A stretch of 64,000 nucleotides of DNA from Synechococcus sp. HK01-R. Lineage in GTDB: Bacteria; Cyanobacteriota; Cyanobacteriia; PCC-6307; Cyanobiaceae. The notes under the pieces are model-generated. The model was not told the origin of the DNA and ran no database searches. It was given only the letters and a program-made list of their open reading frames with translations. The stretch covers positions 682,001-746,000 of the forward strand of contig NZ_CP059059.1 of NCBI RefSeq assembly GCF_014217855.1, read 5' to 3'. This document shows positions 1-64,000 of this stretch, piece after piece. Every line of letters begins with the position of its first letter. The stretch's first letter is position 1. Made by a program: the position numbers and the translations under genes.

Positions 1-899
1 AGGATCGGCACGCCGGCGCGGGTGAGGGAACTGAAGATCCGGCAGAACTGAGCGGTGGCCGTTTTCATGATCAGGTCGCCGAACAGGGGTAGGCGCAGCG
101 TTATCCGATCCACCACACGACGGCCTTTGTGGGTGTTGTAGTAGCGAGCGAATAGCCAGACCCCCACCAGCAGCCCCCCCGCGAAGATCAAGGAGGCGGA
201 GGATCGCAGCAGTTTGCTGAGGTCCACCATCAGCTGGGTGAACAGGGGCAGTTCCGCCCCCAGGTCTTCGAAGATTCCGGCAAAGGTGGGAATCAGAAAG
301 ATCGTCATGCCCAGGAACACGAGGATGGCGATCACCAGCACCGCAACCGGATAGCCCAGCGCGCCTTTGATCTGGTTCTGCAGGCGGGCGTTGTCTTCGA
401 GCAGTTTGGCCAGGCGTTTCAGGGATTCATCGAGCACACCCCCCGCCTCGCCCGCCTCCACCATGGCCACGGTGAGCTGATCAAAGACCTTCGGCCATTG
501 CCGCATGGCTGCACCCATCGCCGTGCCCTGGTTCACCTCCAGTTGAACGGCGACGAGAGCCTTCTTGAACATCGGCAGTTTTTGCTGGCTGGCCATGAGA
601 TCGAGGCTGCGCACGATCGGTACGCCGGCATCCACCAGCGCGGCCAGCTTGCTGGCCCAGACGGCCTTCTCCTTCACGCCCGGAGGTTTCTGAAACGCCT
701 CCCCCAGGTCGAGGGAGAGCAGACCGGCCTTGGCTTGGCCGCCTGCAGCTGTCTGATCCTTGGTTTTGGCACGTAGATCCGTGGCCTTGATGCCGCGTCT
801 CCTGAGCTGGCGCCTGGCGTCGACGGGATCACTGGCACGGATCGTCACCGATCGCGCCTGTCCTGAGGCGGAGGTGTAGCTGGCGGTGAAGGTGACCAT
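1..899 (-). CDS. pilC: Type IV pilus inner-membrane platform protein PilC (partial, C-terminus beyond left edge)
   Basis: PilC/GspF is the polytopic inner-membrane platform on which the PilB and PilT ATPases act to assemble and retract pilins. About 299 residues are visible from an ATG at 899. The protein has a soluble first GspF domain with the family-like stretch AALVDAGVPIVRSLDLM, then a hydrophobic segment (GYPVAVLVIAILVFLGMTIF), and a second hydrophobic segment near residues 220-240. The reading frame runs open off the window edge. It starts 15 bp after the pilT stop, so pilB-pilT-pilC form one minus-strand operon. The family has a second GspF domain, which must lie outside the window. 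The assignment rests on domain pattern and neighbours. Confidence 0.9.
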   Translation of the reverse strand, partial: MVTFTASYTSASGQARSVTIRASDPVDARRQLRRRGIKATDLRAKTKDQTAAGGQAKAGLLSLDLGEAFQKPPGVKEKAVWASKLAALVDAGVPIVRSLDLMASQQKLPMFKKALVAVQLEVNQGTAMGAAMRQWPKVFDQLTVAMVEAGEAGGVLDESLKRLAKLLEDNARLQNQIKGALGYPVAVLVIAILVFLGMTIFLIPTFAGIFEDLGAELPLFTQLMVDLSKLLRSSASLIFAGGLLVGVWLFARYYNTHKGRRVVDRITLRLPLFGDLIMKTATAQFCRIFSSLTRAGVPI

Positions 900-914
900 C
901 GATCAGCGCCTGGG

Positions 915-1988
915 TCAGCCGTTCAGCAACCGTTCCAGTTCGGACGGTTTGCTCGCTTTGGTTCTCGCCTCATCCAGGCTGATCTCGCCGCGGTTGACCA
1001 AATCCGCTAAGGCCTTCTCCAGGGTCTGCATCCCCTGCTCTCCCCCGGTCTGGATCTGCGAGTAGAGCTGAGCGGTCTTGCCCTCGCGGATCAGATTCGC
1101 CACGGCTGGTGTGTTGATCAGGATTTCCTGGGCCATCACCCGGCCGAACTGGCCTGGTTGAGGATTCTCTTTCCGGCAGAGGGTCTGGGAGAACACCGCC
1201 ACCAGGCTTCCAGACAGCTGCACGCGGATCTGGGTCTGCTGGCCGGGTGGGAATACATCCACCATGCGGTCGACGGTTTGAGCGGCCGAGCTGGTGTGCA
1301 AGGTGCCAAACACCAGGTGACCTGTTTCCGCGGCGGTGATCGCCAGCTGGATTGTTTCGAGATCGCGCATCTCCCCCACAAGGATCACGTCCGGGTCCTC
1401 CCGCAGGGCTGCTCGCAGGGCATTGGCGAAGCTGCGGGTGTCTTCGTTGAGCTGCCGTTGGTGCACCAGGCTGCGATCACTTCGATACACAAACTCGATT
1501 GGATCTTCGATCGTGAGGATGTGCTCTGCTCGGGTGTGATTGATGTGGTCGAGGAGGGCCGCGAGCGTCGTGGTCTTGCCGGAGCCCGTCGGGCCGGTCA
1601 CCAGCACCAGCCCTCGCGGTCGCTTGCTCGTTTCCACCACCACCGAAGGCAGCTGCAGGGCCTCAATGCTGGGGATGCTGCTGCCGAGGGCCCGCAGGCA
1701 GGCGGCGTAACTGCCTTTCTGGCGATAGACGTTCACGCGGAATCGCGCCACCCCCTTCAGGCCGTAGGCGCAGTCCAACTCCCACGTCTGTTCGAGGGTC
1801 TTGCGCTGACTGTTGTTCAGCATCGAGAAGATCAGCCGGTTGCAGGTCTCCTCCGTCAGGGGGGTCTCCGTGAGGGGGCGGAGCTGCCCGCTGAAGCGTC
1901 CGTAGGGAGGTTGCCCGCTGGCGAGGTGCAGGTCGCTTCCGCTGCCCTGAACCAGCTGTTCCATCAGGTCTTCAATCATCAGGTCCAT
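915..1988 (-). CDS. pilT: Type IV pilus retraction ATPase PilT
   Basis: Hexameric cytoplasmic ATPase that powers pilus depolymerisation in twitching motility and DNA uptake. Visible motifs are the Walker A GPTGSGKTTT around residue 130, the Asp box EDPIEFVY, the Walker B stretch VILVGEMRDLETIQ and the His box GTLHTSSA. At 357 residues the length is normal for PilT. I chose the ATG at 1988 (MDLMIEDLMEQL) because it matches the usual PilT N-terminus and lies 10 bp after the pilB stop; an upstream in-frame start would run deep into pilB. It shares an operon with pilB (upstream) and pilC (downstream). Confidence 0.93.
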   Translation of the reverse strand: MDLMIEDLMEQLVQGSGSDLHLASGQPPYGRFSGQLRPLTETPLTEETCNRLIFSMLNNSQRKTLEQTWELDCAYGLKGVARFRVNVYRQKGSYAACLRALGSSIPSIEALQLPSVVVETSKRPRGLVLVTGPTGSGKTTTLAALLDHINHTRAEHILTIEDPIEFVYRSDRSLVHQRQLNEDTRSFANALRAALREDPDVILVGEMRDLETIQLAITAAETGHLVFGTLHTSSAAQTVDRMVDVFPPGQQTQIRVQLSGSLVAVFSQTLCRKENPQPGQFGRVMAQEILINTPAVANLIREGKTAQLYSQIQTGGEQGMQTLEKALADLVNRGEISLDEARTKASKPSELERLLNG

Positions 1989-1998
1989 GGCAGGCAGC

Positions 1999-3765
1999 TC
2001 ATTGACGCGGGCGCAGGCAGTACGGACATTCCAGCCAGACTTCCTGCAGTCCGCCACCACAACCGGCGCAGGTCAGGGTGCTCAGGGCCCGGGCGCGGCG
2101 TTCCGATTCGAGTCCGGCATCGGTGAGGATCATGCGTCCCACCTCCTCCAGGGTGGTGAGTCCTTGGCGCACCAGCTCCAGGCTGTAACCCAGCAGCGTT
2201 TGCATGCCGCTCTCCAGGGCGAGGCGCCGGATCACGTCCGTGGTTGCTCCCTTCGCCACGGCGGTGGCCAGGGTTTCATTCATGCGCAACACCTCATACA
2301 CACCAACCCGGCCGCGGTAGCCACTGCCCTGGCAATGGCCACAGGCGTTGCCGCTTCCGTCGTGGTGACGGGCGCGCACGAAGCGCACATCCGTTTCTCT
2401 GTGGGTGATGAGTCCGAAGCGCCCCAGTTCGTCGGTATCGGGCTGGTAAGGCTCGCAGCAGTGGCTGCAGACCCGGCGCAACAGGCGTTGGGACACGATG
2501 CCGATCAGGGAAGCGCTGACCATGAACGGTTCGACGCCCATTTCGCTGAGACGGGCGATCGCACTTGGGGCGTCATTGCAGTGCAGGGTGGTCAGCACGA
2601 GGTGTCCGGTGAGGGCGGCTTCGATGGCTGTTTTGGCGGTTTCCAGATCGCGCGTCTCCCCCACCAGCAGCACGTCCGGGTCTTGACGCATAAAGGCGCG
2701 CAGGGCGGTGCTGAAGTCGAATCCCTTGTCACGGTTGACCTGGCACTGGGTGATCCCAGGCAAGGTGTATTCAATGGGATCCTCCACCGTGGAGATGTTG
2801 ATCCCAGGGTCGTTCCGTTCCGCCAGTAGCGAATAGAGCGTCGTGGATTTACCCGATCCAGTTGGGCCAGTGACCAGGATCATCCCGAAGGGTTTGGAGC
2901 CGAGGCTGCGCACCAGTTGAAGGGCGTCAGCATCGGTGATCAGCTTGTCCAGCCCCAGCTGGGTGGCGCCGCTGTCGAGCAGCCGCAGGACGATCTTTTC
3001 CCCGAAGCGGCTCGGAAGGCTGTTGACCCGGAAATCAACGGTGCGCTTCTGGAAGCGTCGCCGAATGCGCCCATCCTGGGCCTGTCGGCGTTCGGCGATA
3101 TCTAAATCGGCCATGATTTTGAATCTTGAGGTCACTGCCGGCACAAGGCGACTCGGCAACGGTTCGCTGTAGCTCTGAAGCACGCCGTCCTGACGGAAGC
3201 GCACCTGAAGTCCGGCTTGCTGGGGCTCCACATGGATGTCACTGGCTTCCAGTTGCAGGGCCTGCAGCAGGATTCGGTTCACCAGATTTACGACCGGTGA
3301 GGCGTTGGTGTCTTGCAGGGTCTGCTCGAGGTCCTCGTGCAGGGCTGCCAGCCTCGCGGTTTCCTCGGGGTCTTCTTCCAGGACCCCCTCGGGATTGAAA
3401 TTTTCAAGCAGGGAAGGGCTGGCGGCTGGGTTGGACGCCGGTTCTGCGCTGAGGGCTGTTTCTCGGGAGGCTGTTTCTCGGGAGGCTGTTTCTCGGGAGA
3501 GCGCGCCCGTGATCACTGTGTCAGGGGTGTTGGCTTCAACAGTGCTCTGCGGTTCTTGGAGTGCCAGCCCTTGGAGCTCAAGCCCTTGGAGCAGCCTTGC
3601 CAGCTTTGGCTGGTTGAGGTCTAGTCCCTTGCGTTCGATCGCGTCCCGCAGGCGGGAGGCGCTGAGGGGTGTGGGCTGTTCCGGCAGCGGGATCTGCAGG
3701 AGCAACTCCAGTTCCAACCGTTGCCGAGTCGGTTCGGAATCGGAGGTTGATGCCTGCTCTTTCAT
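1999..3765 (-). CDS. pilB: Type IV pilus extension ATPase PilB (GspE family)
   Basis: Cytoplasmic motor ATPase that drives pilus polymerisation. The order is a variable N-terminal region, a GspE N2 domain ([20 protein letters not shown]), Walker [18 protein letters not shown], Walker [14 protein letters not shown], the His box TTLHCND, and a tetracysteine zinc site (CSHC ... CGHC) as in the family. At 588 residues it also ends in an additional zinc-ribbon-like pair (CAGC ... CPYC) that classical PilB lacks. The ATG at 3765 is preferred over an earlier in-frame start at 3840 because GGAG sits six bases before it. The N-terminal linker holds a threefold SRETA repeat. It is the first gene of the pil operon and is divergent from grpE. 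Confidence 0.93.
3455..3499. repeat. Three perfect 15-bp tandem repeats inside pilB
   Basis: The unit GCTGTTTCTCGGGAG occurs three times back to back. On the minus strand it encodes SRETA three times in the low-complexity linker of PilB. The unit length is a multiple of three, so copy-number change would alter linker length without breaking the frame. Confidence 0.9.
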
Positions 3766-3879
3766 GCTCGACTCCGCAGACGATGCACGGTGATGGGTCG
3801 GAGGTGCGGGCTTCCGCCGCTTGTGGGAGGCACGCCTCACCCTTCAACATGTCTAGACGTGAATTCGGTCCCGGTCAGC
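3766..3879. promoter_or_regulatory. Divergent pilB/grpE intergenic region
   Basis: This 114-bp gap lies between the divergently transcribed pilB and grpE genes, so promoters for both the pil operon and the grpE-dnaJ group are expected here. I could not assign convincing -35/-10 boxes or a CIRCE heat-shock operator by eye. The call rests on gene orientation only. Confidence 0.35.
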
Positions 3880-4641
3880 ATGAGTGGCGATCTCTCCTCC
3901 CCTGCGCATGAGTCCACCGCTGGTGGCGGTTCTGAGGTTCCGTCGTCATCTGTGAGTCCTGAGTCCGCCGCGCAGCAGCCCTCAGATTCCTCGACCGATG
4001 GCTCCGCTGGTTCGATGGACAGCCCAACAGCCAGTGAAACGGTCGATGGGTCGACCGAGTCTGCTGCTGACAACAGTGCCCGGCTCGAGCAGCTGGAGCG
4101 CGAGCACAGCAGCCTTCGGGAAGAACATGAGACCCTGCGCAGTCAATACATGCGCATCGCTGCCGATTTCGACAACTTCCGCAAGCGCCAGAGCCGGGAT
4201 CAGGACGACCTCAAGCTGCAGCTCACCTGCAGCACCCTCAGCGAGATCCTGCCGGTGGTCGACAACTTTGAGCGGGCCCGCCAGCAGCTCAACCCTGAAA
4301 GCGAGGAGGCGCAGTCGCTGCATCGCAGTTATCAGGGCCTCTACAAGCAGTTGGTGGATGTGCTCAAACAGCTGGGAGTGGCCCCGATGCGAGTCGTGGG
4401 TCAGGACTTTGATCCGACCTTGCATGAGGCAGTGCTGCGGGAACCCAGCGACGAGCACCATGAGGATGTGGTGATCGAGGAGCTTCAGCGCGGTTATCAC
4501 CTCAATGGCAGGGTGCTTCGCCACGCCATGGTCAAGGTCTCCATGGGGCCTGGTCCTCAGGGTGGGGCTGCAGCTCGGCCCGATGCCGATGCCGACAGCA
4601 GCTCCGCGGAGACTGGAGACTCCAGTGATGCGTCCGCTTGA
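3880..4641 (+). CDS. grpE: Nucleotide exchange factor GrpE
   Basis: Co-chaperone that releases ADP from DnaK. The protein (253 residues) has a long acidic, Ser-rich N-terminus, a coiled-coil segment ([20 protein letters not shown]), the family-like helix stretch [16 protein letters not shown], and the C-terminal beta domain ([29 protein letters not shown]). The ATG at 3880 was chosen because it gives the expected start just before the acidic tail; the frame is open about 90 bp further upstream. It is followed 45 bp later by dnaJ on the same strand, a classic grpE-dnaJ pairing, without dnaK in the window. Confidence 0.95.
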
Positions 4642-4686
4642 TCGCCTGGAGCTGGCCCTTAGGGTGATGAACGGGATGACGAGCTG

Positions 4687-5814
4687 ATGGCCGATTACTA
4701 CGAGCTGCTCGGGGTCGGAAGGGATGCCGATGCCGACAACCTGAAGCGGGCCTATCGGCGATTGGCTCGCCAATACCACCCGGATGTCAACAAGGATCCT
4801 GGTGCTGAGGATCGTTTCAAGGAGATCGGCCGCGCCTATGAGGTCCTTAGCGACCCTCAGACCCGTGCCCGTTACGACCAGTTCGGTGAGGCCGGTCTCG
4901 GTGGTGCTGCCGGCATGCCCGACATGGGCGACATGGGTGGCTTCGCCGATCTGTTCGAAACCTTCTTCAGCGGCTTCGGTGGAGCGGCAGGTGGGCGGCA
5001 GCAGCGGCGCCGTGGGCCCCAGCAGGGCGATGACCTCCGCTACGACCTCACGATCGATTTCGAGCAGGCGGTGTTCGGTCAGGAGCAGGAGATCCGTATC
5101 CCCCACCTGGAAACCTGCACCACCTGCAACGGCAGCGGCGCCAAAACCGGCAGTGGACCCACCACCTGCACCACCTGCGGTGGTGTTGGTCAGGTGCGAC
5201 GTGCAACCCGAACTCCCTTCGGCAGCTTCACGCAGGTGGCGGAGTGTCCCAGTTGTAATGGCAGTGGTCAGGTGATCGCTGATCCCTGCTCCGCCTGCGG
5301 TGGCCAGGGGGTGCAGCAGGTTCGCAAGAAGTTGCGGATCAACATCCCTGCCGGTGTCGATACAGGCACCCGACTGCGGGTGGCCGGAGAGGGTAATGCC
5401 GGCCAGCGCGGCGGTCCCTCAGGGGATCTCTATGTCTTTCTCACCGTTCGTCCCCATCCCAGCTTGCGACGGGATGGCCTCACCGTGCTTTCCGAAGTGA
5501 AGGTGAGCTATCTCCAGGCCATTCTTGGCGACACGATCGAGGTGGAGACCGTCGATGGTCCTTCCAGCCTCGAGATTCCTGCCGGCACCCAGCCCAATGC
5601 CGTGCTCACCCTCGAGAACAAAGGCATCCCCAAGCTCGGCAACCCCGTGGCCCGAGGTCACCAGCGCATCACGGTCACCGTTCAGTTGCCCACCCGCCTC
5701 AATGCGGAAGAACGGACCCTGCTGGAGGATCTGGCCGGCCACCATTCCGCCCGGGGTGAACAGCATCACCACCACAAGAGCGGATTGTTTGCCCGCCTGT
5801 TCGGACAACGCTGA
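4687..5814 (+). CDS. dnaJ: Chaperone DnaJ (type I, with zinc finger)
   Basis: DnaK co-chaperone that delivers unfolded substrates and stimulates ATP hydrolysis. It has a J domain at residues 1-70 with the HPD signature ([10 protein letters not shown]), a Gly/Phe-rich linker, and a full zinc region of four CxxCxGxG repeats ([32 protein letters not shown]). C-terminal substrate-binding domains follow, with a His-rich end. At 375 residues it is a normal type I DnaJ. It is transcribed after grpE and ends four bases before the small TusA-like gene, so the cluster is probably co-transcribed. Confidence 0.96.
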
Positions 5815-5817
5815 ACG

Positions 5818-6060
5818 GTGCCCTTTCCCGAGGCCGATTCGTCACTTGATCTTCGGGGCACCCCCTGCCCGGTGAATTTCATCAGGGCACGACTGGCCCT
5901 GGAGGGCCTGGAACCAGGGGCAGTGTTGGAGCTGGTGTTGGATCGCGGCGAACCTGAGGCCATGGTGTTGCTCGGTCTGGAGCGGGAGGGTCATGCCGTG
6001 TCGGTGCAGGAGACCACGGACGACTGGCTGAGACTTCACGTGACCTGCGCTGGTGGTTGA
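5818..6060 (+). CDS. TusA/SirA-family sulfur-carrier-like protein
   Basis: Small 80-residue protein of the TusA/YeeD/SirA fold, whose members carry persulfide sulfur on a conserved cysteine. The typical LDLRGTPCP segment lies at residues 10-18, with the candidate sulfur-carrying Cys17. The canonical CPxP motif is here CPVN, so the second proline is replaced by asparagine. The start is GTG, three bases after the dnaJ stop, and the end overlaps the rsgA start by 8 bp, consistent with translational coupling. The acceptor of any sulfur transfer cannot be told from the sequence. Confidence 0.8.
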   Translation: MPFPEADSSLDLRGTPCPVNFIRARLALEGLEPGAVLELVLDRGEPEAMVLLGLEREGHAVSVQETTDDWLRLHVTCAGG

Positions 6061-6955
6061 TTCCGACCGCCGGCACGGGATGGTGGTGGCCCTTCAGGCC
6101 AACTATTTGGAGGTGGAGCTGGATGATCCGGAGGCGGGCCTTCGCCTGCTCTGCACCCGTCGCACGCGACTCGCCCATCGCGGTGCCGCGGTGCATGTCG
6201 GTGATCGGGTCTGGGTAGAGGCCATCGATCGGGAGCACAACCGCGCCGTGGTGGCGGAGGTGGACCCGCGCAGCAGCTGGTTGACGCGTCCACCCGTGGC
6301 CAATGTCACCGCGGTGGTGGTGGCTCTGGCCGTGGAGCAGCCTGCCTTTGATCCTGATCAGGCCAGTCGCTTTCTGCTGACGGCGGAGCAGACCGGCCTG
6401 CAGGTGCATGTGCTGCTCAGCAAGTGCGATTTGATCCCGGCAGAGCAGCAGCAGGCGCTGGTTGAGCGTTTGCGTGGCTGGGGCTATGACCCCCTGGCGG
6501 TGTCCAGCCGTACGGGCATGGGACTGGAAACGCTTCGTTCCAGGCTGGCGCAGGGGTCGCTCTCAGTGCTCTGTGGTCCATCTGGAGTGGGTAAGAGCTC
6601 CCTACTCAACGGTTTGATCCCCGGGTTGGAGCTCAGGGTTGCGGCAGTGTCCGGTCGTCTGCAGCGCGGCCGCCACACCACCCGTCATGTGGAGCTTCAT
6701 ACCCTCCCTTCAGGCGCGAGGGTGGCCGACACTCCTGGTTTCAACCGGCCTGAGCTGCCCGGTGATGTGCAGAACCTGGAAGTGCTTTTCCCAGAGCTGC
6801 GTCGGCGACTAGAGGATCAACCCTGCCGATTCCGTGATTGTTTGCACCGGGGAGAACCTGGCTGTGGGATCGATCAGGACTGGGATCGCTATGCCCTTTA
6901 CCGGCGTGCCGTCGAGGAGATGCTTGCCCTCAGCCGCCCATCCCGGGGAGGTTGA
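6053..6955 (+). CDS. rsgA: Ribosome small-subunit biogenesis GTPase RsgA
   Basis: Circularly permuted GTPase that checks 30S subunit maturation. The order fits the family: an N-terminal OB fold ([13 protein letters not shown]), a G4-type motif (LLSKCDL, with S in place of the usual N), then G1 [13 protein letters not shown]3 DTPGF, and the C-terminal zinc knuckle ([14 protein letters not shown]). The length of 300 residues is normal. The first usable start is a GTG at 6053 that overlaps the preceding stop; an ATG at 6080 is an alternative. The 3' end overlaps the convergent ybaB gene by 26 bp. Confidence 0.93.
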
Positions 6956-7271
6956 GGTTGAGGCCGCCTGTGAGTTCCTCCATGCGTTCTTTCATGGTGC
7001 CGGTGGAGCGTTCATAGGCCGACTTGAGTGCTGCGAGCACGGCCGCTTCACAGGCTTCTGTGCCTTCTGACAGGAGAGCTGGATCCAAGCGCACCCGCAG
7101 GGGTTGCTGATTGCCAGACAGCCACACACTCGCCCGGCCATCGTCTGATGTGCCTTCCAGTTCCATGGCGTCGAGCTCCTCCTGGAGCTTCTGGGCGTCC
7201 TGCTGGATCTGCTGGGCCTTCCGGAACGCTTCCGTGAGCTGACCGAAATTGGGGAGTCCGAACCCTGCCAT
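6930..7271 (-). CDS. YbaB/EbfC family nucleoid-associated protein
   Basis: Small 113-residue DNA-binding protein of the YbaB/EbfC family. Members form dimers shaped like tweezers and coat DNA. The long N-terminal helix ([20 protein letters not shown]) and the C-terminal helix with [11 protein letters not shown] followed by a Gly/Leu-rich tail are characteristic. It lies 32 bp after murB on the minus strand and overlaps the end of rsgA on the opposite strand. In many bacteria ybaB sits near dnaX-recR; here it follows the mur genes. Confidence 0.9.
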
Positions 7272-7303
7272 GACGCCTTTGGAGGAATCGGCAGGTTAGG
7301 CGG

Positions 7304-8242
7304 TCAGGGCGAGGGAGTCTCGCTGAAGCCGAGGCGCTTCACTTCGGTGTGCAGTCGGATTCCTCGGTCCCGTTCGACCTCGGTTTGCACCAGCTCGATC
7401 AGATTGCCGATGTCGGCAGCGGTCGCTCCTCCGAGATTCACGATGAAATTGGCGTGGATGTTGGAGACCTCGGCGGCCCCAACCCGACGGCCCTTCAGGC
7501 CCAGTGACTCGATCAGTTGACCGGCCTTGAGTGGTTCGGGATTGCGGAACACGCTGCCGCAGCTCGGCCATTGATACGGCTGTGTGGTGGTGCGATGGGA
7601 CAGGTTGTCGCTGGTGCGACGGCTGAGCTCGGCTGGATCATGACCGGGTTCCAGCAGGAATCGCGCGGCGATCACCAGGTGCTCCGCACGTTGCAGGCGA
7701 CTGTGCCGATAGGCAAAGTCGAGGACTTCGCTGGTGAGGGTGATGGGCTCGCTGCTGGTGCCCTGGAGATCGAGAACGTCGACTGAGATCAGCCGTTCTG
7801 CGGTGCAGCCGCCTTGGGCTCCAGCGTTCATCACGGCGGCGCCTCCCACGGTGCCTGGAATGCCCACGGCCCATTCCAGGCCGTGGAGACCGGCCTTGGC
7901 AGCCCGGCGCGCCAGGGTGGGAATCGGCTCTCCGGCCCAGGCGCTGACCTCACCGCTGTCGCCACAGACCTGGCTGCCCTGCAACTTCCGCAGGCAAAGG
8001 GTGAGCCCCGGCAGCCCGCGATCGCTGATCAGCAGATTGGAGCCTGCGCCGATCACCCGGATCGGTAGGGATTCGATCTGAGCCCACTGCAGCAGCTCCT
8101 GCAGCTGGTGGATGTCTGCTGGTTCCGCCAGCCATTCGGCCGGACCACCCACGCGCCAGGTGGTGTAGTCGGCGAGAGCGACCTGCCGACGCAGCACGCC
8201 CGACTGCTCAAGCTGCATCAGGCCGCCAGTGGTGAGCGACAT
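7304..8242 (-). CDS. murB: UDP-N-acetylmuramate dehydrogenase MurB
   Basis: FAD-dependent enzyme that reduces UDP-GlcNAc-enolpyruvate to UDP-MurNAc in cytoplasmic peptidoglycan synthesis. FAD-domain stretches are visible ([48 protein letters not shown]), as is the active-site segment [10 protein letters not shown] with the catalytic Ser. The C-terminal part ([19 protein letters not shown]) is typical. At 312 residues the length is normal. Its start overlaps the end of murC by 25 bp, so murC and murB are translationally coupled. Confidence 0.95.
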
Positions 8243-9669
8243 GAGGCTTTCGAGGAAGAGCTGTCGTCGGCAAGACGGCTCCAGAGGCTGTTGACATCAC
8301 CGGCGCCCATGGCGAGCACGAGATCATCGGGCCGGCTGTGCTCCTGCACCAGCACGGTGAGCTCCTCCAGGCTGTCGGCCACCAGAACGGGACGCTCCGG
8401 TGCCAATCGATGCAGGGACGAGGCCAGTGCGTGGCTGTTCACGTCGGCGATCGGTGCTTCACCGGCGCTGTAGACAGGGGCGAGCAGAACGCAATCGGCC
8501 AGGGTCAGGGCCGCAGCGAACTCCTCGAGGAATTCCTGGGTACGGCTGAAACGGTGGGGCTGGAAGACCACCATCAACCGTTGGGGCGCCCGGGGCAGGG
8601 GACTGCGACCGCTGTTGAGCATCAGGCGCGCCATGCTGAGTGTGGCGCGGACCTCACTGGGGTGATGGGCGTAGTCGTCCACGATCTGGCGTCCTTGCCA
8701 GTCGCCGCGGAAATCAAAGCGCCGACCCGGGGCCTGCAGCTGTTCAAGTCCCTGCTTCAGCTGATCGAAGCTCACGCCCGCTAAGCGACAGGCAGCCAGC
8801 GCTGCGGTCACGTTGCTGAGGTTGTGCAGCCCAGGCAGGGGGAGGGTGATTTGCCCGATCGGCTCCCCAGCCTCGTAGAAGTCGGCGATGGTGCGGTCGC
8901 CGTCTAGTGCCACCGGTAGCGCTGCGAAATCGACTCCCTCGCTCCGTTGAACAGACCACCAGGCGGCCGCTTGAAAATGCTCGCGCAGAATCGGGTCGTC
9001 GTGGTTGGCCAGCAGACGACCGCAACCCTGGGCGAAACGCCCCATGGTGGCGATCAGGTCCTCAAGGTTCTTGTAGTGATCGGTATGGTCCAGTTCCAGA
9101 TTGGTGATCACACCGAGTTCGGCCTCGAACTTCACTAGGGAGCCATCCGATTCATCTGCCTCCGCGACCAGGAAGCGGCCGGTGCCGGCATGGCCATTGC
9201 TGCCGAAGCAAGGAACGACGCCACCGATGACGGCGGTGGGGTCTTCACCAGCTGCTGCCAGCAGGGTGGTGATCACTGTGCTGGTGGTGGTTTTGCCATG
9301 GCTGCCTGCCACCGCGATCGACGGTTGATCGGCGATCAGAGCAGCGAGTACGTCGGAGCGATGCCAGATGCTGAGACCATGCGCGCGGGCGGCAGCGAAT
9401 TCAGGATTGTTCGCCGGAATCGCGGTGCTGACCACGACCAGCGGGGCTGGCTCCGACGCCGCGATCAGCCGATCGATGGTGCTGGCCACCTGGGAATCCA
9501 GCACCTGGATGCCCTGATCGATCAGACGCTGAACGATCGGCGTGCGCTTGGGTTCCGAACCACTCACCCGAAAGCCGCGTTCCGCCAGGATCAGCGCCAG
9601 CGCGGACATGCCAATGCCGCCGATGCCGATGAAATGAACGGGCTGCTGCCGGCTGAGCGAACTGGCCAA
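8218..9669 (-). CDS. murC: UDP-N-acetylmuramate--L-alanine ligase MurC
   Basis: ATP-dependent ligase that adds L-alanine to UDP-MurNAc. Visible are the N-terminal Rossmann stretch [18 protein letters not shown], the ATP loop [21 protein letters not shown], and the C-terminal [13 protein letters not shown] region. It has 483 residues. The most upstream start in a sensible position is TTG at 9669, since no ATG or GTG is in frame just upstream. It is the first gene of murC-murB-ybaB and is divergent from gap2 over a 203-bp gap. Confidence 0.95.
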
Positions 9670-9799
9670 TGGGCTGGATCGTGAGCCCGAAAGATAAGGC
9701 AGTCCTTGGCCGAAAGCTTGTCTTCGACACGCATGTCAGCACTCCACCCCATGTCAGGTTTGACGCTCACCTGGGGGCTTCAGGGATTGCAGCTGGGGC

Positions 9800-9833
9800 T
9801 TGGACAAGGAAATCCTATTGATTTCTGTATGAT
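9800..9833 (+). promoter_or_regulatory. Possible gap2 promoter
   Basis: A TATGAT hexamer at 9828-9833, with a TTGGAC-like box about 22 bases upstream, lies 40 bp before the gap2 ATG. The -10 match is good, but the spacing is longer than ideal. The 203-bp gap between divergent murC and gap2 should hold both promoters. Confidence 0.35.
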
Positions 9834-9872
9834 CGGCGGCCAAACCACCCACTGCGGTCCGCCGCTTTTGCC

Positions 9873-10895
9873 ATGACCCTGCGCGTTGCGATCAATGGAT
9901 TCGGCCGAATCGGTCGCAACTTCATGCGCTGCTGGATCAGCCGTGGGGCCAACACCGACATCGAGGTGGTGGGTCTGAACGACACCTCCGACCCCAAGAC
10001 CAATTCCCACCTGCTCACCTACGACACCATGTTGGGTCGTATTCAGGGTGCAGAGATCGGTTACACCGACGACACCCTGATCGTGAATGGCAAGACGATC
10101 AAGTGCTACTCCGACCGCAATCCCCTCAACCTCCCCTGGAAGGAGTGGGACATCGATCTGGTGATCGAGTCCACTGGTGTGTTCAACACCGATGAGAAAG
10201 CCAGCATGCACCTGCAGGCCGGCGCCAAGAAGGTGATCCTCACCGCTCCTGGCAAGGGCCCTGGTGTTGGCACCTTCGTGGTGGGCGTGAACGCTGATCA
10301 ATACCGCCACGAGGACTTCAACATTCTCTCCAATGCCAGCTGCACCACCAACTGCATGGCGCCGATCGTCAAGGTGATCGACCAGGAATTCGGCATCGTC
10401 AAAGGCTCGATGACCACGGTGCACAGCTACACCGGTGACCAGCGCATCCTCGATGCCAGCCACCGCGACCTGCGCCGCGCCCGTGCCGCTGCGATGAACA
10501 TTGTTCCCACCACGACGGGAGCTGCTCAGGCTGTGGCTCTGGTCTACCCCGAAGTGAAGGGCAAGCTCGACGGTCTAGCTCTGCGCGTTCCCACCCCGAA
10601 CGTGTCCCTGGTGGACATGGTCTTCAACGTGAGCAAGAACACCACCAAGGAGGAGGTGAACGCTTCACTGAAGGCTGCGTCCGAAGGATCAGCCAAGGGC
10701 ATCATCAAGTACTGCGAACTGCCCCTGGTCTCCACTGACCACGCTGGCACCGATGAATCCACCATCGTGGATGCCGAGCTCACCAAGGTGATGGGCGGTG
10801 ACCAGGTCAAGATCCTGTCCTGGTACGACAACGAGTGGGGCTACAGCCAGCGCGTGGTTGATCTCGCCGAAATCGTCGCCAAGAACTGGAAGTGA
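9873..10895 (+). CDS. gap2: Glyceraldehyde-3-phosphate dehydrogenase (Gap2 type)
   Basis: Interconverts 1,3-bisphosphoglycerate and glyceraldehyde 3-phosphate; in cyanobacteria the Gap2 form works in the Calvin cycle with NADPH or NADH. Visible are the Rossmann start [16 protein letters not shown], the catalytic SNASCTTNC with its Cys, the HSYTGDQR segment, and WYDNEWGYS at the C-terminus. At 340 residues the length is normal. The Gap2 assignment is inferred from organism type and sequence style. It is monocistronic, with a clear terminator after it. Confidence 0.93.
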
Positions 10896-10935
10896 TGACA
10901 CAAGCACTCTCCTGAGTGCTGTTCGTGACTGTTTC

Positions 10936-10963
10936 AACCCCTCCTCGATGGAGGGGTTTTTTT
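10936..10963 (+). terminator. Rho-independent terminator after gap2
   Basis: The arm CCCCTCC pairs with GGAGGGG around a short loop (TCGAT) and is followed by a run of seven Ts. It lies 41 bp after the gap2 stop and would also stand between gap2 and the convergent thiL. Confidence 0.9.
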
Positions 10964-10992
10964 GTTGCTCACTCCTGGCCGCTGCTGTTTCC

Positions 10993-11979
10993 CTAAGCGC
11001 TGAAATGGGTGTATCCGGCTGCCGCAGAGACCACGCCGCTGCCGTCGCTCCAGCAGATTTGACCGTTGGCGTCACTGATCTCGCCGATCCTCTGGCTGCC
11101 TGGTTGTCGGGCCAGCCAGTCTCGTGCCCAGTCGGGGGGCAGGCTCAGCACAAGTTCAAAGTCTTCCCCGCCATTCAGGCACCAGCTTTGCCATGGCTCT
11201 GTCTGGGGCCAACCTTGGGCCAGGGGAAGCGCCCTGGGATCGAGCAGTGCTCCGCAGTGGCTGCTGCGGCAGAGATCACTGACCGCTGTGAGCAGCCCAT
11301 CGCTGCTGTCGGTGCCTCCTGCTCGCCACTCCAGACCTTCGGGTTTGCAGCCCAGCAAGCTGTGCAGCGCATCGAAACGGGGTTGGGGGCGTTGATGCTG
11401 GCGGATCGCCTGCTTGCAGAGTGCGGGGTCGATGCCTTCGAGTGCCGGATCGAGGCTGTTTTGGAGCAGCGCCAGCCCCAGCCTGCTGAGGCCATGGGGA
11501 CCACTCACCACCAACCAGTCACCTGGCCTGGCCTGATTGCGATGCAGACGGAGTCGACTGCAGCGACCCAGGGCGGTGATCGCCAGCATGCGCTGTAGAC
11601 CGCTGGTGCAGTCTCCGCCCAGCAACACCCCGCCGTGGCAGTGCAGGGCAGCCTGAAGACCTTGATAAACCCCCTCCACCCAGCGCCAGGGGGTGTCTGC
11701 AGGGGCGACCAGTCCGACCGTGATTCCTAAGACGTGATCAGCGCCGCTGGCGGCGAGGTCGGAGAGATTGACAGCGGCAGCCCGCCAGCCCACATCCTCT
11801 GCCTCCGTGGTGGCATCACTGAAATGAACGCCATCCACCAGCAGATCCGTGTTCACCAGCAGCTTGCTGCCATCGGATTCGATCTGGGCCGTGTCGTCCT
11901 CGAACTGACCAGGAGGGGCGTAAGCGGCCAGGCGACGGATCAGCTCCGCTTCCCCCAGGTCGCGCAGACGTTCAGCCAC
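10993..11979 (-). CDS. thiL: Thiamine-monophosphate kinase ThiL
   Basis: Phosphorylates thiamine monophosphate to the cofactor thiamine diphosphate. It shows the AIR-synthase-like fold features of ThiL: an acidic N-terminal metal site (DDTAQI), LLVNTDLLVDGVHF, AAVNLSDLAASGA, a GGDCTSG loop, and GTDSSDGLL in the second half. The length is 328 residues. The start is GTG at 11979; the gene begins 26 bp after the stop of the upstream cyclophilin gene. No TPP riboswitch was recognised here or near thiG. Confidence 0.92.
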   Translation of the reverse strand: MAERLRDLGEAELIRRLAAYAPPGQFEDDTAQIESDGSKLLVNTDLLVDGVHFSDATTEAEDVGWRAAAVNLSDLAASGADHVLGITVGLVAPADTPWRWVEGVYQGLQAALHCHGGVLLGGDCTSGLQRMLAITALGRCSRLRLHRNQARPGDWLVVSGPHGLSRLGLALLQNSLDPALEGIDPALCKQAIRQHQRPQPRFDALHSLLGCKPEGLEWRAGGTDSSDGLLTAVSDLCRSSHCGALLDPRALPLAQGWPQTEPWQSWCLNGGEDFELVLSLPPDWARDWLARQPGSQRIGEISDANGQICWSDGSGVVSAAAGYTHFSA

Positions 11980-12005
11980 GGAATCGTTCAGCCAAGGGAT
12001 CGTGC

Positions 12006-13079
12006 TCAGGCGTGGGGCTGCAGCCGATCAGCCCCATCGATCACTTTGATGCTGACCACGCTGTCGTCAACACCGAGTTCCTCGAGCACATCAAAGCCAT
12101 CCACGACGTAGCCGAAGGCCGCATTGCGTCCATCCACCAGGTTGAGACCGGCGGGGGTGAGCTCGGCCTCATAGAGGAACATGAAGAACTGGGACGATCC
12201 ATCGTCCAGTGCCTGGTCGGAATGGGCCCAGCCCAGGGTGCCGAGGGTGGCGAAGGGGAGTGTCGGAGTGGCCTTGTACAGCCCCACATCTTCGAAGGTC
12301 TGGTTGTAGAAAGTCTCCGCTTCACCGGGAACGCGGATCTCCAGGGGCACGTGGCGTTCTTTTTTGGTGCTCGGATCGACGTAGCCGATTTCGGGCCCCT
12401 TGGGATCACCGGTCTGAAGGATGTAGAAGTCTTCAGCGCGGATAAAGGGCAAGCCGTCGTAGAAGCCCTTGAGGCTCAGATCGATGAAGGCTCCTGCGGT
12501 GAGCGGAGCGTTGTAGCCATCCACCACCGCGGTGAGATCGCCTTGGCTGGTGCTGATGGTCACGGTGGCGCGACCCTGAAGGCGGGGCAGGGCGTCGAAC
12601 TCCGCAGGGATTGCTGGGATCGTGTCGTCCGTCAGCAGTGCTTCGAGATCACCGACCAGGCTGAGGGTGGATCGACGTCTGTCGATGAAGGCGGACTTGT
12701 CTTGCCGCTCCACGTCGTCTTGGAGTTGGTGGATGCCTTCGGAGACCGCATCGAGCAGCTGATCGGCTGTTGCTTGGTCCGCCTCGGGCATGGCGGTGAG
12801 GATCGTGTTGCGTCGCGTCGCCAGTAGCGCTTGGCTGCGGCTGAGGGAGCGGGCCAGGGCACTCCAGCGTTTCGCCCGCAGGTCATCGCTGGTGCCTTCG
12901 AGTCGGTGCTGGAGCTCGCGCAGGTCTGCCTGATCGAAGGGGAGTGCGTCGCGGAGGATCGCTGCGGGATCCTTGACGGCATTGCCCTGGGGCAGGCCGG
13001 CATAGGCCGGTGCTGCCAGCCAGAGGCCAGTGGCGGTGATCAGGGCGATCAGCAGGGAGCAGAGTCGCTGATGTGCCAT
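12006..13079 (-). CDS. Exported cyclophilin-type peptidyl-prolyl isomerase (CYP38/TLP40-like)
   Basis: It begins with a signal peptide ([18 protein letters not shown], cleavage expected after APAYA), so it is exported to the periplasm or thylakoid lumen. A helical region of about 130 residues follows, then a C-terminal cyclophilin domain ([35 protein letters not shown]). The two-part layout matches cyanobacterial relatives of plant CYP38/TLP40, which assist photosystem II assembly. The ATG at 13079 was chosen because it directly precedes the signal peptide; the frame is open for another 280 bp upstream over efp. The protein has 357 residues and is divergent from efp. Isomerase activity is uncertain, since CYP38 relatives often lack it. 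Confidence 0.85.
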
Positions 13080-13143
13080 GGGGAACCCAGGTGCTGCCTG
13101 GACTTTGGCACAGCCGTATGATCCCCTGAACCGTTCCGCGGGA

Positions 13144-13707
13144 ATGATCTCCAGCAACGACTTTCGCACCGGCACCACAATTGAGCTCGACGGTGCCGTC
13201 TGGCGCGTCGTCGAGTTCCTGCACGTGAAGCCCGGCAAGGGTTCTGCCTTCGTTCGCACCAAGCTCAAGGCTGTGCAGAGCGGCAGCGTGGTTGAAAAGA
13301 CCTTCCGTGCCGGCGAAATGCTTCCGCAGGCCATGCTCGAGAAGGCCACTCTCCAGCACACCTACATGGAGGGTGACGATTACGTCTTCATGGACATGGG
13401 TTCCTACGAGGAGACCCGTCTCACCGCCCAACAGATTGGCGACAGCCGCAAATACCTCAAGGAAGGCATGGAGGTCAGCGTCGTGTCTTGGAATGGCAAG
13501 CCCCTTGAGGTGGAACTGCCCAATTCCGTTGTCCTTGAGATCACGCAGACTGACCCTGGCGTGAAGGGCGATACCGCCACTGGCGGCACGAAGCCCGCCA
13601 TTCTCGAGACTGGAGCCCAGGTGATGGTTCCCCTGTTCCTCTCGATTGGCGAGAAGATCAAGGTCGACACCCGCAACGACTCTTATCTGGGCCGCGAGAA
13701 CGGATGA
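13144..13707 (+). CDS. efp: Translation elongation factor P
   Basis: Relieves ribosome stalling at polyproline stretches. It starts [15 protein letters not shown], shows the loop [15 protein letters not shown] with the lysine that is modified in many species, and ends in the C-terminal OB domain with SYLGRENG. The 187 residues match the family length. The ATG at 13144 is preferred to an open frame reaching upstream to 13078. It overlaps accB by 4 bp (ATGA), as in the efp-accB pair found in many cyanobacteria and other bacteria. Confidence 0.96.
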
Positions 13708-14192
13708 CCATGCAGCTTGATCACGACCAGCTCCATCGCCTCCTGGAGGTGCTCTCGGAGAGCGACATTCAGGAATTCCGACTGGAGGGGGATGACTTCC
13801 GCCTGGAGGTTCGTCGCAATCTCCCCACCATCGCTGTGGCTGCTGCAGCTCCCGCTCCAGCAACCGCCTCTGCGGCACCGATCGAGGTGCGACAGGAAAG
13901 CACTGCTGGCCCTGCCACCCCACCCCCTGTGGTGCCGGCATCCCGCTCTGACCTGGTGGACGTCACAGCGCCAATGGTTGGCACCTTCTATCGCGCTCCG
14001 GCTCCGGGTGAGGACCCCTTCGTTGAGGTGGGAACCCAGGTGAACTCCGGTCAAACCGTCTGCATCCTCGAGGCGATGAAGCTGATGAATGAGCTGGAGG
14101 TCGAGCTGGCCGGTGAGGTGATTGAGATCCTTGTCGACAACGGCACACCAGTGGAGTTCGGTCAGGTTTTGATGCGGGTCAAGCCCGGCTAG
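13704..14192 (+). CDS. accB: Biotin carboxyl carrier protein of acetyl-CoA carboxylase
   Basis: Carries biotin between the carboxylase and carboxyltransferase parts of acetyl-CoA carboxylase, the first step of fatty acid synthesis. It has an N-terminal helical domain, an Ala/Pro-rich linker, and a C-terminal biotinyl domain with the classical [12 protein letters not shown], in which the lysine is biotinylated. The length is 162 residues. It is coupled to efp by a 4-bp overlap, and its 3' end overlaps the convergent pdxA by 14 bp. Confidence 0.96.
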
Positions 14193-15210
14193 TCGAGCTG
14201 AGCTCCCAGGCCGCTTGCAGGGCGGCCACCATGCTGTCTGCCCGGGCGACTCCACGCCCGGCGATGTCGAAGCCCGTGCCGTGATCTGGTGAAGTGCGCA
14301 GAAAGGGCAAGCCCAGGGTGGTGTTCACGGCTTGGTCGAAGGCCAGCAGCTTCACGGGAATCAAACCCTGGTCGTGATACAGCGCCAGGATTCCATCCGG
14401 ACTGTCTGTGTAGGCCCCCTGTTGCCAGGATCGGGCGGCACTGAGCCAGCAGGTGTCCGGTGGTAACGGTCCACTCAGGGACACTTCGGGATGGTCCTGG
14501 GACCACTCCTGAAGCAGAGGTGCCAGCCAGCGTTGCTCTTCATCCCCCAGCTGCCCCTGTTCGCCGGCATGGGGGTTGAGCCCTGCCACCAGCAGCCTTG
14601 GGCTGGGGTTGAAGCGCTGGCAGAACGCGGCGAGTGTATTGAGTTTGTGCAGGATGCGGGCTGGTGTGAGCTGTTCGGGAACGGCGGCAAGTGGGATGTG
14701 GGTGGTGGCCAGCAGGGTGTTGAGGCGCCAGCCAGTCAAGGGTGAGACCGCCGTGAACAGCATTGAGGCTTGATCGGTTCCGCATAGTTCCGCCAGCCGT
14801 TCGGTCTGGCCTGGATAGTGATGGCCTGCGGCATGCCAGGCATGTTTGGCGATTGGTGCGGTCACCAGGGCCCGCCCTTGCCCCTGGAGCACCGCTTTGG
14901 TGGCGGTGGTCAACCACTGAAAGCTGCTGTCTCCACTGATGGCGCTTGGGTCTCCAGCCTCGATCTTGTGGCTGAGGGGTTGGTCGAGCATCGGTAGCCC
15001 GTCTGGATCTGCCAGCGGGCCTGCAGCATTGGCCCGCAGCTGCTGATACGTGGCTTCTAGAGCGCGACGACAGCCCACAAGCAGGGGGTTCAGGTCGGAT
15101 GGCAGAGCCGGTGAGGCGAGAGCCTTCAGGGTCACCTCCATGCCGATGCCCGCCGGATCACCCAGGGCGATCAGCAGCGTCTGATTAGCGTCGGAGGACT
15201 CGATCGTCAT
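14179..15210 (-). CDS. pdxA: 4-hydroxythreonine-4-phosphate dehydrogenase PdxA
   Basis: NAD-dependent oxidation and decarboxylation of 4-phosphohydroxy-threonine in DXP-dependent vitamin B6 synthesis. Typical stretches are ALGDPAGIGMEVTLKAL at the start, APIAKHAWHAAGHHYPGQTE, GLNPHAGEQGQLG, and the metal-site segment YHDQGLIPVKLLAFD near the end, followed by RTSPDHGTGFDIAG. The 343 residues are normal. Its start codon shares a CATG tetranucleotide with the divergent small gene at 15209. Confidence 0.95.
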   Translation of the reverse strand: MTIESSDANQTLLIALGDPAGIGMEVTLKALASPALPSDLNPLLVGCRRALEATYQQLRANAAGPLADPDGLPMLDQPLSHKIEAGDPSAISGDSSFQWLTTATKAVLQGQGRALVTAPIAKHAWHAAGHHYPGQTERLAELCGTDQASMLFTAVSPLTGWRLNTLLATTHIPLAAVPEQLTPARILHKLNTLAAFCQRFNPSPRLLVAGLNPHAGEQGQLGDEEQRWLAPLLQEWSQDHPEVSLSGPLPPDTCWLSAARSWQQGAYTDSPDGILALYHDQGLIPVKLLAFDQAVNTTLGLPFLRTSPDHGTGFDIAGRGVARADSMVAALQAAWELSSTSRA

Positions 15211-15421
15211 GGCGATGCTGCGCTGGTTGCTTCTAGGGCTTCTGCTGTATGGCCTGGGGACGGCCCTGCGTCAGGGCTGGCTGGAGGTGCAGTGGCATCG
15301 TCTGCTCCATGACGCCGGTCTCACATTCATTGATCCGGAGAAGCCGATCCAGTGGAATGAGCTGATTCTGGGCGCTCCGGAGTCGGAGGGGGCTGATCAG
15401 CGGAAGGCACCGCAGCCCTGA
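15209..15421 (+). CDS. Small conserved membrane-anchored hypothetical protein
   Basis: A 70-residue protein with one hydrophobic N-terminal helix (MLRWLLLGLLLYGLGTALR) and a short soluble tail. I recognise no domain. It starts on the CATG that also holds the pdxA start on the other strand, and its last 95 bp overlap antisense the 3' end of the SDR gene. A start at the second methionine is possible. The hydrophobic helix followed by a positive residue supports a real inner-membrane miniprotein, but it has no functional clue. Confidence 0.55.
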   Translation: MAMLRWLLLGLLLYGLGTALRQGWLEVQWHRLLHDAGLTFIDPEKPIQWNELILGAPESEGADQRKAPQP

Positions 15422-16319
15422 ATCCTTCCACCTTGAGGCAGTCCAGCAGGCCGCTGCGAAAATCCGGGTGCAGCAGCGTGTAGCCAAGCTCCTGGCAGAG
15501 CAGATGATTGCTCACCCGGCGGTTCTCTGTCCAGAAGGAGCGGGCCATCGCGCTCATGGCGACGCTGGCTTCGCTGTAGGGCTTCGGTTCGGGGATGGCC
15601 ACGCCCAGCAGGGAGGCGGCATGGCGTTGCACCGTGGCCGATGGGGCCGGTTCGTTGTCGCTGATGTTCACGATCTCAGGCCGCTGCCCCTGCGCCGCAC
15701 GTTCGATCAGGTGCAGACAGGCGCCTGCAATGTCATCGACATGGATGCGGCAAAACACTTGGTTGGGTTTGTCGATCGGTTGTAGTTCACCGCGGCTAAT
15801 TGTCCGAAGCGGCGAGCGGTCGGGGCCGTAGATCCCTGGCAGGCGAAGAATCTGCACGGGAAGACCAGATTCCAGCCAGGCCTGCTCACAGGCAAGTCGT
15901 CGCTGGCTGCGTTCCTGGGTGGGCTTGGCTGGATCCGATTCCTGCACCCAGCCTCCCTGGCGGTCTCCGTAAACGCCGGTGGTGGACAGATAGCCCACCC
16001 ACTGCAGGGGGAGCTGTCGCAGTTGCTCCCCAAGACAGCGCAGCACCGGATCCTGTCCATTGCGTTCAGGAGGAATGGTGCTGAGCACGTGGGTTACATC
16101 GTTCAACTGCTCCGGATCGGGATGTTTGGCCAGTTGGCTGTCAAAGCGCAGTACCGACCCCATGTCTGATTCATCGGGAAGGCGCCGCGTGGTGAGAACC
16201 CTGGCCCCTTGGCGTCGAGCGAGGGCGGCCAGATGGCTGCCACTGAATCCGGCTCCCAGCACGAGGAGGGTGGCGTCCGGCGGCAGAGGCGGGCAGCGGT
16301 TGACAAGATCGTCGAGCAT
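15327..16319 (-). CDS. SDR-family NAD(P)-dependent epimerase/reductase
   Basis: A 330-residue protein of the extended short-chain dehydrogenase type. The nucleotide-binding motif is LLVLGAGFSGSHLA, which gives GxGxxG. A Tyr-containing segment VGYLSTTGVYGDRQGG and RLPGIYGPDRSPL follow, as in the YeeZ-like branch. The substrate is unknown. The C-terminal tail of roughly 30 residues (Pro/Ser-rich) lies antisense to the neighbouring small gene and is probably poorly conserved. An ATG at 16319 starts the protein; no operon partner is obvious. Confidence 0.8.
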   Translation of the reverse strand: MLDDLVNRCPPLPPDATLLVLGAGFSGSHLAALARRQGARVLTTRRLPDESDMGSVLRFDSQLAKHPDPEQLNDVTHVLSTIPPERNGQDPVLRCLGEQLRQLPLQWVGYLSTTGVYGDRQGGWVQESDPAKPTQERSQRRLACEQAWLESGLPVQILRLPGIYGPDRSPLRTISRGELQPIDKPNQVFCRIHVDDIAGACLHLIERAAQGQRPEIVNISDNEPAPSATVQRHAASLLGVAIPEPKPYSEASVAMSAMARSFWTENRRVSNHLLCQELGYTLLHPDFRSGLLDCLKVEGFRAAVPSADQPPPTPERPESAHSTGSASPDQ

Positions 16320-16350
16320 CAGTACAAGTGTATTAGTTCACCGTTGGCTC

Positions 16351-16560
16351 ATGACCGGCTCCTGCCTGACCCTGGTACCCACGTCATCCATCATCGCGCC
16401 GCGGCGCCGGGCGCTGCGCCTCTCCTTGTCCACCACTAGTGCCGCCTTGGTGGCTGCTGCCTGCATCTCAGGAGCGTTTCTGTTGGCGCCTGAGCAGCCT
16501 GAGCAGCAGGCCTCGATTTGCCAGCGCCACAACTCCGCTATCGCCTGCCGCGTTTGGTGA
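16351..16560 (+). CDS. Small exported or anchored conserved protein
   Basis: A 69-residue reading frame from ATG at 16351 with a basic start (PRRRALRLSLS), a hydrophobic segment (ALVAAACISGAFLLA), and a short tail ending in ICQRHNSAIACRVW with two cysteines. The layout suggests a signal or anchor peptide and a very short outside part. I associate tails of this kind with picocyanobacterial miniproteins, from memory only. No Shine-Dalgarno sequence is clear. It lies just past the convergent HNH gene. Confidence 0.5.
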   Translation: MTGSCLTLVPTSSIIAPRRRALRLSLSTTSAALVAAACISGAFLLAPEQPEQQASICQRHNSAIACRVW

Positions 16561-16573
16561 GCGGAGCTCAGGT

Positions 16574-17008
16574 TCAGGCGGGTTGCAGCAGCCAATCGCC
16601 GTTCTGGGCGTCATCGCCGGGGGCGTCACCGTGCTCCAAGTCATCGCCAGCGTTGCTTTCCAGCTCCGGTTGGGCCCACTGCAGAAGTCTGAGGGCGAGG
16701 CGCAGATCGCCATCCATCCAGGCGCGGATCGCCATGGCCCGCCGGGGATCGTAGAAGCGTTGCCTCCGGTACCAGTCGAAAGCATCGGCATCCGACTTGT
16801 GTCCATTGCAGGACAGGCAGGCCGGCACGCAGTTTTCAGTCACACTCAAGCCGCCACGACTACGTGGCAGAACGTGATCAATCGACTCTGATGGTTTGCC
16901 GCAATAAATGCAACTTTTGCCCGTGAACTTATGCAGGGATTGACGCCATCGTCGGACACGCAATTTGGGACATAGATCTTCAAGGAAAACCGCATCCCTG
17001 CTGTGCAT
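16574..17008 (-). CDS. HNH endonuclease family protein
   Basis: A 144-residue protein with a complete HNH fold: CIYCG, IDHVLPRSRGG (first His), ENCVPACLSCNGHKSD (Asn, the second Cys pair and the final His). The two CxxC pairs should bind a structural zinc and the histidines a catalytic metal. A basic helix precedes the nuclease core and an acidic tail follows it. Small HNH proteins are common in cyanobacteria and many have no known role. It is divergent from an SNF2 helicase gene across 145 bp. Confidence 0.85.
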   Translation of the reverse strand: MHSRDAVFLEDLCPKLRVRRWRQSLHKFTGKSCIYCGKPSESIDHVLPRSRGGLSVTENCVPACLSCNGHKSDADAFDWYRRQRFYDPRRAMAIRAWMDGDLRLALRLLQWAQPELESNAGDDLEHGDAPGDDAQNGDWLLQPA

Positions 17009-17153
17009 CCGAGTGCCTCGGTTGTGCGTAGTTTGCCCTCTCTCCCCGGTGCGTCAATGTGTCGAAGACTGCATTTCAGAAGGTTCATCTCGCTCCGGGA
17101 TCACAGCATTTCCTGCCTGCTTGTGCCTTGGCTGAGAAGCCCTAAGATGGTTT
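17009..17153. promoter_or_regulatory. Divergent HNH/SNF2 intergenic region
   Basis: This 145-bp region separates the divergent HNH nuclease and SNF2 helicase genes and should hold their promoters. I see no convincing sigma-70 boxes, operator palindrome or RNA structure in it. The call rests on orientation. Confidence 0.25.
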
Positions 17154-18776
17154 TTGCTGACTGATTCAGCCACGGCTTCAACAACGGCATCGCAGTGTTA
17201 TCTCGGGCTCTCTCCTGCAGGTCTTGTGCAGGTGATGCATCCCTTTGATGCCGTCACCCAGGCTCAGATCAGAAGGATCCGACCCCGGGGGGTGTGGCGC
17301 GGTGCCAAGCGAGGCTGGGAATTCCCCTTGGCCGCGGCGAAGGAGCTTCAGGCCCAGCTGGGCCCGCGGTTTCCGGTGCGCGACGATCTGGCCCGCTGGA
17401 TGGCCTGGCATCAGCATCCGATGCCGCCGTTGCCTTCCCATCGCCAGTTGGTTGCATTGGCCGATCTGGATCAGGCGCTGCCTGACGGACGTCAGCCGCT
17501 GCCCCATCAGCGCAGTGGTGCCCGATGGTTGCTGGCCCGCAGAGGCGCGGTCCTCGCCGATGAGATGGGTCTTGGCAAGACCCTCACCGTCCTGCTGGCG
17601 GCCCGTGCCATGCAACGTGCCCTCCCGCTGGAGCTGGTGGTGGTGGCCCCGGTCGGACTCCATGACCACTGGCGGCGGGAGGCTGATGCCTTGGGCCTCA
17701 GCCCTACGTTGCTCAGTTGGGCTCGACTCCCTGACGACCTGCCCGAGGCGGGAACGCTGCTGGTGGTGGATGAGGCCCATTTCGGCCAGTCGATGCAGGC
17801 CCAGCGCACCCAGGCTCTGCTGCGCCTCGCCCGTCACCCCCGGTTGCGGGCGATCTGGCTGCTCACGGGCACGCCGATGAAGAATGGCCGGCCCGATCAG
17901 CTCTATCCATTACTGGCGGCGATTGATCATCCGATCGCCCGAGACCAACGCCAGTTTGAGGAGCGTTACTGCCAGGGTCATTGGCGCGAGCAGGCTGGTC
18001 AGAGGCGCTGGCAGGCCGGCGGCGCCAGTCAGTTGGAGGAGTTGCGACGGTTCACCCGCCCGCTGGTGCTCCATCGGCGCAAGCAGCGCCTTTTGGGGTT
18101 GCCGCCGAAGGAGCGGCGCTTTGAGCCTCTCCAGCTGGAGGATGCTGAGGCCCGCGGGATGGATCACCGTCTTGCTCAGGTGATTGAGGAGTACCGCCGA
18201 AGGGTGCGGGCTGGATCGGTGCGCTCCGATGCGGAATCCTTTGCTGTGCTGACGGCCCTGCGCCGAATTGCTGCGGAGTTCAAATTGCCTGCGGCGGCCA
18301 GCCTGGTGGAAACACTGCGTCGCCAGGGACAGGCGGTTGTGCTCTTCAGCAGCTTTGTGGAGCCCCTGCATCTTTTGCAGCAGCGCCTGGGGGGTGTCGT
18401 GCTGAGCGGGCGATTACGACCTGAGGATCGTCAGGGGGTGGTGGATCGCTTTCAGGCGGGTGAGACCGATTTGCTGCTGAGCACCTATGGCACCGGCGGT
18501 CTTGGTTTCACCTTGCATCGGGCCCGCAGGGTGGTGTTGCTGGAACGGCCCTGGACCCCTGGAGCTGTGGATCAGGCCGAGGACCGCTGCCATCGGCTTG
18601 GGATGGATGGGGGGTTGATCAGCTATTGGTTGCAGTTGGGGCTAGCCGACCAGCTGGTGGATTCGCTCGTGGCCAGTAAGGCGCGCCAGATTGAAATTTT
18701 GCTGGGCCCCAGAAGCCTGACCCTGGAGCGTCAGCCCTTGCCCGCGCTGCTGCGGCGCTGTTTGCAGGATGCCTGA
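17154..18776 (+). CDS. SNF2-family helicase with a HARP-like N-terminal module
   Basis: A 540-residue superfamily 2 DNA translocase. A short N-terminal part (LVQVMHPFDAVTQAQIRRI, then RGAKRGWEFPLAAAKELQ) resembles the HARP module of SMARCAL1-type annealing helicases. The two RecA domains follow, with motif I DEMGLGKTLT, motif II DEAHF, motif III LLTGTPMKN, and late motifs DLLLSTYGTGGLGFTL and QAEDRCHRLG. The start is probably TTG at 17154: a stop lies 21 bp upstream and no ATG or GTG fits before the conserved start. The last 46 bp overlap the convergent lipoprotein-like gene. The HARP link is inference from sequence appearance. Confidence 0.85.
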   Translation: MLTDSATASTTASQCYLGLSPAGLVQVMHPFDAVTQAQIRRIRPRGVWRGAKRGWEFPLAAAKELQAQLGPRFPVRDDLARWMAWHQHPMPPLPSHRQLVALADLDQALPDGRQPLPHQRSGARWLLARRGAVLADEMGLGKTLTVLLAARAMQRALPLELVVVAPVGLHDHWRREADALGLSPTLLSWARLPDDLPEAGTLLVVDEAHFGQSMQAQRTQALLRLARHPRLRAIWLLTGTPMKNGRPDQLYPLLAAIDHPIARDQRQFEERYCQGHWREQAGQRRWQAGGASQLEELRRFTRPLVLHRRKQRLLGLPPKERRFEPLQLEDAEARGMDHRLAQVIEEYRRRVRAGSVRSDAESFAVLTALRRIAAEFKLPAAASLVETLRRQGQAVVLFSSFVEPLHLLQQRLGGVVLSGRLRPEDRQGVVDRFQAGETDLLLSTYGTGGLGFTLHRARRVVLLERPWTPGAVDQAEDRCHRLGMDGGLISYWLQLGLADQLVDSLVASKARQIEILLGPRSLTLERQPLPALLRRCLQDA

Positions 18777-19108
18777 CGCACCTTCAGCTCATGGCTGATC
18801 ATCGGATCGGCGGCTTTCCCCTGCTTGTTCACCAGCTGCATGGCTTGGTTGACATCGCTGCAGGCCTGATCGAGGCGGCCGAGCAGCGTGTAAAGCAGAG
18901 AGCGATCCGTGAGCGGTCCCGGGTCGCTGCGATGGAGATCGACTACAGCATTGCAGCGGCGCAGCGCCCGTTCGAGTCGATTGAGATCAAGGTTCTCCAG
19001 ACAGGCCTGGGCGGGCAATTCAGGATTGCTGGCCTTGCGGGTCGGGGCTGAGCGGCTACTGCAGCCCAGGCCTGAGACCAACAGGCCGGCCAGAAGTAGG
19101 CCGACCAC
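18731..19108 (-). CDS. Putative exported TPR-like lipoprotein
   Basis: About 125 residues from a GTG at 19108, 13 bp after the preceding gene's stop. It starts with a hydrophobic signal (VGLLLAGLLVSGLG) followed by Cys-Ser-Ser, a possible but imperfect lipobox. The rest is helical and resembles one or two tetratricopeptide units (LNRLERALRRCNAVVDLHRS, LGRLDQACSDVNQAMQL). A longer frame reaches 19240 but would overlap the upstream gene. Function is unknown. The 3' end overlaps the SNF2 gene by 46 bp. Confidence 0.6.
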   Translation of the reverse strand: MVGLLLAGLLVSGLGCSSRSAPTRKASNPELPAQACLENLDLNRLERALRRCNAVVDLHRSDPGPLTDRSLLYTLLGRLDQACSDVNQAMQLVNKQGKAADPMISHELKVRQASCKQRRSSAGKG

Positions 19109-19121
19109 AAGGTGTCTGGGT

Positions 19122-19541
19122 TCAGTAGCTGTATCGCTGATCACCGTAGGTATTCGAGGAGGAACCGGAGCTGGAGGACTTGGCCTTGGGTTGATCTTGG
19201 GGAAGCTTGGCGGAGCGGTCGGATCCCCCGAACAGGTCACCGAGATAGCGACCGCAGTCGGGATAACTGCCGGGATCTTTGACCACAGCCTCGGTGATCA
19301 TCACAGCAGCATGTTCAGGGGAGGTTTTGAAGACGCTATTGCCCTGACGCTTTATCAGTGCATAAGAAGCTTCCCAGCTGACGGAGTGGTCGTTCCCGTT
19401 GCTGCGCATGAAGCAGTAGATCTGGGCGCCTTTGTTGGGTTCGGGCTTATCAGCCGCTTTGACGCCGCTCGCCACCAGGTTGAGCCCGGCGAGTCCGGCC
19501 AGGGTAAGGACGGTTGCAAGACGGATCTGGATCCTGGCCAT
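19122..19541 (-). CDS. Exported hypothetical protein
   Basis: A 139-residue protein with a signal peptide (RLATVLTLAGLAGLNLVASG, cleavage expected near VKAADK). The mature part holds two cysteines (IYCFMRS, YPDCGRY) that could form a disulfide, and ends in a Ser/Gly/Tyr-rich tail. I recognise no family. The ATG at 19541 is preferred because it sits right before the signal peptide. The gene lies between the AbrB-like membrane gene and the lipoprotein gene on the same strand, a possible operon of exported proteins. Confidence 0.7.
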   Translation of the reverse strand: MARIQIRLATVLTLAGLAGLNLVASGVKAADKPEPNKGAQIYCFMRSNGNDHSVSWEASYALIKRQGNSVFKTSPEHAAVMITEAVVKDPGSYPDCGRYLGDLFGGSDRSAKLPQDQPKAKSSSSGSSSNTYGDQRYSY

Positions 19542-19604
19542 AACTGGACGTTGTAGACGAACTGCGCCAACGTATCGAGTCCGCGGTCGCTGTCCAGAGT
19601 CCAT

Positions 19605-20120
19605 TCAGGACTCGCCCATGCCCAGGGGGACTAGCAGTTTCACCACAAGCGGAAGAACGAGAAGCACCGTGATCAGGCGCACGGCATGGAGCGCTGCTAC
19701 GGCGGCTCCAACGCCAAAGTCGGCACCCACCAGACTCATGCCGCTGATGCCGCCGGGAGCGGCTCCCAGCAGCGCAACCACTGGATCGATCCCGAGGAGC
19801 CGGCTGGTCCAGAGCCCCACCACCAGGCCGGTCATCACCAGGGTGACGGTGATCAGGATTGCCGGGCGCCAAAGCTGCTGAAGCTGGTCCAGGGATTCCC
19901 TCGTGAGGCCGGTGCCGATCACGGTGCCGATGCCGATCTCGAGGGCGGTGCGGGTGCCAGGGGGCCACTCCGCCTGGGGCAGCCGACCGCTCATGCTGAC
20001 CAATCCGGCACCAATGAGAGCGCCAGCGAGTGGTGCCGCCGGGATGCCGGTGCGCAGAGCCAGAAGACCGAGGCTTGTTCCTGCCAAGAGATAGACCAGA
20101 AGCGTTGCCGGAGCGGGCAT
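19605..20120 (-). CDS. AbrB-family membrane protein (PF05145-like)
   Basis: A 171-residue, very hydrophobic protein with about five predicted membrane helices. Repeated Gly-rich stretches such as LAGTSLGLLALRTGIPAAPLAG and AAPGGISGMSLVGADFGV are typical of half of the AbrB-duplication family, once called ammonia monooxygenase-like. The full family members have two such halves; this one has a single half, a frequent form in cyanobacteria. Function is unknown in the family. It should not be confused with the DNA-binding AbrB regulator. It is divergent from the His-rich gene at 20204. Confidence 0.8.
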   Translation of the reverse strand: MPAPATLLVYLLAGTSLGLLALRTGIPAAPLAGALIGAGLVSMSGRLPQAEWPPGTRTALEIGIGTVIGTGLTRESLDQLQQLWRPAILITVTLVMTGLVVGLWTSRLLGIDPVVALLGAAPGGISGMSLVGADFGVGAAVAALHAVRLITVLLVLPLVVKLLVPLGMGES

Positions 20121-20203
20121 GGGGGGATTCCGATCAGGGAAGACTTCCAGTCTGATCTGCGATGTGTTGTCATCGGCTCATTCCCTCCGGTCTTCCCCCG
20201 GTC

Positions 20204-20533
20204 ATGACCCAATCCGTGTCCTTCCGCATCACCCGTACGGCTGAGGATGTCGCCCAGACCCTCAACGCGCTCTCTCAGCGTCTGGTGAAACTGGAGCAGC
20301 GGTTGGAGAGCGTGGATCTGCAACTGCGTCAGCAGCAGGAGGCCCAGGCCATGCCGGTTGCGGAGATGGAGCGTCTCGATGGAGTCGATCAGATTCTTCA
20401 GGACTGCCGTGAACTGCTCCATCAGTCGGAACCTGCTCAGCTCCATGGAGAGGAGGAGCACCAGCACGACCATCAGCATGGCGAGCATGAGCACCACGAT
20501 GAGGCCATGGCTGCTCGATTAACGGTTGCTTGA
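20204..20533 (+). CDS. Hypothetical coiled-coil protein with a His-rich tail
   Basis: A 109-residue protein starting MTQSVSFRITRTAEDVAQTL. The first two thirds form a likely coiled coil (LSQRLVKLEQRLESVDLQLR). The last third contains EEEHQHDHQHGEHEHHDE, a strongly metal-binding-like tail. I recognise no family. Such tails occur in nickel, cobalt and zinc chaperones, but tail composition alone does not prove metal binding. The stop codon lies inside the first of the 16-bp tandem repeats that follow. Confidence 0.6.
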   Translation: MTQSVSFRITRTAEDVAQTLNALSQRLVKLEQRLESVDLQLRQQQEAQAMPVAEMERLDGVDQILQDCRELLHQSEPAQLHGEEEHQHDHQHGEHEHHDEAMAARLTVA

Positions 20534-20567
20534 TCAAGGGGCTGCTTGATCAAGGGGTTGCTTGAGG
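20526..20567. repeat. 16-bp tandem repeats containing the palindrome CTTGATCAAG
   Basis: Two near-identical units, TTGCTTGATCAAGGGG and CTGCTTGATCAAGGGG, are followed by a partial third (TTGCTTGAGG). Each full unit contains the perfect 10-bp palindrome CTTGATCAAG. The first unit overlaps the stop codon of the His-rich protein gene. The repeats may be an operator pair or a slippage product. Confidence 0.85.
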
Positions 20568-20625
20568 AACAGGTCGGTATCGCAGCGGGCTGGCCAGGGG
20601 TGTCAAAATAAAAAGAAAGCCAACC

Positions 20626-20853
20626 ATGGCACTCTCTAACTCCAGCTCCTGTGCTCCAGCAGGTTCGGTTCGCTTGGGTCGCACGTCGTCCCTCAGCTGC
20701 AACCGTAAGGGTTTTATTGAGGGAGGACATCAGCTTGAAAAGCTGGAATTCGCCCTGGCCGTCGCGATGACCCGAGGTGACGAGGGTCGTTCAGCGCTGC
20801 TTCGAGCCCAGATTGATGCTCTGGGTGGCAACGTTGAAGAGCCTGGCACCTAA
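20626..20853 (+). CDS. Small conserved hypothetical protein
   Basis: A 75-residue protein from ATG at 20626, preceded by an A-rich stretch with AAGAAAG that can serve as ribosome-binding site. The middle is a helix (GGHQLEKLEFALAVAMTRGD) and the end is acidic. I recognise no domain, though the style fits small picocyanobacterial proteins. A probable terminator follows 10 bp after the stop, which supports a real monocistronic gene. Confidence 0.6.
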   Translation: MALSNSSSCAPAGSVRLGRTSSLSCNRKGFIEGGHQLEKLEFALAVAMTRGDEGRSALLRAQIDALGGNVEEPGT

Positions 20854-20863
20854 AAGTGCAGCG

Positions 20864-20906
20864 TTGAGGCTGCTGCGATGCGGCGCATGGGGCCTCAATC
20901 GTTTTC
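20864..20906 (+). terminator. Probable terminator after the 20626 gene
   Basis: TTGAGGC pairs with GCCTCAA, and the interior contains a second small stem (ATGCG/CGCAT). The sequence TCGTTTTC follows. The T run is short and interrupted, so termination may be partial. Confidence 0.5.
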
Positions 20907-21025
20907 ATGCCCTGAATTAACAGATCTGGGTGGGTTGTTGCTCAGAACAGCGATAGGATCCTGCATAGATCAAAGCAACAGAATTGACATCCACATTGAT
21001 CAGATCGACGCCGATCGGATCAGCG

Positions 21026-21226
21026 ATGGCCCCGCCAGCGGCTCGCCCTGATCAGCGTCAGTCCCATTTGAATGAGGCCAAACGTCTGTTTGAGCAGGCG
21101 CGCCACGAAGCAGATGCCGGCAATATCAGCGCATCAGGAATTCTGATCCTGAAAGGTCTTGAACAGGAACGACGGGCTGGCGGCGTTGGCCCTCAGGTGA
21201 TGCAACTCATCAAGCCCAGGCAGTGA
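21026..21226 (+). CDS. Small conserved hypothetical protein
   Basis: A 66-residue protein from ATG at 21026, with a helical body (LNEAKRLFEQARHEADAG) and ILILKGLEQERRAGGVGP. A TTG 42 bp upstream (20984) is in frame but less likely. No domain is recognised. It stands alone, just upstream of the tRNA-Gly gene on the other strand. Confidence 0.5.
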   Translation: MAPPAARPDQRQSHLNEAKRLFEQARHEADAGNISASGILILKGLEQERRAGGVGPQVMQLIKPRQ

Positions 21227-21252
21227 GCCGAGAGAGCCTTGTATTCGACAAG

Positions 21253-21323
21253 CGGGTGACCGGACTCGAACCGGCGACGTTCAGCTTGGGAAGCTGACAT
21301 TCTACCACTGAATTACACCCGCA
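21253..21323 (-). tRNA. tRNA-Gly (CCC)
   Basis: The minus strand folds as a 71-nt cloverleaf. The acceptor arm GCGGGTG pairs with CACCCGC, the D stem ATTC with GAAT, the anticodon stem TCAGC with GCTGA, and the T arm GCCGG with CCGGT by way of the TTCGAGT loop. The anticodon loop is TTCCCAA, so the anticodon is CCC, reading GGG. The CCA end is not encoded. Confidence 0.95.
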
Positions 21324-21366
21324 TGGCGGCAGTTTAAGTCACTGCCGCCGATGGTTTTTGCCTGGA

Positions 21367-22542
21367 TCAGGAGTGAAGGGCGGCAGCGGCAGCGGCCACG
21401 CCGGCGCCCACGCTTGTCTTATGCAGACCCATGGTTTGCAACGTGGCCTCAATGGCGGCCACGGCTGTGAGTACATCGCGATCACAGACAAAGCCGAGAT
21501 GGCCGATGCGGAACACCCGTCCCTTGAGGTGATCCTGACCGCCGGCGAGAAGGATGTCGAAGTGTTCTTTGATGCTCTTGCGCAGCACTTCGGCATCGAT
21601 GCCCTCTGGAGCCACGGCGGTGATCGCCGGGCTGCCGTGTCCTTCAGCGGCATAAAGAGGCAGGCCGATCGCCTTCATGGCCGCCTGAGCAGCATCTCGA
21701 TGGCGGGCATGCCGCGCAAAGATCGCATCGAGGCCTTCCGCCTGCATCATGTCGAGGGCAGCCTCCAGAGCGAAGTAGAGGTTCACCGCCGGAGTGAACG
21801 GGTTGCTGTTTTTCGCTGCTGTTTTCCGGTAGGGCCCGAGATCCAGATAGAACTTCGGCAGGTCGGAGCGCTCGTAGGCCTGCCAAGCGCGCTCGCTCAT
21901 GGCGACAAAGCTCAGACCCGGCGGCATCATGTACCCCTTCTGAGAGCCGGAGGCGACCACGTCGAGCCCCCAGGCATCCATGGGCACATTGCTGGCTCCC
22001 AGACTGGTGACGCAGTCGGCGATCGTCAGCGCTGTGCCATGGGCTTTGACATGACGGCTGATCGTCTCAAGGTCGTTGATCACCCCCGTGGAGGTTTCCG
22101 AGTGGGTGAGGATGACTGCACGGATGCGCTTCTCGGTGTCGGCCTCCAAGGCGCTGCGGAAGGCTTCGGGATTCAGCGGTTGTCCCCACTCCGCTTTGAT
22201 CACCTCCACGTCCAGGCCGTAGGCGCGCGCCACCTTCACCCAGCGTTCGCCGAATTTGCCGTTGTCACCGCAGAGAACCCGGTCACCGCGGCTCAGGGTG
22301 TTGATGATTCCCGCCTCCATCGCCGCCGTGCCGCTGCCGGTGATGACCAGCACGTCTCCTGTGGTCTGGTGCAGCCAGCGGAGCTGTTCGGTGGTGCGTT
22401 TGACCAGCGCTTGGAATTCGCCGCTGCGGTGGCCGATGGGATGTCGCCCCAGTGCTTTGAGAACCGTTTCAGGCACCGGCGTGGGGCCCGGGATCATCAG
22501 GGTGAGCTTGTCCTGCACGGTCTCGGATCGGGAATCGGTCAT
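21367..22542 (-). CDS. Class-V aminotransferase (alanine/serine--glyoxylate type)
   Basis: A PLP enzyme of 391 residues. It starts LTLMIPGPTPVPETVLKALG, with HRSGEFQALVKRT as in alanine-glyoxylate aminotransferases. The PLP lysine is in ASGSQKGYMMPPG, preceded by IADCVTSLGA with the PLP-binding Asp. The likely role is glyoxylate transamination to glycine in photorespiration. Older annotations call close cyanobacterial relatives a soluble hydrogenase subunit, which the sequence does not support. The C-terminus ends in an Ala-rich tail. It is divergent from cbiD over a short gap. Confidence 0.88.
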   Translation of the reverse strand: MTDSRSETVQDKLTLMIPGPTPVPETVLKALGRHPIGHRSGEFQALVKRTTEQLRWLHQTTGDVLVITGSGTAAMEAGIINTLSRGDRVLCGDNGKFGERWVKVARAYGLDVEVIKAEWGQPLNPEAFRSALEADTEKRIRAVILTHSETSTGVINDLETISRHVKAHGTALTIADCVTSLGASNVPMDAWGLDVVASGSQKGYMMPPGLSFVAMSERAWQAYERSDLPKFYLDLGPYRKTAAKNSNPFTPAVNLYFALEAALDMMQAEGLDAIFARHARHRDAAQAAMKAIGLPLYAAEGHGSPAITAVAPEGIDAEVLRKSIKEHFDILLAGGQDHLKGRVFRIGHLGFVCDRDVLTAVAAIEATLQTMGLHKTSVGAGVAAAAAALHS

Positions 22543-22595
22543 TGTAAAAAACGATCTTCACAGGGCTTGTCCCATTCCTCACTGGACGGCTGGTT

Positions 22596-23756
22596 GTGAC
22601 TGCCATGGCTGAGACCTTTCCTCGGGATCAGTCGGGACTGACCCTGCCCGTCTGGGTGGCGGCGGCGGCCCGTGCTGCGCTGCAGATCCTGTGTGGTGAG
22701 CCCTTCCAGGCCCGGCAGACCCTTCAGGTTCCTGACCGCTCGGATCCCTTGGTTGTGGCCGTCCAGTCCGGCGCTCCTCTACGACCCGGCCGTGACGCTT
22801 TGGCGATCAGTCGTTGTGATCCCGGTCCAGGGTTGGATCTGACCCGAGATCTCGAAATCTGGGTACGGGCTTCCTGGCGTGGGCAGTCGCAAGGCGCTGA
22901 CTGGTTGGAGCTGATTCCAGGGGAGGGGGTCGGGCGCCTCGAGGGTGATCAGCAGCTTTGTATTTCCGATTTCGCCCGTCGCCTTCTGGAGCTGAATCTC
23001 CGGCCGTTGCTCCCGGAGGGTCATGGTCTGCGCCTGGATCTGATCCTTCCGGTCGGTCGCTCTCTAGCGGAGCGCACCAGCAATGCCGCTTTCGGGGTGG
23101 TGGATGGATTGGCCCTGATCGGGACCCAGGCCGAGGTGCAGGCCAGCGCCTCACCGGAGCAGCTCGCTCACACCCTGGACCAGCTCCGCGCCCTGACCCA
23201 GTCAGCGGGATTCAAGGGCGACCTGGTGCTTGTGATCGGTGAGAACGGCAGGGACCTGGCTCGTCGCAGCGGACTGGCGGATCAGGCTCCCGTGCTGAAG
23301 GCGGGCAATTGGATCGGTCCATTGCTCGTGGCGGCAGCGGAAGTCGGTGTGCAGAACCTGCTGTTGCTTGGCTACCACGGCAAATTGATCAAGCTGGCCG
23401 GTGGCATCTTTCACACCCATCACCATCTGGCGGATGGCCGGCTCGAGGTGCTCATGGCCCTCGCGATTGAGCAGGGCTGGCCCGCCGAGCGGGTGCGGCC
23501 TCTGTTGGAGCTCGCTTCCGTGGAGGCGGCTCTGCAGGAGTTGGACGCTTGGAATCGGGAACGCACAAGGGCGCTCTGGCAAGCGATCGCGGGCGCTGTC
23601 GAGACGCGCAGCCAGAGCTACCTCGCCCGTTACGGCTCCTGGCCTCTTGAGATCGGCGCGGTGCTCTTTGACCGCTCCCGCCGGCTTCGTTGGGCCGGCC
23701 CACGGGGCCTGGCTCTCTTGGAGTGCTGGGGTGTGGAGCTCGAAGACCCCCACTGA
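22596..23756 (+). CDS. cbiD: Cobalt-precorrin-5B C1-methyltransferase CbiD
   Basis: Methylates C1 of cobalt-precorrin-5B in the anaerobic cobalamin (or pseudocobalamin) route. CbiD hallmarks are visible: SGLTLPVWVAAAARAAL at the N-terminus, a Gly-rich GRSLAERTSNAAFGVVDGLALIGT region, and the C-terminal KLAGGIFHTHHHLADGR. The length is 386 residues. Two starts are possible: GTG at 22596 or ATG at 22605. No cobalamin riboswitch is evident upstream. guaA follows on the same strand after 56 bp. Confidence 0.93.
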   Translation: MTAMAETFPRDQSGLTLPVWVAAAARAALQILCGEPFQARQTLQVPDRSDPLVVAVQSGAPLRPGRDALAISRCDPGPGLDLTRDLEIWVRASWRGQSQGADWLELIPGEGVGRLEGDQQLCISDFARRLLELNLRPLLPEGHGLRLDLILPVGRSLAERTSNAAFGVVDGLALIGTQAEVQASASPEQLAHTLDQLRALTQSAGFKGDLVLVIGENGRDLARRSGLADQAPVLKAGNWIGPLLVAAAEVGVQNLLLLGYHGKLIKLAGGIFHTHHHLADGRLEVLMALAIEQGWPAERVRPLLELASVEAALQELDAWNRERTRALWQAIAGAVETRSQSYLARYGSWPLEIGAVLFDRSRRLRWAGPRGLALLECWGVELEDPH

Positions 23757-23812
23757 CCCTTTCATTACGCTGAAGGGCACGACGGTCGATCCGTTCCGAC
23801 CAACCTGCCGAG

Positions 23813-25399
23813 ATGTCCCAGATCCAGCCCGATGGTCAGCGCAAGCCGGCCATCGTCATCCTTGATTTCGGTTCCCAGTATTCCGAGCTGATCGCCCGGC
23901 GCGTGCGCGAAACCGAGGTGTTCTCGGTGGTGATCGGCTACAGCACCACGGCTGAGGAGCTACGACAGCTGGCGCCGCAGGGGATCATCCTGAGCGGTGG
24001 CCCCAGCTCGGTGTATGCCGACGGGGCCCCCCTCTGCGATCCAGCGATCTGGGATCTGGGTATTCCGGTGCTCGGGGTCTGCTACGGCATGCAGCTGATG
24101 GTGCAGCAGCTGGGTGGTCGGGTGGTCGCGGCCACCGGCAAGGCTGAATACGGCAAGGCTCCTCTGGTGGTGGACGATCCCACAGATCTGCTCACCAACG
24201 TCGACGACGGTTCAACCATGTGGATGAGCCATGGGGATTCCGTGGAGGCATTGCCGCCGGGTTTCGTGCGTTTGGCCCACACCGCCAACACCCCGGAAGC
24301 TGCGGTGGCGAACCACAACCGCAGGCTCTACGGCGTGCAGTTTCACCCCGAGGTGGTGCATTCCACCTGCGGCATGGCTTTGATCCGCAATTTCGTCTAT
24401 CACGTCTGCGGTTGTGAGCCCGACTGGACCACCGCTGCGTTCATCGATGAGGCCGTCGCCCTGGTGCGGGAGCAGGTGGGTGACAAGCGAGTGCTCTTGG
24501 CTCTTTCCGGTGGTGTCGATTCCTCCACCCTCGCCTTTTTGCTCAAGAAGGCGATCGGAGATCAGCTCACCTGCATGTTCATCGATCAGGGCTTCATGCG
24601 GAAGGGGGAGCCGGAGTTCCTGATGGACTTCTTCGATCGCAAGTTCAACATTCACGTCGAGTACATCAACGCCCGTAAGCGATTTCTCGACAAGCTCCAT
24701 GGCATCACCGATCCGGAGGAGAAGCGCAAGATCATCGGCACGGAATTCATTCGGGTCTTTGAAGAGGAGAGCAGGCGGCTTGGACCCTTTGATTACCTCG
24801 CCCAGGGCACCCTCTACCCCGATGTGATCGAGAGCGCCGGCACCAACGTCGACCCCAAGACCGGGGAGCGGGTGGCGGTGAAGATCAAGAGCCATCACAA
24901 CGTGGGCGGACTGCCCAAGGACCTTCAGTTCAAGCTGGTGGAACCCCTCCGCAAGTTGTTCAAGGACGAGGTGCGCAAGGTCGGCCGCAGTCTCGGGCTC
25001 CCGGAGGAGATCGTCCGTCGCCATCCATTCCCGGGCCCTGGTCTTGCGATTCGCATCCTTGGGGAGGTCACCAACGAGAAGCTCGATTGCCTGCGGGATG
25101 CCGATCTGATCGTGCGTGAGGAGATCAAGGAGGCCGGGCTGTATCACGAGATCTGGCAGGCCTTCGCTGTGCTGCTGCCGGTCCGTTCGGTGGGGGTGAT
25201 GGGTGATAAGCGCACCTATGCCTGGCCGATCGTGCTCCGATGTGTCTCCAGCGAGGACGGCATGACCGCCGACTGGTCGCGACTACCGGCCGAGTTGCTG
25301 GAACGGATCTCCAACCGAATCGTCAATGAAGTGAAAGGGGTGAATCGGGTGGTGCTCGACATCACCAGCAAGCCGCCCGGAACGATTGAGTGGGAATGA
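23813..25399 (+). CDS. guaA: GMP synthase (glutamine-hydrolysing)
   Basis: Converts XMP to GMP with glutamine as nitrogen donor. The N-terminal class-I amidotransferase shows the catalytic Cys in GVCYGMQ and the His/Glu pair in FHPEV. An ATP-pyrophosphatase domain follows with [17 protein letters not shown]. The C-terminal dimerisation domain ends GTIEWE, the normal end of GuaA. At 528 residues the length is typical. A long imperfect hairpin lies just downstream. Confidence 0.97.
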
Positions 25400-25404
25400 G
25401 TGGT

Positions 25405-25447
25405 GGGGGCTGGTGATCGGCCCCGGCTGCCGATACCCTGAGCCCCC
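25405..25447 (+). promoter_or_regulatory. Long imperfect hairpin between guaA and the next gene
   Basis: GGGGGCT at 25405-25411 pairs with AGCCCCC at 25441-25447. Inside it, GGTGATCGGC can pair with GCCGATACC with one bulge. No T run follows, so it is not a standard terminator. A TAAAAT hexamer at 25452-25457 lies directly behind it, before the GTG at 25461. Confidence 0.5.
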
Positions 25448-25460
25448 GGCCTAAAATGGT

Positions 25461-26072
25461 GTGACCGCTGCCCAACAGCAGGACCTGCAACTGCAGCGCC
25501 GACTGCAGCAGGACAGCATTCAGCTGGCAGGTAAGACGATCTACATCAATCCGTTCCTGTACTGGCGGCGTTTCGACAGCAACACCGACCGCTGGTTGCG
25601 GGAGCCCGGTCAGCTCAGTGAGGAGCAGATTCGACAGAACCGCAGTCGCTTCTACCCCGAGCTGGCCTGGGATCTTCTCGATGAGGAGTCGCTGCAGATC
25701 AAGGATGGTGCTGTGGAGATGTTCCTCAAGAGCCTGGAACTGATCAGCACTTTTCACCCTGAACTCACCTCCGGCCAGTTGCTGGAGGTCGAGCGCAAGA
25801 TGGCGATCACCAAAAAGCGGTCCTTTGAGCGTTGGGTGGAGAAGTCCTATCGCCGTCGCTTCAAGCAGGAGGAGCGTGACCGGCGTCGTTTCGCCCGGGA
25901 CCGCTTCCTGCGGGGCTGGCGGGAATGGTTGGTGCAGGAAACCACACGACAGGCGATGGTGCCGATGCTGGCTGTGATCGTGCTTGCCGCGGTTGGTGGC
26001 TGGACCTTTGGGGCTTCTCAGTCGAGTTGCCCCACGCTGGTGCTTCCTGCAGAGCAGACTGGAGGACGCTGA
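25461..26072 (+). CDS. Conserved cyanobacterial hypothetical protein with a C-terminal membrane helix
   Basis: A 203-residue protein from GTG at 25461. The first half is soluble (GKTIYINPFLYWRRFDSNTD), with a very basic middle (RWVEKSYRRRFKQEERDRRR). A single hydrophobic segment near the C-terminus (MVPMLAVIVLAAVGGWTFGA) should anchor it. I recognise no domain. The start is uncertain because a TAAAAT box lies just upstream. It is followed by another small gene after 14 bp. Confidence 0.65.
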   Translation: MTAAQQQDLQLQRRLQQDSIQLAGKTIYINPFLYWRRFDSNTDRWLREPGQLSEEQIRQNRSRFYPELAWDLLDEESLQIKDGAVEMFLKSLELISTFHPELTSGQLLEVERKMAITKKRSFERWVEKSYRRRFKQEERDRRRFARDRFLRGWREWLVQETTRQAMVPMLAVIVLAAVGGWTFGASQSSCPTLVLPAEQTGGR

Positions 26073-26086
26073 ACGCGCCCTGGCCC

Positions 26087-26446
26087 ATGGCCGACCCACG
26101 CCCCCTGGATGCTGTCCGGCTGACGTTGATGCAGGACGTGTTGCCGATTGGTTTGGCCCTGGTGGAACGGGTCCGCCGTGGGGGCGCTGCTGGCCTGGTG
26201 GAGACGTTGACCACATCGGCGGATCCTTTTCAGGATCTGCGCACCGAGGGAGAACCAGGAGCTCGTGAGCTTCGTGATCGACTGGATCAGGTGAGCCCGG
26301 GGCTTGGTAATCCGGTGATGCAGGTGTCGGTGGAGGTGGATCCTGTGGCACCGGAACCGGCCGCTGATGATCGGGCTGAATTACAGCGGGTGTTGACTCG
26401 CATTGATGATCAGCTGGCGCAACTGCGCGAGCTGATGGCCTCCTGA
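26087..26446 (+). CDS. Hypothetical protein
   Basis: A 119-residue protein from ATG at 26087 (MADPRPLDAVRLTLMQDVLP), rich in Val, Arg and Asp. The C-terminal helix is likely a coiled coil (ELQRVLTRIDDQLAQLREL). No family recognised. It is placed between the anchored hypothetical gene and ftsI with short gaps of 14 and 22 bp, so it may belong to the same transcript. Confidence 0.6.
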   Translation: MADPRPLDAVRLTLMQDVLPIGLALVERVRRGGAAGLVETLTTSADPFQDLRTEGEPGARELRDRLDQVSPGLGNPVMQVSVEVDPVAPEPAADDRAELQRVLTRIDDQLAQLRELMAS

Positions 26447-26468
26447 GGGGGCGCGGACGGCAGATCCC

Positions 26469-28307
26469 ATGGCACGATCCGGCCTCGGCAATCGCAACAG
26501 CTCGCGTAGCAGCCAGTCGCGCAACAGCCAGTCGCGCAGCAGCGGCCTCAACCAGCAGCCCGTGGTGCTTCTAGGAGTGGTGCTGGTGTTCTGCGGCGCA
26601 ATGCTGGCTCGCCTCACCTTGCTGCAGGTGTTCGAGGGGGCCCATTACCGGGAGCTGGCGGATGAGAACCGAATCCGCCTTGTGCCCCGTTCCCCGATCC
26701 GCGGACGTCTGCTCGATCGCGAGGGACGAGTTCTGGCGTCCAGCAAGCTCACCTATTCGCTTTACCTGGAGCCGCGGTTGGTGAGTGACCGCCAGTGGCC
26801 CGATCTGCGCGATCGCCTGGCGACATTGCTCAACCTTTCGGCTGCTGAGCTCGATCAGAGGCGTGGTCAGGGGGTGGATCGGGATGGCTACCGGATCACC
26901 CTGGGCACGGATCTGACTTCGGAGCAGGTGCTGCGTTTCCGCGAGCAGGCGCTTGGGTTGAAGGGGGCCCAGGTGGATGTGGACATCCTGCGCTCCTATC
27001 CCTACGGCACTCTGGCGGCCCATGCTCTCGGTTACACCCAGCCGATCACTGAGCAGGAATACAAACAGCTTTCCGACAAGGGCTACAAGATCCGTGATCG
27101 CATCGGACGCACCGGCGTCGAGGCCGCCTACGAACGTCAGCTGCGGGGCAAATGGGGTGGTCAGATGCTCGAGGTCAATGCCATGGGCGAGGTGCAGCGC
27201 AGCCTCGGCGATCGGCCGTCTGTGGCCGGCAAGGACCTCACGCTCACGCTGGATCTCGATCTTCAGAAGGTGGCGGAGCAGGCTTTGGCGGACAAACCAG
27301 GGGGAGCGATTGTGGCCATGGATCCCCGCACTGGCGCTGTGCTGGCTCTAGCCAGCAAACCCAATTTCGATCCCAACTTCTTTTCCAAGCTGGTCACCAC
27401 CCAGAAGGAGTACGACGCTCTCTTCTCCAATCCGGCTAAACCGCTCCTGAGCAGGGCGATGAATCCGTATGACCCTGGCAGCACCTGGAAAGCGGTGACG
27501 GCTATGGCCGGGATGGAGTCCGGTAAGTTCCCCCCTGAAACGAAGTTGCAGACCGCTGCCTGCATCACCTACGGCGGTCACTGCTTTCCCGATCACAACG
27601 GAGCCGGGTTCGGCCTGATCGGTTATGCCGATGCCCTGCGCTTCTCGAGCAATACCTTCTTCTATCAGGTGGGTGTTGGGGCTGGTTCCAAGGCCCTGAA
27701 GAAGGCCGCCACCGCCCTTGGCTTTGGTGGCAAAAGTGGCATTGAGATCGGCTGGGAGGAGAGCGTTGGTCTTGTGGGTGATCAGGATTGGGCCGCGGCT
27801 GGCCGTGGCTGGGCGAAGCCAGGCACCACCCCCTGGATCCCGGAGGATATGGCCAGTGCGTCGATTGGGCAGTCGGTGGTGCAGATCACTCCTCTGCAGT
27901 TGGCGCGGGCCTACTCCGTGTTTGCCAATGGCGGTTGGCTGGTTACACCTCACCTGGCTGATCAGGGTCTCGACTGGACCAGTCCCTCCCGTCGCACCAA
28001 GGTGGCGATGAAACCCTCCACCCTCGCCAAGATTCGCGAAGGCCTGCGCAAGGTGGTCTCTGATGGCACGGGTGCCGGTTTGAACGGGCCTGGCATTCCT
28101 CCCGCTGGTGGCAAGACGGGAACAGCGGAAGACAGCACCGGCGGCCCGGACCACGCCTGGTTCGCCACCTATGCGCCCTATCCGGAAGGCCAGATCGTGA
28201 TTGTGGCCTTCGCCCAGAACACCCCAGGTGGTGGCTCCGTCCATGCCCTTCCGATGGCCAAGAAGGTCATGGAGGTCTGGAACCGCAAGCGTGGGGCTAG
28301 GCCCTGA
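26469..28307 (+). CDS. ftsI: Penicillin-binding protein (FtsI/PBP2 class B transpeptidase)
   Basis: Septal peptidoglycan transpeptidase. It has a basic Ser-rich cytoplasmic start, one membrane helix (VVLLGVVLVFCGAMLARLTL), a PBP dimer domain, then the transpeptidase with motif SxxK (PGSTWKAVT), SxN (SSNTFFYQ) and KTGTA (GGKTGTAEDS). At 612 residues it fits class B PBPs. The N-terminus has an imperfect 15-bp repeat (SQSRNSQSRSS). The assignment to FtsI over another class B PBP is likely but not proven. Confidence 0.9.
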   Translation: MARSGLGNRNSSRSSQSRNSQSRSSGLNQQPVVLLGVVLVFCGAMLARLTLLQVFEGAHYRELADENRIRLVPRSPIRGRLLDREGRVLASSKLTYSLYLEPRLVSDRQWPDLRDRLATLLNLSAAELDQRRGQGVDRDGYRITLGTDLTSEQVLRFREQALGLKGAQVDVDILRSYPYGTLAAHALGYTQPITEQEYKQLSDKGYKIRDRIGRTGVEAAYERQLRGKWGGQMLEVNAMGEVQRSLGDRPSVAGKDLTLTLDLDLQKVAEQALADKPGGAIVAMDPRTGAVLALASKPNFDPNFFSKLVTTQKEYDALFSNPAKPLLSRAMNPYDPGSTWKAVTAMAGMESGKFPPETKLQTAACITYGGHCFPDHNGAGFGLIGYADALRFSSNTFFYQVGVGAGSKALKKAATALGFGGKSGIEIGWEESVGLVGDQDWAAAGRGWAKPGTTPWIPEDMASASIGQSVVQITPLQLARAYSVFANGGWLVTPHLADQGLDWTSPSRRTKVAMKPSTLAKIREGLRKVVSDGTGAGLNGPGIPPAGGKTGTAEDSTGGPDHAWFATYAPYPEGQIVIVAFAQNTPGGGSVHALPMAKKVMEVWNRKRGARP

Positions 28308-28323
28308 TTCAGAGGGGTGTTGA

Positions 28324-29469
28324 TCAGGCGGCGCTGATCTGATCGGCTTTGAGCACGCCCCGGTAGTAGGTGCGCAGTTGCTCGGTGGCACCGGCCCACC
28401 CCCAGCGCTCGGCTTCGCTGCGCGCGGAACGGCGCAGGGCTTGCCGTTCGAGATCGTTGCCAAGTAAGCGCTGGGTGGCGTTGATCAGGCTCGCGGCTCC
28501 ACCGTCAGCGCCATCGGGCTCGTAGAGGCAGCCGTTGATGCCATCGCTGATGATGTCAGGGATGCCGCCACGGTTGGCACCCACCACCGGGCAACCGGCG
28601 GCCATCGCTTCCAGCAGCACGAGGCCGAGGGTTTCGGTGCTGGAGGGGAACAGGAAGGCGTCGCCGCTGGCGTAGGCGCTGGCCAGCTCTTCACCAGCCA
28701 GGTAGCCCACGAAGGTGGTGGCGGTTCCCTCGAAATGGCGTTCAAGCTGCTGGCGGTGGGGGCCATCGCCCACGAGGGCCAGGCGTGTATCCGGCAGGGC
28801 TTCCAGCACGGGCTTGATGCGCTCGATCTGCTTTTCTGCGGAAAGGCGACCCACGTAGAGCAACAGGGCGCCACGATCATCGTGTTCACCAAGCAGGCGG
28901 CGACGCATGTCGGCCTGACGCAGCTCCGGACGGAACAGATCCGTGTCGACCCCGCGCTGCCAGAGGGCGGTGTGTTGGATGCCCTTCTCACTCAGCTCTT
29001 TCACCATGGCGGTGGACGTGCAGAGGTTGAGTTCTGCTTGGTTGTGGGCGGCTTTGAGCAGTTCCCAGAGCAGGGGCTCGAGCATGCCCATGCCGTAGTG
29101 CTCGAGGTATTTGGGTAAGTGGGTGTGGTAACTAGCGATCAAGGGGATCGACTTGTTTTTTGCCAGCCAGATGCCTCCAAGCCCGAGCACAGCCGGATTC
29201 ACCACGTGCACCAGATCCGGTTGGAAAGCGTCGATGGCTTCCGACACGGCAGGCCTGGGCAAGGCAAGCTTCAGCTCGGGGTACAGGGGCAGCGGCATGG
29301 CCGGCACTCCCATGACCCGAGCACCCATGTAGTGGCTGGGCGCTCCCTCCGGACAGAAGACCAGGACTTCATCGCCGGCATCCACCAGGTGTTTCACCGT
29401 TTTGGTCAGACGGGTCACGATCCCATCCACCTTCGGCAGAAACGTTTCGGTGAAAAAGGCGATCTTCAC
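28324..29469 (-). CDS. sqdX: Sulfoquinovosyltransferase SqdX
   Basis: GT4-family glycosyltransferase that moves sulfoquinovose from UDP-sulfoquinovose to diacylglycerol, giving the sulfolipid SQDG of photosynthetic membranes. It starts with MKIAFFTETFLPKVDGIVTR. A VNPAVLGLGGIWLAK segment, HTHLPKYLEHYG, and the late FPSSTETLGLVLLEAMAAG donor-binding region are characteristic. The length is 381 residues. It follows sqdB by 28 bp, so the two form an operon. Confidence 0.94.
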   Translation of the reverse strand: MKIAFFTETFLPKVDGIVTRLTKTVKHLVDAGDEVLVFCPEGAPSHYMGARVMGVPAMPLPLYPELKLALPRPAVSEAIDAFQPDLVHVVNPAVLGLGGIWLAKNKSIPLIASYHTHLPKYLEHYGMGMLEPLLWELLKAAHNQAELNLCTSTAMVKELSEKGIQHTALWQRGVDTDLFRPELRQADMRRRLLGEHDDRGALLLYVGRLSAEKQIERIKPVLEALPDTRLALVGDGPHRQQLERHFEGTATTFVGYLAGEELASAYASGDAFLFPSSTETLGLVLLEAMAAGCPVVGANRGGIPDIISDGINGCLYEPDGADGGAASLINATQRLLGNDLERQALRRSARSEAERWGWAGATEQLRTYYRGVLKADQISAA

Positions 29470-29497
29470 GGGTTAAACGGGCGTGCAGGGGGAACGT

Positions 29498-30694
29498 TCA
29501 GGCCTTGACCCCGATCGCTTCTGCCTGTTTGTTGGTCCAGGCTGACACGCAGGGGATGCGCTTGCGGTCGCAGCGGTCGGAGTAGCGGGTGGCAATCTCC
29601 ACCACTTCCTTGAGCAGGCCGTCATCAAGGGTGGTGGGGTTCAGACCCAGCTCGATGAAGCAGCGGTTGTCCACGATCAGGTCGTTTTCCACGGCCTCGT
29701 TGCGAGGGTTAGGCAGGTGGTTGATCTCAGCGCCAGTCAGCGCGGCCACCTTCTTGGCTAATTCACCCACTTGATGGCTTTCGGTCATCTGGTTGAAGAT
29801 CTTCACCCGTTCTCCCTTGGATGGAGGATTTTCGAGCGCCAGCTGCACACAGCGCACGGAGTCGCGGATGTGGATGAAGGCGCGGGTTTGGCCGCCGGTT
29901 CCGTGGACGGTGAGTGGGTAGCCGATGGCTGCCTGCATCAGGAAGCGGTTGAGCACCGTGCCGTAGTCGCCGTCGTAATCGAAGCGGTTGGTCAGACGTG
30001 GATCGCGGTCCGTTGCATCGGTGTTGGTGCCCCACACGATCCCCTGGTGGAGATCGGTGATTCGTACCAGATCGTTTTTGTTGTAGTAGAGGAAGAGCAG
30101 CTGATCGAGCGTCTTGGTCATGTGATAGACGCTGCCCGGGCTGGCGGGATGGAGGATTTCTTCCTCAAAGCGGCTGCCATCAGGTTGGGGCACCTCAACC
30201 TTGAGATATCCCTCGGGGATCGTGGCGCCCCGATGGGAGCCATAGCCGTAGACGCCCATGGTGCCGAGGTGCACCACATGGATATCCAGACCGCTCTCCA
30301 CGATGGCGGCCAGCAGGTTGTGGGTGCCATTGACATTGTTGTCAACGGTGTAGCGCTTGGTAGCGCTGCTCTTCATGGAATAGGGAGCGGCCCGTTGTTC
30401 AGCGAAGTGCACCACGGAGTCGGGCTTTTCTTCGATCAGCAGATCGAGCAGCCGCTGATATTCATGGGCGATGTCCATGTGCACGAAGCGCATGGGCCTG
30501 CCGCCGGTCTCCTGCCAGGCCTGAAGGCGTACGCCGATGCTGGTGATTGGTGTGAGCGACTCGACTTCGAGATCGATGTCGATCTTGCGGCGGCTGAGGT
30601 TGTCGATGATCACGACCTCATGGCCCTGATCCGCCAGGTTCACAGCACACGGCCAGCCACAGAAGCCGTCACCGCCGAGAACGAGAACTTTCAC
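29498..30694 (-). CDS. sqdB: UDP-sulfoquinovose synthase SqdB
   Basis: Makes UDP-sulfoquinovose from UDP-glucose and sulfite. It is an extended SDR with GGDGFCGWPCAVNLADQGHE, which carries the Gly-rich nucleotide loop, and the long region TPITSIGVRLQAWQETGGRP. The catalytic-type YGSHRGATIPEG, YHMTKTLDQLLFLYYNK and WGTNTDATDRDP are typical of SqdB. At 398 residues the length is normal. It is the first gene of the sqdB-sqdX pair. Confidence 0.96.
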   Translation of the reverse strand: MKVLVLGGDGFCGWPCAVNLADQGHEVVIIDNLSRRKIDIDLEVESLTPITSIGVRLQAWQETGGRPMRFVHMDIAHEYQRLLDLLIEEKPDSVVHFAEQRAAPYSMKSSATKRYTVDNNVNGTHNLLAAIVESGLDIHVVHLGTMGVYGYGSHRGATIPEGYLKVEVPQPDGSRFEEEILHPASPGSVYHMTKTLDQLLFLYYNKNDLVRITDLHQGIVWGTNTDATDRDPRLTNRFDYDGDYGTVLNRFLMQAAIGYPLTVHGTGGQTRAFIHIRDSVRCVQLALENPPSKGERVKIFNQMTESHQVGELAKKVAALTGAEINHLPNPRNEAVENDLIVDNRCFIELGLNPTTLDDGLLKEVVEIATRYSDRCDRKRIPCVSAWTNKQAEAIGVKA

Positions 30695-30752
30695 CCCAAA
30701 CTCCTGCTGAAGCGTGCGAGCCGCTGATCTGGGGCAAGCTACTACAGGCTTT

Positions 30753-30920
30753 TCAGCTGATGGCCACGGAGACCGCCATCAGGGCCACCACAAGCACGGC
30801 GCCGGCCATGATCAGCAGGCGGGAGGCATTGCTGCGGCTGGATGATTCAGCCATCACTTCCATTCGCGGTTCTTTTGCGAAGGCATTCAGGCGGCCGCCG
30901 TCTTCTTGGGTGACCTGCAT
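30753..30920 (-). CDS. Ssl1498-family light-harvesting-like miniprotein
   Basis: A 55-residue protein from ATG at 30920: MQVTQEDGGRLNAFAKEP followed by a polar stretch and one membrane helix (LLIMAGAVLVVALMAVSVAI). The GGRLNxFAxEP signature matches the Ssl1498 family, which resembles single-helix light-harvesting-like proteins. An in-frame ATG 15 bp upstream is possible but less fitting. It lies upstream of the sqd operon on the same strand. The role is likely in the thylakoid membrane but not established. Confidence 0.75.
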   Translation of the reverse strand: MQVTQEDGGRLNAFAKEPRMEVMAESSSRSNASRLLIMAGAVLVVALMAVSVAIS

Positions 30921-31010
30921 GGCCAGGCATTGCATCTGAGCAGGAACCTATGGGCGCAGGCCTGTTCTGGTGCGCATCTGCCACGCAGCTTCATGGCCAG
31001 TGATCGTTCG

Positions 31011-31838
31011 TTACTTGACCTGGCCGGTGGTGGGTGAGCTCGCTGAGGCGTCCTGGCGCAGAGGCAGGCGTCCGGCTATGCGGGCCCATCGGCCTGCCTG
31101 CACGGCAGCAGCCATCGCTTCGGCCATGGTGGCGGGATCCCCCGCCAGGGCAATGGCGCTGTTCACGAGCACGGCATCGGCACCCATCTCAAGGGCCTGG
31201 GCCGCTTCGCTGGGTACACCGATTCCTGCATCCACCACGACAGGCACGCCAGCGTTTTCGATGATCAGGGCAATGTTGGCCGCATTGCGCAGCCCTTGGC
31301 CTGAGCCGATCGGTGAGCCAAGGGGCATCACCGTCGCGCATCCCACCGCCTCGAGTCGTCGGGCCAGCAACGGATCGGCATTGATGTAGGGGAGCACGGT
31401 GAAGCCCTCCTTCACCAGCTGCTCTGCGGCCTCGAGGGTTCCGAAGGGATCGGGCAGGAGGTGGCGGCTGTCGGGGATCACCTCCAGCTTCACAAAGTTG
31501 TTGTCTTCCTGGCCGGCAAGCTTGGCCAGCTCCCGGCCGAGGCGGGCAACCCGGACCGCTTCCTGGGCTGTGGTGCAGCCGGCGGTGTTCGGCAGCATCC
31601 AGATTCGAGACCAGTCGATCGCCTCCATCAGGCCGGCATGGCCTTCGGCTACGGCCTGCACCCGACGCACCGCGACGGTGACCATGTCACAGCTTGAGCG
31701 CTCGAGACTGGCCTGCATCGTGGCCAGATCCGGGTATTTGCCCGTCCCGGTGAACAGACGGCTCCTGAAGGCGCGGCCTCCAATCAAGAGCGGGTCGTCG
31801 TTCAGCTTTGGCTTGACGGGCTGTGGGGTCGGATCCAT
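31011..31838 (-). CDS. thiG: Thiazole synthase ThiG
   Basis: Makes the thiazole moiety of thiamine from 1-deoxy-xylulose phosphate, glycine imine and ThiS-bound sulfide. The TIM-barrel features are [20 protein letters not shown], the catalytic Lys in [10 protein letters not shown], and [21 protein letters not shown] with [16 protein letters not shown]. At 275 residues from ATG 31838 it matches the family; longer in-frame starts to 32024 exist but would overlap the divergent gene. No TPP riboswitch was seen. Confidence 0.94.
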
Positions 31839-31930
31839 GGGCTTGCGGCGGATTGGTGTGAGAACCGGATCAGGGAGCGTTCCCATCGGATCGGATGGCT
31901 CTACCGTGCGCCCATCATCCATTTCTATGC

Positions 31931-32452
31931 ATGCCGATTCCAGTCGCCGTGGATCTGCCGGTAGAGACTCCGGTGGTCTTTGAGAACCAGCTGCCCCTGG
32001 ATGCCTCCCAGCTGGCTTTGCCAATGGTGCTTGAGGGGTCTGTCGAGAATTTCGATCCGATCGCCCGTGCAGCCTCCCTGGCAGCCGCGATGCCCCGCCA
32101 GTGGTGCGGCTCTTACCGCTCCTTTGAGGGCGGCGGAAAGCTGCCGGTGCAGGTGACGCTGGCCAGTGTGCAGCCCTTCGGTCAGATGGTGGCGGTGCGT
32201 GGCGACATGCGGATCGGCGAGGTGACCACGGCGGTGCAGGGCAACCTCAACGCCAAATCAGACCAGCTGGATCTGCTGCCCCTGTCCGATCAGCTCACCG
32301 CCGGCCTCGAGCCAGGCGGTGCTTTTTTGGGATTGCAGGGGGCAACCCTCGCCGGTTGGATGGCTCCGCGGATGACCAACCCTGGTGGTCGCTTGCACCT
32401 TGCGGCCAGTTGCCCGGCTTCAGAATCCCTTCCCGTTCGCGGCCTCTGGTGA
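31931..32452 (+). CDS. Conserved cyanobacterial hypothetical protein
   Basis: A 173-residue protein from ATG at 31931 ([20 protein letters not shown]). It has no clear signal peptide. The central part [18 protein letters not shown] is followed by repeated beta-like stretches ([18 protein letters not shown]), so a small beta-barrel domain is likely. I recognise no named family. It is divergent from thiG and its last 33 bp overlap the convergent Ycf37-like gene. Confidence 0.65.
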
Positions 32453-32995
32453 ATTGCCGCTTTCAGGCTTACGGCTCAAGCGCTGTTCAATCCGCTTGAG
32501 CCGTTTTTTGGCTGTTCCATTGTTGGGTTCGAGGCTCAAGCAACGCCGATACAGCTCAGCAGCCTCTTCCGGTTGCAGGAGACGCTCTTGGGCGAAGGCC
32601 AGATTGTTGAGGGCGACGGGATAGTCGGCCTTGGCCTGGAGGGCTGATTTGTAGTGCTTCACAGCTGCCTGAAAGTCCTTCTGGGCTGCGAGCGAGAATC
32701 CCAAGGCGTTCTCCACCAGGGCTCGAGCTTCATCCGGTTCTCCGGAGAGTCGTTTCAGGGCTTGTCTCAGATTGGCGGTGGCCTGGGGATAGAGGCGTTT
32801 GCGCAGCTGAACGGAGGCAAGCTCATAGAGCTGACCTGCATCACGCGATGACGCAGCTCCGTCCTGTTCAAGGCGGATGAGGGAAAGCTCATCACGGCGC
32901 ACACGCAAGAGCTGGCGACCGACCACGACAGCCACGATCGCCAGCAGTGCAATCAGACCCAGCAGGTAGGTCTGCGGAACGAGGATGTCCATCAC
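32420..32995 (-). CDS. TPR protein, Ycf37-like
   Basis: A 191-residue protein with an N-terminal membrane helix (YLLGLIALLAIVAVVVG), then a basic stretch and about three tetratricopeptide repeats (AVKHYKSALQAKADYPVALN, AAELYRRCLSLEPNNGTAKK). The layout matches Ycf37, a cyanobacterial and plastid factor for photosystem I assembly, but TPR proteins are easily confused. It follows rplT after 26 bp on the same strand. Confidence 0.65.
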   Translation of the reverse strand: MMDILVPQTYLLGLIALLAIVAVVVGRQLLRVRRDELSLIRLEQDGAASSRDAGQLYELASVQLRKRLYPQATANLRQALKRLSGEPDEARALVENALGFSLAAQKDFQAAVKHYKSALQAKADYPVALNNLAFAQERLLQPEEAAELYRRCLSLEPNNGTAKKRLKRIEQRLSRKPESGNSPEAANGKGF

Positions 32996-33021
32996 GAAGG
33001 GCTCCTCGGATCAGTTTGAGC

Positions 33022-33369
33022 TCAAGCCTTGGCGGCCTTCACCACAGTGGTGAAGGTGCCGGGATCGGCCACGGCGAGTTGGGCAAGCATTTTGCGATTG
33101 ATGCGCACATCGGCCTTCTTGAGACCACCGATCAGACGGCTGTAGCTCAGACCGTTCAGGCGGGCCGCAGCATTGATGCGGGCAATCCAGAGGCGGCGGA
33201 AATCGCGCTTGCGACGACGGCGATCACGGTAGGCATTGCAGAGAGCCTTCATGACCCGCTGATTGGCGGTACGGAACAGGGTTCCGTTGCTGCCGCGGAA
33301 TCCACGGGCTAGGCGGAGGATCTTGTTGCGACGCTTGCGGGCGACGTTGCCTCTCTTGACGCGGGCCAT
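33022..33369 (-). CDS. rplT: 50S ribosomal protein L20
   Basis: A 115-residue, highly basic protein that starts [20 protein letters not shown], the classical L20 N-terminus, with [20 protein letters not shown] and [16 protein letters not shown] typical of the family. It binds 23S rRNA and is needed early in 50S assembly. It lies 42 bp after rpmI, as in most bacteria. infC is not beside it in this window. Confidence 0.98.
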
Positions 33370-33411
33370 TCGGGTAAGAAATCAGAATCGAACGTTGAGA
33401 TGCCTTGGAAT

Positions 33412-33609
33412 TCAGGCGTAGGGCATCATCAGGGCCACACGATCTTCATCGGTGCGGTCCACAACAGCCTTCGTGCCCAGGTGGCGCTTCAGCTTCGGGC
33501 TCTTGTGATCGAGCAGGTGGTTGCGGAAGGCCCGGCGACGCATGAATTTGCCAGTGGCCGTCGCCTTGAACCGCTTTGCGGCAGCTTTGCGGGTCTTGAG
33601 CTTGGGCAT
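33412..33609 (-). CDS. rpmI: 50S ribosomal protein L35
   Basis: A 65-residue basic protein starting [20 protein letters not shown], with [19 protein letters not shown], typical of L35. The ATG at 33609 was chosen because it gives the exact family start; the frame is open further upstream into the divergent gene. It leads the rpmI-rplT pair. Its promoter must lie within the 57-bp gap to the divergent SpoIID-like gene. Confidence 0.97.
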
Positions 33610-33666
33610 GTCTCTGGCTGCGCGTGGCACAAACGACAACAATACGCCCTCAACCTCCCCCCATCC

Positions 33667-35250
33667 ATGCCACGCCTTTCTGCAGCTCTGAGGCAGGGAT
33701 CGATCCTGCAGGCACTCCTGCTCATCGCAGCGGTTGCAGGCGGTTGCCGGGCCCAGGAGCTGCAGGCACCGCCCCCGATGGAGTCCCCCGTCGAGCGGCC
33801 GACCCACCGCGTGGTGGCGCAGCCGCCCTCAGCGCGGAAGGATCGGCTCTGGGTGGCCCTCGAGGACCATCTCGGACGTCGTGCTGGCCAGGGGGCGCCG
33901 GCGCCCCTGTTGACCCTGCAAAGCGCGGGAGTCGCTCCGCTGGTGTTGCGGTCTCCAGGGATCAAGGAGCCGTTGCAAACCGCTGCTCGTCTCCGCTTCA
34001 GCTGGCGTTCGGTCCCCCGCCAAGCGCCATTGGAGCTCGCGCGTCAGGTGGCTGGACCCTTTGCCAGTTTTGAATCCGCCGAGCGGGTGGCCACCCGCTG
34101 GCGCGGCCAGGGGGTGCAGGCCCTGGTGGCCCATCCCAATGAATGGGAGGTATGGGCTCCTGAAGCAGCGCTGCCGCTCCCGGATGTTCCTGTCCGTCGG
34201 GTGAGGGAAACGTTGACGATGTCCATTCAGCCTGTGCTGGAGGGGGCCAAAGGTGGCCGAACGCTTCAGGGACCTCTGCTGATTGAGGCCCCTGACGGTC
34301 TGCGCTGGAAGGGGGGCGTGATGCGCGGACCCTTCCGGCTCCAGGCGGATGCCTATGGCAGCTGGACATTGCTGGAGCAGGTGCCCTTGGAGCGTTATTT
34401 GGAAGGGGTGGTGCCCCATGAGATCGGAGCCGGCTCGCCCGCGGCGGCACTCGAGGCCCAGGCTGTGCTGGCCCGCACCTGGGCGCTTGCCAACAGCCAT
34501 CGTTTCGCGATCGATGGCTATCACCTCTGCAGCGACACCCAGTGCCAGGTGTACAGCGATCCTCGGCAGGCCGGGGCATCGGTGCGTCAGGCGATCAAGG
34601 CCACGGCTGGTCAGGTGCTCCAGTGGCAGGGTTCGCCGATCAGTGCCGTTTATCACGCATCCAACGGTGGGGTGATGGCGGGAGTGAACGAGGCCTGGGC
34701 GATGCCATCTGTGCCTTATCTGCGCAGCCAGGCTGATGGTGGCAAGGCCTGGACCGGGTCCGTGCTCGTCCCCGTTCCGAATCAGGCAGCGGTCGAGGCC
34801 TTGCTGAAGAGAACAACTGGCGCCTATGGCTCCGGACATCCCCGCTTCCGCTGGACCCGCACCTACAGCGCGGCTCAACTGCAGGGGGCCTTGGCTGCTC
34901 AGGCGCCCCGCCTTGGGGTGGTGCAAGGGGTCAGCGTGCTGGAGCGGGGTCCGAGTGGTCGGGTTTTGGCCTTACAAGTGGTTGGAGATGGTCCTGGCTC
35001 ACCCGTGGTGCTGCGACTGGATGGGATCCGCCGCAGCTTGCGCCGTCTTCCCAGCACCTTGATGGTGGTGGAGCCTGCTGGTGCAGGGGTCTGGCGTTTC
35101 CGGGGCGGTGGTTTCGGCCACGGGGCCGGTCTCTCCCAGGCTGGAGCGATTGATCTGGCCCGTCAGGGCTGGTCGGTGGAGCGCATCCTGCAGCACTACT
35201 ACCCCGGCACAACGCTTGTTCCTCTGTCGGCTCTCAGGAAGGCCCCTTAG
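33667..35250 (+). CDS. SpoIID/LytB-domain protein, probably an exported lipoprotein
   Basis: A 527-residue protein. The N-terminus has a hydrophobic signal ending [14 protein letters not shown], a good lipobox with Cys after AGG. A SPOR-like part ([19 protein letters not shown]) is followed by a SpoIID domain with [31 protein letters not shown] and [14 protein letters not shown], and the late [20 protein letters not shown]. In spore formers SpoIID cleaves denuded glycan strands; in cyanobacteria relatives are assumed to act on cell wall. The ATG at 33667 directly precedes the signal. A glycosyltransferase follows after 24 bp. Confidence 0.85.
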
Positions 35251-35274
35251 AGTCCCGGCATTCTGGGATGCTTC

Positions 35275-36600
35275 ATGGCCGTGGCCGCAGTGACTGGCGA
35301 TCACCGACGCGGCAAGACGGCCCTGTTCCTAGCTGCCTGTGGCTGTGCTGGAGCGGCGCCCCATTGGTTGGACCCCGCCCGCAGTCTGCTGCCGGCGATC
35401 ACCCTCGCCGTGGTGCTGGGTGGCTATGGCTTGCGAACCGTGCTGCGAGGACGCGGTGCGGCATCTGTTGACCCAGGCAGTGCAACCAGGCCTCTGGACA
35501 CCGGCAGCTGGCCTGCGGTGGATGTGGTTGTGGGTGCCCGTGATGAGGAGGCTGTGATCGCTCGGCTGGTGGAACGGCTAGCGGCTCTGCGGTATCCCGC
35601 TGACAGGCTCAGCTTCTGGGTGGTGGATGACGGCAGTCAGGACCGCACTGGGGCGATTCTTGACGGGTTGCAGCAGCAGCATCCCCAACTGCGGGTGCTG
35701 CACCGTCCACGCGGAGCCGGTGGCGGCAAGTCGGGTGCGTTAAATGCCGTGCTCAAGCAGCTTCAGGGCGACTGGTTGCTGGTGCTGGATGCCGATGCTC
35801 AGCTTCAGGAGGACGTGCTCGAGCGCTTGTTGCCGTATGCGCTGGGTGGCGGCTGGTCGGCCGTGCAGTTGCGCAAGGCGGTGGTCAATGCGGGTCAGAG
35901 TCTGCTCACGCGCGTTCAGGCCATGGAAATGGCCCTCGATGCCTTGATTCAGCAGGGGCGTTTGCTGGGTGGCGGCGTGATGGAGCTGCGCGGGAACGGC
36001 CAGCTGCTTAGCCGTCGCAGCCTTGAGGCCTGCGGAGGTTTCAACGAAGACACGGTCACTGACGATCTCGACCTCAGCTTTCGCCTCCTGACCGAGGGAT
36101 CTCGGATCGGCCTGCTCTGGGATCCACCTGTTCAAGAGGAGGCTGTTGAGTCGGTGCCGGCGCTCTGGAAGCAGCGGCAGCGCTGGGCTGAAGGAGGTCT
36201 TCAGCGTTTCTTCGATTACTGGCCCCAGCTGTTGTCGAGTCGGTTGAGCCCGAGTCAGCGTCGTGACCTCGCCTGTTTCTTTCTGCTCCAGTACGCCCTG
36301 CCGGTGGTCTCGTTCGCCGATGCACTCACCAGTGCGGCGACTTGCACGATGCCGGCCTACTGGCCCCTGTCGATCGTTGCGTTCAGCGTGTCGGGTCTGG
36401 CCTACTGGCGTGGGTGCCGTCGGCCGAGCGAAGGCCCGGAGCTGCCGAGCCCCGAGCCCCTGTCACTGCTGCTGGCGATTGCCTACTTAGGCCATTGGTT
36501 TGTGGTGATTCCTTGGGTGAGTGCTCGGATGGCCCTGTTCCCGAAGCGGCTGGTTTGGGCGAAGACCAGCCACCGGGGCGAGGCGACGGTCGAGGCCTGA
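35275..36600 (+). CDS. Family-2 membrane glycosyltransferase, possible glucosyldiacylglycerol synthase
   Basis: A 441-residue processive-type GT2 enzyme. The catalytic signature is complete: VVDDGS near residue 120, LDADA, TDDLDLSFRL, and QRQRWAEGG. Membrane segments lie at the N-terminus and in the C-terminal third (YWPLSIVAFSVSGLAYW, LLAIAYLGHWFVVIPW). The architecture resembles cyanobacterial MgdA, which makes monoglucosyldiacylglycerol, the precursor of galactolipids, but cellulose-synthase-like polysaccharide enzymes share it. The gene symbol is left blank for this reason. It follows the SpoIID-like gene. Confidence 0.75.
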   Translation: MAVAAVTGDHRRGKTALFLAACGCAGAAPHWLDPARSLLPAITLAVVLGGYGLRTVLRGRGAASVDPGSATRPLDTGSWPAVDVVVGARDEEAVIARLVERLAALRYPADRLSFWVVDDGSQDRTGAILDGLQQQHPQLRVLHRPRGAGGGKSGALNAVLKQLQGDWLLVLDADAQLQEDVLERLLPYALGGGWSAVQLRKAVVNAGQSLLTRVQAMEMALDALIQQGRLLGGGVMELRGNGQLLSRRSLEACGGFNEDTVTDDLDLSFRLLTEGSRIGLLWDPPVQEEAVESVPALWKQRQRWAEGGLQRFFDYWPQLLSSRLSPSQRRDLACFFLLQYALPVVSFADALTSAATCTMPAYWPLSIVAFSVSGLAYWRGCRRPSEGPELPSPEPLSLLLAIAYLGHWFVVIPWVSARMALFPKRLVWAKTSHRGEATVEA

Positions 36601-36603
36601 ACC

Positions 36604-38430
36604 TCAGCTCTGGCCGTCGAGATCGACGTCAACCACATCGCCATTAAAGAAATCGGCGAAGCGCTTCACTTTGTCGTCCATCGGTGAACTCAGGGGTCGC
36701 GGCTCCACTGGCTTGTTGTCGGGCACTTGGGCCACCGGGAGCTGGGGTTCGCTAGCGCCGGTGGGTTTCGCATCGGGGATGGTGGCAGTTGCTATGGGGG
36801 GCGATGTCTGTGGGGTGGATGGGCTTGTGACGGGTTCGGCAGGCGCGGTGATCTTCATGCGCTCGCTCAGTGGGGTGACTGACGGACTGACCGGTGCCGC
36901 TGGGGTCAAGGTCCCGCTCTGGTTTTCCAGCACCAGCTGACGGTTGCCACCCAGGGCGCGGCTGATCGCCTGCTCCAACAGGCTGGCGCGGCTCTGCACC
37001 ATTCCCATCCAGTTGCCGGCCACCTGGACCACGGCGCGGTGGGCATCAAGGCGAACCAGTTGGGCTTGCTGGGAAAGCAGCATGCGGGTGGAGGGCAGTT
37101 CCAGGCTCCCGAGGATCTGCTGCCAGAGCTCGCCCAGGTTGGTGGGGTCGGGTGGAGCCGCTGGCTCTGTGGCTGTCTCCGTTACGGGTTCAGCGACTGC
37201 CGCGACTGGCGTTGGGGCCTGTGTCTGGGTTGGGGGCAGGCTCACCGCCGCCTTCGCTGGGGCTGCAGGAGGAGCCACCGCTGGGGTGACCGCAGGGGCT
37301 GAGTGCACTCCTTGTTCTGGCTGGGCCCGGGACTCAGGTTCCGCCAGCAGACCGAGCAGCAGCACCTCCAGCCATAGACGCGGCTGCACACTGAGACGGA
37401 GCTGTTGCTCACTGCCACGCAGGCGTGCTTGCCACTGGAGCAACCGCTGCCGGCCGATGCGTTGGGCCAGCGGCGGCAGTTGATCCCGGAACTGGGGTGA
37501 GACGCTGGTGAGTTCAGGTCTGTCGGGAGCGGCGGCCATCAGCACCAGATCCCGCAGGATTCCCGCCAAGCCCTGCAGCACTGCTCCCGGGTCGCGGCCG
37601 CGATCGAGCAGGCGCCTGCTGCTCTCCAGGAGAGGCAGTGGCTCACCGGCGGCCAAGGATTCGCTGAGATGGATCAGTTCCTGTTCGGGTACGGCCCCCA
37701 GCAGTTCCCACACCGCATCGGCTTCGATCGGAGGTGGCAGCAGGCTGAGCTGATCCAGCAGGCTTTCGGCATCGCGCAGACCGCCCTGGGCCCTTTGCGC
37801 CACCACATGAAGGGCCTCCGGTTGAATCCCGATCGCTTCCTGTTCGGCAATCCAGCGCAGGTGGGCTTCGAGAGCCTCGAGGGGGATGCGCCGGAAATCA
37901 AAACGCTGGCAGCGGCTCAGGATCGTGGGCAGCACCCGCTGGGGATCGGTCGTCGCCAACACAAACACCACGCGCGGTGGCGGCTCCTCCAGGGTTTTCA
38001 GCAGGGCGTTGAAGGCGGCGGTGGAGAGCATGTGGCATTCGTCCACCACGTACACCTTCCAGCGGGCCTGCACCGGGGCAAAGCGGGAGCGCTCGATCAG
38101 GTCACGGATGTTGTCAACACCCGTATTCGAGGCGGCATCGATCTCGATCACATCGAGGGCGCTGCCGGCGGCGATCGTGGTGCAGAGCTCGCAGGTCCCG
38201 CAGGGCTCAGGTGTGGGCCCGTCGCTGCTCAGGCAGTTGAGCGATCGGGCGAGGATCCTGGCGCTGGACGTTTTACCTGTGCCCCGTGGGCCACTGAACA
38301 GATAGGCCGGAGCGATGCGATCGCTGCGTAGGGCGTGGCTGAGGGTGGCGGCAATCGCGTCCTGCCCCACCAGCTGATCAAACCGCTGAGGTCTGTACTT
38401 GTGATGCAGCGGCTGGTAGGCCTGACTCAT
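36604..38430 (-). CDS. dnaX: DNA polymerase III subunits gamma/tau DnaX
   Basis: Clamp-loader ATPase. Visible are Walker A GPRGTGKTSSARILA, a zinc-binding CGTCELC, DVIEIDAASNTGVD, the Walker B VYVVDECHMLS, and the sensor LATTDPQRV. The N-terminal 380 residues are the AAA+ and collar region; the rest is a Pro/Ala-rich tail. At 608 residues it is a tau-type product, and I see no A-rich slippery run that would signal an E. coli-like frameshift to gamma. It is the last gene of the tig-clpP-clpX-LRAT-dnaX group. Confidence 0.94.
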   Translation of the reverse strand: MSQAYQPLHHKYRPQRFDQLVGQDAIAATLSHALRSDRIAPAYLFSGPRGTGKTSSARILARSLNCLSSDGPTPEPCGTCELCTTIAAGSALDVIEIDAASNTGVDNIRDLIERSRFAPVQARWKVYVVDECHMLSTAAFNALLKTLEEPPPRVVFVLATTDPQRVLPTILSRCQRFDFRRIPLEALEAHLRWIAEQEAIGIQPEALHVVAQRAQGGLRDAESLLDQLSLLPPPIEADAVWELLGAVPEQELIHLSESLAAGEPLPLLESSRRLLDRGRDPGAVLQGLAGILRDLVLMAAAPDRPELTSVSPQFRDQLPPLAQRIGRQRLLQWQARLRGSEQQLRLSVQPRLWLEVLLLGLLAEPESRAQPEQGVHSAPAVTPAVAPPAAPAKAAVSLPPTQTQAPTPVAAVAEPVTETATEPAAPPDPTNLGELWQQILGSLELPSTRMLLSQQAQLVRLDAHRAVVQVAGNWMGMVQSRASLLEQAISRALGGNRQLVLENQSGTLTPAAPVSPSVTPLSERMKITAPAEPVTSPSTPQTSPPIATATIPDAKPTGASEPQLPVAQVPDNKPVEPRPLSSPMDDKVKRFADFFNGDVVDVDLDGQS

Positions 38431-38453
38431 GCGCTGCTGGCGGGACCCAGAGG

Positions 38454-39149
38454 TTACTCAGGTCTGCCCTGTTCCGATGTGGTGTCAGCGGCTTCCAGAA
38501 GCGCAACGATCTGTTGCTCCAGTTCCTCCACGGCGGCCAGTTCATCCGCGAGGGTCTGGCCGGCCTGGAGTAAGCGTCGGCTCTGGCGGTTACCGCGATT
38601 CGAAGCGCCGCTATCGGGGCCGCCCCGCAACCACCCCTCCGCTTGCTCCAGGGTTGTTTCGAGTTTTGCCACCAGCCGTTGACGCAGTTGCTCGAGTTGG
38701 CTCAGGCCTCGGCGTGCCCGATCGCGGGAGGTCTGATCCACCAGGCCTTTGCCCAGCAGCAGGCTCAGGCCCGTGAGTAAGGCAGCGGGCATCAGTTGGC
38801 CAAGGGCCAGGGCGCCCAAGCTGCCGGTGTGCAGCCAGTCCTCCACCTGGCCGCTGCGGTGGCGACCGGTCTTGCACCAGGTGGCGAAGTGCTCGCAATT
38901 GTTGAACAGCAGGTTGTAGTTCTGCTCGCCGATGCGGCTCATGGCGCGTCGGAGCGTGATGCCCGCTGGTGAGGCCTGTGGGTGGTCGATCACGCTGATC
39001 TCCTGGCCGCGGCTGAACTCTTGGAGAGAGCTGCGCAGGATTTCACGACCCTCTAGGTAGTGGGCCACGCTGCCATCGCCCAGATCAATGCCGTGATGCA
39101 GAAACAGGCCGTGCTGCCGGGGAACCGTGAGGTGGTCGGCGGCGGCCAT
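38454..39149 (-). CDS. LRAT/NlpC-P60-like domain protein
   Basis: A 231-residue protein with the circularly permuted papain-like LRAT fold. HGLFLHHGIDLGDGSVAHY gives the histidine, and LFNNCEHFATWCKTG gives the NCEHF motif with the nucleophilic Cys. Family members are acyltransferases or thiol hydrolases. A hydrophobic stretch (LGALALGQLMPAALLTGLSLLLG) may be a membrane anchor, and the rest is a coiled-coil-like tail. It lies 23 bp before dnaX and 20 bp after clpX, so it is probably in their transcript. Substrate unknown. Confidence 0.75.
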   Translation of the reverse strand: MAAADHLTVPRQHGLFLHHGIDLGDGSVAHYLEGREILRSSLQEFSRGQEISVIDHPQASPAGITLRRAMSRIGEQNYNLLFNNCEHFATWCKTGRHRSGQVEDWLHTGSLGALALGQLMPAALLTGLSLLLGKGLVDQTSRDRARRGLSQLEQLRQRLVAKLETTLEQAEGWLRGGPDSGASNRGNRQSRRLLQAGQTLADELAAVEELEQQIVALLEAADTTSEQGRPE

Positions 39150-39169
39150 GAAGGATCAGTCCACAGGGT

Positions 39170-40525
39170 TCAGGCTGATTCCTGCTGACGTTCGCTTCCC
39201 GGCAGTGGCAGTACCTTCCCGCCGGTGTGTTCCTCCACCATGGTGCGCGTCACGGTGAAGGACTTCACATTCTTGCGTGAAGGCAAGTCGTACATCAGGT
39301 CGAGCATCAACTCTTCCACGATTCCGCGCAGGGCCCGGGCGCCGGTTTTGCGCCGGTGCGCTTCGCGGGCGATCGCCACGACCGCGTCGCTTTCGAAATC
39401 CAGTTGCACATTGTCCATGCTCAACAGGGTGCGGAACTGCTTGACCAGCGCATCGCGGGGCTCGGTGAGGATCGATTCCAGCGCTTGTTCATCCAGAGGT
39501 TCCAGCACAGCGCTCACCGGCATGCGGCCAATGAATTCCGGGATCAAGCCGTACTTCACGAGGTCGTCCGGCTCCAGATGGCGCAGCACCTGGGCTGCTT
39601 GCAGGTCGCGATTGGCCTTGTTGCGACCGCGACCATCACTGCTGGGCACGAAGCCGATCGCATTGCGTCCAAGCCGCTTCTGCACCACGTCATCGAGGCC
39701 CACAAAGGCGCCGCCGCAGATGAACAGGATCTGGCTGGTGTCGATCTGGATGCAGTCCTGATAGGGATGCTTACGACCGCCCTGGGGGGGCACGTTGGCC
39801 ACGGTGCCTTCCAGCATCTTCAGGAGTGCTTGCTGCACCCCCTCGCCCGACACATCACGGGTGATCGATGGGTTCTCGCTCTTGCGGGCAATCTTGTCGA
39901 TTTCATCGATGTAGATGATGCCGCGCTGGGCTTGGTCCACATCCATGTCGGCCTTCTGCAGAAGCCGCAGCAGGATGTTCTCGACGTCTTCCCCCACATA
40001 GCCGGCTTCGGTGAGGGTGGTGGCGTCGGCCACGGCGAAGGGCACATCCAGGAGTTCTGCCAGTGTCTGGGCTAGCAGGGTCTTGCCGCAGCCGGTGGGA
40101 CCGATTAAGAGGATGTTGCTCTTGTGAAGGCGGGTGGCGGTCTGTTCGGTTTCGCCCTTGCCATCGCCTTGCCAGGCCAGGCGTTTGTAGTGGTTGTAAA
40201 CCGCTACGGAGAGCACCTTCTTGGCCGCTTCCTGACCGACCACCTGATGGTCGAGAAAGCTCTTGATTTCCTGTGGTTTGGGGATCGAGGCAAGGGTGGG
40301 GGCTGGCTTTGTGCTTTTGCGGGTTCCCTGGGCTGCCTTGCGGGAGGTTTCGGCCCCCTGGCGGGAGTTGCCCTGGGCATCGATCAGCTCTTCATCGAGG
40401 ATCTCGTTGCAGAGATCGATGCACTCATCGCAGATGTACACGCCGGGACCAGCGATCAACTTGCGGACTTGCTCCTGGGACTTGCCGCAGAAGGAGCACT
40501 TCAGATGGGCGTCGAATTTGGCCAT
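39170..40525 (-). CDS. clpX: ATP-dependent Clp protease ATPase subunit ClpX
   Basis: AAA+ unfoldase that feeds ClpP. The N-terminal C4 zinc domain is complete ([10 protein letters not shown] ... CDECIDLC). Walker A is [14 protein letters not shown], and [12 protein letters not shown] is the Walker B segment. [10 protein letters not shown] and RNAIGFVPS, where the IGF ClpP-contact loop would be, are typical. At 451 residues the length is normal. It is downstream of clpP after 87 bp. Confidence 0.97.
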
Positions 40526-40612
40526 CGGGCGCTGGTCGCTTCAAACGGGGTCAGTCGGATCGACGGATGGTCGCGGTCCGGATTCCCAGGATCGCCGTGG
40601 AGCTGCGCGATG

Positions 40613-41236
40613 TCAGCCCTCCGTAACGATTCCTCCGTCCGCGAGACTGTCCACCACCCGGTCGATCAATCCGTATTCAACCGCCTCTGCTGGAGAAAGG
40701 AAGTAATCGCGGTCTGTATCTTCAGCGATTTTTTCGAGGGGCTGGCCCGTGTGCTCGGCCATCAGACCGTTGAGGGTGTCTTTGAGGAACAGGATCTCCT
40801 GGGCTTGGATCTCGATGTCGACAGCCTGGCCTTGGGCGCCACCGAGGGGCTGGTGGATCATGATCCGGGCATTTGGCAGGGCGAGGCGCTTGCCCTTGCA
40901 GCCACCGGAGAGCAGGAAGGCGCCCATGGAGGCAGCCAATCCATAGCAGATGGTCACCACGTCAGGAGCAACCTGCTGCATGGTGTCGTAGATCGCTAGT
41001 CCGGCCGTGACCGAGCCACCGGGGGAATTGATATAGATCTGAATGTCTTTTTCAGGATCCTCAGCTTCCAGGAACAAGAGCTGAGCCACTAGGGCATCCG
41101 CAACTTGGTCATCGATTCCAGTTCCGAGAAAGATGATCCGCTCCCGGAGAAGACGCGAATAGATATCGAAAGCCCGTTCGCCTCGACCCGACTGTTCCAC
41201 CACGGTGGGCAGCACACCAGGGGAGGCCGATGGCAT
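40613..41236 (-). CDS. clpP: ATP-dependent Clp protease proteolytic subunit ClpP
   Basis: Serine protease subunit. The catalytic Ser is in [16 protein letters not shown], the His in [12 protein letters not shown], and the Asp lies further on. The fold stretches [20 protein letters not shown] and [17 protein letters not shown] are typical. I use ATG 41236 ([17 protein letters not shown]) because it gives a 207-residue protein; an in-frame ATG at 41302 would add 22 residues. It is between tig and clpX, as in most bacteria. Confidence 0.95.
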
Positions 41237-41348
41237 GGCTGAGACGGGGCTGATGCCCCGCCAGCGGTTCTGGATCGGATGGTGGTGACGGGCGTCGATC
41301 ACGCGGCAGCTGGCGGGTTCCTGTACAGGCTCAATCTATGGGTGCTGA

Positions 41349-42812
41349 TCAGCCGTCGGCGTCCCCATCGGCCTTGGCTTTGCTGCTTTTCGCTTTGGCG
41401 GTGCCGGTGGCCTTGGTGGAAGCCTTGCTTGTGCCGGTTTTCGCTTTCGCCTCTGGTTGTTTCTTCTCCTTGGCGGTTTCAGCCTCGGAGCTCTCAGGGG
41501 CCTTCTCGACCACGGTGTTGTTCTCTTCCAGCCAGCCGAGCAATTTGTCGCGCAGCAGGTCGTCGATCACGGCCTGGCGCAGCCGTGCCGGATCGATGTC
41601 GCGTTCACCGGAGAGCTGGCGCTTCACCTCCTTGAGCTTGGCTTCGATTTCTGTGTCCTCCACCTTGAGGTCTTCCGCTTCGGCCAGAGCACTGAGGGCG
41701 AGGCTGCGACGGAGCCGCTCTTCGGCTTCGGGTCTGGAGGAGTTCATCAAGGAGCGCACCAGCTCCGGGGTGAACAGGGATTTCACATCCATGCCCTGCT
41801 GGGCGAACTGGCCAGCGGTCTGCTCCACCAGGTTGCGCACTTCCTGCTGCACCAGGCTTTCAGGCAGATCCACCTCCAGCTGCTCCACAAGGGCGGCCAG
41901 CAGGGCGTCGTGGCGATTGCTCTTCTGGCGTCGCTCGGCGTCGTCCTTGAGGCGCTTCTCCAGTTCTTCACGCAGCTCCGCCATCGTCTCCTTATCGCTG
42001 GCCTGCTTGGCGAAGGCGTCGTCGAGCTCAGGCAGTTCGCGGGTCTTGAGGTCCTTGAGGCTGATCACGAAGCTGGCCTTGCGACCGCGGGCATCCTCTT
42101 TGGGGTAATCCTCTGGGAACTGGCAGTCGACGGTTTTCTCATCGCCGATGGCCATGCCGACGATCCCTTCCACGAAGCCCGGGATCATCCGCCCGTCCTC
42201 CAGTTCCACATCCATCGAGTCGGCGCTGCCACCCTCGATCTCATTGCCGTCATCGGCGTAGGTGCCTTTGAAGCCCACGACGGCCACATCACCGTTGGCG
42301 GCGGCACGGTTGTCCACCGGCACCAGCGTGGCCATCTGCTTGCGGGATTGATCCAGCATGTCGTCCACCTGAGCAGGATCAAAGCTGACGGCTTCCGCTT
42401 CGGCCTTCAGCCCTTTGGTGGTTTTGAGTTTCGGCACTGGAGCCACGTCGGTTTCGAGCGTGAGCGTGAGGGCCTTACCGGGGTCAAAAGCTTCCAGCAG
42501 GCTCTCAAATCCGCCGGTCAGATCGGGTTGCCCCAGGGCTTCGATCTGTTCTTGTTCGATGGCCTCCCGCCAGACTCCGTCGACAATGGCTTCCAGGGCG
42601 GTGGCTCGGATCCGCAGCGGGCCGATCTGCTGCAACAGCACCGCCCGGGGCACCTTGCCTTTACGGAAACCAGGCAGATTGATGCTGCGGCTGAGGCGGG
42701 TCACCGCTGCTTCGTAGCTCTCCTTGCAACGCTCCGCAGGAACTGCCACTTCCACCGCCAGGCGGCTGCCCGGACGGGCGGTGGTCTTGACCTTCAGGGA
42801 CGCGGCGCTCAT
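41349..42812 (-). CDS. tig: Trigger factor
   Basis: Ribosome-bound chaperone with PPIase domain. The N-terminal ribosome-docking signature is [14 protein letters not shown]. The FKBP-like middle ([31 protein letters not shown]) and the helical C-terminal domain follow. The protein has 487 residues from ATG 42812 and ends in a Lys/Ala-rich tail. It leads the tig-clpP-clpX group and is divergent from asd. Confidence 0.96.
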
Positions 42813-42976
42813 GCAGGAGTAGTTCGGGCAGCCCAACACTTTATGGAAGCGTCAGTCCGTGGATCGCCACGTATTGTGAGGGCAACGTTTCATCGGATGC
42901 TCCAGCCTGGCGCTGCTGCTGGATTCCGATCGTGGCCAGGGGCCAGCGTCGTCATTGCAGTTCTAAAACCCACCGC

Positions 42977-44020
42977 TTGTCTCCCTCTCCGTCGAACCCC
43001 ACCGCTTCTCTGCCGAATCGCCCCTTAACCGTCGCCGTGCTCGGTGCCAGTGGTGCAGTGGGACAGGAGCTTTTGCAGCTGCTGGATGAGCGTGCATTTC
43101 CGGTTGGTGAGCTGCGATTGCTTGCTTCAGCCCGCTCTGCTGGAACGACCCAGAGCTGGAAGGGGCAGGAGCATTCGGTTCAGGAAGTGACGGCTGCCTC
43201 CTTCGAAGGGGTGGACTTGGTGCTCGCCTCTGCTGGTGGTTCGGTCTCGCGACAATGGCGCCAGGCGATTACTCAGGCCGGCGCCCTGATGGTGGACAAC
43301 TCCAGCGCCTTTCGCATGGAGGACGGTGTGCCGCTGGTGGTGCCTGAGGTGAATCCGAAGGCGGCCTTCAAGCATCAGGGCGTCATCGCCAATCCCAACT
43401 GCACAACGATCCTGCTCACCCTCGCGCTCGCTCCCCTGGCAGCGAAACGACCCATGCGTCGTGTTGTGGTGAGCACCTATCAGTCGGCCAGCGGTGCCGG
43501 TGCCCGGGCCATGGAAGAACTTCAGACCCTCAGTCGTGTGGTGTTGGACGGAGGTGAAGCCAAGAGTGAAGTGCTGCCCCATTCCCTCGCCTTCAACCTG
43601 TTTCTCCATAACTCGCCGCTGCAAGCCAACAGCTACTGCGAAGAGGAGATGAAGATGGTCAATGAGACCCGCAAGATCATGGATCTCCCTGCGTTGCGTT
43701 TCACGGCCACCTGCGTTCGCGTGCCCGTGCTGCGTGCCCACTCAGAGGCGGTGAATGTGGAGTTTGAGCAGCCGTTCCCTGTGGAGGAGGCCCGTGCCCT
43801 CCTGGCGGCAGCTCCAGGGGTCGAGCTGATTGAGCAGCCCGAGTGCAACCGTTTCCCGATGCCCACGGATGTGACCGGCCGCGATCCCGTGGCGGTGGGT
43901 CGGATCCGTCAAGACATCAGTGATCCCAACGCCCTGGAGTTCTGGCTCTGCGGTGACCAGATTCGCAAGGGCGCGGCCCTCAACGCGATCCAGATTGCCG
44001 AACTGCTGATTAACGCATGA
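42977..44020 (+). CDS. asd: Aspartate-semialdehyde dehydrogenase
   Basis: Second step of the aspartate pathway to lysine, threonine and methionine. Visible are the NADP loop [19 protein letters not shown], the catalytic Cys in IANPNCTTI, and [17 protein letters not shown] with the substrate region. The start is not certain: a TTG at 42977 gives a family-like N-terminus of about 347 residues, while a GTG at 42932 would add 15. It overlaps dapA by 4 bp (ATGA), so both are coupled. lysC for the preceding step lies at 61759. Confidence 0.93.
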
Positions 44021-44925
44021 CCCTCTCCGCAGCCCTCTCTCCCACCCCCTTCGGCCGTCTGCTCACGGCGATGGTCACTCCTTTCGATGCCGACGGCCGG
44101 GTTGACCTGGCCTTGGCCGGTCGTCTCGCCCGCCATCTCGTCGACGAGGGATCCGATGGTCTTGTGGTGTGCGGCACCACGGGTGAATCCCCCACCTTGA
44201 GCTGGCAGGAGCAGGTGCAGCTGCTGGAGGCCGTGCGTCAGGCGGTGGGCTCTGGGGTGAAGGTGCTGGCGGGCACAGGCAGTAACAGCACCGCCGAGGC
44301 GGTGGAGGCCACCCGAGAGGCGGCGGCTGCCGGGGCCGATGGGGCCTTGGTGGTGGTGCCTTACTACAACAAGCCTCCTCAGGAGGGGCTGGAGGCCCAT
44401 TTCCGGGCCGTGGCCGAGGCAGCCCCCGAGTTGCCGTTGATGCTTTACAACATCCCCGGCCGCACCGGCTGTTCGATGGTGCCGTCCACGGTGGCTCGAC
44501 TCATGGATTGCGCCAACGTCGTGAGTTTCAAGGCCGCCAGTGGCAGCACCGATGAGGTGAGCCAGCTGCGCCTGAGTTGCGGTGCCCGGCTTGCCGTCTA
44601 CAGCGGGGATGACGCCTTGACGCTGCCGATGCTGGCCGTCGGTGCCGTCGGCGTGGTCAGCGTGGCCAGTCACCTGGTGGGCCGGCGCCTGCGCGCCATG
44701 ATCGAAGCCCAGCTCAGTGGCCGCAATGCCGAGGCCCTCGGCCTGCATGAACAGTTGCTCCCCTTGTTCCGGGCCCTGTTCGCCACCACGAATCCGATTC
44801 CGGTGAAAGCCGCCCTTGAGGCCAGTGGTTGGCCCGTTGGAGCCCCCCGTCTTCCCCTTGTTCCCCTGGAGACCGCCATGCGCGATGACCTGATCCAAAC
44901 CCTGTCTGCCCTGCGTCAGACCTGA
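44017..44925 (+). CDS. dapA: 4-hydroxy-tetrahydrodipicolinate synthase DapA
   Basis: Condenses aspartate semialdehyde with pyruvate toward lysine and diaminopimelate. The Schiff-base Lys is in [12 protein letters not shown], and the active-site Tyr region is [12 protein letters not shown]. The [11 protein letters not shown] loop and [11 protein letters not shown] are typical. The length of 302 residues is normal. It is coupled to asd, and rnj follows after 52 bp, a gene order common in cyanobacteria. Confidence 0.96.
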
Positions 44926-44977
44926 CGCCACGGCTGGCCGGCGATCACGCCTTTGTTCTTCGATTCATCTGACATTC

Positions 44978-47059
44978 ATGACTGCTTCGATCTCTACGTC
45001 CCGCAATGGCGCGACCGCCGCCCAGGAGCCCTGTCTGCGCGTGATTCCCCTCGGGGGACTGCACGAGATCGGCAAGAACACCTGCGTGTTCGAGTACGGC
45101 GATGACCTGATGCTGGTGGATGCCGGCCTGGCCTTCCCGAGCGATGGCATGCACGGCGTGAATGTGGTGCTGCCCGACACCAGTTTCCTGCGCCAGAACC
45201 AGAAACGGATCCGGGGCATGATCGTGACCCACGGTCATGAAGACCACATCGGTGGCATTGCCCACCACCTCAAGCACTTCAACATCCCGGTGATCTACGG
45301 GCCTCGGCTGGCCCTATCGATGCTCACCGGAAAGATGGATGAGGCCGGTGTGAGCGATCGCACCACCCTGCAGACCGTCGGTCCCCGTGATGTGGTGCGG
45401 GTCGGTCAGCATTTCTCGGTGGAGTTCATCCGCAACACCCACTCGATGGCCGACAGCTTCTCGCTGGCGATCACGACGCCTGTGGGCACGATCATCTTCA
45501 CGGGCGACTTCAAGTTCGATCACACCCCCGTGGATGGGGAGCATTTCGACTTGGCCCGTCTCGCTCACCACGGCGACAACGGCGTGCTGTGCCTGTTCAG
45601 CGATTCCACCAATGCCGAGGTACCTGGCTTCTGCCCGCCGGAGCGTTCGGTCTTCCCCAACCTGGATCGTCACATGGCCCAGGCGGAAGGTCGGGTCATC
45701 GTCACCACCTTCGCCAGTTCGATTCACCGGGTGTCGATGATCCTGGAGCTGGCCCTCAAGAACGGCCGCAAGGTGGGTCTGCTTGGCCGATCCATGCTGA
45801 ACGTGATCGCGAAGGCGCGGGAGCTCGGCTACATGCGCGCTCCGGATGATCTGTTTGTGCCGATCAAGCAAATCAATGATGTGCCTGATCGCGAAACCCT
45901 GTTGCTGATGACCGGAAGCCAGGGGGAACCGTTGGCTGCCCTGAGCCGGATTTCCCGTGGTGAGCACCCTCAGGTGAAGGTGAAAACCACCGACACGATC
46001 ATCTTCTCGGCCAGCCCAATTCCTGGAAACACGATCTCCGTGGTCAACACGATCGACCGCCTGATGATGCTTGGGGCGAAGGTGGTCTATGGCAAGGGCG
46101 AGGGCATTCACGTGTCGGGCCATGGCTTCCAGGAAGACCAGAAGTTGATGCTGGCTCTCACCAGGCCCAAGTTCTTCGTGCCGGTGCACGGTGAGCACCG
46201 CATGCTCGTCTGCCACGCCAAGACTGGTCACTCCATGGGTGTGCCGGAAGACAACACCCTGATCATTGAAAACGGTGATGTGGTCGAGCTCACGGCTGAG
46301 TCGATCCGCAAGGGTGATCCGGTCAAGGCCGGTATTGAGCTGCTCGATCAGTCGCGCAACGGCATTGTTGATGCTCGTGTGCTGAAGGAGCGACAGCAGC
46401 TCGCCGAAGACGGCATCGTGACGATCCTGGCGGCGATCAGTACGGATGGGGCCATGGTCGCTCCCCCTCGGGTGAATCTGCGTGGTGTGGTGACCACGGC
46501 GGATGCCCGCAAGATGTCGCTGTGGACCGAACGGGAAATCAGCTGGGTTCTGGAGAACCGCTGGAAGCAGCTCACCCGCAACACCGGCGGCAAGGCCCCT
46601 GAAGTGGATTGGATGGGTGTGCAGCGCGAGGTTGAGGTGGGCCTGGGCCGGCGTATGCGCCGCGAGTTGCAGGTGGAGCCTTTGATTCTTTGCCTGGTGC
46701 AGCCCGCTCCCGGTGGCACGCCGGTGTACAAGGGCCGCGCCGATGCCGAGCCTGATGATCGTCCGGCACCCCGGGGCCGCGGTGGCCGTGGCGGTCACGG
46801 TGGTGGTGGCCATCACGGCCAGGGGCGTCGCGACCGCGACCGCGCTCCTGCCCCCGTCAAGGCGGTACCGGCTCCTGCAGCTGCGGGCCAGTCAGCTCCA
46901 GCGGCGTCGACTCCGGCATCCACTGCCGAGAAGGCTGTCGCGGCCCAGGCTATTGCCACCAAGACTGCTGTTGCCACCAAGGGGGTGGGGGCCAAGCCCG
47001 ACCCGGATCAGGACATGCCGGCCGGTCGCACCCGCCGCCGCCGTTCGGCGGCGGCCTGA
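44978..47059 (+). CDS. rnj: Ribonuclease J
   Basis: Metallo-beta-lactamase/beta-CASP RNase for RNA maturation and decay. The metal motif HxHxDH is in VTHGHEDHIGGI. DSTNAEVPG, HVSGHGFQEDQKLML and FVPVHGEHRML are typical beta-CASP features. At 693 residues it carries, after the family body, a C-terminal low-complexity tail rich in Arg, Gly, Pro and Ala (about residues 585-693) with RGGRGGHGG, probably RNA-binding. It ends 14 bp before the convergent HlyD gene. Confidence 0.95.
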   Translation: MTASISTSRNGATAAQEPCLRVIPLGGLHEIGKNTCVFEYGDDLMLVDAGLAFPSDGMHGVNVVLPDTSFLRQNQKRIRGMIVTHGHEDHIGGIAHHLKHFNIPVIYGPRLALSMLTGKMDEAGVSDRTTLQTVGPRDVVRVGQHFSVEFIRNTHSMADSFSLAITTPVGTIIFTGDFKFDHTPVDGEHFDLARLAHHGDNGVLCLFSDSTNAEVPGFCPPERSVFPNLDRHMAQAEGRVIVTTFASSIHRVSMILELALKNGRKVGLLGRSMLNVIAKARELGYMRAPDDLFVPIKQINDVPDRETLLLMTGSQGEPLAALSRISRGEHPQVKVKTTDTIIFSASPIPGNTISVVNTIDRLMMLGAKVVYGKGEGIHVSGHGFQEDQKLMLALTRPKFFVPVHGEHRMLVCHAKTGHSMGVPEDNTLIIENGDVVELTAESIRKGDPVKAGIELLDQSRNGIVDARVLKERQQLAEDGIVTILAAISTDGAMVAPPRVNLRGVVTTADARKMSLWTEREISWVLENRWKQLTRNTGGKAPEVDWMGVQREVEVGLGRRMRRELQVEPLILCLVQPAPGGTPVYKGRADAEPDDRPAPRGRGGRGGHGGGGHHGQGRRDRDRAPAPVKAVPAPAAAGQSAPAASTPASTAEKAVAAQAIATKTAVATKGVGAKPDPDQDMPAGRTRRRRSAAA

Positions 47060-47073
47060 GGGCCGATCAAGAC

Positions 47074-48297
47074 TCAGATCTCCCGCAGTGAGTCAGTCTT
47101 GCTGCGGAAGGTGTTGAGCAGCAGCTGCAGATAGCTGACGCTACGCAGCTTGATGTTGGCGGTGAGCGACATGCCCACCTGCAAGGGCAGGCTGCTGCCG
47201 TTCTTCAGCTTGAGTTGCTGGCTGTCGAGCTTGATCGTGGCCGGAAAGCGGTACTCCTGGCGGCCCTTCTGGGCGTCGGGGGCGAGGGCATCGGATCCCA
47301 CCGACGCCACACTGCCTTCCAGTACGCCGAAATCGGTGGCAGGGAAGGAATCAATGCTGATCTCGGCTGGTTGGCCCCTGCGCACGAAACCGATCTTGCT
47401 GCTGGGGATTTCCACATCGGCCTCGAGGGTGTTGAACGGCACCACCTTCAGGGCTGGTTCGCCAGTTTGGGCCACAAAGCCTGGCGTGGTGAGCTTGAGG
47501 TCGAACACCACTCCATCGACCGGGGCTCGCAGGGACTGGTAGCCGAGGGTCACCTCCGCCTGGGTGATCTGGGAGCGCAGCTGGGCCAGGTCGCTGCGCA
47601 GACCAGCGGTTTCGGCATTGATCTGTTCGATCTGCTGGTCAAGCACGCTTTGTTGGCGCCGGCCTTCCACCATCTCCTTGCTCACGCTGCCGCGCAGTTC
47701 CTCCACCTTGTTTTGCTGCTGCAGGTACTGCAGTTCTGAGGAGGCGCCTTCTTTGGCCAGTTTGGAGAGACGACTCAGGATCTTCTCTTCGAGGGCAAGA
47801 CGGGCCTTGAGGTTGCTGATCTGCTCACGGTTGATCTCGTTGCTCCGTGCCTTCTCCTGTTGCTTGAGCAGCAGTTGCTGTTGCTTCTGGGAGAGCTGCT
47901 GCTGCTTGAGGCGCTGGGATTCCTGGAGCGACTTCAGTTCTTGGCTGCTGCTCTTCTGATCGAGCTCGATCAGCACCTGGCCTTTCTTCACTCGGTCGCC
48001 ACCCTTCACCAGGATTGCCTTGACCACACCTCCGGACGGGATCTGAAGGTCTTTGACGTTGCCGACAGGCTCGAGTTTGCCCTGGGCTACCACCACCTCT
48101 TCGGTGCGGGCGATCGCCAGCCAGCCGATGCCGATCAACGTGGTGCCGACCAACCCCCAGGTGACGGAGCGCAGCCAGATGCGGTCCTGCTGAAGCACCG
48201 ATTCGTTGTGGGTGAGGGAACCGGCACGACGCTCGAGCTGATCCTGAGCCTTGCGGATTAAACCACCGATCGGGTTATTGGATTGGAACGGACTCAT
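47074..48297 (-). CDS. HlyD-family membrane fusion protein of a type I secretion system
   Basis: Periplasmic adaptor that links the inner-membrane ABC pump to an outer-membrane channel. The N-terminus is cytoplasmic, then one helix (WGLVGTTLIGIGWLAIARTE), a barrel-sandwich start (VEPVGNVKDLQIPSGGVVKAI), and long coiled coils rich in Gln and Lys (about residues 110-235). The second half of the barrel (LRAPVDGVVFDLKLTTPGFV) follows. The length is 407 residues. It lies 1 bp after the ABC transporter gene, so both are co-transcribed. A TolC-like partner is not in the window. Confidence 0.92.
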   Translation of the reverse strand: MSPFQSNNPIGGLIRKAQDQLERRAGSLTHNESVLQQDRIWLRSVTWGLVGTTLIGIGWLAIARTEEVVVAQGKLEPVGNVKDLQIPSGGVVKAILVKGGDRVKKGQVLIELDQKSSSQELKSLQESQRLKQQQLSQKQQQLLLKQQEKARSNEINREQISNLKARLALEEKILSRLSKLAKEGASSELQYLQQQNKVEELRGSVSKEMVEGRRQQSVLDQQIEQINAETAGLRSDLAQLRSQITQAEVTLGYQSLRAPVDGVVFDLKLTTPGFVAQTGEPALKVVPFNTLEADVEIPSSKIGFVRRGQPAEISIDSFPATDFGVLEGSVASVGSDALAPDAQKGRQEYRFPATIKLDSQQLKLKNGSSLPLQVGMSLTANIKLRSVSYLQLLLNTFRSKTDSLREI

Positions 48298-48298
48298 C

Positions 48299-51265
48299 TC
48301 AACCGGCCTCCTGCTGGCGATACAGCGCGTAGTAGCGACCCCGACGTTCCATCAGTTCGTCGTGACTGCCCACCTCGGCCACCACGCCCAGGTGCATGAC
48401 CACGATCAGGTCAGCCCGGCGCACGGTGGCGAGGCGGTGGGTGATGAAGAAAACGGTGCAGTCCTGCAGAGCTCCGACGAGGTTGTCGCAGACCCTTCGC
48501 TCGGTTTCGTAGTCGAGGGCGCTGGTGGCTTCATCCATCACCAGCAGCTTGGGGTTGCTCAGCAGGGTGCGGGCGATCGCGATCCGTTGCCGCTGTCCGC
48601 CGCTGAGGGAGGCTCCGCGTTCACCCACGGGGGTGCTGTAGCCATTGGGCAGACCCATGATGAAGTCGTGGGCATCGGCCAACTTTGCGGCCATCACGAT
48701 TTCGTCGCTGCCGGCATCGGGCTGGGTGAGCGCAATGTTGTCGCTGATCGAGCCAGAGAACAGCAGGGGGTCCTGGGGCACGATGCCGATCTGGCGGCGC
48801 AGGGAGTACAGCTCCACCTTGTCGATGTCGTAGCCATCGATCAGGATCCGACCCTCCTCGGGGGCGTACAGGCGGGGCAGCAATTTCATCAGGGTGCTCT
48901 TGCCGCTGCCGCTCTGGCCGACAATGCCCACAAAGGTGCCCGCCTTGACGTGCAGGTTCACGTCTTTGAGAACCGGATCCATATCGGGAAGGAAACGGAA
49001 GCTGAGGTTTTCGAAGCTCACGTCCCCCTCGATCGGAGGCAGGGGCACCTTGGCCTTGTCGAGGGCGTCGGATTCCTGGGGGGTGTCGATCACATCGGCG
49101 AGACGTTCGAAGCTCACCTTGAGCTCCTGGATGCTTTGCCAGATGCTGGAGAGGCGCAGCAGCGGCTGCGTCACGTAGCCGGAGATGATCCGGAAGGCGA
49201 TCAGCTGGCCGATGGTGAGTTCTCCGCTCAGCACCAGGGTGGCGCCGACCCAGAGCACCAGCAGCTGCGAGAGCTTTTGCAGCACCTGGGAGGTCTGGTT
49301 GAGGACGGTGCCGCTGATCGTTTTCTCGAACGAGCGGTTGATGTAGGTGGCATACAGCTCCTGCCAGGAGAAGCGACTCACCATCTCCACGTTTTGGCTC
49401 TTCACGGTCTGAATGCCGGTGAGCACTTCCACCAGATGGCTCTGGGTCTTGGCGTTGGCCTCCGCGGCTTGGCGGTACTGACGGCGGAATAAAGGCGCGC
49501 CGATCAGGGTGAGAGCGATCTGAATCGGCAGCACCGCCAGGGCAATCAGGGTGAGCAGCCAGCTGTAGACCACCATCACCACGATGTAAATCACCGAGAA
49601 GGCGGCATCGAGAAGCGTGGTGAGTGCCTGACCGGTCAGGAAGTTGCGGATCTTTTCGAGCTCGCTGATCCGGGAGCCCAGTTCACCGACGGGGCGTTTG
49701 TCGAAGTAGCCGAGTGGTAAACGGAGCAGGTGATCGATCACTTCGGCGCCGAGGCGTTGATCGATGCGGTTGGTCGTTTCCGAGAACAGGAACGTCTTGA
49801 GGCTGCCGAGCACTCCCTCCAGCAGGGTCACGGCCACGAGGGCAATCCCCAGCACCTGAAGGGTGTCGAGACTGCGCTGGCTGATCACCTTGTCGATGAT
49901 CACCTGGATCAGCAGGGGGTTGGCCAGGGCAAAGAGTTGCACCACGAAGCTGGCGATCAGCACCTGCACGAGCACGCCGCGGTAGCGGCGCAGGGCCGGC
50001 CAGAACCAGGAGGGTCCGAAGCTCTGGTTGAGGGTGGCGTTGGAGCGCTCCAGCAGCAGCACATCGAGGCCATCGGGGAAGGCGTCGTCCAGTTGCTCGG
50101 GAGCCAGTTCAACGATGCCGTCCCGGGGGGAGGCGAGGACGAGACCGCTTTGGTTGCTGCGTGCCACTAGGGCGAAGCTGCCCCCCCAGGGCACCAGGGT
50201 GGGAGTCTGCAGGCGGGTCCCCATGGCGGCGGCAACCCGGGCACCGGACACATGCAAGCCAAGGCCTGCGGCGATCTGGCCGCAGAGGCGCAGATTTGGT
50301 TCCTGCCCGCGGCGCGTCATCTCCCGCAGCACCTTTTCGATCGCATCGCGGCGGAAGGGCAGCTTCATGAGTTGCGCCAACATCTGGAAGCAGGCCAGGG
50401 TTTCCTGGAGCACGCCCTCGGCGCGGATCAGACGCAACTGATCGAGCAGGTCGGCATCGGGGCTGAAGCGGCTGACCGGTGCTGGACCCGCGGGAGTGGG
50501 GACCCGTGCACTGTTTGCCGCTTCTGTCGTCGTGGCAGTGAGCTCGCCGCTGCTGGCTGTTGCTTCGGCGCCCTGCGGTTCGCTGTTGGTGATCTGCTCA
50601 ACAAGAGCCGTTGGCAGACTGATGAGGCGTGCCGGGAACGGTTGGCTAGCGGGCGGCAGTGCCGATGGATTCAGGCGTTCACCTGGGGTGCAACCGGCCC
50701 AGGCCGAGGTCAGAAACACCTGGCGGTTCGATGTCTCTGCCTCTTGGATTGCTGCTGCATCGAGGGGCACCCTTCGGGCTTCTCGCAGGGCTTCTTGGAG
50801 CAGTTGTAGAGAGGTGTGGTCGGCCCGGGCGTTGCGCTCCTGCAGATCCTGAATCAGAGCGGTGGTTTCCGAGGCCCAGAGCTGGGCATCACACCAGCGG
50901 CGGAAGCTGTCTTCCTCTTGGTAGAGCTCGGCCCAGAGCTCATCGCTGATCGCTGCCGCGGTGAGTGAATCACTGGCGATCAGGTTTTCGACACCCCGAC
51001 CATTCATCAGGCTCGCCGCACCCAGCACAGCACCGGGCTCAAACTTGCCGAGGGAAAGAAGGCGACCTTGATCCTGGCCGACGAGTCGTGCGCGGCCCTG
51101 GATCAGGATCAGCACCCGCCCCGGAATGACGCCGGGTTCCACCAACTGCTGACCAAGCTCAAACGAGAGCAGTTGGGCCTGTTGGAGCACTCGCTCCTGG
51201 GCGGCTTTGCTCAGACAGCGGATCGCTTCCTGCCGGATCAGCTGGCCAACGGGTGTCTGGGTCAT
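48299..51265 (-). CDS. Type I secretion ABC transporter with cNMP-binding and inactive C39-like domains
   Basis: A 988-residue inner-membrane exporter. The order is a cNMP-binding-like domain (about residues 20-135), a linker, a C39-like domain (about 285-400), six-helix membrane domain, then ATPase with Walker A GQSGSGKSTLMKLL, signature LSGGQRQRIAIARTLL, Walker B LLVMDEATSALD and H-loop ITHRLATV. The C39-like domain lacks the catalytic Cys motif and the His (LVPWGGSFALV), so it should dock rather than cut its substrate. It overlaps the PPIase gene by 4 bp upstream, and hlyD follows. Confidence 0.9.
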   Translation of the reverse strand: MTQTPVGQLIRQEAIRCLSKAAQERVLQQAQLLSFELGQQLVEPGVIPGRVLILIQGRARLVGQDQGRLLSLGKFEPGAVLGAASLMNGRGVENLIASDSLTAAAISDELWAELYQEEDSFRRWCDAQLWASETTALIQDLQERNARADHTSLQLLQEALREARRVPLDAAAIQEAETSNRQVFLTSAWAGCTPGERLNPSALPPASQPFPARLISLPTALVEQITNSEPQGAEATASSGELTATTTEAANSARVPTPAGPAPVSRFSPDADLLDQLRLIRAEGVLQETLACFQMLAQLMKLPFRRDAIEKVLREMTRRGQEPNLRLCGQIAAGLGLHVSGARVAAAMGTRLQTPTLVPWGGSFALVARSNQSGLVLASPRDGIVELAPEQLDDAFPDGLDVLLLERSNATLNQSFGPSWFWPALRRYRGVLVQVLIASFVVQLFALANPLLIQVIIDKVISQRSLDTLQVLGIALVAVTLLEGVLGSLKTFLFSETTNRIDQRLGAEVIDHLLRLPLGYFDKRPVGELGSRISELEKIRNFLTGQALTTLLDAAFSVIYIVVMVVYSWLLTLIALAVLPIQIALTLIGAPLFRRQYRQAAEANAKTQSHLVEVLTGIQTVKSQNVEMVSRFSWQELYATYINRSFEKTISGTVLNQTSQVLQKLSQLLVLWVGATLVLSGELTIGQLIAFRIISGYVTQPLLRLSSIWQSIQELKVSFERLADVIDTPQESDALDKAKVPLPPIEGDVSFENLSFRFLPDMDPVLKDVNLHVKAGTFVGIVGQSGSGKSTLMKLLPRLYAPEEGRILIDGYDIDKVELYSLRRQIGIVPQDPLLFSGSISDNIALTQPDAGSDEIVMAAKLADAHDFIMGLPNGYSTPVGERGASLSGGQRQRIAIARTLLSNPKLLVMDEATSALDYETERRVCDNLVGALQDCTVFFITHRLATVRRADLIVVMHLGVVAEVGSHDELMERRGRYYALYRQQEAG

Positions 51266-51969
51266 GACGCAGAACCGTCGCTGTTAGCCTGAAGCGCGCC
51301 CAATGTACGGGAGGTTACCTGCTTCACCCACTCCTGAAGCAATTCCATGCTCATTTGATCGGCCATCCGTTCATCGAACGTGGCTGGTGCGAAGCGTTCG
51401 AGCCGGGCAACCACCCACCAGCGGTCCACGCTGAAGGGTTCGAGCAGGGCACCTGGCTTGGCGGCTCGCAATTTCTCCGAGAGCACTGGATGGGATTGAT
51501 TCAGGGGCACCGGCCCCACGACGCCGTTGGTGTTGCGCTCTGTGCCTTGAGAGAAGCGAGCTGCCAACTCGCTGAAATCGGCTTCTCCATGGGCGATGCG
51601 CAGATAGAGCTCCTGGGCCTGGGAGCGTCTGTTCAGCCGAAGAAGGCTGTAAACCACACGGTCCAACCGGTTTTTTTCCACGAGGAAACGGGCTTCGGCT
51701 TTGGCGCCGAACTGGTCTCGCGCGAGACGACTCATGCGCAGTGGTCGTTCGATCACGTCGCTGGGCACGGCGTCGGCGGTGATCCCCTGCTGGCGGGCGT
51801 AGGCCTCCGTTGCAGCCGCCAGCGCTTCAGGGTCGGGCTGGATGTCTCGGATCAGTTCGCTAACCAGCATTCGTTCGATCAGGGCTTCGAGCAGGTTGTG
51901 CTCGCGGAGGAGATCGAGCCCCGCACCACCGATCAGTAGCTGCAGATCGGGAAGGGTTGGGTTAAGCAC
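51262..51969 (-). CDS. PpiC/SurA-type peptidyl-prolyl isomerase of the secretion operon
   Basis: A 235-residue protein from GTG at 51969, with a helical N-terminal part and a parvulin domain in the second half (RIAHGEADFSELAARFSQGT, then NGVVGPVPLNQSHP and LLEPFSVDRWWVVARLERF). No signal peptide is visible, so it should be cytoplasmic, unlike SurA. It is translationally coupled (4-bp overlap, ATGA) to the ABC exporter. It could keep the cargo unfolded before export; that role is inference. A longer open frame upstream is antisense to the sulfotransferase gene and was not used. Confidence 0.8.
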   Translation of the reverse strand: MLNPTLPDLQLLIGGAGLDLLREHNLLEALIERMLVSELIRDIQPDPEALAAATEAYARQQGITADAVPSDVIERPLRMSRLARDQFGAKAEARFLVEKNRLDRVVYSLLRLNRRSQAQELYLRIAHGEADFSELAARFSQGTERNTNGVVGPVPLNQSHPVLSEKLRAAKPGALLEPFSVDRWWVVARLERFAPATFDERMADQMSMELLQEWVKQVTSRTLGALQANSDGSAS

Positions 51970-52966
51970 GCCAGAGTCTGATCTGGGCGAACAATACTCA
52001 GCACAATCGGTCTTGCTTGCGATGGGTCGCGTGCAGCCACCCTTGATCTTGTTGCTGGGGATGCATCGCAGCGGCACCTCCCTGTTAGCGGGTCTCCTGC
52101 AGCGGTTGGGGGTGGCGCTGCCAGGCACCTTGATCGCCGCCGACGCCCACAACCCCTCGGGGTATTTCGAGTGGCGGGAGGTGGTGGATCTGCAGGAGCA
52201 GTTGCTGATGGATCTGGAGCGCTGGTGGCCCGCGGCGGAGGGACTGCGTCCCTTGCCGGAGGGCTGGCTCGACCATCCAGCAACACGAGCGGCAGCCGCG
52301 CAGTTGCAGCGTTTGCTCAGTGTGGAACAGGCGCGCCAGCAGGGCCCATGGCTGATCAAGGATCCACGGAGCTCACGGCTGCTGCCTCTCTGGCTTGGCT
52401 TGGCTGCGGCCCTGGAGCTGCCTCTGCACCTGGTGCTGTCGATCCGAGATCCGGCGGAGGTGGTCACGTCACTCATGCGTCGCGATCGGGTGGCGACGGG
52501 GATGGATGCGTTGCGCGCCCAGCGGCTTTGGTGGTTGCACAACCAGGAGGTGCTGGCGGCACTGCCGCCAGGCCAGGCGCTGACGTTCGTTGATTACAGC
52601 GCTTGGTTCAGCTCTCCGGAGCAGCAGCTCGAGCGCCTGCTGACGGCTCTACCCGAGCTACAGCCAAGGGAAGAGCAACGGTTGCAGGCCCTGGCTCTGA
52701 TCGATCCACGCCTGCAGCGCAGTGGACGCACGCCGCTCCAGGCCAGGGCTTTGGATGAACCGATTGAGGCGGGGTGTCGCCGTTTGCTGGCAGGGGCGCG
52801 GTCGCTGCAGCCCTGGCCTGGAGCAAGGATTCCGTCGCTGGAGCAGCAGGATCCAGAGTTTGCTGCTGGCGATCTGGCAGATCCCCATGGATGGCAAGCC
52901 TGGTGCGACCGGCATCACAGCTGGCCAGCCCCCCGCCGCCATCCGCCCTTGCCTGTGGGCAATTGT

Positions 52967-53006
52967 GTGCATGTGCATGTGCATGTGCATGTGCATGTGC
53001 ATGTGC
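52967..53006 (+). repeat. Hexanucleotide (GTGCAT)6 array
   Basis: Six perfect GTGCAT units at 52967-53002 plus a partial GTGC. In the sulfotransferase frame it reads (Val-His)6. The alternative reading frame gives Cys-Met repeats and soon stops. Hexamer changes keep frame. Confidence 0.95.
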
Positions 53007-53129
53007 TAGGGCGTTCCCGCTGGAAACCGCGCCTTGGACGCTGGCTCAGACGGTTACCGCTCAGCGTTTGCCCTGAAGCATCAACGCGGCGGATAGCTCT
53101 GAACTTTTCCGTGCCCGCTCCAGCAGCGG

Positions 53130-53151
53130 CGCAGCAGTGGCGCAGCAGTGG
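53130..53151 (+). repeat. 11-bp tandem duplication that breaks the reading frame
   Basis: CGCAGCAGTGG occurs twice in direct succession at 53130-53140 and 53141-53151. Deleting one copy restores a continuous frame into a plausible protein continuation, so the duplication is the likely cause of the frameshift. Confidence 0.9.
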
Positions 53152-53347
53152 CAGCAACAACTGGCGCAGGCGGAGCTGATCTGGGACCCGGATCCATCCC
53201 GGGTGCGGCTGCTGCGCGCCCTTGGTTATCCCGCCTACTGGTTGGATCCAGCGGCTCCGCCTCACCGATGTCCGCGTCGATCTCTTAGGCCGTTCTTTAA
53301 GTCAAAGGGCCACCGATTCTTCAGAATCCGCAGCAGCGAACCGGGCT

Positions 53348-53752
53348 TCAGCAGTTGTGATCCCGAGTCGTGAGCTCAGCTTCATTCGCCACCACGATCT
53401 TGGTGCCGTCGGCGTTGAAGCTGAGGGAGTCGGGAAGGGTGCCCACCACCACGTTGCCGATGTTGCGGATCTTGGTGCTTGAGCCGTTGCCGCTCAGCTT
53501 GTAGAAGACCACCAGGCCAGCGTCTTCCCGGGATTCCTTGCCGGCGATCGCCACGGCAGCCAGGTCACCATTCACGGTGACGCTCTGGGCATCGCCATCG
53601 AGGGTGTAGCTCTTCACCAGCTTCGGGGAGCTGGGGTTGGAGAGGTTCACTACGGCCAGCTGATTGCCACCGGTGATCACCAGGGCGACCTTGTGGTCTG
53701 CGGCGTAAGAGACGATTTCGGCGCCGCCGAGGTCGATGGAAACTGTGGCCAT
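53348..53752 (-). pseudogene. N-terminal remnant of a beta-propeller exoprotein (choice-of-anchor I-like)
   Basis: A 134-residue frame starting MATVSIDLGGAEIVSYAADH, then GGNQLAVVNLSNPSSPKLV and LPDSLSFNADGTKIVVANEAE, which follow the repeating beta-propeller pattern of choice-of-anchor I / alkaline-phosphatase-like exoproteins. The pattern stops abruptly after VANEAE and a short nonsense tail ends the frame. No signal peptide is present, as expected of type I secretion cargo, whose signal is C-terminal and would be lost here. It probably is the head of a lost cargo gene of the adjacent exporter; this is inference. Confidence 0.6.
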
Positions 53753-54004
53753 GGTGGAAGGAAGGGGGACGATTTGGTTGCTGTTGCTGAGACCGCTGTT
53801 GATGATGCGGTTGTCGTCATCAACGCTCTAGGTCTGAGGCGTAAAGGATCTGAAGTGAAGAAGCCTTGAAGCGCCAGATCTTGCGGCATCAGAAACAAAA
53901 CTTGCCCAACCTTGTAAGTGTTCGCTTCAGCAAGCGTGTTTTCAACTACATGACGATGTAGCAATCGCTACGTCACGTGTTCGCCGTTGTCTTTGGGCTG
54001 ATCG
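53753..54004. promoter_or_regulatory. 252-bp intergenic region with clustered hairpins
   Basis: It lies between the 193-residue protein gene (ends 54005) and the truncated exoprotein gene, both on the minus strand. CTACAT/ATGTAG at 53946-53961 and GTAGC/GCTAC at 53958-53971 are overlapping, mutually exclusive stems. A third, CGCTACA/TGTAGCG at 54003-54019, spans the upstream stop codon. No T run follows them in the minus direction. The promoter of the exoprotein gene should be here. Confidence 0.45.
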
Positions 54005-54586
54005 CTACAGCCTGTAGCGGAGCAGGAAGGGGCTGAGATCCATGGTGCTTGGCTCCGGTTGAGCGTCCTGGTGCATCACAACCTCCTGCTCTGGGGTGGG
54101 CTCTAGGGGTTCGCTGCGCGTGCTTCTGGATTGACCTGTTGACGGAGAGTCCAGCCACGGGGTGGCAGCCATGACACCGATGGCTGACGGTTGCAGGTGG
54201 CTCGTAGCGGCATCGGCGCTCAGGAATGGATCTTGGATTAGGGCGTGTGACTGCTCTTTGCTGACACTGGCTGTGGCTGCAGGAAGGCAGCGCTCGAAGC
54301 CTTGCTCAGCCAGCTCTCGAAGGGTCTCCGGTGGCTGGCAGCTCAGCACCCGCTGGTAGTGAGCCTCAGCCGCCGCTGGATCCTGGAAGCCATGGAACTC
54401 GATGTGGCCCAGCAGCAGTGAGAGCACAGCTCGCCAAGCGATCAGGGCCTCGTCGGAACGACCCTCCGCTTCCGCTGTATTGAGTTCGTCCAGAAGGGTG
54501 GTGCTCAGATCCTTCGCCTGGGGATAGTTCCCTTCCCCATAGGCCTGTTCGGCGCTCAGGTAGCGCTGCTGAAAGTCGGCATCCAA
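54005..54586 (-). CDS. Hypothetical protein downstream of tilS
   Basis: A 193-residue protein. The N-terminal half is helical and TPR-like (YLSAEQAYGEGNYPQAKDL, LLGHIEFHGFQDPAAAEAHY), and the C-terminal half is Ser/Pro/Glu-rich and probably disordered. I recognise no named family. It starts 6 bp after the tilS stop on the same strand, so it is part of the tilS transcript and probably belongs to the conserved chromosome rather than the accessory block. Confidence 0.65.
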   Translation of the reverse strand: MDADFQQRYLSAEQAYGEGNYPQAKDLSTTLLDELNTAEAEGRSDEALIAWRAVLSLLLGHIEFHGFQDPAAAEAHYQRVLSCQPPETLRELAEQGFERCLPAATASVSKEQSHALIQDPFLSADAATSHLQPSAIGVMAATPWLDSPSTGQSRSTRSEPLEPTPEQEVVMHQDAQPEPSTMDLSPFLLRYRL

Positions 54587-54592
54587 GGCGGT

Positions 54593-55597
54593 TCAGGGGC
54601 GCTGTTCCAGTTGTAGGGCGTCTGCACGCCAGTGGATCCTCCAGCCTGCGCTCAGATCGCGGCCAGCGGCGGGGCTGCCGGTCGCTGTCGCTTGGGCCAG
54701 CTCTTCCAGTTGGGAGGCGGTGAGCGGTGGCACCCCCCTGACCCGCAGCCAGTGGGCCAGCAGGGTGCGGCGGGTTTCGAGCGGGAGGCTGCCGAAACGG
54801 CGGCGGTCGAGAGATCCCTCCGTCACGCTCAGGTGCTCCAGGGCCAAAGCGTTCAGGCTCGCTTGGGTGTCCTGCAGTTGGGACATCCGCTCCGCCAGCT
54901 CCGCCAGTCGACCGCTGCAGCCCGGGTGCAATTGCTCCAGCACCGGCAGCACCTCGGCGCGAATGCGATTGCGGGCATAGGCCGGATCCCGGTTGCTGGG
55001 GTCGTCCCAGATCGGCAGCGCCAGCTCGCTGCAGACCCTGGCGGTGTCGGCGCGGCTGAAGTCCCGTAGGGGACGGATCAGCTGCAGATCGCTTCCCTCG
55101 AAAAGTCTTCGGCTGTGGCGTTGGCTGCCCAGCCCGGCAAGATCACTGCCGCGGGCCAGTTGCAGCAGCAGGGTTTCGGCTCGGTCACTGGCGGTGTGCG
55201 CGCTGATCACGATCTGGCAGGGGTGGTGGGGGTAGAGGCCGCTGAGCCGTTCGGCTTCGGCGGCGAGTGCGCCATAACGCCAAGCTCGGGCACCGGCTTC
55301 GCTGCGCTCAGGGTTCTCCAACGCGGCACGCCCTACAGCCAGATCCAGACCCTGAGCACTGCACCAGGTCTGCAGTTCCTGAGCGATTTGGCTGGATCCC
55401 GCATGCCAGCTGTGGTCGCCATGCCAGAGATGCAGCTGCCAGTGATGCAGAGGCTGCAGGCCCCGCAGGAGGGCCAGCAGGGCCATCGAGTCTTGGCCAC
55501 CGGAGAGGGCCAGCAGCAAACGGCTGCCCCGGGGGAGCATCGCCGGCTGTGCCAGGAGCCGGCGATGCAGGCGGTCGTGCCAGGGAGTCCAGCCCAT
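54593..55597 (-). CDS. tilS: tRNA(Ile)-lysidine synthase TilS
   Basis: Modifies C34 of the tRNA-Ile CAU anticodon to lysidine so that it reads AUA. The PP-loop ATP motif is LLLALSGGQDSMALLALL. HLWHGDHSWHAGS, ISAHTASDRAETLLLQLARG, and SNRDPAYARNRIRAEVLPVL are TilS-typical. The length is 334 residues, which fits short cyanobacterial forms. It is divergent from ycf23 and followed by the hypothetical gene at 54005. Confidence 0.94.
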   Translation of the reverse strand: MGWTPWHDRLHRRLLAQPAMLPRGSRLLLALSGGQDSMALLALLRGLQPLHHWQLHLWHGDHSWHAGSSQIAQELQTWCSAQGLDLAVGRAALENPERSEAGARAWRYGALAAEAERLSGLYPHHPCQIVISAHTASDRAETLLLQLARGSDLAGLGSQRHSRRLFEGSDLQLIRPLRDFSRADTARVCSELALPIWDDPSNRDPAYARNRIRAEVLPVLEQLHPGCSGRLAELAERMSQLQDTQASLNALALEHLSVTEGSLDRRRFGSLPLETRRTLLAHWLRVRGVPPLTASQLEELAQATATGSPAAGRDLSAGWRIHWRADALQLEQRP

Positions 55598-55647
55598 CGG
55601 GTGCGGCCTGCGTGCGGTGGGAGAATCAAGGCATTCGATTCCAAATC

Positions 55648-56421
55648 ATGACCCGCCTCAGCTCCCTGCCTGCTGCCCTGAGTGCGCGCCTTGCGCAGCG
55701 TTCGGCCCTGAAGGTGATCGCCGGTCTGATGAACTTTGATGCCGACTCCGTTGCCCGGGTGGCCCGCGCTGCTGGCTTGGGTGGTGCTGATCTGATCGAT
55801 GTGGCCTGCGATCCCGCGCTGGTGGCCCTGGCGATCCGCGAATCCGGTGGCGTGCCCGTGTGTGTGTCGTCGGTTGAGCCCGAGCTGTTTGTGGCAGCGG
55901 TGGCGGCCGGTGCGCAGATGGTAGAGATCGGCAACTTCGATGCCTTCTATCCCCAGGGCCGCATCTTCGGTGCGGCTGAGGTGCTGGAACTCACCCGCCA
56001 GACCAGGGCTCTGTTGCCGGAGGTGGTGCTGAGCGTGACCGTGCCCCACGTGCTGCCGATGGATCAGCAGGAGCAGCTCGCGGTGGATCTGGTGGAAGCC
56101 GGTGCCGACCTGATCCAGACCGAAGGCGGCACGAGCGCCAAGCCCTTCAGCGCCGGCAGCCTCGGCTTGATCGAGAAGGCCGCCCCCACGCTGGCGGCCG
56201 CCCACAGCATCAGCTCTGCTCTGCAACAGGCCGGTCTCGAGGCCCCTGTGCTCTGTGCTTCCGGCCTCTCGGCCGTGACTGTGCCGATGGCGATCGCTGC
56301 CGGTGCCGCGGGTGTGGGTGTGGGTTCGGCTGTGAACCGCCTCAACGATGAGCTGGCGATGGTGGCCGTGGTGCGTGGCCTGCGTGAGGCGCTCGGCAGC
56401 GCCATCATCACTCGGGTGTGA
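55648..56421 (+). CDS. ycf23: Ycf23/DUF561 family protein
   Basis: A 257-residue TIM-barrel-like protein starting MTRLSSLPAALSARLAQRSA, with LKVIAGLMNFDADSVARVA, VGVGSAVNRLNDELAMV and an EGGTSAKPFSAGSLGLIEKA loop. It corresponds to Ycf23 (DUF561), a protein of cyanobacteria and red algal plastids with unknown function. ATG 55648 is the first start in frame with the conserved region; the frame is open further upstream across tilS. Confidence 0.88.
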   Translation: MTRLSSLPAALSARLAQRSALKVIAGLMNFDADSVARVARAAGLGGADLIDVACDPALVALAIRESGGVPVCVSSVEPELFVAAVAAGAQMVEIGNFDAFYPQGRIFGAAEVLELTRQTRALLPEVVLSVTVPHVLPMDQQEQLAVDLVEAGADLIQTEGGTSAKPFSAGSLGLIEKAAPTLAAAHSISSALQQAGLEAPVLCASGLSAVTVPMAIAAGAAGVGVGSAVNRLNDELAMVAVVRGLREALGSAIITRV

Positions 56422-56483
56422 TCACTCAACTGGTCAGCTTGATGGGGTGTCTCTAGCGTTCGGTCAGCCATGCTCTGCCCGCG

Positions 56484-56872
56484 ATGAACACCCTCGGCTG
56501 GTTGCTCCAGTGGCCGATCCGTGCGCTGGTGTTGTTGCTGGTGGCGGCGCTGCCCCTTGGGGTGGAAATGGCCAACTTCGGTACGGCCCTCTGGGCGGCG
56601 ATCCTGATCGGCCTGCTCGGCACCTTGCTGATCGGGCCCCTCAAGCTGCTGTTGGGGCCCGCCTGGCCATCACTTCCCTGGGAGGGTTGATCTCGCCGGT
56701 GTCGTTTCTGTTCAACTGGCTGATCACCGTGATTCTGTTTGGCCTAGCGGCCTGGTTGATCACTGGTTTTCGTCTGAAGAACGGCCTGTTCAGCGCGATC
56801 CTTGGGGCGGTGGTGTACAGCCTGATCAGCGCCTTCGTGCTGCGGGCCCTGGGGCTTCAGGCCGCCAATTGA
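56484..56872 (+). pseudogene. Phage-holin-family-like membrane protein gene with a frameshift
   Basis: The first part (56484-56690) encodes MNTLGWLLQWPIRALVLLLV and a second hydrophobic stretch ending PLKLLLGPAW, then leaves the frame. The rest (from about 56668) continues in another frame with AITSLGGLISPVSFLFNWLI, FGLAAWLITGFRLKNGLF and AILGAVVYSLISAFVLRALG. A single missing base (probably one G in GCCTGGCCATC, 56661-56671) would join both into about 129 residues with four membrane helices, matching the small holin-like membrane family of cyanobacteria. It is either a true frameshift or a sequencing error. The 3' end overlaps mutS by 16 bp. Confidence 0.75.
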
Positions 56873-59586
56873 TCGAGCACCTGGCGGGCCCTTTGCACCA
56901 CGGGCTGGGGCACGCCGGCTAGCCGGGCGGCCTCGATGCCATAGCTGCGGCTGGCACCACCGGCCTGCACCCGATGCAGAAACACCAGGTCATCGCCGGT
57001 TTCTTCCACCAGCACCTGGAAGTTGGCCACATTCGCTCGCTCCGCCGCCAGGTTGTTGAGCTCGTGATAGTGGGTGGCAAACACCGTGCGCGCCTGCAGA
57101 TCCCCGGCCAGGTGTTCGCTCACGGCCCAGGCGATCGAGAGGCCATCGAAGGTGGCGGTGCCCCTGCCGATTTCATCGAGCAGCACCAGGGAGCGATCGC
57201 TGGCGTGATGCAGGATGTTGGCGGTTTCGGCCATTTCCACCATGAAGGTGGACTGGCCGGCGGCGAGATCGTCGACGGCACCCACGCGGGTGAAGATGCG
57301 ATCGGCGATGCCGACCACGGCTGCCTGGGCCGGCACCCAGCTGCCGGTCTGGGCCAGCAGCTGGATCAGGCCGATCTGTCGGAGATAGCAGCTCTTGCCG
57401 CTGGCATTCGGTCCGGTGAGCACCACCAGATCGGTGCCATCGCCCAGGTGCACGTCGTTGGCGGTGAAGTTGCGCTCCACCAGCAGCTGCTCCACCACGG
57501 GGTGCCGACCGGCGGTGATCTGCAGCTCGCGGCCATCGCTGATTGTTGGCGCGCACCAGCGGCTTGTGGCCGCCACCTCCGCGAGGCCACCCACCGCATC
57601 GAGGGCCGCCACGGCTCGGGCGGCCTGACGGATCGGAGCGGCCATGGCACCCACCTGCTCCCGTAGCTGGCAGAACAGCTCGTACTCCCGCTGGCAGGCG
57701 CGGGCCCGCAGCTGGAAGATCGTGCCTTCCCGCTGCTTGAGTTCGGGAGTGATGAAGCGCTCCTCATTGGCGAGGGTCTGACGCCGGATCCAGTGATCCG
57801 GAACGTCAGCGGCTTTGGCTTTGCTCACCGCCAGGAAATAGCCGAAGGTGCGGTGATACTGCAGGCGCAGATTGGCGTTGCCGCTGGATTGGCGCTCGAG
57901 ACGCTCTTGTTCCGCCAGCCAAGCGTCTTGATCATCGAGCTGGTTGCGCAGCCCATCGAGCAGGGGATCGACGCCGTCGTGGATCAGGCCGCCTTCGCTG
58001 AGCGACAGGGGTGGGGTCTCGATCAGGGCATGGCGTACCGCTTGAGCCAGCTCCGCTAAGGAAGGATCCGGGGTGCAGAGATTCCGCAGCCACTCGGGGT
58101 GCCGATCGTTGAGTTCACCGTTGAGCCGCGCGGCCAGCTGGGGCAGCCGCTCAAGCCCATCGGCAATCGCCACCAGATCACGGGCGCCTGCATGGCCGGC
58201 ACCGGCCCGGCCGGCGAGCCGCTCCAGGTCGCCCATCGGTCGCAGCAGCCGGCGCAGGGCCTGGCGCAGGTTGCGCTGCTCCACCAGCAGTGTCACCACA
58301 GCCTGGCGTTGCTGGATGGCGATGAGGTTCATCAACGGCGCTTCGATCCAGCGGCGCAGGCAGCGCCCACCCATGGCCGTGTGGGTGCGATCGACGGCCC
58401 AGAGCAGGGAGCCCTGCAGCTGTCCATCCCGCTGGGTGGCGGTGAGCTCCAGGTTGCGTCGGGTCTGGGCGTCGAGCATCAGGGCTTCACCGCTGTGCAC
58501 GATGGCGGGCACCTCAAGGGGCACGCTCAGGTCGTCCTCCAGGGGCTGGGTGTCGCGCAGGTAGCGCAGCAGTCCGCCGACGGCTCGCAGGGCCAGGGGC
58601 AGATCCCCCAGGCCGAGGCCATCCAGACTGGCCAGGCGGTAGTGATCCAGCAGGGTCTGCTCCGCCTGCGGACGGCTGAAGGGGGTGGTGGCCATCGGCG
58701 TCAGCCGCAGGCGCTGGGGGCACCATGAGGGGCTGGCGTCGTCGTCTGCTGATGGGGCCCAGAGCAGCTCAGCAGCCTCCAGTTGGCTCAGCCGTTGGTG
58801 CAGGCCAGCACTACCGGTTTGCTCCATCACCTGCACCTCACCGGTGCTCACATCGGCGTGGGCCAGACCCCAGCGGAACGGTTGCTTGCCCTTGGCTGGC
58901 TCCACAACCACGGCCGCCAGCCAGTTGTTGCGGCGGGCCTGGAGCATGCCCTCCTCGAGCACGGTGCCCGGGGTGAGCACACGGGTGATGTCGCGTTTGA
59001 GCAGAGCGCCTTTGGCGGGGGTGGTCTCCAGCTGGTCGCAGAGGGCTACGGAGTAGCCGCGGCGAATCAACTCGGAGCAGTAGCGCTCCGCGGCGTGATG
59101 GGGAATGCCGGCCATGGGCACACGGCCAATCGCTTTGCCGCCCTCCTTGCCGGTGAGGGTGAGTTCGAGCACCCGCGAGAGTTCAACTGCATCGTCGAAA
59201 AAGCACTCAAAGAAATCTCCGAGCCGGTAGAGCAGTACGCGCTCGGGGTGGGCGGCCTTGAGCTCCACGTAGTGGCGCAGCATCGGTGTGAGCTGCAGGG
59301 GGTCCACCTGGCTGTGGTGGGCCCAGGCCGGTTCGTCGCTGATTGCGTCGCTCTCAGGCTGGCTCGTGGTGCTGACTGCTTCAGGGTCGAGTTCGGCGCT
59401 TCGTTCGCGGCGCTGGCGCGGCCGTTGGCTGGCATCAGCGCTCAGGCTGGCATCACTGAGGTCTGCGGTCGCTGAAGCGTCCTGGCTGGCGCCCGCTCGC
59501 TGCTGGGGTTGCTCGGCTGGCTCAGGCGCTCCAAACAGATTGCCTTGCAGAGCCTGTTCTGGAGGTTGGGCGGCGGACCGTGGCAT
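56857..59586 (-). CDS. mutS: DNA mismatch repair protein MutS
   Basis: Recognises mismatches as a dimer with ATPase. The mismatch-binding domain has [11 protein letters not shown] (the Phe-x-Glu region). The ATPase shows [31 protein letters not shown] and [19 protein letters not shown], with ATHYHEL. At 909 residues from ATG 59586 it has an N-terminal extension of about 110 residues, Ser/Gln-rich, that contains QGNLFG near residue 14. The longer frame to 59655 overlaps uvrB's upstream region and was not used. Confidence 0.94.
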
Positions 59587-59706
59587 GGAGGCGAGTCCGG
59601 CGTGAGCAACGACGGGATCGTACCGATCCCGCCCTGGCTGCTTCCAGGTTTTCACTGTTCTCCCATCCCCCGTAACCTGAACGACCGGCCGTTGGCACCC
59701 GACGTC

Positions 59707-61743
59707 ATGCCCGCCTACGAGCTCTCGGCGCCCTATTCACCCAAGGGTGATCAACCGACGGCGATCAAGCAGTTGGTGCAAGGGGTCAACGGTGGTGAGC
59801 GCTTTCAGACCCTGCTCGGGGCCACGGGCACGGGTAAGACGTTCACGATGGCGAATGTGATCGCCCAGACCGGCCGGCCGGCGCTGGTGCTCGCCCACAA
59901 CAAGACGCTGGCGGCCCAGCTGTGCAACGAGCTGAGGGAGTTCTTCCCCCACAACGCCGTCGAATACTTCATCTCCTATTACGACTACTACCAGCCGGAG
60001 GCCTACGTCCCGGTCAGCGACACCTACATCGCCAAGACGGCGTCGATCAATGAGGAGATCGACATGCTGCGCCACTCGGCCACCCGTTCGCTGTTCGAGC
60101 GTCGCGACGTGATCGTGGTCGCCTCGATCAGCTGCATCTACGGCCTGGGCATCCCAAGCGAATATCTCAAGGCGGCGGTGAAGTTTGAGGTGGGCGACAC
60201 CTTGAACATCCGCAGCCAGCTGCGGGAACTGGTCAACAACCAATACAGCCGCAACGACACGGAGATCGCCCGCGGGCGCTTTCGGATCAAAGGTGATGTG
60301 CTTGAGATTGGCCCCGCCTACGAAGACCGGCTGGTGCGAATCGAGCTGTTCGGTGATGACGTGGAGGCGATCCGCTACGTGGATCCCATCACTGGCGAGA
60401 TCCTCCAGAGCCTGGAGTCGATCAACATCTACCCCGCCAAGCACTTCGTTACCCCTAAGGACCGACTGGACACAGCGATCAAGGCGATCCGCACGGAGTT
60501 GCGTGATCGTTTGGATGTGCTCAACACGGAAGGCAAGTTGCTCGAGGCGCAAAGGCTCGAGCAACGCACCACCTACGACCTGGAGATGCTCCAGCAGGTG
60601 GGCTACTGCAATGGGGTGGAGAACTACGCCCGCCACCTGGCCGGCCGCGAGGAGGGCACCCCGCCGGAGTGCCTGATCGATTACTTCCCTGACGACTGGC
60701 TGTTGATCGTGGATGAGAGCCACGTGACCTGCTCGCAGCTGCAGGCGATGTACAACGGCGACCAGGCGCGTAAGAAGGTGCTGATCGAGCACGGATTCCG
60801 TTTACCCAGCGCGGCGGACAACCGCCCGCTCAAGGGGGAGGAGTTCTGGACGAAGGCGCGTCAGACCGTGTTTGTGAGCGCCACGCCGGGGGACTGGGAG
60901 CTGAAGGTGAGCGATGGTCAGGTGGCTCAACAGGTGATCCGGCCCACGGGGGTGCTGGATCCAATCGTGGAGGTGCGGCCGACGACGGGCCAGGTGGATG
61001 ACTTGCTCGGCGAGATCCGCAGCCGGGCGGCCAAGCAACAGCGGGTGCTGGTGACCACCCTCACCAAGCGGATGGCGGAGGACCTCACGGATTATTTGGC
61101 CGAAAACGAGGTGCGGGTGCGTTACCTGCACTCGGAGATCCACTCGATCGAGCGGATCGAGATCATTCAGGATCTGCGCCTTGGTGAATACGACGTGTTG
61201 GTGGGGGTGAACCTGCTGCGGGAAGGCCTGGACCTGCCGGAGGTGTCGCTGGTTGCGATCCTCGATGCCGATAAGGAGGGTTTCCTGCGGGCGGAGCGCT
61301 CACTGATCCAGACGATTGGCCGCGCGGCTCGGCATGTGGAGGGGGTGGCGCTGCTCTATGCCGACAACATGACCGACTCGATGGCCAAGGCGATCGAGGA
61401 AACCGAGCGCCGCCGCAAGATCCAGCACGCTTACAACGAGAAGCACGGGATCGTGCCGACGGCGGCGGGCAAGAAGGCGAGCAATTCGATCCTCAGCTTC
61501 CTGGAGCTGTCCCGCAAACTCAAGACCGATGGTCCCGATGCGGATCTGGTGCAGGTGGCCGGGAAGGCGGTGAAGGCTCTGGAGGATGACACCGACGGCA
61601 TGGCCCTCGATGCCCTGCCGGAGCTGATTGAGCAGCTCGAAGCGAAGATGAAGGAGGCGGCCAAGAAGCTCGACTTCGAGGAGGCGGCGAACCTCCGGGA
61701 TCGGATCAAGCAGCTGCGTCAGAAGCTGGTGGGGAGCGGTTGA
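59707..61743 (+). CDS. uvrB: Excinuclease ABC subunit UvrB
   Basis: Damage-verifying helicase-like subunit of nucleotide excision repair. It starts with [21 protein letters not shown] residues ([19 protein letters not shown]) and has [10 protein letters not shown], the beta-hairpin [18 protein letters not shown] and the C-terminal UVR motif ([19 protein letters not shown]). The length of 678 residues is normal. ATG 59707 begins the family-like N-terminus; the frame is open upstream over mutS's start. It ends 15 bp before the convergent lysC. Confidence 0.97.
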
Positions 61744-61758
61744 AGCGCCGCTCAGTCG

Positions 61759-63561
61759 TCAACCCCCCAGCGGTGATTCGGTGCCCTGTGCTTCATGGCG
61801 CAGGCTGCCGCCGAGCCCGAAGCCGGCGTGCACGGCCTGCAGGGCGGCAATCCCATCGGCTTCCGCCACCACGCAGCTGGTGCGGATCTCACTGGTGGCG
61901 ATCAGTTCGATGTTGAGGCCGGCATCCGCCAGGTAGCGGAACATGCGGCCGGCGGTCCCGGCGGTGGCGGGCATGCCAGCACCCACGGCGCTCACCCGGG
62001 CGATGGCTGGTCCGTCTTCCAGTAAGGCTCCAGGCCACTGGGCCAGCAGGGCACTGAGGGCCTGGTCGGCGGCGATTCGGTCCTCGCGTTTGAGCGTGAA
62101 GCTGATGTCGCGGCTGCCATCGCTGTGCTGCCGCTCCGACTGCACAATCGCATCGATGCTGATGCCGGCATCGGCCAGGGCCGAGCAGAGGGTTGCAGCC
62201 GTGCCGGGCCGGTCTGGGACGTGGCGCACGCTCACCTGCGCCTGATCGCGGTCAAGGGCGACACCGCGCACCTCCGGCTCTCCGGCGCCGGTGGCGGGGG
62301 GGTTGATCTGTAGCTGCTGCTCGGCCAGTTCGAACGCCTCGCTCACGGCCCGCAGCGCTTTGCCGCCGAGGGAGGCATCGATGACGCAGCTCACCTTCAC
62401 CTCGCTGGTGGCGATCAGGCGCAGGTTGATCCCCACTCGCGAGAGGGTGTCGAAGAGACCGGCGGCGATGCCGGGGCGACCCATGATCCCGGCGCCGCTG
62501 ATGCTCAGTTTGCTCATGCCGCCCTCGGCCACCAGCTGGCCGCCCATGGAGTCCACCAGCTCAGTGCAGATCCGGCGGGCCTTGTCTAGATCCGCTTCCG
62601 CCACGGTGAAGGTGATGTCGTTGCTGTTGCCTTCGTGGGTGGCCTGGATGATCAGGTCCACATTCACGCCGCCGGCTGAGAGGGCTTCGAACAGGCGGGC
62701 GGCCACTCCGGGTTGGTCGGGCACATGGGAGAGGGCGAGCACGGCCTGCTGTTCCAGCAGTTCGGCTCCATCCACGGGCCGGCCCAGTTCCAGGCCCTCG
62801 CGGCCGATCGGGCGGGCGCTGCGGCTCGTGAGGGTGGTGCCGGGCGCATCGCTCCAGCTAGAGCGCACCACCAGGGTGACGCCGTAGTTGCGGGCGATCT
62901 CCACGGCGCGGGGGTGAAGCACGGCGGCGCCGAGGCTGGCGAGCTCGAGCATCTCGTCGCAGCTCACCTGCCCCATCAGCTGGGCATCGGCCACCTTGCG
63001 CGGATCAGTGGTGAGCACGCCAGGCACATCGGTATAGATCTCGCAGGCATCGGCGCCGAGTGCTGCGGCGAGAGCCACGGCGGAGGTGTCGGAGCCACCG
63101 CGGCCAAGGGTGGTGATTTCAGCGGCGCCGCCACTGCTCTGGCTGGTGCCCTGAAAACCGGCCACCACCACCACCTGGCCTTCGCCAAGACGACTGCGGA
63201 GGCGCTCGGTGCGCACCTCGAGGATGCGGGCGCGGCCATGGGCAGATTCGGTCACGATGCCCACCTGGGCGCCGGTCATTGAGATGGCGGCAATGCCGAG
63301 CTCATGGAGGGCCATCGAGAGCAGGGCAATCGATACCTGCTCACCGGTGGCCAGCAGCATGTCCATCTCCCGCTGGGGCGGGTTGCTGCTGATGGCGCGG
63401 GCCTTCGCGGTGAGTTCGTCGGTGGTGTGACCCATGGCCGACACCACGATCACCAGGTCATGGCCCTCTTCCTTACAGGCGGCGATGCGCCTGGCTACGG
63501 CCTGGATGCGCTCCACGCTGCCGACGGAGGTGCCGCCGAACTTCTGCACCAGCAGGGCCAT
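61759..63561 (-). CDS. lysC: Aspartate kinase (four ACT domains)
   Basis: First step of the aspartate family. The catalytic domain starts MALLVQKFGGTSVGSVERIQ, with GRGGSDTSAVALAAALGADA. The regulatory part is doubled: two ACT pairs (for example PDQPGVAARLFEALSAGGVN, SGAGIMGRPGIAAGLFDTLS, then PDRPGTAATLCSALADAGIS, SAVGAGMPATAGTAGRMF). At 600 residues it matches the long cyanobacterial form with four ACT domains. It is downstream of holA on the minus strand; asd and dapA of the same pathway are at 42977-44925. Confidence 0.95.
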   Translation of the reverse strand: MALLVQKFGGTSVGSVERIQAVARRIAACKEEGHDLVIVVSAMGHTTDELTAKARAISSNPPQREMDMLLATGEQVSIALLSMALHELGIAAISMTGAQVGIVTESAHGRARILEVRTERLRSRLGEGQVVVVAGFQGTSQSSGGAAEITTLGRGGSDTSAVALAAALGADACEIYTDVPGVLTTDPRKVADAQLMGQVSCDEMLELASLGAAVLHPRAVEIARNYGVTLVVRSSWSDAPGTTLTSRSARPIGREGLELGRPVDGAELLEQQAVLALSHVPDQPGVAARLFEALSAGGVNVDLIIQATHEGNSNDITFTVAEADLDKARRICTELVDSMGGQLVAEGGMSKLSISGAGIMGRPGIAAGLFDTLSRVGINLRLIATSEVKVSCVIDASLGGKALRAVSEAFELAEQQLQINPPATGAGEPEVRGVALDRDQAQVSVRHVPDRPGTAATLCSALADAGISIDAIVQSERQHSDGSRDISFTLKREDRIAADQALSALLAQWPGALLEDGPAIARVSAVGAGMPATAGTAGRMFRYLADAGLNIELIATSEIRTSCVVAEADGIAALQAVHAGFGLGGSLRHEAQGTESPLGG

Positions 63562-63600
63562 CCATGCCGCTTCATACCGGAGGCGATTGTCTCACTGGGT

Positions 63601-63650
63601 CAACCCAACAGGTCTGTTCAACCCAACAGCCTTGTTTAACCCAACAGCCC
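63601..63650. repeat. 18-bp tandem repeats between holA and lysC
   Basis: The units CAACCCAACAGGTCTGTT, CAACCCAACAGCCTTGTT and TAACCCAACAGCCC (partial) are consecutive. On the minus strand each reads CTGTTGGGTT followed by A or G, so the end of holA including its stop codon region has been copied in tandem. The repeats start 75 bp after the holA 3' region's last coding bases and end before the lysC start. Confidence 0.85.
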
Positions 63651-64000
63651 GTCGCGGAAGGCATCGCCGGGCTGGGCACCGCGCTTGAGCGCTGCTTCCA
63701 CATCCAGGAGCCGGCCCAGCAGCTTCAGGCAGCGGGTGGGAGGCCGGCCTTTGAGTTGCTTGCGCATCACATAGATGCGCTTGGGGTTGCCGATGCCGGC
63801 GGCCTTGGCGATCACGTTGGCGTCCCGTTCTCCCTGTTGCTCCAGCAGGCTCACCCAGAGCCAGCCGCGGATCTGCCCGGTGAGGGTGGCGACGATGCGC
63901 AGGGCTGGTTCGCCCGCTTCGATCAGGCCATCGAGGCGGCTGATCGCATCGCCCACATGGCCCTCCAGCAGCGCATCCCCCACTTGCAGGGCATTGCTGG
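63636..64000 (-). CDS. holA: DNA polymerase III subunit delta (partial, N-terminus beyond right edge)
   Basis: About 120 C-terminal residues are visible (for example SRLDGLIEAGEPALRIVATL, GIGNPKRIYVMRKQLKGRPP, LKLLGRLLDVEAALKRGAQP). These fit the helical C-terminal domain of the clamp-loader delta subunit HolA. The frame stays open to the window edge at 64000. Its stop codon lies inside the 18-bp tandem repeats. The identification rests on the C-terminal domain only, and the catalytic-like part is not visible. Confidence 0.8.
   Translation of the reverse strand, partial: SNALQVGDALLEGHVGDAISRLDGLIEAGEPALRIVATLTGQIRGWLWVSLLEQQGERDANVIAKAAGIGNPKRIYVMRKQLKGRPPTRCLKLLGRLLDVEAALKRGAQPGDAFRDGLLG

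Follow-up and report, generated by a model that had tools for sequence, protein, structure and literature searches.

Results

Organization of the locus

The window, i.e. the whole stretch of 64,000 nucleotides from Synechococcus sp. HK01-R analysed here, contains a pair of convergent genes, each without its 3' end, and their flanks hold type I secretion genes, a peptidyl-prolyl isomerase (PPIase) gene, a gene with a weak TPR match (TPR gene) and a presumed tilS (Table 1). The plus-strand gene had been described preliminarily as a sulfotransferase-type gene, and this assignment is borne out by its PF13469 match of 29.2 bits (cut-off 27). In its two-domain form, the gene probably served glycan modification. 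None of the titles listed by a literature search deals with this locus, and a promoter and terminator scan yielded no more than chance. Inside the sulfotransferase gene there is also a perfect 16-nt inverted repeat (52735-52750 and 52809-52824) with a 58-nt spacer.

Table 1. Coordinates of the features at the locus and in its flanks
Feature	Position	Strand	Description
Type I secretion pair	47074..51265	-	HlyD-like, 47074-48297; ABC transporter, 48299-51265
PPIase gene	51262..51969	-	PF00639; divergent neighbour
Truncated ST-GT2 gene	52022..53179	+	385 codons, ATG at 52022 to the stop behind the duplication, covering the sulfotransferase domain and a portion of the middle region; from ORF, PF13469 and homologs
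Hexamer array, TGTGCA x 6.8	52966..53006	+	Codes for (His-Val)n in frame; sits in a degenerated stretch
Degenerate CAG-rich period-11 array	53121..53169	+	Holds the duplication; Tandem Repeats Finder, 4.3 copies, 82% matches
Exact tandem duplication, 2 x 11 bp (CGCAGCAGTGG)	53130..53151	+	+11 frameshift relative to homologs
40 codons in the other frame	53140..53259	+	Match the middle region of intact homologs; end of homology
Apparent scar	53260..about 53350-53370	.	Roughly 90-110 bp without recognisable homology between the two genes lacking 3' ends; from six-frame comparison and match ends
N-terminal fragment, choice-of-anchor-I / LVIVD protein	53348..53752	-	134 codons; from family matches and relatives' frames
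TPR gene and presumed tilS	54005..55597	-	TPR (weak, sub-threshold match), 54005-54586; tilS, 54593-55597; flank fixing the locus in relatives

The ST-GT2 family

Proteins of this family have a layout of about 840 residues, composed of the sulfotransferase domain, a middle region and a GT2 glycosyltransferase, and the window gene represents the front half. An intact paralog is located in the same genome about 56 kb away (at about G000:C1:791594-794107), with 56% identity over some 300 residues and 65% identity over 215 columns of the sulfotransferase domain. Outside this genome, G013 and G004 have the best matches (55% over about 300 residues), and G030 has a short piece with 64% identity to residues 12-96 of the window gene. 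The paralog and the G013 and G004 genes encode 837-849 residues with a C-terminal GT2 domain (PF00535), which was present in all five homologs scanned.

No near strain with an intact copy was found in the genus search of 31 genomes, own included, 12 of which had a match, and a scan of genome contigs with the translated window segment 52025-52930 confirmed nothing. The second contig scan (alignment A2) gave 25 loci, from which 10 picocyanobacterial ones were compared and 15 short-stretch matches were set aside. Altogether, 20 sulfotransferase-domain matches fall in the 19 stronger homologous loci (L027-L035 and L065-L074, leaving out the weaker L010-L018 and L021-L026), and 16 of them share one open frame of 824-1117 codons with a GT2 domain, the frame agreement being derived from coordinates. 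The four exceptions are a distant minus-strand gene of G026 (L034), a 115-codon fragment in G030 (L035) and two loci from Prochlorococcus single-cell genomes (L071 and L072). None of the 20 matches ends at the stop corresponding to 53179, the sole shorter one being the G030 fragment; a natural stop at this position was therefore rejected, and the refuting condition named in the preliminary description, homologs that normally end there, did not occur among these matches.

Two of these exceptions deserve description in their own right. In L071 and L072, where the sulfotransferase frames comprise 782 and 795 codons, GT2 is matched in a different frame, i.e. the genes are split or carry frameshifts. 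The G030 fragment (L035:9367-9675, on G030:C7) is a second truncated homolog, a 102-aa ORF in the 115-codon open frame; the ORF after it resembles, by eye, the glycosyltransferase-like ORF behind the intact paralog of the window's own genome.

Duplication and repeat arrays

Direct sequence comparison demonstrates that positions 53130-53140 and 53141-53151 are the same letter for letter, and the period-11 identity spans 25 bases (53128-53152). The sequence and the coordinates of the duplication as first described are thus exact, and the ORF confirms that the two-copy frame terminates at 53179. The surrounding CAG-rich period-11 array is likely to be a substrate for slippage.

Exact tandem duplications with two full copies appear in the window as four rows that represent three distinct arrays, the hexamer array being entered at periods 12 and 18. 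This is more than chance, since 60 dinucleotide-preserving shuffles gave a mean of 0.15 for periods 10-60 and 0.03 for periods 11-60, with a maximum of 1 either way. Two of the three arrays, the 11-mer and the hexamer, are located within 190 bp in the 3' part of the same gene. The hexamer array is a perfect repeat with the highest copy number among the Tandem Repeats Finder rows of the window, and the (His-Val)n that it encodes is absent from the four intact homologs aligned with the window gene. Elsewhere, at 3454-3499, a perfect 15-bp unit is repeated 3.1 times in the minus-strand ORF 1999-3840, which we take to be a type II secretion or pilus ATPase; it encodes a repeated SRETA motif with the frame kept.

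Reading frame behind the duplication

The two frames were aligned as separate stretches with nothing removed. The upstream frame aligns with the homologs up to AQQW, and the downstream frame starts with AQQW too on the same homolog columns, W394 of the paralog being aligned by both. The own paralog and the G013, G004 and G026 proteins are all gapless across the 40 codons that follow. Because the homologs align gaplessly in frame beyond the second copy, the duplication represents a genuine +11 insertion. According to the preliminary description, the other frame runs into AQAELIWDPDPSRVRLLRAL and PAYWLDPA as part of a sensible protein; it does so, and it is homologous to real proteins, with 24 of 40 residues identical to the own paralog without a gap. 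Read with one copy, the gene would yield about 40 conserved residues and then a non-homologous tail to a stop at 53373.

To what extent this stretch has decayed can be judged from the substitutions. Over the 40 codons, the window and the paralog differ at 13, 11 and 22 first, second and third codon positions, respectively, compared with 16, 10 and 21 for the paralog and G013. Pointing the other way, the window differs from the four homologs at 10-14 second positions versus 6-12 in intact pairs, and residue identities amount to 20-24 of 40 versus 22-32. These values are suggestive, though not strong for only 40 codons, of a stretch that may have kept its frame up to a fairly recent time, under constraint that was perhaps somewhat relaxed.

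Missing C-terminal half

Homology ends at 53259, and the remaining approximately 400 residues of the family protein, including GT2, are absent at the locus. Six-frame comparison gave nothing convincing as a continuation of either gene inside 53260-53370, with weak matches alone among those listed. When the C-terminal part of the paralog was compared with its own genome, the six matches comprised the paralog, a 30-residue stub at the present locus and four GT2-like places of weaker similarity. Relocation of the missing half within the genome was rejected, as this search gave no close copy. The DNA of 52900-53420, searched against its own genome, matched itself alone. Because the two convergent genes both lack 3' ends and the 90-110 bp between them are unassignable, a deletion scar is the best reading of this segment.

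Minus-strand fragment and neighbourhood

The minus-strand fragment matches profile positions 13-125 of 489 in PF22494 with 20.5 bits, below the cut-off of 32, and its LVIVD repeat scores above cut-off. Of 60 genomes searched, the own among them, 17 had a match; the 11 matches from other genomes to which loci were assigned have open frames of 707-1883 codons, and the matches stop between residues 126 and 134 of the fragment. The relative in G010 combines choice-of-anchor-I, phytase-like and 5'-nucleotidase C parts with RTX calcium-binding repeats, a make-up that is that of type I secretion cargo. The full minus-strand gene therefore probably encoded a large choice-of-anchor-I, RTX-type protein, and the neighbouring type I secretion pair may have served it.

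In G008, G012, G015 and G019, the gene order is HlyD, ABC, PPIase, TPR and tilS. The gap between the PPIase and TPR matches is 239-403 bp in these genomes versus 2035 bp in the window, where it houses both remnants; the short gaps have no significant similarity to the window insert (best E 0.057). The ABC and tilS genes most similar to those of the window (88% and 72%) belong to G018 and G028, in which the secretion genes lie elsewhere. There, the PPIase gene is followed by ORFs that we take from sequence to be ribH-like and acetyltransferase-like, with a presumably SecA-like gene next in G018, and the TPR gene adjoins a gene presumed to be RNase J-like. The HlyD-ABC-PPIase cluster at 47074-51969 has the RNase J-like gene on one side and TPR/tilS on the other, and ribH-like neighbours in G018 and G028 (L056-L062 compared). 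This cluster seems to have moved.

The comparison of the locus among relatives therefore suggests that this lineage acquired both genes between PPIase and TPR and later lost parts of them, a probable history whose direction and order we infer. An intact version of this very locus was not found among the genomes searched.

Discussion

Taken together, the locus is probably an ordinary decaying gene remnant and not a reversible switch. We propose that an ST-GT2 fusion gene on the plus strand and a convergent choice-of-anchor-I gene on the minus strand once stood between PPIase and TPR, beside the type I secretion cluster. As the anatomy suggests, a deletion or rearrangement would have taken the 3' parts of both genes and left the scar from 53260 to about 53370; no deletion intermediate was found. 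Slipped-strand mispairing on the pre-existing CAG-rich, period-11 imperfect repeat would have produced the 11-bp duplication, which is apparently recent, as its downstream frame has kept a resemblance to protein. The duplication is one of several lesions in a gene reduced to its front half.

The preliminary description attributed inactivation of the gene to the duplication. Relative to the intact homologs, the lesions are the +11 insertion and the missing C-terminal half, and they gather in the 3' part, behind the domain boundary. Where the three closest homologs are invariant, the window keeps 107 of 125 positions within the domain, 16 of 22 in the stretch that follows and 7 of 25 at paralog residues 307-395 (8 being gaps), although this last region is less conserved in intact homologs too, the three closest being 40-49% identical among themselves and 23-30% to the window. 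The duplication is indeed an insertion that shifts the frame with respect to the compared homologs, but inactivation by this event alone is not supported, since the GT2 half is missing too, and the 385-aa product, whose sulfotransferase domain is well conserved, may even be active.

It is conceivable, although we regard it as rather unlikely, that the 385-aa product has been retained as a stand-alone sulfotransferase whose N-terminal domain works after the loss of GT2, with decay restricted to the tail, i.e. to the His-Val repeat and the 11-bp duplication. The conservation of the domain is consistent with such a product. Apart from the PF13469 score above cut-off, the domain has no stop or frameshift within the ORF, and it keeps 73 of 78 positions that are invariant in seven homologs, where leave-one-out controls gave 78 of 79-84 for each homolog. 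The end branch of the sulfotransferase domain, at 0.40 changes per column, is the longest, though not strikingly so, against 0.17, 0.37 and 0.31 in its clade mates, whose inner order is unsupported. This small excess of decay suggests that the truncated product may still work.

Moreover, the open frames of nine weaker relatives are no longer than 337-419 codons, one of them being interrupted by a stop and another lying on a 3.7-kb contig, and short sulfotransferases of such a kind may therefore exist. Against this stand the close homologs, which are long, with GT2 in frame with the sulfotransferase domain in 16 of the 20 matches. A recent truncation without any selection would look alike, and neither the 31-genome genus search nor the contig scan found a close relative for measuring selection. 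To judge from the sequence, the conservation data fit a pseudogene of recent origin as well as a single-domain enzyme that was retained. A bolder form of the same thought is that a new single-domain enzyme has been born here, the sulfotransferase of a halved ST-GT2 being in use beside the intact paralog while repeats reshape its new C-terminal tail and leave the catalytic domain untouched; we consider this quite doubtful.

An assembly or sequencing artefact, in which the organism does not have the duplication, appears very improbable. Gain of a whole 11-bp unit is atypical of read errors, and the independent lesions in the same gene are not explained by an artefact, even though one survey expects sequencing errors to account for most frameshifts that BLASTP supports in a single genome (PMC3711429). 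An artefact would in any case be compatible with the remnant reading, as the missing half would remain missing.

The slow, reversible phase switch proposed in the preliminary description, in which slippage gains or loses the 11-mer and turns the protein on or off, is extremely improbable and was rejected as the main reading, since the GT2 half is absent in whichever frame and reverting the duplication would therefore not restore the protein of the family. In its favour, the unit has a length not divisible by three and occurs within coding sequence; the literature also states that phase variation commonly targets surface structures such as the capsule (PMC3711429) and that recombination of tandem duplications is a recognised route of localised hypermutation (PMC4235727). 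However, the one-copy state would have a non-homologous run to its stop in place of GT2, the unit is present in two copies compared with five or more in the tetranucleotide tracts described in the latter source (PMC4235727), and length does not vary among the four homologs, which align at the site without gaps.

The locus shows that a frame-restoring change seen in raw sequence does not by itself justify calling a switch; a whole protein has to result from the restored frame. It further provides a good example of probable gene decay next to type I secretion genes in a picocyanobacterium with a small genome.

Among known systems, the closest are the ST-GT2 fusions of picocyanobacteria (PF13469 plus PF00535), which have the same N-terminal sulfotransferase domain and the same middle region up to WLDPAAP; the window copy differs from them in the absent GT2 half, in a middle region shortened with the (His-Val)n array, and in the +11 frameshift. 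Contingency loci, i.e. those with simple-sequence-repeat phase variation, are alike in having a non-triplet unit inside a gene that probably modifies glycans, whereas the present locus has two copies only, no complete ON state and no variation at the site in four homologs. Phase variation of pneumococcal cap3A resembles it in the short tandem duplication within an open reading frame; these duplications are reversible, and the reverted cap3A gene is complete, unlike here. Ordinary bacterial pseudogenes with short indels and a deletion share the homology-supported frameshift, the missing domain, the 3'-clustered lesions and the truncated neighbour, and the window gene departs from them in that its N-terminal domain is still intact.
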